A stretch of 26,819 nucleotides of DNA from a virus. Position 1 is the first letter of the stretch. Each line of letters opens with the position of its first letter. Under the pieces are notes generated by a model. It worked only from the letters and a program-made list of their open reading frames with translations. It had not been told where the DNA came from and did no database searches. Below are positions 1-26,819 of this stretch, piece by piece. Both the position numbers and the translations under genes were made by a program. Location: positions 1 to 26,819 of IMG/VR virus record IMGVR_UViG_3300021368_001926; one strand, written 5' to 3'.

Positions 1-30
1 GTTATCGAATTCTGATTCAAATACATATTT

Positions 31-63
31 AAAAGTCCCCCGAGCAATCGGGGGATTTTTTTT
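31..63 (+). terminator. Rho-independent terminator upstream of the 2723-residue gene
   Basis: An 8-bp stem (36-43 paired with 48-55, core CCCCCGA/TCGGGGG) closes a GCAA tetraloop of the GNRA type and is followed by eight T residues (56-63). This is a textbook intrinsic terminator. It should end transcription from a gene left of the window. Bases 1-30 probably hold only the last few codons of that gene: all three frames soon meet a stop (frame 1 at 13-15, frame 3 at 30-32), so the upstream gene cannot be identified. Confidence 0.9.
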
Positions 64-68
64 AACTC

Positions 69-76
69 TATAAATA
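69..76 (+). promoter_or_regulatory. T4-type late promoter (TATAAATA)
   Basis: This is an exact match to the T4-family late promoter element TATAAATA, recognised in T4 by the phage sigma factor gp55. It lies just after the terminator and 35 bases before the start codon at 111, so initiation is expected near 82-84. It should drive the structural block that begins with the DUF4815-type protein. The following bases, TACTAGGGAC, resemble the start regions after two other candidate late promoters in this window. Confidence 0.8.
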
Positions 77-110
77 CTAGGGACTAGATACTAGTATTTG
101 GCGGAGTACG

Positions 111-3100
111 ATGCCACAGAAGACGAACCTAAATGTAAATCCTTATTATGAGGACTTTGACGCGAGTAAGAATTTTTATAAGATTCTATTCCGTCCTGGA
201 TACTCTATTCAAGGAAGAGAACTAACCCAAGTTCAATCAATCCTACAGAACCAAATTGAAAGTTTCGGTAAGAACACTTTCAAGCAAGGTGAGTTGGTTG
301 TTCCTGGTGAGGTTGGTCTTAATAATAGATTAGACTATGTAAAATTATCCTCTGTTTCTGAAGTAGCAGTGAACGAGGATGGTTCTATTGTATTCAGAAA
401 ATATGACATTTCTCAAATTGTCGGGAGACAGTTAAGAGGTCTAACTTCTGGCGTTCTTGCTAACTTAGTAGCAGTACAAAAGTCAACAGAAACTAGTGCA
501 GATACTCTGTTTGTCAACTACCTGTCTAGTGGTAATGCAGGTAATGAAAATACTTTCAGACAGGGTGAGACTCTAGAAGTTGTAAATGGTGTCAATACTC
601 CATTATTGGTAGTTGGAACTGATGGAAGTGTCCTACCAACTACTGTTACTGTAGTCGATCCAGATACACAGGTAGAAACTGTCTTATCGAGTCCAGCAAT
701 GGGATTCGCTTCTGCTGTCAAGGTAGAAGAAGGTGTGTATTTTGTTAATGGTTACTTTGTAAGAAATGATGAAGAACTATTCGTCATTGATCCATATTAC
801 AATGCACCATCCGCAAAAATTGGATTTAAGATTGAAGAGAAGATTGTAACTCCAGAAGAAGATCCAACTCTATATGATAATGCAGCAGGATCTTCTAACT
901 TCTCTGCTCCTGGTGCTCATAGACTCAATATCTCTTTAACATTAGAAAAATATAGTCTAGAAGAAACCACTGATAAGAACTTTATCAAGATTCTTACTGT
1001 TAAGAGTGGTGTAATTCAAAAACAAATTAAAGCAGCAGAGTATTCCTTAATTGAAAATACTCTAGCTAAGAGAACTTATGATGAGTCTGGCGATTATGTT
1101 GTAGATCGCTTTGACACAGAGGTAAGAGAGTATTATCAGAAAGACGGCAACAACGGAATCTATGCTGCCGATGACAACAATCTTGTAAATGGACTAAGCA
1201 TCCAAGACGCATCTCAAAAGATGGTTGTTGATGTTGGTCCTGGTAAAGCATACATCAAAGGATATGAGATTGTCAATAAAGAGACAAAGAGTATTGTACT
1301 CAACAAAGCAAGAGAAACTGTAGACGCTGAAAACGTTACTCTCAAGACTTCTGGTCTTCCTACCTATCCTATTACTAATGTATTTGGATCCGTTCCATTC
1401 AACGCAGACGGTGCTGATCTAACAGCATATCCAGATCTGAATCTGTATAGAACATATAATGATGGAACTATCGGACAAAATATTGACTTTACTGGTGCTT
1501 CCGTAGCAGATCCTACTAGAACTGGTGTAGAAACTAAGTCTACTGTTGATAGAAGAGGAGATCTCTTTACAGATGATCAAGCAATTAAGACTATTACTGT
1601 AGATATTACAAAGAGTAACTTAATTGATAAAATTAATACTACTAATAATCTAGCATTCTCTGATTGCTGTGATTCTAATGGAAATCTTCATGTAGTATTC
1701 ACTTATGATGGTGGATCTCCAGAAACATTCAAGACATTTAAACTAATTGGTTTCTCTGTTAAGTATAGACCTGATATCCTAGCAGCAAAAAGATATGCTG
1801 AACTAACTGTTCTTGGAAAGAAGGATGAAGTAATTGGTCTACTTAAAGAATATGACGAGGTTGATGGAGCACAAACCAGAAAACTATATCTAAGTACAGA
1901 TACTTCAAACCCAGCATTAGATCCAGATGAAGTTCTTGGATATGTTGTTGACTACAGTGAGCATATTACACCTTTGATCGGTGTAGCAAAACCATCTAAC
2001 TTTACATTTAAAGAGAATGGATTTGGATTCAATCCAGATACTGATACTGTTATCTCTAAAGGAAAACTGTCAGGAGGACAGTCAGCATACAATGCTATCT
2101 TTGGACTAGGATACTTTGGTCCTACATTCTATACAAAGATCGTTTTAGACGCCCCTATAGCGACTGGACAGTTCTCTAAGGGTAAGTATATCTTCGGTGT
2201 CAATAGCGGCGCTTATGGTGTCATTGAAGGCGCTACTGGATCTGCTTTTACTACAGGTAATGAGTTGATGGTTACAACTCTATCTGGAAAGTTCCAACCA
2301 GGAGAAGTAATTAGAGAAGAAGCAGATTCTCAAGGTGGAACAAATTCTGCAAGAATCGCTATCAATAATACGATTTCTCACTTCATTGTCAAGTTTAGAA
2401 GTCAAGGTTATGCTCAGGGATCTGGTATTACAATTAACGGTGTAGCATTTGATACTTCTAAAGTAGATGTAGAGTTAAACATCGATGGTAAGGTTATCTA
2501 CATTGATATCAAGAATAGAAATGCATTTACACAAACATATTCTGAACCACCAAATGTTCTAGTTGATGTTGGTGCTGCTAATGTCACAGCAACTGCAAAG
2601 ATTGAAGCAGTTCTCTTCAGAGACACTGTTACAACTTACACACCCGAAGATGTTAAGTCTTTTGGTTGTGCATTTGGTTCTGGTGGAAGCAATACATTTA
2701 CTGCTGACATTGAATCTGCAAAGACTCCATTTGCAAAACTAACTCCTGTTACTGACTTTACATTCACAGGAACAGCAGGTTTCAAATTCTTGTCTTGCAA
2801 CGGATTCAATGGAGACACCACCACCTTCCTAAAAGCAGGTGACTATGTTCAGTTTACTGGTGATGATGGTTTCACAGAGAAAGCAATGGTTCTCTATGCA
2901 ACTAAACCTGAGGGAACACTCAAGTCTAGAATTTACTTAGACACTGTGTTACCTTCAGATGTATCTAATGGTTCTGTTGTTAAGGTTGGTTCTATTATCG
3001 AGAACGGAAATAAAGGTTCTCTAATTTATCCTACTGGCGGAAGTCAGGTATCGTCTATCTCCCAGGGAACTGACGACTCTAAGATTACATTCTTCTATAG

Positions 3101-6100
3101 AAAAGATTTCATCACAGAGTCTTCTGGTAGTGGTGGTAATATTACCTTTACTGCTCAGTTGCCATTTGGTACACAAAGATTTGCTAAGTTTACACCAGAA
3201 AACTTTGTAATGACTGTATTGGATGCAGGATCTGCTACCAATGTTGCAAAAGGTGATGTTATCTACTTGACTGAAGATGACATCATTGCAGATAATACCA
3301 CAGATGTTACTAGTGGTTTAAATGCGGGTAGTGTACAGGTTTCTCTACCAACAGAGTTCTTTGGTACATCTACAACTCCATTCCCTAAACTAAAACTAAG
3401 CGCAACTCTAGAGCTAAGTAAAGCAAGACCTAGAATTAAGACTTCTGTTACAAATAAGAGAGTTCTAATTAAGTCTGTTGGAGATAGAGTTGTTCCTATT
3501 AGAGGAGAAGACTTTGATACTGAGGATACTTCAGTAGCAACATATTCTGATATCTACAAATTGAGATATGTTTATGAAGGAACATCTTCTGCTCCTCCAG
3601 TCATTGATACTGCAGGCAATCTAGTTACTGGTATTGATGTAACTGAAAGATTTACATTTGATGATGGTCAAAGAGACACTTTCTATGATGTTTCTAGAAT
3701 TGTTCTAAAACCAGGATTTGATGCACCAGTAGGTCAACTAGTAGTTGCATTTGATTACTTTGAGCATTCTCAGGGTGATTTCTGCACGGTTGATAGTTAC
3801 TTGCATGAAGCAGGTGTAACACTAGATGAAATTCCATCGTTTAACTCTGCAGTACATGGTATTGTATCACTCAAGAATGTATTTGACTTCAGACCTAAGG
3901 TAGATTCTACTTCTACGCTTACTGGTTTCCAAGATCAATCTTCTAGAGAGATTATTATCAGAAACTTTATTGGAAGTGGTGGTGTTGCATCTGTCATTCC
4001 TGCTCCAGACAAAGGTCTTGAGTATACATTCAAGTTTACTCAAACTGAATTCTTGAATAGAATTGATGGTATCTATCTAAACAAAAAAGGAGAGTTTGTT
4101 CTCAAGGAAGGCAATTCTTCCCAGAACCCAACAAAACCAGAATTGATTGATGACGCAATTCCTCTCTACTACTATTACATTCCTGCATTCACTACTAGCA
4201 GTAGAGATGTAAGAATTACTCCAGTGGACAACCGTCGTTACACAATGCGTGACATCGGTAAACTAGAGAAGCGTATTGAGCGTCTTGAATATTATACCAC
4301 ACTTAGCATCCTAGAGCAGCAAGCTCTAAACATGCAGATCAAAGACTCTATTGGTTTAGACAGATTCAAGACTGGATTTGTTGTTGATAACTTTGAAACT
4401 CATCGCATCGGTCAAATTTCTTCTGATGATTACAAGTGTTCGATTGACACACAGCAATCTGTAATGAGAGCACCTAACAAGGAAGACTCTTTCTTACTCA
4501 AAGAAATTAACAAAACAGATGATCAAAGATTTGTTGATGGATATGTAAGAAACGGTGATATGGTAACTCTACCATTCACAGAACTAAAAGTTCTTGGAAA
4601 TGATTTTGCAACCAAGACTATTAATCCAAACCCATTTGTAGCACTACAGTATGTTGGTGATGGAGCACTCTCCCCAGAGATTGATTCGTGGTACGATCAG
4701 TCTGTAGAACCACTAATTGTTGATAACAATACTGGATTGTATTCTATCTTTATTGCAAAAGAAGATACAACTGAAACATTCTCCAGTATCTTTAATTCTT
4801 TTGTAATTAACTGGGTTGGCACATCTGGCACTTTCGGAAGTATTACTTCTCTTGGAACTACAAACACCGAGCAGTCTAATGCTCAGGTTACTGTAGCAGC
4901 AACAGCAAGTAGTTCCAATGTAAGTCCTGACAACAATGAGATTGGTAAAGGAATCTCTAGCGACTCTGATGAGAAGAGTTCTGTTGCAACTTCACTGAAG
5001 TTCTATGCAAGATCTACTGCAGTTAAATTCACAGTTAAGAGACTAAAACCATTCACAAGAGTATATCCTTTCTTGGATGGTATTGATGTTTCTAGATGGA
5101 CTAATGCTGATTCTAGATATAGCGGAGTTGCAGGAAACTCTTTGATTGGTTTCAATTCCCCAATCAATACTGATGAGAATGGAAATGCTAGTGGTATTAT
5201 TCTAATTCCTGCTGGATATCCACCAACAGAAAATGCAACCTGGACTGGTGATGTAAAAACACTATCTTATGATTTTACTCAACCAATTGTAAGAATTCCA
5301 ACAGGAATTAAGACAATTAGATTTACTTCTAGTGCCTCTAATGCTGCTAAAGATACTGTAGATACCTATACAGATCTTAAGTTCTATGCTACTGGCAAAT
5401 TACCACAGAACCCAGCAAGCATTACATCTACATCTCCTGCATTCTTCAAAGCAAATGAGGGTATTCAGAAGATCGATAGCGTTACTGATGTAGAAGTTAA
5501 ACCAAATCCACTTGCACAGACATTTAGTATTGATTCGTTTGATGGTGGTTTATTTGTAACTAGTGTTGATCTATACTTCAACTCTAAGAGTGATAGTGTT
5601 CCTGTAAGAGCATATCTTACAAATACAGAGGCAGAAAAACCTGCTAAGCATATTCTTCCTGGTGCAGAAGCAACTATTAATCCAGAAACTAAGATTCGTG
5701 TATTTACAAACGGAACTACAACACTAAAAATTGGAGAATCCATCACTGGTGCTCAGTCTGCTTGTAGTGGACCTTTACTAAAAGTATTAGACTCCACAAA
5801 TATTGAAGTTTCTGCTTCTGCTAATGGAAATGTAATTCTTTCCAATGATCAGGTTTACACCTTGGTTCTATCTAATCACAATGGAAGAGAGTTCAGGCAG
5901 AATGAAAATCTAATTATTGAATCTGTAACTTCATTTAATAATGAAAATAATGCTCAGTTAGCAGTAACTATTGCTAAAGATTCTGGAACTGTTTCTAGTC
6001 TGACTGTTTCTAATACAGGTGCTGGTTATGAGTCTGCTTTCTTGACATTTGAAAGTCCTCAATTGTCTGGTGGTAGTCAGGCAAGTGGAGCTGTTAAGAT

Positions 6101-8282
6101 TTCAGGTGGTAGAATCTATTCTGCTAATGTAGCACTAGGTGGTTCTGGATATACTTCCCCACCTGCTATTGTCGTCAAGGGTGTTGGACAATCAGCAGCA
6201 GGCGCTGTTATTACTGCAAATATCACTATCGATAATCCTGCGGTTAAGATGGGTGTTGCTGTTGACACAGGAGAGGCAACTAATTCTACAACTCCAACCA
6301 AGTTTAAGTTTAAGAATCCTGTCTATTTGCAGAATGATGTAACTTATGCACTAGTTATTGAGACAGATTCTACCGAGTACAAACTCTGGGCATCTAGACT
6401 AGGTGAAACAGAGATTGTTACCAGTTCTCCTGTAACTACACAACCTCTACTAGGTTCTGTATATAAAGCACAAAACACAGACAACTGGACTGAAGATCTA
6501 TTTGAAGATCTTAAGTTTAATCTATACCGTGCAGAATTTGATATCACCAGACCCGCAAATCTCAAACTTTCCAATGAAGTTCTTGGTTTAGAAAGTCTTA
6601 AATTGAATCCAATTGAGACCAGCGGTGTTTCGGATCAGAATGCAACTGCTGAACTATTCAAACTCAATAACAAATATGTAAAAGTATACCATAAGAATCA
6701 TGGTTTTGAAGACCGTGGAAATTCTTATGTCTTCATGTCAGGAGCAGATGGTGTAGGTGGTGTTTCAAGCACCCAATTAAACACAACTCTATTCCAAGTC
6801 AAGAATGCTGGTATTGATACTTACAATATTATCAATGCAACAACTGCTGCTTCTAGTGTTAAAGGTGGTGGTAGTTTAGTTCTTGCATCTTTCAATAGAA
6901 AATTTGAAAGACTATACCCAAGAGTTAGTTATTTGTCGTTTAGCGGAACAACTATTGATTCTACTGTAAGAACCACAAACATTGTTCCTATTGATTCTGA
7001 CACCAATGTTTATACATCATATTCACAAACAGGATATGAGAAAACTTTCTTGAATGAAATTCAATACTTTACAAATCAGAAAGTTATTGCTTCTAACATT
7101 AACCAAGTTATGAATAATCTAGATAATTCTCTAGAGTATAAAATTGACTTCCGTTCTGATGTCTCATACCTGTCTCCTGCTTTCGATCTTTCTTCTTCCT
7201 CTGTAATCACTTCTACAAATAGAATTGAAAAAGCAGCAGGTAGTGAGACAAGATTTGGTAGAAGAGATCAAGTATTAAAACTCAAAGAAGTTTATGAGTT
7301 TGGAACAGGATCTTTGACTGGTGGTGACATTGAGGTAGGAGATTCTATTGAAGGATCTAACTCTAAGGCAAAAGGAATTGTTGTTGCTAGAGCAACAGTT
7401 AGTGGTACACCAATTGTAACGGTAAGAATTTCTACTGTAAATCCTTTCGTCAAAGGTGATACGCTATCAATTTCTGGAGAAACAATTACACCATCTATCA
7501 CTACCGACCCAGTTAAGATTGAGTTTGGTGGCACCGCTGGTCCTGTAATTATTGCTAATGGTGCAACTATCAAGGCAAGAGATGTTGGTCTAACGAATAC
7601 ATTCGATGCTAAGATTGAAGGTAAAGTTACATTCTTTGATATTAAGAATCAGACTATCACGGTCAAGAATGATAAGAAACCATTTGGTTCCACAACATTC
7701 ACCCAAAGCATTTCCGAAGCAGCAATTGTAGAACCTTCAATTGCTAGGTCTGGTACTGGTGTAGAAGATATCTTCCGTGTAGGAGACATCATTCAATATA
7801 CTGGTCAAGATGAAGATGAAAAAGCATATTGGGAAGTCAAAGAATTGACATATACCGATGGCGTTGACTATTCTCCAGAAAATAATTTCTCAAATAGTTC
7901 TTCTCTTGCTAAGTATGTAACCAAAGAAATTTCCATTGGAAACCCAGGAACTTCTATCAATGTCAAGTTGACTGCAAATGTCAAAGACATTGAAGACATT
8001 CAAGTATTGTTTAGATATAAAGAGTCTTCCAGTCAAGAATCTTTTGATGTTATTGAATATCAATACTTCAATGGAACTGGACTACCAGATGTTCCAACAG
8101 TTGCAACTTCTACTAACACTATTTCTAGTGTTGTCGAGAAGCAAGAATCTTATCAAGAATTAGAATATAGTGTAGCAGATCTACCTGAATTCTCATCTTT
8201 TGGAATTAAGATTGTCATGAAGTCTGATAATCCTTCTTATGTTCCTAAGATTCAGGATATGAGAGCTGTTGCTTCTTATTGA
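111..8282 (+). CDS. DUF4815-type giant virion structural protein (baseplate/fibre base)
   Basis: A 2723-residue protein. The first 60 residues (with FRPGYSIQGREL and GKNTFKQGELVVPG) match the style of DUF4815 proteins of T4-like cyanophages. Around residues 1373-1440 lies a conserved-looking stretch with RRYTMRDIGKLEKRIERLE, probably a short helix or coiled coil, then GLDRF and FVVDNFE. The C-terminus (VPKIQDMRAVASY) also fits this family. Two GxGY beta repeats, GAGYES and GSGYTSPP, occur near residues 1970 and 2010 and look like an inserted fibre module. There is no signal peptide or membrane segment. A GGAG ribosome binding site at 103-106 and a late promoter at 69-76 support the start. Its place before the fibres and the gp13-like gene corresponds to T4 genes 10-12, so a baseplate-peripheral or fibre-anchoring role is inferred. 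It is far longer than T4 gp10 (about 600 residues), so orthology is not claimed. Confidence 0.85.
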   Translation: MPQKTNLNVNPYYEDFDASKNFYKILFRPGYSIQGRELTQVQSILQNQIESFGKNTFKQGELVVPGEVGLNNRLDYVKLSSVSEVAVNEDGSIVFRKYDISQIVGRQLRGLTSGVLANLVAVQKSTETSADTLFVNYLSSGNAGNENTFRQGETLEVVNGVNTPLLVVGTDGSVLPTTVTVVDPDTQVETVLSSPAMGFASAVKVEEGVYFVNGYFVRNDEELFVIDPYYNAPSAKIGFKIEEKIVTPEEDPTLYDNAAGSSNFSAPGAHRLNISLTLEKYSLEETTDKNFIKILTVKSGVIQKQIKAAEYSLIENTLAKRTYDESGDYVVDRFDTEVREYYQKDGNNGIYAADDNNLVNGLSIQDASQKMVVDVGPGKAYIKGYEIVNKETKSIVLNKARETVDAENVTLKTSGLPTYPITNVFGSVPFNADGADLTAYPDLNLYRTYNDGTIGQNIDFTGASVADPTRTGVETKSTVDRRGDLFTDDQAIKTITVDITKSNLIDKINTTNNLAFSDCCDSNGNLHVVFTYDGGSPETFKTFKLIGFSVKYRPDILAAKRYAELTVLGKKDEVIGLLKEYDEVDGAQTRKLYLSTDTSNPALDPDEVLGYVVDYSEHITPLIGVAKPSNFTFKENGFGFNPDTDTVISKGKLSGGQSAYNAIFGLGYFGPTFYTKIVLDAPIATGQFSKGKYIFGVNSGAYGVIEGATGSAFTTGNELMVTTLSGKFQPGEVIREEADSQGGTNSARIAINNTISHFIVKFRSQGYAQGSGITINGVAFDTSKVDVELNIDGKVIYIDIKNRNAFTQTYSEPPNVLVDVGAANVTATAKIEAVLFRDTVTTYTPEDVKSFGCAFGSGGSNTFTADIESAKTPFAKLTPVTDFTFTGTAGFKFLSCNGFNGDTTTFLKAGDYVQFTGDDGFTEKAMVLYATKPEGTLKSRIYLDTVLPSDVSNGSVVKVGSIIENGNKGSLIYPTGGSQVSSISQGTDDSKITFFYRKDFITESSGSGGNITFTAQLPFGTQRFAKFTPENFVMTVLDAGSATNVAKGDVIYLTEDDIIADNTTDVTSGLNAGSVQVSLPTEFFGTSTTPFPKLKLSATLELSKARPRIKTSVTNKRVLIKSVGDRVVPIRGEDFDTEDTSVATYSDIYKLRYVYEGTSSAPPVIDTAGNLVTGIDVTERFTFDDGQRDTFYDVSRIVLKPGFDAPVGQLVVAFDYFEHSQGDFCTVDSYLHEAGVTLDEIPSFNSAVHGIVSLKNVFDFRPKVDSTSTLTGFQDQSSREIIIRNFIGSGGVASVIPAPDKGLEYTFKFTQTEFLNRIDGIYLNKKGEFVLKEGNSSQNPTKPELIDDAIPLYYYYIPAFTTSSRDVRITPVDNRRYTMRDIGKLEKRIERLEYYTTLSILEQQALNMQIKDSIGLDRFKTGFVVDNFETHRIGQISSDDYKCSIDTQQSVMRAPNKEDSFLLKEINKTDDQRFVDGYVRNGDMVTLPFTELKVLGNDFATKTINPNPFVALQYVGDGALSPEIDSWYDQSVEPLIVDNNTGLYSIFIAKEDTTETFSSIFNSFVINWVGTSGTFGSITSLGTTNTEQSNAQVTVAATASSSNVSPDNNEIGKGISSDSDEKSSVATSLKFYARSTAVKFTVKRLKPFTRVYPFLDGIDVSRWTNADSRYSGVAGNSLIGFNSPINTDENGNASGIILIPAGYPPTENATWTGDVKTLSYDFTQPIVRIPTGIKTIRFTSSASNAAKDTVDTYTDLKFYATGKLPQNPASITSTSPAFFKANEGIQKIDSVTDVEVKPNPLAQTFSIDSFDGGLFVTSVDLYFNSKSDSVPVRAYLTNTEAEKPAKHILPGAEATINPETKIRVFTNGTTTLKIGESITGAQSACSGPLLKVLDSTNIEVSASANGNVILSNDQVYTLVLSNHNGREFRQNENLIIESVTSFNNENNAQLAVTIAKDSGTVSSLTVSNTGAGYESAFLTFESPQLSGGSQASGAVKISGGRIYSANVALGGSGYTSPPAIVVKGVGQSAAGAVITANITIDNPAVKMGVAVDTGEATNSTTPTKFKFKNPVYLQNDVTYALVIETDSTEYKLWASRLGETEIVTSSPVTTQPLLGSVYKAQNTDNWTEDLFEDLKFNLYRAEFDITRPANLKLSNEVLGLESLKLNPIETSGVSDQNATAELFKLNNKYVKVYHKNHGFEDRGNSYVFMSGADGVGGVSSTQLNTTLFQVKNAGIDTYNIINATTAASSVKGGGSLVLASFNRKFERLYPRVSYLSFSGTTIDSTVRTTNIVPIDSDTNVYTSYSQTGYEKTFLNEIQYFTNQKVIASNINQVMNNLDNSLEYKIDFRSDVSYLSPAFDLSSSSVITSTNRIEKAAGSETRFGRRDQVLKLKEVYEFGTGSLTGGDIEVGDSIEGSNSKAKGIVVARATVSGTPIVTVRISTVNPFVKGDTLSISGETITPSITTDPVKIEFGGTAGPVIIANGATIKARDVGLTNTFDAKIEGKVTFFDIKNQTITVKNDKKPFGSTTFTQSISEAAIVEPSIARSGTGVEDIFRVGDIIQYTGQDEDEKAYWEVKELTYTDGVDYSPENNFSNSSSLAKYVTKEISIGNPGTSINVKLTANVKDIEDIQVLFRYKESSSQESFDVIEYQYFNGTGLPDVPTVATSTNTISSVVEKQESYQELEYSVADLPEFSSFGIKIVMKSDNPSYVPKIQDMRAVASY

Positions 8283-8291
8283 TTTCCGCGC

Positions 8292-8498
8292 ATGGGTTAT
8301 ATCAAAGTCAAAGGACATGACGGTCTCGTAAGAGACGAAAACACAGGTGCCATCATCATTCGAGACAATTCTGCCATAGAAGGTAGAAGGAAATCGAAGC
8401 AGCTAAGTTCCGCGTTGGAAGACATAAATACATTGAAGAATGAAGTCTCTGAAATCAAGTCCCTTCTGCGCGAGTTAATAAAAAATGCCAGCAATTAA
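8292..8498 (+). CDS. Small virion-region protein with C-terminal coiled coil
   Basis: A 68-residue protein starting nine bases after the preceding stop and overlapping the next gene by 14 bases, an arrangement typical of translationally coupled phage genes. The N-terminal half begins GYIKVKGHDGLVRD and contains a Gly/Asp-rich turn region (ENTGAIIIRD). The C-terminal half, from about residue 35, has a hydrophobic heptad-like pattern (LEDINTLKNEVSEIKSLL) that should form a coiled coil. No clear Shine-Dalgarno sequence precedes it, so translation probably depends on the upstream gene. Its position between two structural giants suggests a connector, chaperone or fibre-assembly factor, but this is inference from context. 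I recognise no named family beyond a general resemblance to small conserved proteins of cyanomyoviruses. Confidence 0.75.
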   Translation: MGYIKVKGHDGLVRDENTGAIIIRDNSAIEGRRKSKQLSSALEDINTLKNEVSEIKSLLRELIKNASN

Positions 8499-11400
8499 TG
8501 TAGCAAGAACTGATACCTTTGAACTACAAAGGCAAAAGATTAACCAAATCGGTGATCAAATTTTTAACATTACACAGGGTGGAAGTGATCTATCGACTGG
8601 TAATTTAAAACTTGGTGATGGATCATTAGCAGCTCCATCACTAGCTTTTGTTAATGATGAAAAATTAGGTATCTATAGAGTAGCATCTAATGTTCTTGGA
8701 TTCGCTAGTAACTCTAAGAAGGTATTAGATGTTGAGTTAGAAGGATTAAAATCTTTCAAAGATTTTTCTGTTGTCAGAAATTCTCTGTCAAATAGCAGTA
8801 TCAGTCTTACATCTGGTGGACAGAATTATGATGTAGGATCTTATACTGCAATTCCTATTGTTGGTGGTTCTGGTAGTAATGCTACTGCAGATATTACTGT
8901 AATTGGATTCTCTGGATCAATTACAAATAGTGGAGATGGATATCCTGGTGGAGGATACTTCGATCAAACACTGACTGGTGGAAATGGTAGTGGCACAACT
9001 GCAGATTATGATGTAACCCTTATCCAAGGAACTGTAACAAATCCTGGTAGTGGATATGTAGAAGCAATTTATTCTGATGTTCCACTAACAGGAGGTAATG
9101 GATCTGGAGCAACTGCAGACATTGAAGTAAATGATGTTGGTGAAGTAATTGACTTTGTTATTTCTGCTGAGGGTGATGGTGGATACAACCAGAATGATGT
9201 ACTTTCTGTAAATAATGCCGATCTTGGTGGACAGGGTGCTGGTCTTGCCTTTACTATTACAAATAACCCAGGAACAGTTGAGTCTTTTACAATCACCCAA
9301 TATGGAACAGGGTATCAAGCAGGAGATGTATTAACTATTCCTGGCACAGGTTCTCCTGCATTTGCTTATACTATTGATTCTATTCAACCAGTATCTGCTG
9401 TTAGTATCAACGGCGCAGGTGTTGGTTATAATACAGGAGATGTATTAAGCGTAGACCCAACTGCACTTACTCAACAAATTTCATATACTGTAAAAGTTAT
9501 TGCAACGCAAAAGTTAACTTTTTCAAATACTGTTCCAGATACGAGATTTTCAAAAGGAGATACCCTGAAGGGTATTGATGGTGCAGCAATTGGCACATCA
9601 TTAGGTGCAATTTACACAGGAACTCCTGGACAACAATTCCCCAATGTACAGTTAGATGATGGTTCTGGAACTGGATTAATTCTAGATTTTGAAGTTGATG
9701 GAACTGGTGAACTAACAATTTCAAATACTGATTCAGCAGGTTTCAATTACACTCAGGGACAGCAAATTTCTGTTCCTTCAAGTGATGTTGGTGGTATTAC
9801 AGGTGTTGTAGTAAATGTTGACACTGTTTCTGTTCGTGCTGAAGTTTCTTGCCTAGCAGTGTATTCCACTGGTGGAAATATTGATTACATTGTAATCGAA
9901 GAAGATCCAGATTTGACTGCTGGTGAACTAATTGACCTCGCAACAGGTGGTTCATTAGCAACTGCAGGTACTATCGCAACTCTTGATACTCAAAATCAAT
10001 ATTTGCTAGATGATGGAACGACAGTTGGTCCCAACAATGATCCACAACCAGTTGCTGATACATATCATCCAAACCTAACACTTTACTCTGGAAATACTTA
10101 TCTATTTGATCTTGGAGACAGTTCTGTTTCTGGTCACCCATTTGCGTTGTCAGAAACCCCAGATGGTATTCATACATCATACACACAAAATTCAGTAACA
10201 TTAAATACCAATTCTGCAACAATTACTGTTACAGACACTACAAATATTCTTGTAGGAATGCCAGTAGCAGTTACTGGTGGTACAGGTACACTAGATTCTT
10301 CTACAGTAGTACAAAGTGTTGATAATGCTAATACTATTACTCTATCAGTTGCTCCACTAGTAAATGGAACTGCAAATCTATCGTTTACTGGTTACGAGTA
10401 TACTACTGGTGTTGTAAAAACTGGAAATATCACACTAAAAGTAACTGATACAACACCCAACTTATATTATTATTGTGGGACGCACTCTGGAATGGGTGGC
10501 ACATCTCCAGACTTCGATGTATTGCCATCAGATACCAACAACCCTAAGGTATTTGGTTCTGGTTTCTCATTCACTGCTACAGATATTGATTCGGCAATTG
10601 CAGTTAGTTTAGATGTAGACGCAGGTGTTATTACTGGCAATTCTCTATCTGCAGTTTCTGGACAAGTACAAACTTTTGAAGCTACCGTTTCACTAACAAC
10701 ACCTACTATCAGCACAACAGATATTACATGTGCTACTTTAGGTTCTACAAATACGATTGTAGCAACTGCTGCGAACGGCATGTTTGTAAATGGAAACTTT
10801 ACTGTTGGTTCCAACCTTACTATTACCGATTCAAATGGTAACATAGAAACTAGTGGAGAAATCAAATCTACTGGTTCCTTTAATTCTGATAATAGAGTTA
10901 AGTTACAGGGAGATACTTTATCAGCATTTGCTGGAAACAATATTAATCTCACAGTTACTGGAGAAAATGTTGTTCGTGTAAATGGAACATCTGCACTGGG
11001 TATTCCATCTGGTACAGAACTCGATAAACCAACAACAAACTATAACGGATATATCAGATTCAATACTGATACAACTCAGTATGAAGGTTATAGTGAATCA
11101 ACTAGTTCCTGGTCATCTCTTGGCGGTGTAAGAGACATTGATGGCAACACTTATATTATTGCTGAAGCAACGGTAGGTGCAAATGACAATACACTATACT
11201 TCTATAATGATAATGTAAATACACTACAATTAGGAACTGAGTTCTTAGACTTTAGAAGTGTTAAGAAAATTTCTTCTGCTAGATTAGGACTACCAAATTA
11301 TTCTCTGTGGACACCTGGAGCAGAAACTTCTGTTGGAGACTATATTAAGTTTAGAAATAATCTATACGAAGTAACAGGAATTGTAAACCTAGGTCAACTT

Positions 11401-12555
11401 GCTGGAACTGGACAGGAACCTGTACACACCTCAGGAGTTGTTACAAATGGAGATGCTCAGTTAACATGGTACTCATCTTCTGTGTCTCCTCTTTCGTTTA
11501 CAGAAGTAGAGGAGTTGAGAGTAGCACCAGATAAAGACGCTGCTCTCGTAGTTAACGCATCACTAAAACTAGGTGGAACTAGCAATTTAGATTGGAATAC
11601 AATTTCCACAGTTTCTGAAGACTTGACACTGAGACCAAATGGTAGTCAGAAAGTTGTTATTGATTTGAATACATCACTGGTAATTCCAGTTGGTAATAAT
11701 AACCAGAAAGGAACTCCTGCTCAAGGATCTATTAGATATAATACTGATATCACCCAGTTTGAAGGATACAACGGTGCTCAGTGGTCTTCTCTAGGTGGTG
11801 TTAGAGATGTAGATGGAAATACATTTATTATTCCAGAACCTTCTCCTGGTTTTAATGATAACATTCTGTATTTTTACAACAACAATGTAAATACATTAAA
11901 GTTAACTGAAACCGTTCTAGATTTTACAAATATCGATACAGTTACTACGAGTGGAGGAAATAGTCTCGCTATCAATACACAGATAGTTACTCTAAATTCA
12001 ACCGAAACTACTATCGACAATAGTGATGCTTCTTCTACATTTATTAGCACAACAAAACAATACCTAGATCTAGGTTTATCTTCTGGATTGACAGTCGATC
12101 CCGTACTTAGACTTGATGATCAAGGTGATGTTTTCTTGAATGTTGGATTTGGAACAGGAACTTTCAACGGAGTCAAAATCTTTGACGGGGATTTGAAAGA
12201 ATTTGAACTAGCAGATTATGCTGTGAAGACTGATACTTTTGATTTAACAAAAGGAACAACTAACCAGTCTGCTTCTACATTATACAACAAAAACAACAAT
12301 AAAGGTTGTAAAGTAACTGTCATTTCTAAAAGTGCTTCTGGTAAGAAATCTTTTGCTGAATATTCTGTCATTGATGATGGAACTGACATTTACTATACAG
12401 AAATTGGTTCTATCAATACTAATGGTGTTGATGGATTCACTGCTGCATTTGATTACAATGCAACAGATGAAACAAGAATCACTTTAACATTATCAAATGA
12501 TCATGCTAATGGCGATGTGGTTTCGTTCACCGTAGTAACTCAAACAATTAAGTAA
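8485..12555 (+). CDS. Tail fibre protein with embedded cupredoxin-like domain
   Basis: A 1356-residue beta-rich fibre protein whose start codon lies inside the preceding gene. The N-terminus (NVARTDTFELQRQKINQIG) resembles the attachment segments of cyanophage fibres. Residues about 110-320 hold at least five GxGY-type repeats (GDGYPGG, GSGYVE, GTGYQAG, GVGYNTG). Residues about 520-675 form a cupredoxin-like domain with candidate copper ligands H551, C664, H667 and M670, interrupted by an insert at about 569-636. Residues 840-920 and 1065-1145 are duplicated modules sharing SSLGGVRD and DGNT. Residues about 943-1000 contain a Gly/Thr-rich module with PVHTSG. The C-terminal 100 residues probably form the trimeric tip or foldon. 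It most likely makes a long or short tail fibre. There is no dedicated promoter, so expression should come from the late promoter at 69-76 by read-through. Confidence 0.85.
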   Translation: MPAINVARTDTFELQRQKINQIGDQIFNITQGGSDLSTGNLKLGDGSLAAPSLAFVNDEKLGIYRVASNVLGFASNSKKVLDVELEGLKSFKDFSVVRNSLSNSSISLTSGGQNYDVGSYTAIPIVGGSGSNATADITVIGFSGSITNSGDGYPGGGYFDQTLTGGNGSGTTADYDVTLIQGTVTNPGSGYVEAIYSDVPLTGGNGSGATADIEVNDVGEVIDFVISAEGDGGYNQNDVLSVNNADLGGQGAGLAFTITNNPGTVESFTITQYGTGYQAGDVLTIPGTGSPAFAYTIDSIQPVSAVSINGAGVGYNTGDVLSVDPTALTQQISYTVKVIATQKLTFSNTVPDTRFSKGDTLKGIDGAAIGTSLGAIYTGTPGQQFPNVQLDDGSGTGLILDFEVDGTGELTISNTDSAGFNYTQGQQISVPSSDVGGITGVVVNVDTVSVRAEVSCLAVYSTGGNIDYIVIEEDPDLTAGELIDLATGGSLATAGTIATLDTQNQYLLDDGTTVGPNNDPQPVADTYHPNLTLYSGNTYLFDLGDSSVSGHPFALSETPDGIHTSYTQNSVTLNTNSATITVTDTTNILVGMPVAVTGGTGTLDSSTVVQSVDNANTITLSVAPLVNGTANLSFTGYEYTTGVVKTGNITLKVTDTTPNLYYYCGTHSGMGGTSPDFDVLPSDTNNPKVFGSGFSFTATDIDSAIAVSLDVDAGVITGNSLSAVSGQVQTFEATVSLTTPTISTTDITCATLGSTNTIVATAANGMFVNGNFTVGSNLTITDSNGNIETSGEIKSTGSFNSDNRVKLQGDTLSAFAGNNINLTVTGENVVRVNGTSALGIPSGTELDKPTTNYNGYIRFNTDTTQYEGYSESTSSWSSLGGVRDIDGNTYIIAEATVGANDNTLYFYNDNVNTLQLGTEFLDFRSVKKISSARLGLPNYSLWTPGAETSVGDYIKFRNNLYEVTGIVNLGQLAGTGQEPVHTSGVVTNGDAQLTWYSSSVSPLSFTEVEELRVAPDKDAALVVNASLKLGGTSNLDWNTISTVSEDLTLRPNGSQKVVIDLNTSLVIPVGNNNQKGTPAQGSIRYNTDITQFEGYNGAQWSSLGGVRDVDGNTFIIPEPSPGFNDNILYFYNNNVNTLKLTETVLDFTNIDTVTTSGGNSLAINTQIVTLNSTETTIDNSDASSTFISTTKQYLDLGLSSGLTVDPVLRLDDQGDVFLNVGFGTGTFNGVKIFDGDLKEFELADYAVKTDTFDLTKGTTNQSASTLYNKNNNKGCKVTVISKSASGKKSFAEYSVIDDGTDIYYTEIGSINTNGVDGFTAAFDYNATDETRITLTLSNDHANGDVVSFTVVTQTIK
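8815..9465 (+). repeat. GxGY beta-repeat array in the 1356-residue fibre
   Basis: Within the fibre, roughly residues 111-327, the motif G-[SDTV]-G-Y recurs about every 38-55 residues, each time followed after a few residues by a Gly/Asn-rich turn (for example LTGGNGSGTTAD and LTGGNGSGATAD) and short beta strands. Two adjacent units (about 8935-9015 and 9045-9125) are the most alike, and even their codons are similar. The same motif recurs in the genes at 111-8282 and 13102-23895. These look like stacked beta units that extend a fibre shaft. Confidence 0.6.
10042..10515 (+). other. Cupredoxin-like (type-1 copper) domain inside fibre
   Basis: A domain within the fibre at about residues 520-677. 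A strand with NLTLYSGNTYLFDL leads to GHPFALS (H551). It closes with LYYYCGTHSGMGG, giving C664, H667 and M670 in a C-x2-H-x2-M loop, the spacing found in amicyanin. These four residues match the full type-1 copper ligand set. The H551-C664 gap is 113 residues, but about 68 of these (569-636) form a separate beta module; removing it leaves about 45, close to the 47 of plastocyanin. Copper binding is inferred, not shown; the domain could also be structural or bind another metal. Confidence 0.7.
11002..11910 (+). repeat. Duplicated SSLGGVRD fibre module
   Basis: Two copies of a module of about 75 residues lie at 11002-11233 and 11680-11904. Each runs from an I-P-x-G turn through IRF/YNTDTTQ/ITQ, YEGY/FEGY and a Trp, then SSLGGVRD-[IV]-DGNT-[YF]-II, then NDN-[TI]-LYFYN-[DN]-[ND]-NVNTL. 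Identity is high by eye across the second half. The copies are separated by a segment with a PVHTSG module. This is an internal duplication of a fibre segment. Confidence 0.75.
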
Positions 12556-12556
12556 A

Positions 12557-13057
12557 ATGGCAACTAATTTAAAACAATTTGATTCTCTTGGTGGATTTTC
12601 AGTAAATGAAACCACCGTTGTTGATGAGAATAAAAACATTAAGGATGCTAACACTTTAGAATTAAAAAATAGGTTCTATAGTGATAGTACAATCACTCAT
12701 TATATTTTGCGTGGTTCTAATACCGCCACATTACAACTTGATGATGTTGGAACAAATATCACAATCGATAACTCCACCATCAATTTTATCACAGGAAATT
12801 TTCTTGGAGTAAATCCATCTGGTGTTGTTTACTCTGGTAAAATTGAAAGTACAGTTCTTTGTAATGCGATTGGAAATGTAACAACGCTATCCAGTTTAGA
12901 AACAATCATTAAAGAAGACATTCCAACTTCGGAAAGTTGGGAGATTGTTCCGTTTATGGCGACGAATAGATTTAGTTATGCCACAACCAGATCTGGAACA
13001 ACTCAACTAATTAAATGGATTGTATCAACCCAGGTTGTAAGTATTGCCTGGGCTTGA
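12557..13057 (+). CDS. Cyanophage-type structural protein of unknown function (166 residues)
   Basis: A 166-residue protein that starts one base after the stop of the 1356-residue fibre, so it is almost certainly translationally coupled to it. It begins MATNLKQFDSLGGFSVNET, continues with a short region labelled by NTLELKNRFYSD, and is then beta-rich with many Thr, Asn and Ser. It ends in the hydrophobic segment STQVVSIAWA. The style resembles small virion proteins placed beside fibre genes in cyanomyoviruses. No catalytic motif, membrane segment or signal peptide is seen. It may be a fibre subunit, tip or connector. The gene is followed by a 44-base gap with a possible promoter before the giant fibre. 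Confidence 0.75.
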   Translation: MATNLKQFDSLGGFSVNETTVVDENKNIKDANTLELKNRFYSDSTITHYILRGSNTATLQLDDVGTNITIDNSTINFITGNFLGVNPSGVVYSGKIESTVLCNAIGNVTTLSSLETIIKEDIPTSESWEIVPFMATNRFSYATTRSGTTQLIKWIVSTQVVSIAWA

Positions 13058-13058
13058 T

Positions 13059-13066
13059 GCTAAATA
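13059..13066 (+). promoter_or_regulatory. Possible late promoter (GCTAAATA, one mismatch)
   Basis: The 44-base gap before the giant fibre holds GCTAAATA, one base from NATAAATA (C in place of A at position two). The next bases, TACTATAGGAAA, match the region after the clear late promoter at 23894 (TAACTATAGAAA). It lies 35 bases before the start codon, the same distance as the promoter at 69-76. This makes it a plausible late promoter for the giant fibre, although the mismatch leaves doubt. Confidence 0.5.
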
Positions 13067-13101
13067 TACTATAGGAAAAAAGTCAAGGATACGGCAGCAC
13101 C

Positions 13102-16100
13102 ATGAGTTTTAATATTAATTCCGATAAGGAAAAAATTAAGGGCGTCTCACCCCAGCTTATCGGTGAAAATGAAACTACCATCAGGATTGGTTCTGGAAGT
13201 GACGAGAACGAAGTTTTCAGAGCTCAAAAAGATCCTGTTAGCGGATTGCCAAGAATCGGTATTAATAGAACAGGCAAGAGAGTTAATGCCATTACAGTAA
13301 ATCAGGGTGGATCTGGTTACACTGTTGCGCCAGCAGTTACTATTGATCCGCCACCAGCGGGTGATACTGCTAGACAAGCACTAGGTTCCGCAATTCTTGG
13401 TATTGCTGGAGAAGTCAGTGCTATCGTAGTTACCGATTCTGGTGATGGATATGCTACTGCTCCTAATGTCATCATTACTGGTGGTAATGGAGTTGGTGCA
13501 GTTGCCTCTTCTACTCTTGACACTGTTGATTTTGAATTAGATATCAATGGTGCTATCAGAACATCTACTTCTATCATTTCTGATACTGCTAGAGTCTTAA
13601 ACCTAGATATTGATAACTTTGTTACTCCAGACCTAGAACTTAGAGCTCCCAATCTAAAGACATTTGCTAACAATACTGGAGTTTTATTTACTCCAAATGA
13701 TACTGTTAACAAGGATGAGTTCATCTATGCTGGAACCAATTTATACCAAGCATTAAACGATGGAAAGACTGGTGGAACTCCACCAACACATAAAGATGGA
13801 ATTGTAGTTAGTGGAAACGCATTAACTGCTGCTGTAGACGCTGGAGTACAATTCAAGCATATTGGTTACCGTGTTAACGATCCAAATTCTTTTCAATATA
13901 ATGAGACGGGTAATGCTGGTGTCTATCCTCGTTCTATTACACCTCTATTAGGCGACAGATCCGATAAGATTGCTACCACTGAATATGTTCTAAACCTAGC
14001 AACTAATGATGTTGGTGGTCGTGTTTATGTTTCAGAACAAATTGGTTCTGACTTGAATGATGGTAGATCTGCTGTTGCTCCTGTTAGATCAATTAAGAAA
14101 GCAGCACAAATTGCATGGTCTACTCCTGGAGTTAAAGAAACTCTAATTGTTGCTGGTGGTGATTATACAGAAGATAACCCAATTTCACTACCACCCGACT
14201 GCTCGGTTGTTGGTGATAACCTTCGTCTTGTAATTATTCGTCCTGGAAACCCTGGAAAGGATATTTTCAAGTTTGGTGACAAGAACTATGTTACTGGAGT
14301 AACATATAGAGACCAAATTGACTCCCAAGGTTTATCTACAAACACATGGCGTTATGCTATGGTTTTTGATGACAAACAGAGAGTTGTTATCGATAATGAA
14401 GTTAACGGAGACTTTGGTGTTAACTTCCCAATTGGACATCAAATTATTGGTCCACAAAGATTTAGATTAGAATTTACAAGCAATACTGGTGGCAATTCTC
14501 TTGCAGCAGGAATTGACGTTGTATCACAGATTCAGGGTGCTAGAGCAAGAACAGTTGCTGTTACTTTTGATGCTATTACAGGTCAAAATGCATTTAATGA
14601 TGGAACAGTTGATGTAGAGATTGTTAGTGGTGGTTTCTCTGATACAGAACCATTTACATATTATACCAGTGCCACACAAGGAGCACAAATTAATGGACAG
14701 ACAGTTACTCAAACTGCAGGAGAACTACGTCTTAGGTTTACTACCGATCCAACTACAGCAATCCCTGCAGGTACAATCGTATTTCTAAATGATGTTGCTA
14801 ACAGCGTATTCACTTCTGGTTTCTATGAAGTAACTGGTATCTTTACTGATAACGCTCCTTCTTATTGGGATGTAAGATTTGGAACATTACTAAATGCTCC
14901 AACATGGTCCTCTGTTGGAGAAACATTTGCTAGTGGTGTTGAGATTTACACAGCATCTACAACTAATGCACAATTTACATCTCAGTCTGCTGAATCTATT
15001 AGAGCAGAAGGTGAAGTTGTATCTACAGATTATGATGTAACCACAACTCTACCAATTAGTAGAATTGACTTTTCTTTACAAGGCGATGCTAGCATTGCCA
15101 CAGGTGGTTTCCAAGAAGCACAATTTGGAAGTGCAGAAGATTTAGGTGGTGTTATTTTCTACACAAACGCTCTCACTGGCGCTGATAATACTCACGATCT
15201 TAAAGAAGGTCAAGAAATTGAGATCGAAGGTTTACCAACCAATTCACCAGATCTTTCTGCCTTCAATGGTAAGCAGAGAATTTACAAAGTTTTAGAAGAT
15301 GCAGACGGTCGCTCTAGAAGATTTGTAATTCCTAAGAAGTTTCCATCTCTAACACTAGATAACTTTGATCCTGGACAATTTGCAAAAGTAAAATCTTATG
15401 CAAAGTCTATCACATTAACTCTAAGAAACTCACCAAACAAGTTTCCACTTTCTACTCCAGAAGCAAGAAGATATCAAGATGCTTGTCAGTTAATTAGAAA
15501 CAACAGAGCATTTATTGCTGATGAGGTTGTAGGAAGAATTAACAAAGAATTTGCAAAAGAATACTACTCTGTATACAACTTATCTGGAAGCTCTTTCGAT
15601 GTCTTCTTAGGAACCAGTTCTTTCGTTCATACTTATGTCAGTGGAGGAACTGTAACATTTGGTGGTAGTGCTTACACTATTACTGGTTTTACTTATGATA
15701 ATGCAGTAACTGGTGTTGCTACTGTTACTACTTCGAGTCCAATTTCCGAATTGTCGGAAGATGATACCGTAAAACTTGCTGATATTTTAGTATCCTGCAG
15801 TAACGGACAAAAAACATATCCAAGTTTCTCTATTCCTACAGACGATGAGCAATGCCGTCAGGATGTTGAGCACTTCTTAAATGCATTAGTAAGAGACCTT
15901 GAATTTGGTACAAACCACAATATCGTAGATGCAGCTGAAAAATACATTGTCAATGGTAAGATTGCTTACATTGAAAATGAAATCATTCAGAATGTTCGTG
16001 CTGTTGAGTATGCCAGAGAACTAGCAATCTGGGCAATGGCGAACTGGAGGACAGGAACCAGATTATCAACAGAACCAATTTACACTCCTCAGTTTACCAG

Positions 16101-19100
16101 TCTACCTCAGTATTTTGATGATACTGTTATCACTACTACCGCAAATCAAAATGCAGACGGAACTGCATCTGATGGAAATGGTTGCTCTGATGTAGCTTCT
16201 GCTATTGATACTCTAGCATTCTTGTGGGTAGATGTTATTGCTAATAACACAAACGGTACTTATCTAGATGCTGCATATCTAATTTCTAGAAACAAACATC
16301 TCATTGCAGATCAAGCATACTTAGATACTAAGACAAAGTTTGCAGATCTGGGTCTAAACAATGTAGACGAAAGAAAATGCCGTAGGGACATTGGAATTAT
16401 CCTAAATGGTCTAATTAGAGACTTGTCACTAGGTGGTAACGCTGGCATTCTAACAAATGCTGAAGCTTATTATACAGGCAACACATTAACAGGTGTTCCT
16501 GATGGAGAAATTGGTCCTACTAGATATGCATTCAAACAGGTTGCTCGTTACGCAACTGCTGCAATGCGTAACTGGACTGGAGGAAACTTTACTGATACAA
16601 CTCCAAATGGAGCAACTTACAATCCTGCTTCTGGTCAAGTAACAGTAACATTCCCAGATCCTGTTACACCACTGACAACCAAAGATAGAATTGCCTTTAA
16701 AGAAGGTGCAATTACATTTAGTTGTTCTGATAATGGTGGTGGAAATCATGCATCACCAGAAAGATTTGATTCTAACTTCGGTAAAGACTATGCAATCACC
16801 AATGTAAACTCTGCTGGTGGTAACACAACCGTAACTTGTACTGTTCCAACTGGAGGAACGGCACAGTCTGCACACACCTTTGTTAGTGCTTTAACAGATG
16901 GTACTGTACTAATCTACGATACAGTAGAGACATGCTCAGCAATTCCTAAGTTTGTAGATTGGAATATCCTTCTAGATTCTACTGCAGCTGCACAAGCAAT
17001 TAAACTAATCACCCCAACTACTGCTACCTACGACCCAGCAACAGGTGATTTTGTAATTACTTCTGCTGGTCATGGACTCACTACTTCTGATGCAATTAGA
17101 CTCGCACCAGAAAGTTTTGTGTTTACTTGTGCCATGGATGGTAACAAGACAGAGCACTATTTGCCTGAAGTAAATCAACCTGCATACGGAACTACTCTAG
17201 CAATTACAGCAGCAACAACAAATACATTTACTGTTAATGTTGGTGCATCTGGTCCTGATGTACAATTCACACCAACGGGTGCTACATACGATCCAGCAAC
17301 AGGTCTGATGGTTCTTACCATTGGATCTCACACCTTGAGTGTTGGTGAAGGTGTTGTTCTTGACGACAATTCATTCACATTTACATGTGATATGGATAAT
17401 GATCAATCACAGAAGACTTATCCTCGTCCTGGTATTGATCCTTTTGCTGGCAAGTCTATTCCAATTGCTGCTAGAACAGATACAACTATTACTCTAGATG
17501 TAGGTAAGTCTGGTCCCAACAAGTATTTTACTCCTAGTGCTGCTAACTACGATCCAATTAGTGGTGACATGACAGTCACTGTAGGTCAGCATGGTTTGGG
17601 AGTTGGACGCAGTGTTGTACTGGAAGATAATTCTTTTACTTTCCTATGCGACTATAATGGCGACAATTATCAAACGCCTAAGACCTATCCTCGTCCTGGA
17701 CAAGACCCATATGCTGGTCAATCAATTGCAATTACTGCAGTTGGAAGCACTGGACATACACCAACAGATGTAATTTATGATCCTACTGCTGGAGACATTG
17801 AGTTTGTTTTGGCGAATCATGGATTCGTAAGTGGTGATTATGTCTTAATTGAAGATGATGCAATTACACTCTCCTGCACATTAGATAATAATGCAACTAA
17901 CCACACTTATCCAAGATCTCATGATTATGGAAGTGGTAGATGGTTTGCACTCGAAGAAGTAACCACAAATACATTTAAGATCAAGGGTCTACCAATTCCA
18001 AAAGATTGTTCTCCTCACACATTTGTTTCCTTTGCAGCAAATGGACTAAGGCGTCAAGACGGAACATTTACAATTAATGTTGGTAATGGTGGAGTATCTA
18101 CATCTGCACACACCTTTGTATCTGCTACAGCAAATGCTATTAAGCATGAACCACAAACAGATCATACATTTGTCAGTGCTTCAGCAAATGCAGTTAAACA
18201 TCTACCACAGTCTGCACATACATTCAAGAGAGTAGATGGAAATGCTGTTGCAGCATTTAATAGTACAAGTGGCGGTCCTGCATGTTCTGGTGTCGAACAA
18301 ACTATCGATACAGAAATGGATCTGTTGGATAGTGTTCTTAAGTATGCTTCAGACCCTGCAGGTGGCACACAACCAGGATCTGTAACTAAGACATACGGAA
18401 CTCTATTCGATACCTCTAATGTCAAGACATATCCTGATAGTTACATCTATGATACACAGGGTGTCAGAATGGCAGTTCGTGCTGACTTCGATGATTTCCC
18501 AATCATTGAAGCATCACCATACACACAAAATGCTTCTGTTATCTCCGCTCTTGGTGGCGGTGGTGCTGAAATTGATGGTAATAAAGTCAAGCAACCAAAC
18601 TCTCCTTTCCCAGGTCTAGAACCAGACGGAAGTGCAACATTCCCCAACCAAGGTAAGTCCATGGTTGCGGCAGCATTTACCGTTGTTTCTCAGAACGGTA
18701 CTGGATACATTATCAAGAATGATGGTTATGTTCAGTTGGTTTCTGTATTCTGTATCTTCTGTAAAGATGGTGTTGTTGCTGAATCTGGTGGTTATGCATC
18801 GATTACAAACTCCGCTACTAACTTCGGACAGTTTGCACTGAGAGCAAATGGATTTAGAGCTGAGTCCTATACATTTGATAGAGCGACTATTCAATCTATC
18901 AGTCAAACTGCTGCTGGTAGAACTACTCTTACTGTTGCTGGTCTAGGAAGAGCGCCACTAGAGCACTATATTCTAAAAATTCCTGGTTATAAAACACAGG
19001 CATCTAACATTGAGTATTTCATTGATGCGGTTGGTGCTGTCTCTGCTGCTGCTCCATATACGGCAACAATTACAGTTGCAAATGGTGATGGCAATGATCC

Positions 19101-22100
19101 ATTAGAACTAATTAGAGAAAGTGACAACACTGCAATTAGTGGATTAACTGCTCTGCAGCAAGAACTAACACCATCTGGATCAGCTAACGCTACTCTTAAT
19201 TTACACAGACCATCTATTGTTAACTCTTCTTCTCACACTTGGGAATATGCAGGTGCTGGTACTGACTATAATGCACTACCAGAAAACGGCGGTACTAAGA
19301 TCGAAGAGTTTGAGCAAGTAGATGGTCCTAACCAGAACTATGGTCGTGTTTATGTTTCTGGTACTGACGAACTAGGTGACTTCAAAGTTGGTACATTCGC
19401 AAGAATTGAAAACAGAACTGGTGCTATCACCTTCACAGGTACGGTTACCATTTCCGAAGTTGAATTCTTGAAACTGAAGGGTGGCACTGTTGTTGTTACT
19501 GGATTCTCCTCTGACAATACACTCGGTGGAGCAAATACATCTGACTCCAAACTGCCAACACAGAAGGCGGTTAGAGACTTCATCACCAACAACCTTGGTG
19601 CATACATCAACAAACCATATTCTACAAACGCAGTTCCAAGATCTCTGGTTGAACTTACTGACTCTGGTAAGATTTCTCTAGACCAGATTCCTGCACTAAG
19701 ACCATTCAGTGTCTTCACAGTTGCTGATCAAGCAGGAAGACTTGCTCTAGAAGGAGCACTTGCAGGTGACATTGCTATTCAGCAAGACACCCAAAGTTCA
19801 TTCATTCTGAACAATGATAATGATAGCTTGTTCTTAGGATTTGCTGTAGATCCAAACCTTGCATTTACTATTGGTGATCTATACACAGGAACTCCTAGTG
19901 GCGGTGTTCTTCAGGCAACTGAATATAGAACAGGTGTTGTCTATCAAATTAATATTACTAACGGTGGTGCTGGATATACAACTACTCCATCTGTTACTAT
20001 TAGTGGAGGAAATCCAGCAGCTGGTGCAGTTTCCGCAACAGCAGAATGTTCTATTGCTAGTGGACAAGTTGTATCTATTACAGTTACTGTCAACAATGGA
20101 TACCTTGGCGGTTTTGGATACACGACCGCTCCAACAGTAACTATTGCTGCTCCACCCGCTGGTGGTACTTTGGCAACAGCATCTGCTTTGATTGAAAGTA
20201 GATTGTATGGCGATATTATTAACAATATCAAAATTGCAGACACAGATACAATTGCTGACGATACTACTCCAACAGCAAATGTCGTTAATATTACTAGATC
20301 CGTTAACACTTCGTCGAGTGATATAACTAACTGGGTATCTCTTTCTGCACAGAGTGTTAATATCAATGACCTTACTTCAACACCTGGAAATGTAATTAGT
20401 TCTACACTACTAGGTACTGGTTCTGCAAACTCCTTCTCGTTCTTGAGAGGTGATACGAAGTATGCACCTGCTGTACAAACAGTCAAAGGAACAGAAAGAA
20501 GATACTTTGGTAAACTATATTCTCAGGCAACTCAAGGTTCTAGTCAGTTAATCTTTGAAGACATTGAAGTTCTGAATGATATTGTTGTTGGTCATGATGT
20601 AAGCGAAAGTGTAACTGGTATTCAAGCGAGCACGGTTGTTAACGGGTTTGCTTCTACTGGTGGACTGACAACTGTTGCTTTAAATAATCCTATTGCAAGT
20701 GGAGTAACAATTGCTGCAGGAACATACATTGAATTCTTCCGCAGTCCATCTCCTATCAAAATTGATTCTATCAATACCAAGGGAGACTTTGTTGCAGAAA
20801 TTCTAATTGCAAATCCTGGTAGTGGATACACGCCAAATGATTATAGAAATGTACCATTGACTGGTACTGGTGTTGGAAGTGGAACTGGATTAGAAGCAAA
20901 TATTATTGTTGGTGCTGGTGGAACTATTGATAGTGTAACTATTACAAATGGTGGTGAAAACTTCACTGCATACCAAGACGCCACTGTCAATGGAGACTTC
21001 ACAATCACAACTCCTGCGGTACTAGGACCAGGAAATAGTGGAGTTCTAGAAGCAAAAACAACTACTTCAACTAGATCTCATGGTTTCGTTGGTTTGGATG
21101 TTGATAGAGTTACTGATGCAACAATTTCTGCTGACCCATTCGGTACATCTGGTGTTGCAAGATTCCTCAAATCTCAATTTATCCATGGATCAAACGGATC
21201 CATCACAATCAAAGACCAATCAAATACAATTAGTAGTGGTCTAGATGCTGACTTGTTAGATGGTCTACAAGGAACCGATTATCTAGATGGTGCAAACTTC
21301 TTCGATGATTCTATCACACCTGATAAAATGCAGAAGGGTGTTGATTATGATTTCAATGTAGACGGTTCTTCTGGATCTACTGATAAACTCAATACGATCA
21401 ATCAGAACCCATCATCAAACCCAGATCCTTTTGAACTCAAGCAAGGTCTAGCACTTAGAACAATCTTCGATACTGCAGACGGATTAGCAACTGCTTATCC
21501 ATCTGTTGTTTCTGGAAATCCTAGTGCTGCAAAGCACTTAGTAATGTCAATTAGAACAGATGGTAACAGTTCTACTATTGATGGTGGTGGTGTAAGACAA
21601 CTTGCATTTGGTAATGACGATAATGTCTATCTCCGTGGTTCTGGTGCTACTCTAAACCAGTGGTCAAACTGGTATAAACTATACCACAATGGAAATGATG
21701 GTATCAATAGTGGTCTCGATGCTGATCGTCTTGACAATAAGCAAGGAACTTGGTATCAAGAACCATTCAATCTAAATGCAGTTGATCCACTAACTAACGA
21801 TCCTCAGCAAATTTGGGAAACGCATCTTCCTAGATTCCTAGATGAAACTAGATTTAGAAATAAAATTAGAATCAGAACTTTCTCTGGAACAGATGTAGCA
21901 TATGCTATTTTCTTTAGAAAGGCATTAGATATTAGTGCTACAGGTCAATATAAAGCAACTGCTGCTCTAAATCTATATGATATTGGAGATAACAACCTTG
22001 GAAACTTCACTGTTGATACTCCAATTGTATACACAGATGCAAATGATTCCACAAACAATTATACCATTCTGAAAGGAAGACTATCCAGTGGTGGAACATT

Positions 22101-23895
22101 TACTGGTGCTACTGCATTAGGAACAGCAAATGATCATGAAGATTTCGATGCATATGCATTGGATGATAACAACATCATGTATGAACCACTAGATTTAGGT
22201 AATGATAGTGGTGATGGATATCTGAGACTTGGTAGAAGAGATAATCAATCATCTAACCCATACATTGATTTTAATAGTTCCGCTGCACCTGCCCTAGATG
22301 GTTCCAGTCAACCAACTTATAATGCAAGAATTGAAGCAGATGGTGGTAACGCTACCGAAGGATCTGGTAGTCTTAGAGTTTTTGTTAACGATGAAAATTC
22401 TTTCACTGTTAACAATAGCATCATTTGGAACGCATCCAATGTTGCTTTCAATTCTAGCAATGTTCTTTCTACAGCATCACTCAAGTCTGCCGTGATGAGA
22501 GACACCAACGGAGACTTCTCCGCTGGAACAATTACCGCTGCTCTGACAGGTGCTGCTTCAGACAATGTTCTGAAGACTGGCGATACAATGTCTGGTCTTC
22601 TAACCATTTCTGGTCTTGGTCAAGGTTCCACTGCTCTAGATGTAGATGGAGAAGTTCTATTTGATCAAAGTTTGACTGTTGGTAGTGACTTACTTGTAGA
22701 CAACGGAACTCTGTTTGTAGATGCATCTTCAAATAAAGTAAGAATTGGTGCTGCCTCCGCTGGTGATCTTCAATTGACCGTTGGAAACACTGATGCAAGT
22801 TTGGGATTCCAAAGCAATAGCAGACTTGGTAATCAGCAAAGTTTCTATGCCCTACAAATTCTTAAAGAAAACAACTCTGGTGAAGCAGGTCTTGTTCTTA
22901 GACATGGTGCAACGACTGGAGGTGCAGCATCTCCTGCTGAGTGGGGTATCTCCGTTTCTAGACAAGGAGCAAATGTTGGTGATCTAATTCTAAGAACAAG
23001 AACTGGTGGTTCTACTAACGAGAAGACACTAACTCTAAAAAATAATGGAGACATTGTACCAGAAATTACATCCCTAAATCTTGGTCTTTCTACTGACAGA
23101 TGGGGTGCATTCCATGGAGATGAAGTTTATGCTCAAGACAAGGTTGTAATTAGTGATGCAAGTGGAAACAACGGTGCAGAACTTTACTTCAAGGGTGCAG
23201 CATCTGGTGCTGGTGGTGGTAGAAGTTGGAGAATGGGCAATGCCCTTTCTTCTGGTGTAGATGTTCTAGAAATCGCACCATCTGTTTCTCTAGGTGCTGA
23301 AGACTGGAACACCACAAATCCAACAATTGCAATGTTGGGACAGTTCAATAGAGTTGGTATTAACACCAATTCATTTGGTGGAACAGATACTACTGTTACA
23401 CCTAATGTAAACAGAGTCTACACCTTAAATGTAAACGGTGATGTTAACATTGATGGTCAGTTGTTCCAAGACAATGCGGAATTTGTAACTTCTCGTTGGA
23501 ATGAAGTTGGAAACAATATTTACAGAAACTCTAGAGTAGGTGTTGGTGAAACAAATCCAGCATACACTCTTGATGTTGGCGAGGACTTTACTGATACTGG
23601 AGAATCTGGACGCCTTCGTGTTCAGGGTACATCTAGATTAGAAGGAACATTAACTGTTTCTACTGGTGGTATTCAAATTACTGGAAACGCCAATCTCAAG
23701 ACCTCAATTCAAGCAAACGGTCACAATCTATATGCAGATACTAAGGGTATCATTACAACTCAAGCAACCACAATTGATGAAGATGTAACAATTCCTTCTG
23801 GTGTTACTGCATATTCCATGGGCGACATTACTATCGCTTCTGGTAGAACAGTTATTGTCAATGGCGACTGGTCATTGATTGATCCTACTGTTTGA
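13102..23895 (+). CDS. Giant tail fibre / adhesin (3597 residues)
   Basis: The largest protein in the window, likely a host-binding fibre. From the N-terminus I see: GxGY repeats (about 67-140); a PPTHKDG module (about 194-250); a pectate-lyase-like beta-helix opening with GSDLNDG and APVRSIKKAAQIA (about 314-430); beta-rich sequence; two alpha-helical domain copies (about 788-1045 and 1054-1750) interrupted by Cys-containing beta repeats; a further beta-helix-like segment with GYASITNSATNFG (about 1854-1915); a fibre segment with KLPTQKAVRDF (about 2155); more GxGY repeats (about 2290 and 2575); LDADLLDG and LDADRLDN fibre repeats (about 2715 and 2875); and C-terminal repeats of the VGVGETNPAYTLDV type. 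There is no obvious self-cleaving chaperone domain at the end. A candidate AAGGAT ribosome binding site lies at 13085-13090. The frame is open throughout, with no frameshift. Confidence 0.85.
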   Translation: MSFNINSDKEKIKGVSPQLIGENETTIRIGSGSDENEVFRAQKDPVSGLPRIGINRTGKRVNAITVNQGGSGYTVAPAVTIDPPPAGDTARQALGSAILGIAGEVSAIVVTDSGDGYATAPNVIITGGNGVGAVASSTLDTVDFELDINGAIRTSTSIISDTARVLNLDIDNFVTPDLELRAPNLKTFANNTGVLFTPNDTVNKDEFIYAGTNLYQALNDGKTGGTPPTHKDGIVVSGNALTAAVDAGVQFKHIGYRVNDPNSFQYNETGNAGVYPRSITPLLGDRSDKIATTEYVLNLATNDVGGRVYVSEQIGSDLNDGRSAVAPVRSIKKAAQIAWSTPGVKETLIVAGGDYTEDNPISLPPDCSVVGDNLRLVIIRPGNPGKDIFKFGDKNYVTGVTYRDQIDSQGLSTNTWRYAMVFDDKQRVVIDNEVNGDFGVNFPIGHQIIGPQRFRLEFTSNTGGNSLAAGIDVVSQIQGARARTVAVTFDAITGQNAFNDGTVDVEIVSGGFSDTEPFTYYTSATQGAQINGQTVTQTAGELRLRFTTDPTTAIPAGTIVFLNDVANSVFTSGFYEVTGIFTDNAPSYWDVRFGTLLNAPTWSSVGETFASGVEIYTASTTNAQFTSQSAESIRAEGEVVSTDYDVTTTLPISRIDFSLQGDASIATGGFQEAQFGSAEDLGGVIFYTNALTGADNTHDLKEGQEIEIEGLPTNSPDLSAFNGKQRIYKVLEDADGRSRRFVIPKKFPSLTLDNFDPGQFAKVKSYAKSITLTLRNSPNKFPLSTPEARRYQDACQLIRNNRAFIADEVVGRINKEFAKEYYSVYNLSGSSFDVFLGTSSFVHTYVSGGTVTFGGSAYTITGFTYDNAVTGVATVTTSSPISELSEDDTVKLADILVSCSNGQKTYPSFSIPTDDEQCRQDVEHFLNALVRDLEFGTNHNIVDAAEKYIVNGKIAYIENEIIQNVRAVEYARELAIWAMANWRTGTRLSTEPIYTPQFTSLPQYFDDTVITTTANQNADGTASDGNGCSDVASAIDTLAFLWVDVIANNTNGTYLDAAYLISRNKHLIADQAYLDTKTKFADLGLNNVDERKCRRDIGIILNGLIRDLSLGGNAGILTNAEAYYTGNTLTGVPDGEIGPTRYAFKQVARYATAAMRNWTGGNFTDTTPNGATYNPASGQVTVTFPDPVTPLTTKDRIAFKEGAITFSCSDNGGGNHASPERFDSNFGKDYAITNVNSAGGNTTVTCTVPTGGTAQSAHTFVSALTDGTVLIYDTVETCSAIPKFVDWNILLDSTAAAQAIKLITPTTATYDPATGDFVITSAGHGLTTSDAIRLAPESFVFTCAMDGNKTEHYLPEVNQPAYGTTLAITAATTNTFTVNVGASGPDVQFTPTGATYDPATGLMVLTIGSHTLSVGEGVVLDDNSFTFTCDMDNDQSQKTYPRPGIDPFAGKSIPIAARTDTTITLDVGKSGPNKYFTPSAANYDPISGDMTVTVGQHGLGVGRSVVLEDNSFTFLCDYNGDNYQTPKTYPRPGQDPYAGQSIAITAVGSTGHTPTDVIYDPTAGDIEFVLANHGFVSGDYVLIEDDAITLSCTLDNNATNHTYPRSHDYGSGRWFALEEVTTNTFKIKGLPIPKDCSPHTFVSFAANGLRRQDGTFTINVGNGGVSTSAHTFVSATANAIKHEPQTDHTFVSASANAVKHLPQSAHTFKRVDGNAVAAFNSTSGGPACSGVEQTIDTEMDLLDSVLKYASDPAGGTQPGSVTKTYGTLFDTSNVKTYPDSYIYDTQGVRMAVRADFDDFPIIEASPYTQNASVISALGGGGAEIDGNKVKQPNSPFPGLEPDGSATFPNQGKSMVAAAFTVVSQNGTGYIIKNDGYVQLVSVFCIFCKDGVVAESGGYASITNSATNFGQFALRANGFRAESYTFDRATIQSISQTAAGRTTLTVAGLGRAPLEHYILKIPGYKTQASNIEYFIDAVGAVSAAAPYTATITVANGDGNDPLELIRESDNTAISGLTALQQELTPSGSANATLNLHRPSIVNSSSHTWEYAGAGTDYNALPENGGTKIEEFEQVDGPNQNYGRVYVSGTDELGDFKVGTFARIENRTGAITFTGTVTISEVEFLKLKGGTVVVTGFSSDNTLGGANTSDSKLPTQKAVRDFITNNLGAYINKPYSTNAVPRSLVELTDSGKISLDQIPALRPFSVFTVADQAGRLALEGALAGDIAIQQDTQSSFILNNDNDSLFLGFAVDPNLAFTIGDLYTGTPSGGVLQATEYRTGVVYQINITNGGAGYTTTPSVTISGGNPAAGAVSATAECSIASGQVVSITVTVNNGYLGGFGYTTAPTVTIAAPPAGGTLATASALIESRLYGDIINNIKIADTDTIADDTTPTANVVNITRSVNTSSSDITNWVSLSAQSVNINDLTSTPGNVISSTLLGTGSANSFSFLRGDTKYAPAVQTVKGTERRYFGKLYSQATQGSSQLIFEDIEVLNDIVVGHDVSESVTGIQASTVVNGFASTGGLTTVALNNPIASGVTIAAGTYIEFFRSPSPIKIDSINTKGDFVAEILIANPGSGYTPNDYRNVPLTGTGVGSGTGLEANIIVGAGGTIDSVTITNGGENFTAYQDATVNGDFTITTPAVLGPGNSGVLEAKTTTSTRSHGFVGLDVDRVTDATISADPFGTSGVARFLKSQFIHGSNGSITIKDQSNTISSGLDADLLDGLQGTDYLDGANFFDDSITPDKMQKGVDYDFNVDGSSGSTDKLNTINQNPSSNPDPFELKQGLALRTIFDTADGLATAYPSVVSGNPSAAKHLVMSIRTDGNSSTIDGGGVRQLAFGNDDNVYLRGSGATLNQWSNWYKLYHNGNDGINSGLDADRLDNKQGTWYQEPFNLNAVDPLTNDPQQIWETHLPRFLDETRFRNKIRIRTFSGTDVAYAIFFRKALDISATGQYKATAALNLYDIGDNNLGNFTVDTPIVYTDANDSTNNYTILKGRLSSGGTFTGATALGTANDHEDFDAYALDDNNIMYEPLDLGNDSGDGYLRLGRRDNQSSNPYIDFNSSAAPALDGSSQPTYNARIEADGGNATEGSGSLRVFVNDENSFTVNNSIIWNASNVAFNSSNVLSTASLKSAVMRDTNGDFSAGTITAALTGAASDNVLKTGDTMSGLLTISGLGQGSTALDVDGEVLFDQSLTVGSDLLVDNGTLFVDASSNKVRIGAASAGDLQLTVGNTDASLGFQSNSRLGNQQSFYALQILKENNSGEAGLVLRHGATTGGAASPAEWGISVSRQGANVGDLILRTRTGGSTNEKTLTLKNNGDIVPEITSLNLGLSTDRWGAFHGDEVYAQDKVVISDASGNNGAELYFKGAASGAGGGRSWRMGNALSSGVDVLEIAPSVSLGAEDWNTTNPTIAMLGQFNRVGINTNSFGGTDTTVTPNVNRVYTLNVNGDVNIDGQLFQDNAEFVTSRWNEVGNNIYRNSRVGVGETNPAYTLDVGEDFTDTGESGRLRVQGTSRLEGTLTVSTGGIQITGNANLKTSIQANGHNLYADTKGIITTQATTIDEDVTIPSGVTAYSMGDITIASGRTVIVNGDWSLIDPTV
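15688..17890 (+). repeat. Six copies of a Cys-containing YDP beta repeat
   Basis: Units begin at about 15688, 16612, 17023, 17281, 17542 and 17770. Each opens with a variant of A-T-Y-[DN]-P-A-[TS]-G, followed by two strands, a GHGL-like turn, then SFTFTC and an Asp/Asn-rich stretch (CDMDNDQS, CDYNGDNY, CTLDNNAT, CAMDGNKT, CSDNGG, CSNG), usually ending in TYPR or TYPS. Units 3 to 5 are regular (86, 87 and 76 residues apart). One Cys per unit is conserved, and the acidic stretch after it could bind calcium, which is speculative. The first unit sits apart, in helical copy 1; the other five are in helical copy 2. Confidence 0.7.
18106..18249 (+). repeat. Short tandem repeat, 54-base unit (HTFVSA)
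   Basis: Two full units at 18106-18159 and 18160-18213, and a partial third from 18214, encode 18-residue repeats of the form [AD]-HTFVSA-[TS]-ANA-[IV]-KH-x-PQ-[TS]. Earlier single relatives occur at about 16870 (AHTFVSA), 18010 (PHTFVSF) and 15625 (HTYVSG). The units keep similar but not identical codons, so the duplication is not very recent. They may form stacked beta turns within the fibre. Confidence 0.75.
21226..21755 (+). repeat. LDADLLDG-type fibre repeats
   Basis: The sequence SGLDADLLDGLQGTDYL (about 21238-21288) and its relative SGLDADRLDNKQGTWY (about 21712-21759) match the short tail-fibre repeat with LDADxLDG and an aromatic residue a few positions later, common in phage side fibres. 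Between them is a domain with WSNWYKLYHNGND, another frequent fibre-tip feature. This indicates a receptor-binding architecture in the C-terminal third of the giant protein. Confidence 0.65.
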
Positions 23896-23901
23896 TAAAT
23901 A
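23894..23901 (+). promoter_or_regulatory. T4-type late promoter (GATAAATA)
   Basis: This is an exact NATAAATA match overlapping the TGA stop of the giant fibre gene (23893-23895). Initiation is expected near 23907-23909, about 18 bases before the next start codon. It should drive the three C1q-like genes and the oxygenase as one late unit. No terminator is seen between the giant fibre gene and this promoter, so read-through is also possible. Confidence 0.75.
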
Positions 23902-23925
23902 TAACTATAGAAAGACTTATTTAAA

Positions 23926-24450
23926 ATGAGTACCTTAGAAGTTGGAACGCTTATATACGATAGTATAGAAGCCAGCGGTGGTAGTGCCACATCAATACCT
24001 CTCCTCAAAATCAGGATGGGTCCTAATGGAACTAACATGACTAATGGAGGGACTACCTGGACATATAAAAATGTCTTTGATAGTGCTGAAATTAATGTTG
24101 GAAATTGGAGTTTCAACAGCAGTTCTGTTACTGTTCCAGAAAATGGATTATATTATTTGTACTGCAATATGGGGTATTTCGAGAATACTTCACAAGATAC
24201 CTCATATCGCTGGACCGTATTCCATAGATTTGTTATCAATGGAACTGCACAATATGAATCTGCAAGATCAACATATTGTAGAGATTACGCTGGACACCAT
24301 TCGGCATCAACTTCACTAACTACGATGTATTCTTTGAATGCTGGTGATCAAATTAGATTGCAATTCTATCATGGTACAGGATATAATGGAAATGATTGCA
24401 CATTACTAAATATGAGTCACTTTTTAATCTATAAGATGGCGGAGCAATAA
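23926..24450 (+). CDS. C1q-like jelly-roll adhesin 1 (174 residues)
   Basis: The N-terminal tag (STLEVGTLIYDSIEASGG) resembles short fibre-attachment segments. From about residue 45 the sequence has the order of a C1q/TNF-like jelly roll: VFDSAEINVGNWSFN, VTVPENGLYYLYCNMGY, a strand with RFVINGTAQYESAR, SLTTMYSLNAGDQIRLQFYH, and a final strand ending HFLIYKM. The GLYYLY and LNAGDQIRL elements are the usual markers of this fold. It is probably a trimeric receptor-binding tip. Only a weak ribosome binding site (AAAGA) precedes the start codon. It heads a run of three related genes. The fold is assigned from the motif order, and the ligand is unknown. Confidence 0.75.
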   Translation: MSTLEVGTLIYDSIEASGGSATSIPLLKIRMGPNGTNMTNGGTTWTYKNVFDSAEINVGNWSFNSSSVTVPENGLYYLYCNMGYFENTSQDTSYRWTVFHRFVINGTAQYESARSTYCRDYAGHHSASTSLTTMYSLNAGDQIRLQFYHGTGYNGNDCTLLNMSHFLIYKMAEQ

Positions 24451-24451
24451 A

Positions 24452-25003
24452 ATGGCATCTAATTTAACAGTAGGAACAATTAAAGCAACTACTATTCAAC
24501 AGTCTAGTGGTCAGCAAGGAGGTGGAGGTTCTTCTTCTGCTGGGGGATATTTTTTATCCACCCACATGTATAAAACTGCTCTGACTGCAAACAGCAATCC
24601 AAACGATACTAGTGGATTTACTTTAAGAACTGTATTTAATACAAGTCCTCAACTCAATGTTGCTGACAGTGGAAGTTGGAGTAATGATGGTACATATATT
24701 ACAATTCCATCAAGTGGATTGTATATTGTAACTACTAGTATTGCTTATAATAATGCAGCTGCAAGGGATTCTCCCAGACATAGGTATAGAATTAATACTA
24801 CAGGACAATTTGAAGAATCAAGATCTGCTTATATTAGGGTAGGAAGTAGTCATAATCAAGCTAGTACGGAATTAGTATCCGCATATCAACTTACACAAGG
24901 CAATACTCTTGCTCTTGAATTTGGTAGAGCTGGAAATAGCGGAACTAACACTACTATTATTGCTTCATATAGCTACATATCTATATGGAAACTACAAGAC
25001 TAA
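24452..25003 (+). CDS. C1q-like jelly-roll adhesin 2 (183 residues)
   Basis: It starts one base after the preceding stop, with a GGAG ribosome binding site at 24441-24444 inside the upstream gene. The N-terminus (ASNLTVGTIKATTIQQSSG) resembles that of the preceding protein, followed by a Gly/Ser-rich linker (GGGGSSSAGG, about residues 25-35). The C1q-like core follows: TVFNTSPQLNVADSGSWSN, ITIPSSGLYIVTTSIAY, RHRYRINTTGQFEESR, VSAYQLTQGNTLALEFG and a final strand ISIWKLQD. Its core aligns by eye with the preceding protein (SGLY, YRI-N and SAYQL-G steps), so the two are likely diverged tandem paralogues and candidate fibre tips. Confidence 0.75.
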   Translation: MASNLTVGTIKATTIQQSSGQQGGGGSSSAGGYFLSTHMYKTALTANSNPNDTSGFTLRTVFNTSPQLNVADSGSWSNDGTYITIPSSGLYIVTTSIAYNNAAARDSPRHRYRINTTGQFEESRSAYIRVGSSHNQASTELVSAYQLTQGNTLALEFGRAGNSGTNTTIIASYSYISIWKLQD

Positions 25004-25020
25004 TTATTTTGGAGTAAAAG

Positions 25021-25548
25021 ATGCCAGGAACAGGAACATTTAGAATAGGACAAATTCCATTAGGAACTGCTGTAGAAGATTACAGTGGTAATGACATCAA
25101 ACCTGTTGGTGTTGTTTGGGCGCGTGCTGCTAAAATTAGGTTTGGTGATAGCACTAATATTAATCAATCTAGTTACTGCTCTAGTTTTAATTTACAATTT
25201 GATCCTACAGGATTAATTACAAATGTTGCTAGCAGTTCTTTTACTGTTGGTGCGGAAGGTACTTATCAATTATCTTTTCATTGCAGAACTACTGGAGGAG
25301 TTAGAACCAATGCTGGTTTTAGATTTGAATTAAATGGAAATGTGCAACCCGAAAGATTTCTTTCAAATTACTCCAGAGGTGGTGGAGCACAGCAAGGTGG
25401 AACACATAATTTCGGTGGAGATGGAGGAACTCTTCTGTATGAGTTTGGATCTTCCAGCACAATCGTAAGAATTCTTGGTTCTCAGCAAGGAAACAGTGGA
25501 ACTGTAACAGCACTAGACGGAGCAATTACTATTATTAAAATTAGATAA
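25021..25548 (+). CDS. C1q-like jelly-roll adhesin 3 (175 residues)
   Basis: A third small beta protein, with a good GGAG ribosome binding site at 25011-25014. The N-terminus differs (PGTGTFRIGQIPLGTAVED), but the core again follows the jelly-roll order: FNLQFDPTGLITNVASSSFTV, GAEGTYQLSFHCRT, a strand with FRFELNGNVQPERF, a Gly-rich loop (GGGAQQGGTHNFGGDGG, about residues 119-138), and final strands SSTIVRILG and AITIIKI. It is more distant from the other two than they are from each other. Its TAA stop overlaps the next ATG by one base, coupling it to the oxygenase. Likely a virion adhesin; the assignment to C1q-like is less certain than for its neighbours. Confidence 0.65.
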   Translation: MPGTGTFRIGQIPLGTAVEDYSGNDIKPVGVVWARAAKIRFGDSTNINQSSYCSSFNLQFDPTGLITNVASSSFTVGAEGTYQLSFHCRTTGGVRTNAGFRFELNGNVQPERFLSNYSRGGGAQQGGTHNFGGDGGTLLYEFGSSSTIVRILGSQQGNSGTVTALDGAITIIKIR

Positions 25549-26111
25549 TGAACTTGAGTGAATTGAGATCTGATTGTTGGATCATTGATAATTTTTTAAC
25601 AGAATCTGAAATAGAAGAATTAACAAATCACATTCAAAAAATTGAATGGGTTATGTTTGATGATGTTCAGGCATCAAATTTTAAACAACCATCTTCCAAA
25701 GGATTTCATGTTTTGGAAGAAGATTTTGAAATTATAGAAAATAAGTATCTCAGGAAAATATTAGATTTAAATTTTTCAGGGATGCCAAAGATTGAAAAAT
25801 TTGATAGAGTGCTATATAATTGTTTTGAAAAACATGACACTCCTTTACCACACACAGATTCTTTAACAGAAGGTTGTTGGACTTTTATCATATACCCAAA
25901 CACAAAATGGGAACCTGAGTGGGGTGGAGAAACAAAAGTAATGTTTTCTCCCAATAGAATGACTGAAGAAAATATGCAAAGAATGGATTTGGTGTCTCCT
26001 CTTCCTGGAAGATTATTAATCATACCAGGCGATGTTCTACATTCTGGTAGTGGAACTTCGGTTAACACACCGAGATACAGTATGGCATATCAATTTTGGA
26101 ATAATAAATAG
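25548..26111 (+). CDS. 2-oxoglutarate/Fe(II)-dependent oxygenase
   Basis: A 187-residue cytosolic enzyme of the double-stranded beta-helix oxygenase superfamily, which uses Fe(II), O2 and 2-oxoglutarate to hydroxylate a substrate. The iron-binding triad is visible as H102-T-D104 (LPHTDS) and H165 (DVLHSG). R176 in RYS, eleven residues after the distal His, fits the R-x-S site that binds 2-oxoglutarate. The stretch WGGETKV and the pair GRLLIIPGDVLHSG also match the family, and the length is normal. All catalytic residues are intact. The start codon overlaps the stop of the third C1q-like gene (TAATG), so the two are translated together, which hints that a tail protein may be the substrate. That is inference; nucleotide, peptide or metabolite substrates are equally possible. 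Confidence 0.9.
   Translation: MNLSELRSDCWIIDNFLTESEIEELTNHIQKIEWVMFDDVQASNFKQPSSKGFHVLEEDFEIIENKYLRKILDLNFSGMPKIEKFDRVLYNCFEKHDTPLPHTDSLTEGCWTFIIYPNTKWEPEWGGETKVMFSPNRMTEENMQRMDLVSPLPGRLLIIPGDVLHSGSGTSVNTPRYSMAYQFWNNK
26103..26110 (+). promoter_or_regulatory. T4-type late promoter (AATAAATA)
   Basis: An exact NATAAATA match embedded in the last codons of the oxygenase gene and overlapping its TAG stop (26109-26111). Initiation would fall near 26116-26118, about 17 bases before the ATG at 26134. It probably serves the 113-residue gene and the gene after it. Confidence 0.65.
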
Positions 26112-26133
26112 TCTTATAACTTCATTTACTATC

Positions 26134-26475
26134 ATGTCTACAGTTAGTCATTACTTGAGATTTCAATCAAAAGAGCAGTTTGTAGAAATTGCTAAAATGG
26201 TTGATCATATTAGAGTATCACCCATTACAGGTGATGAAGTTATTGATGTTCCTGGTCAGGGATTCATCGATGTTGTTGGTAGAATTATTGATGTTTCTAC
26301 AGAAAAACATCATATTCACCCTGTAACTGGAGATGACGAAGTTATTGAAGGTTCAGCAGAATACTTTCCTGGATATCATATCAATATTGTTTATCAGGAT
26401 GGTCAAATTTTACCAAGAGAATTTGATCCATTTGTTATCGATCCTCCTAAAACACCAGAACTTGGACCCTACTAA
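26134..26475 (+). CDS. Small protein of unknown function with internal repeat (113 residues)
   Basis: I chose the ATG at 26134, giving MSTVSHYLRF. An upstream in-frame ATG at 26032 would overlap the end of the oxygenase by 80 bases and add a stretch that reads like out-of-frame sequence. No strong ribosome binding site precedes the chosen start. The protein has an N-terminal helix-like part (SKEQFVEIAKMVDHI) and then two related segments: VSPITGDEVIDVPGQGF (about residues 28-44) and IHPVTGDDEVIEGSAEYF (about residues 67-84), followed by a Pro-rich end (DPPKTPELGPY). It looks soluble and acidic. No family is recognised. The position before the gp13-like gene suggests a role in late gene expression or the virion, but this is only context. 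Confidence 0.75.
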   Translation: MSTVSHYLRFQSKEQFVEIAKMVDHIRVSPITGDEVIDVPGQGFIDVVGRIIDVSTEKHHIHPVTGDDEVIEGSAEYFPGYHINIVYQDGQILPREFDPFVIDPPKTPELGPY

Positions 26476-26482
26476 ATAAATT
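26471..26482 (+). promoter_or_regulatory. Possible weak late promoter
   Basis: The stop codon of the 113-residue gene is followed by ACTAAATAAATT, which contains two overlapping one-mismatch versions of NATAAATA (ACTAAATA at 26471-26478 and AATAAATT at 26475-26482). Either would start transcription within 25 bases of the next gene. This is weaker than the exact sites nearby. Confidence 0.35.
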
Positions 26483-26506
26483 ACACATATCATTTAAGTG
26501 ATTACT

Positions 26507-26701
26507 ATGGACCCATCTCAACTTAAAGCAAACTTTGAGGAGCAAATTGCTACCACAGTAAAGCAAATTGGAGAACTCGAAGAGAACTTGCGTAAAGCAA
26601 AAGAATATAAAATTAAACTAGAAGGAGGTCTTGAGACTCTCGGTCTTCTAGAAAAACCAGAAGAAGAAGCACCAGCAGCAGAAGAAACTCCAGCTGAATA
26701 A
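26507..26701 (+). CDS. Small acidic coiled-coil protein (64 residues)
   Basis: I prefer the ATG at 26507 (MDPSQLKANFEEQIA) over the in-frame GTG at 26498, because the sequence from Asp2 reads as the true N-terminus. Residues about 5-45 form a long amphipathic helix with heptad-like spacing (IATTVKQIGELEENLRKAKEY), followed by LEGGLETLGLLE. The C-terminal 15 residues are Glu/Pro/Ala-rich (EEEAPAAEETPAE). There is no enzyme motif. Small helical proteins of this kind are common beside the neck genes of cyanomyoviruses; it may be a chaperone or a minor virion component. The gene ends at a promoter and terminator. Confidence 0.75.
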   Translation: MDPSQLKANFEEQIATTVKQIGELEENLRKAKEYKIKLEGGLETLGLLEKPEEEAPAAEETPAE

Positions 26702-26704
26702 ATA
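26697..26704 (+). promoter_or_regulatory. T4-type late promoter (AATAAATA) before the gp13-like gene
   Basis: An exact NATAAATA match that overlaps the TAA stop of the 64-residue gene (26699-26701). The expected start is near 26710-26712, which is inside the 5' arm of the terminator that follows. It should drive the gene beginning at 26752. Confidence 0.7.
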
Positions 26705-26706
26705 CT

Positions 26707-26744
26707 AAATCCCTTCTTACTAAATAGGTATGAAGGGATTTTTT
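26707..26744 (+). terminator. Rho-independent terminator after the 64-residue gene
   Basis: A 9-bp stem pairs AATCCCTTC (26708-26716) with GAAGGGATT (26732-26740). After one T-T mismatch it continues with three more pairs (TAC 26718-26720 with GTA 26728-26730) around a seven-base loop, and is followed by TTTTTT overlapping 26739-26744. It should end the transcript carrying the adhesin and oxygenase genes. Confidence 0.85.
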
Positions 26745-26751
26745 GTGTGTA

Positions 26752-26819
26752 ATGGCATCTCCAAGTTCTAGAGCTGAACTCATCACTTATTGCAAGAGGC
26801 AACTTGGCGAACCTGTCTT
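26752..26819 (+). CDS. Start of neck protein gene, gp13-like (partial)
   Basis: Only the first 22 complete codons lie in the window: an ATG at 26752 followed by ASPSSRAELITYCKRQLGEPV, cut by the window end. The pattern of a short Ser-rich start and then a helix with LxxYCxRxLGxPV resembles the N-termini of T4-family neck proteins of the gp13 type in cyanophages. Gene order supports this, since in T4 gene 13 follows the fibre and whisker genes. T4 gp13 helps close the filled head and join it to the tail. With so little sequence, a baseplate protein such as gp53 cannot be excluded. A GTGTGT-rich leader precedes the start codon and shows no clear ribosome binding site. Confidence 0.55.
   Translation, partial: MASPSSRAELITYCKRQLGEPV

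Follow-up and report, generated by a model that had tools for sequence, protein, structure and literature searches.

In cupredoxins of the amicyanin and plastocyanin type (PF00127), the metal ligands follow the order His-Cys-His-Met, with the first His before one strand and the Cys at the end of another. Amicyanin has a C-x2-H-x2-M ligand loop, and the spacing from the first His to the Cys is 46 residues in plastocyanin and 38 in amicyanin. Tight copper binding is to be expected of a beta-sandwich that carries a Cys-His-His-Met site, and classical cupredoxins serve in electron transfer. In addition, the green cupredoxin AcoP of Acidithiobacillus ferrooxidans, a respiratory electron carrier with an axial Met, possesses a C-x6-H loop that was unreported before, according to its describers, and that is proposed to constrain its green site (PMC4059628). 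In phage fibres, HxH iron sites have been described in T4 gp37 and Alteromonas phage R22Y, and a Trojan Horse receptor proposal concerns the iron of such fibres (PMC11705849). The fibre protein considered here resembles these HxH fibres in having a proposed metal site within a phage tail protein, with a possible meaning in metal-poor seawater (PMC11705849). It differs from them in that no HxH motif occurs in its 1356 residues, which places it outside the HxH iron-binding fibres, and in that the proposed site lies inside one domain and includes a Cys.

The window, which is the whole 26,819-nucleotide stretch of viral DNA that we analysed, has as its closest isolate among the matches listed Synechococcus phage Sf-CH1b (41% of the query aligned, at 91% identity). 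An open reading frame at 8485-12555 (+) encodes the 1356-residue fibre protein that hosts the cupredoxin-like domain. Residues 287-1356 match PHROG 6005 (virion structural protein) with an E-value reported as 0, and this match over most of the protein, together with a common gene neighbourhood, assigns it to that family. In isolate cyanophages the genes are arranged in the same way, the fibre gene following that of a large structural protein and preceding that of a structural protein of about 166 residues, which is encoded at 12557-13057 (+) in the window (PHROG 5449); the exception is S-B43, in which the upstream gene is different. Just 6 His, 4 Cys and 4 Met occur in the whole fibre protein, and the proposed ligands account for four of these 14 residues. 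A cupredoxin-type arrangement is thus not the product of a composition rich in ligand residues. The three large open reading frames of the window hold one C..H..M and one GHP in total.

The preliminary description had claimed a complete type-1 copper ligand set at 10042-10515, a range that corresponds in frame to residues 520-677. Translation of the open reading frame places the four residues where they had been reported, namely His551 (10135-10137), Cys664 (10474-10476), His667 (10483-10485) and Met670 (10492-10494), all on the + strand. The set is therefore a complete His-Cys-His-Met series with an amicyanin-type C-x2-H-x2-M loop, and both its order and its Cys-His and His-Met spacings are those of known type-1 sites. 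Because the motif is part of a large homologous family, it is not a chance occurrence. Profile alignment to relatives without an insert maps the domain to residues 524-690, with a first half at residues 524-565 (10054-10179, +) and a second half bearing the ligand loop at residues 636-690 (10390-10554, +). Unlike amicyanin and plastocyanin, this domain resides within a large virion protein and is interrupted by a 70-residue internal module.

The suggestion that a separable beta module splits the domain is borne out by this alignment and by a hidden Markov model (HMM) of the module. In a profile-profile comparison, the window-led domain alignment matched 28 uninserted sequences at an E-value of 7e-36 with one large gap, which corresponds to residues 566-635 (10180-10389, +). 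These boundaries lie within three residues of the earlier estimate of 569-636 (68 residues). The module HMM found 247 copies in 97 fibre proteins, and 155 of these copies lie outside the cupredoxin-like domain, indicating that the inserted module is a separate unit with free-standing copies in orthologous fibres. With the module removed, the gap between His551 and Cys664 is 42 residues, and naturally uninserted copies most often have 49. The module may serve virion proteins more generally as a structural building block. A profile of the inserted domain gave a weak match over the insert to P22 coat protein (E 0.03), and a profile of the module by itself matched a phage cement protein (E 0.005); both matches are too weak to establish kinship.

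Homology searches and structural models bear on whether the fold is that of a cupredoxin. The window protein has no Pfam match, and Pfam and NCBIfam scans of 11 members from phage loci returned nothing credible, with the phage members tested falling below the PF00127 cut-off. One cellular relative (L224/L336) exceeds the PF00127 Copper-bind cut-off of 21.2 bits with a score of 25.1, which ties the family to copper proteins. Judged by its sequence, the window protein is classed as cupredoxin-like and not as a PF00127 member. Searching the PDB with the single domain sequence yielded chance matches only, and the best cupredoxin for a first profile of 11 sequences was pseudoazurin at an E-value of just 1.3. 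In a PDB profile search, plastocyanins appeared from E 0.07 upward, with immunoglobulins scoring as well or better. With a profile of cellular PF00127 proteins, the ligand loop could be aligned at 85% probability (E 6e-6), in an alignment of just 27 columns. High-confidence AlphaFold2 models are mainly beta for both the inserted form (pLDDT 93, pTM 0.85) and the uninserted form (pLDDT 88, pTM 0.78). For the uninserted model, Foldseek ranked amicyanin top in both probability (0.96) and TM-score (0.54) among the matches listed, at a weak E-value of 0.079, and immunoglobulin folds ranked alongside cupredoxins. The inserted model matched mostly other folds, probably due to the insert, and the cupredoxin AcoP appeared at rank 21. 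In the models, His551 immediately precedes one strand and Cys664 ends another, after which comes the loop with His667 and Met670; this predicted strand order is the cupredoxin arrangement. Both the strand order and the match to amicyanin accord with the expectation of the preliminary description that the four residues would not be far apart in the predicted fold.

Our first survey of ligand conservation was biased by a C..H..M regular expression and by scan patterns that contained the Cys. It was replaced by a set of orthologues fetched with the neighbouring 166-residue gene as bait, so that the proteins were not chosen by their ligands, to which isolates and the first set were added. Removal of near-duplicates left 97 fibre proteins, 92 of them with the inserted copy, and some of the first 76 IMG/VR loci are still included. 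Of the 92 non-redundant inserted copies, 70 have His551, Cys664 and His667 together and 19 have none of them, and three copies retain His551 alone; no other combination of the three occurs. Thus, no inserted copy has Cys664 without both His551 and His667, so that His551 accompanies all 70 copies with the Cys, and loss of Cys664 usually brings loss of His551. Homologues that lose His551 or Cys664 at random had been named as the observation that would count against a metal site. Such random loss is not seen, because the three residues go together. The Cys state changes about 11 times on a tree of the region C-terminal to the domain, with loss of the site repeated in about ten lineages, and His551 follows Cys664 in six of about seven independent Cys-discordant pairs and does the opposite in none (p 0.03). 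When copies with and without Cys664 are compared column by column, Cys664, His667 and His551 differ most, followed by Leu555 and Met670; at many structural positions of the fold, conservation does not differ between the two groups. The loop segments inspected in Cys-less copies contain no His. Loss of the ligands with the fold kept points to a removable site, and this correlated loss of three residues is the strongest evidence that the predicted site is real. Four of the fibre orthologues (L326, L328, L329 and L331) are without the inserted copy. They have instead an intact copy of different spacing at about residues 317-385, to which the only Cys of the protein belongs, and a degenerate copy at about residues 446-525.

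The expectation that all four ligands would be conserved together stands for His551, Cys664 and His667 but fails for the axial Met, which is replaced by Glu in 30 of the 70 intact inserted copies. The replacement follows loop length. All 35 short loops (C-x2-H) have Met, whereas the 35 long loops (C-x5-H or C-x6-H) have Glu in 30 cases and Met in five. The window copy falls in the first of these classes, with a short loop and Met. An axial Glu in some relatives is a further departure from amicyanin and plastocyanin. AcoP resembles the long-loop relatives in its C-x6-H loop, and it resembles the inserted form in its extra internal region (PMC4059628), whereas the window copy is short-looped.

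Many of the orthologues possess a second, uninserted copy of the domain several hundred residues upstream. In complete non-redundant proteins with two copies, both sites are intact in 29, only the inserted site is lost in 15 and only the uninserted site in three, and there is no protein in which both are lost. Complete single-copy proteins (n=42) keep the site in 35 cases and have lost it in seven, which fall in two clades. The contig fragments of these seven site-less fibres hold no other intact copy, and the loss in two single-copy clades indicates that the site is dispensable. Among 16 isolates and the window, the site is kept in all ten single-copy fibres and in the inserted copy of one of the seven two-copy fibres (p 0.0006). 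The larger set gave a smaller contrast (35 kept and seven lost in single-copy fibres, 29 and 15 in two-copy fibres; p 0.085), and a test of copy number against site loss on independent pairs was not significant (median p 0.22). As a trend only, the counts suggest that a fibre usually retains one site.

Relatives of the domain are encoded in 76 IMG/VR loci and 46 phage records, some of them as a form of 80-100 residues without the insert. A profile-based scan of IMG/VR confirmed at least 596 of the 600 stretches listed, with abundant relatives lacking the insert. Phages of Synechococcus, Prochlorococcus, Pelagibacter and Methylophilales carry the domain, and the protein that contains it often bears the annotation tail fibre or virion structural protein. 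Its PHROG matches are to several families of tail, baseplate and structural proteins. Representative genomes in GTDB gave 116 confirmed relatives, largely marine (SAR86, SAR11, Euryarchaeota, Flavobacteriaceae and others); a part of these resemble phage proteins, and several have a start like that of an exported lipoprotein, with the domain near the C-terminus. Two relatives on genome contigs (L224/L336 and L221) are cellular proteins in which the domain follows unrelated regions at the C-terminus. Together with the lipoprotein-like proteins of the SAR86 type and of marine Euryarchaeota, they suggest an unnamed family of putative exported copper-type proteins. The four residues are complete in all 223 uninserted viral and cellular copies that have an intact C-x2-H-x2-M loop and a well-placed first His. 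Copies that appeared to have the Cys without the first His were mostly misaligned second halves of inserted copies, and the genuine cases (L033 and L048/L049/L053) have lost the second His as well. The large proteins of three viral contigs (L048, L049 and L053) contain multiple copies of the domain, of which some are intact and others ligand-less (for example, Tyr/Cys/Tyr), and the pattern of intact and lost sites recurs here in structural proteins other than the window-type fibre.

Taken as sequence evidence, these observations make residues 524-690 probably a cupredoxin-like domain with a real metal site, and the virions would then carry metal. Our preferred account, which we hold to be somewhat likelier than its alternatives combined, joins a cupredoxin-like tail domain of a T4-like cyanophage with a soft-metal site, likely of the type-1-like copper kind, a mobile insert and a structural clamp. 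The domain would form a beta-sandwich in a tail-associated structural protein, in which the His-Cys-His-Met residues would constitute a mononuclear site for a soft metal, most likely copper of the type-1-like kind, and the mobile 70-residue beta module would sit in the loop that joins the first-His strand to the remainder of the domain. Metal bound here could work as a clamp, fastening the loop that follows the Cys strand to the first-His strand, which would raise stability. The fibre is assembled in the cell and then meets seawater; the metal may be acquired during assembly or after release, and the clamp would stabilise this region of the fibre in virions that have left the cell. For the site, a structural role is the likeliest; it suits the data better than catalysis or electron transfer because clean loss has been repeated, often with the second copy intact.

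The same fold could instead hold zinc or iron in a purely structural site, as in other metal-bearing phage fibres. The harder Glu ligand of the long-loop relatives would suit such a metal, and iron is the metal known in fibres (PMC11705849), but the window copy has the classical copper set in amicyanin spacing and a cellular relative exceeds the Copper-bind cut-off, so we regard this alternative as unlikely while taking it seriously. The occurrence of the domain in tail and baseplate families, and in phages of unrelated marine hosts, would fit a role of fibre copper in recognising the host, much as the Trojan Horse proposal has it for iron. We consider this improbable, given that the analysis found no link to a copper receptor, that the domain lies in the middle of the protein and not in a tip region, and that about ten lineages have lost the site.

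Two further readings would do away with the structural metal altogether or give it another task. If the domain were only a scaffold and its ligand residues metal-free remnants of a cellular copper protein, the persistence of ligand-less copies with the fold kept would be expected, but remnants would decay singly, and here three residues that are otherwise invariant in 70 copies disappear together; we give this reading very little weight. Electron transfer or another redox function, in the virion or at the surface of the cell, would accord with the complete ligand set and with what classical cupredoxins do. No partner is seen in the window, however, and the occurrence of both Met and Glu at the axial position would be expected to shift the potential strongly, which makes this the function in which we place the least credence. 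A structural soft-metal clamp, probably holding copper, remains our preferred account.

Metal in the fibres of marine phages has so far been discussed for iron at HxH motifs, and the site proposed here would be of a different and well-understood type. In the literature searched, which was mainly open-access, we found no description of a cupredoxin domain in a phage tail or tail fibre. As far as can be told, the fold and the ligand set are known, and the location in a virion, the insertion of a mobile module within the domain and the Met and Glu loop classes are new. We would give even chances to the broader proposal that marine phages possess a widespread, unnamed copper-binding cupredoxin tail module with two ligand sets tied to loop length, an internal mobile beta module and copper-carrying virions. 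This would place a cupredoxin-type site in virion proteins of abundant ocean phages as well as in proteins of marine microbes. Should copper be confirmed, virions would be among the possible copper ligands of seawater, the site would offer a testable handle on fibre stability and adsorption, and the natural Met and Glu variants with their different loop lengths would provide material on the tuning of cupredoxin sites.

Other genes of the window also merit comment. The best PHROG label for the gene at 25548-26111 (+) is DNA endonuclease V, which looks wrong, as its product exceeds the cut-off for Pfam PF13640 (2OG-Fe(II) oxygenase superfamily). Three small adjoining proteins are encoded at 23926-25548 (+). 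One of them lies above the cut-off of the Pfam TNF family (PF00229) and has a weak C1q match, another has a weak match to BclA_C, and the three look like trimeric tip or adhesin domains that end the structural cluster.
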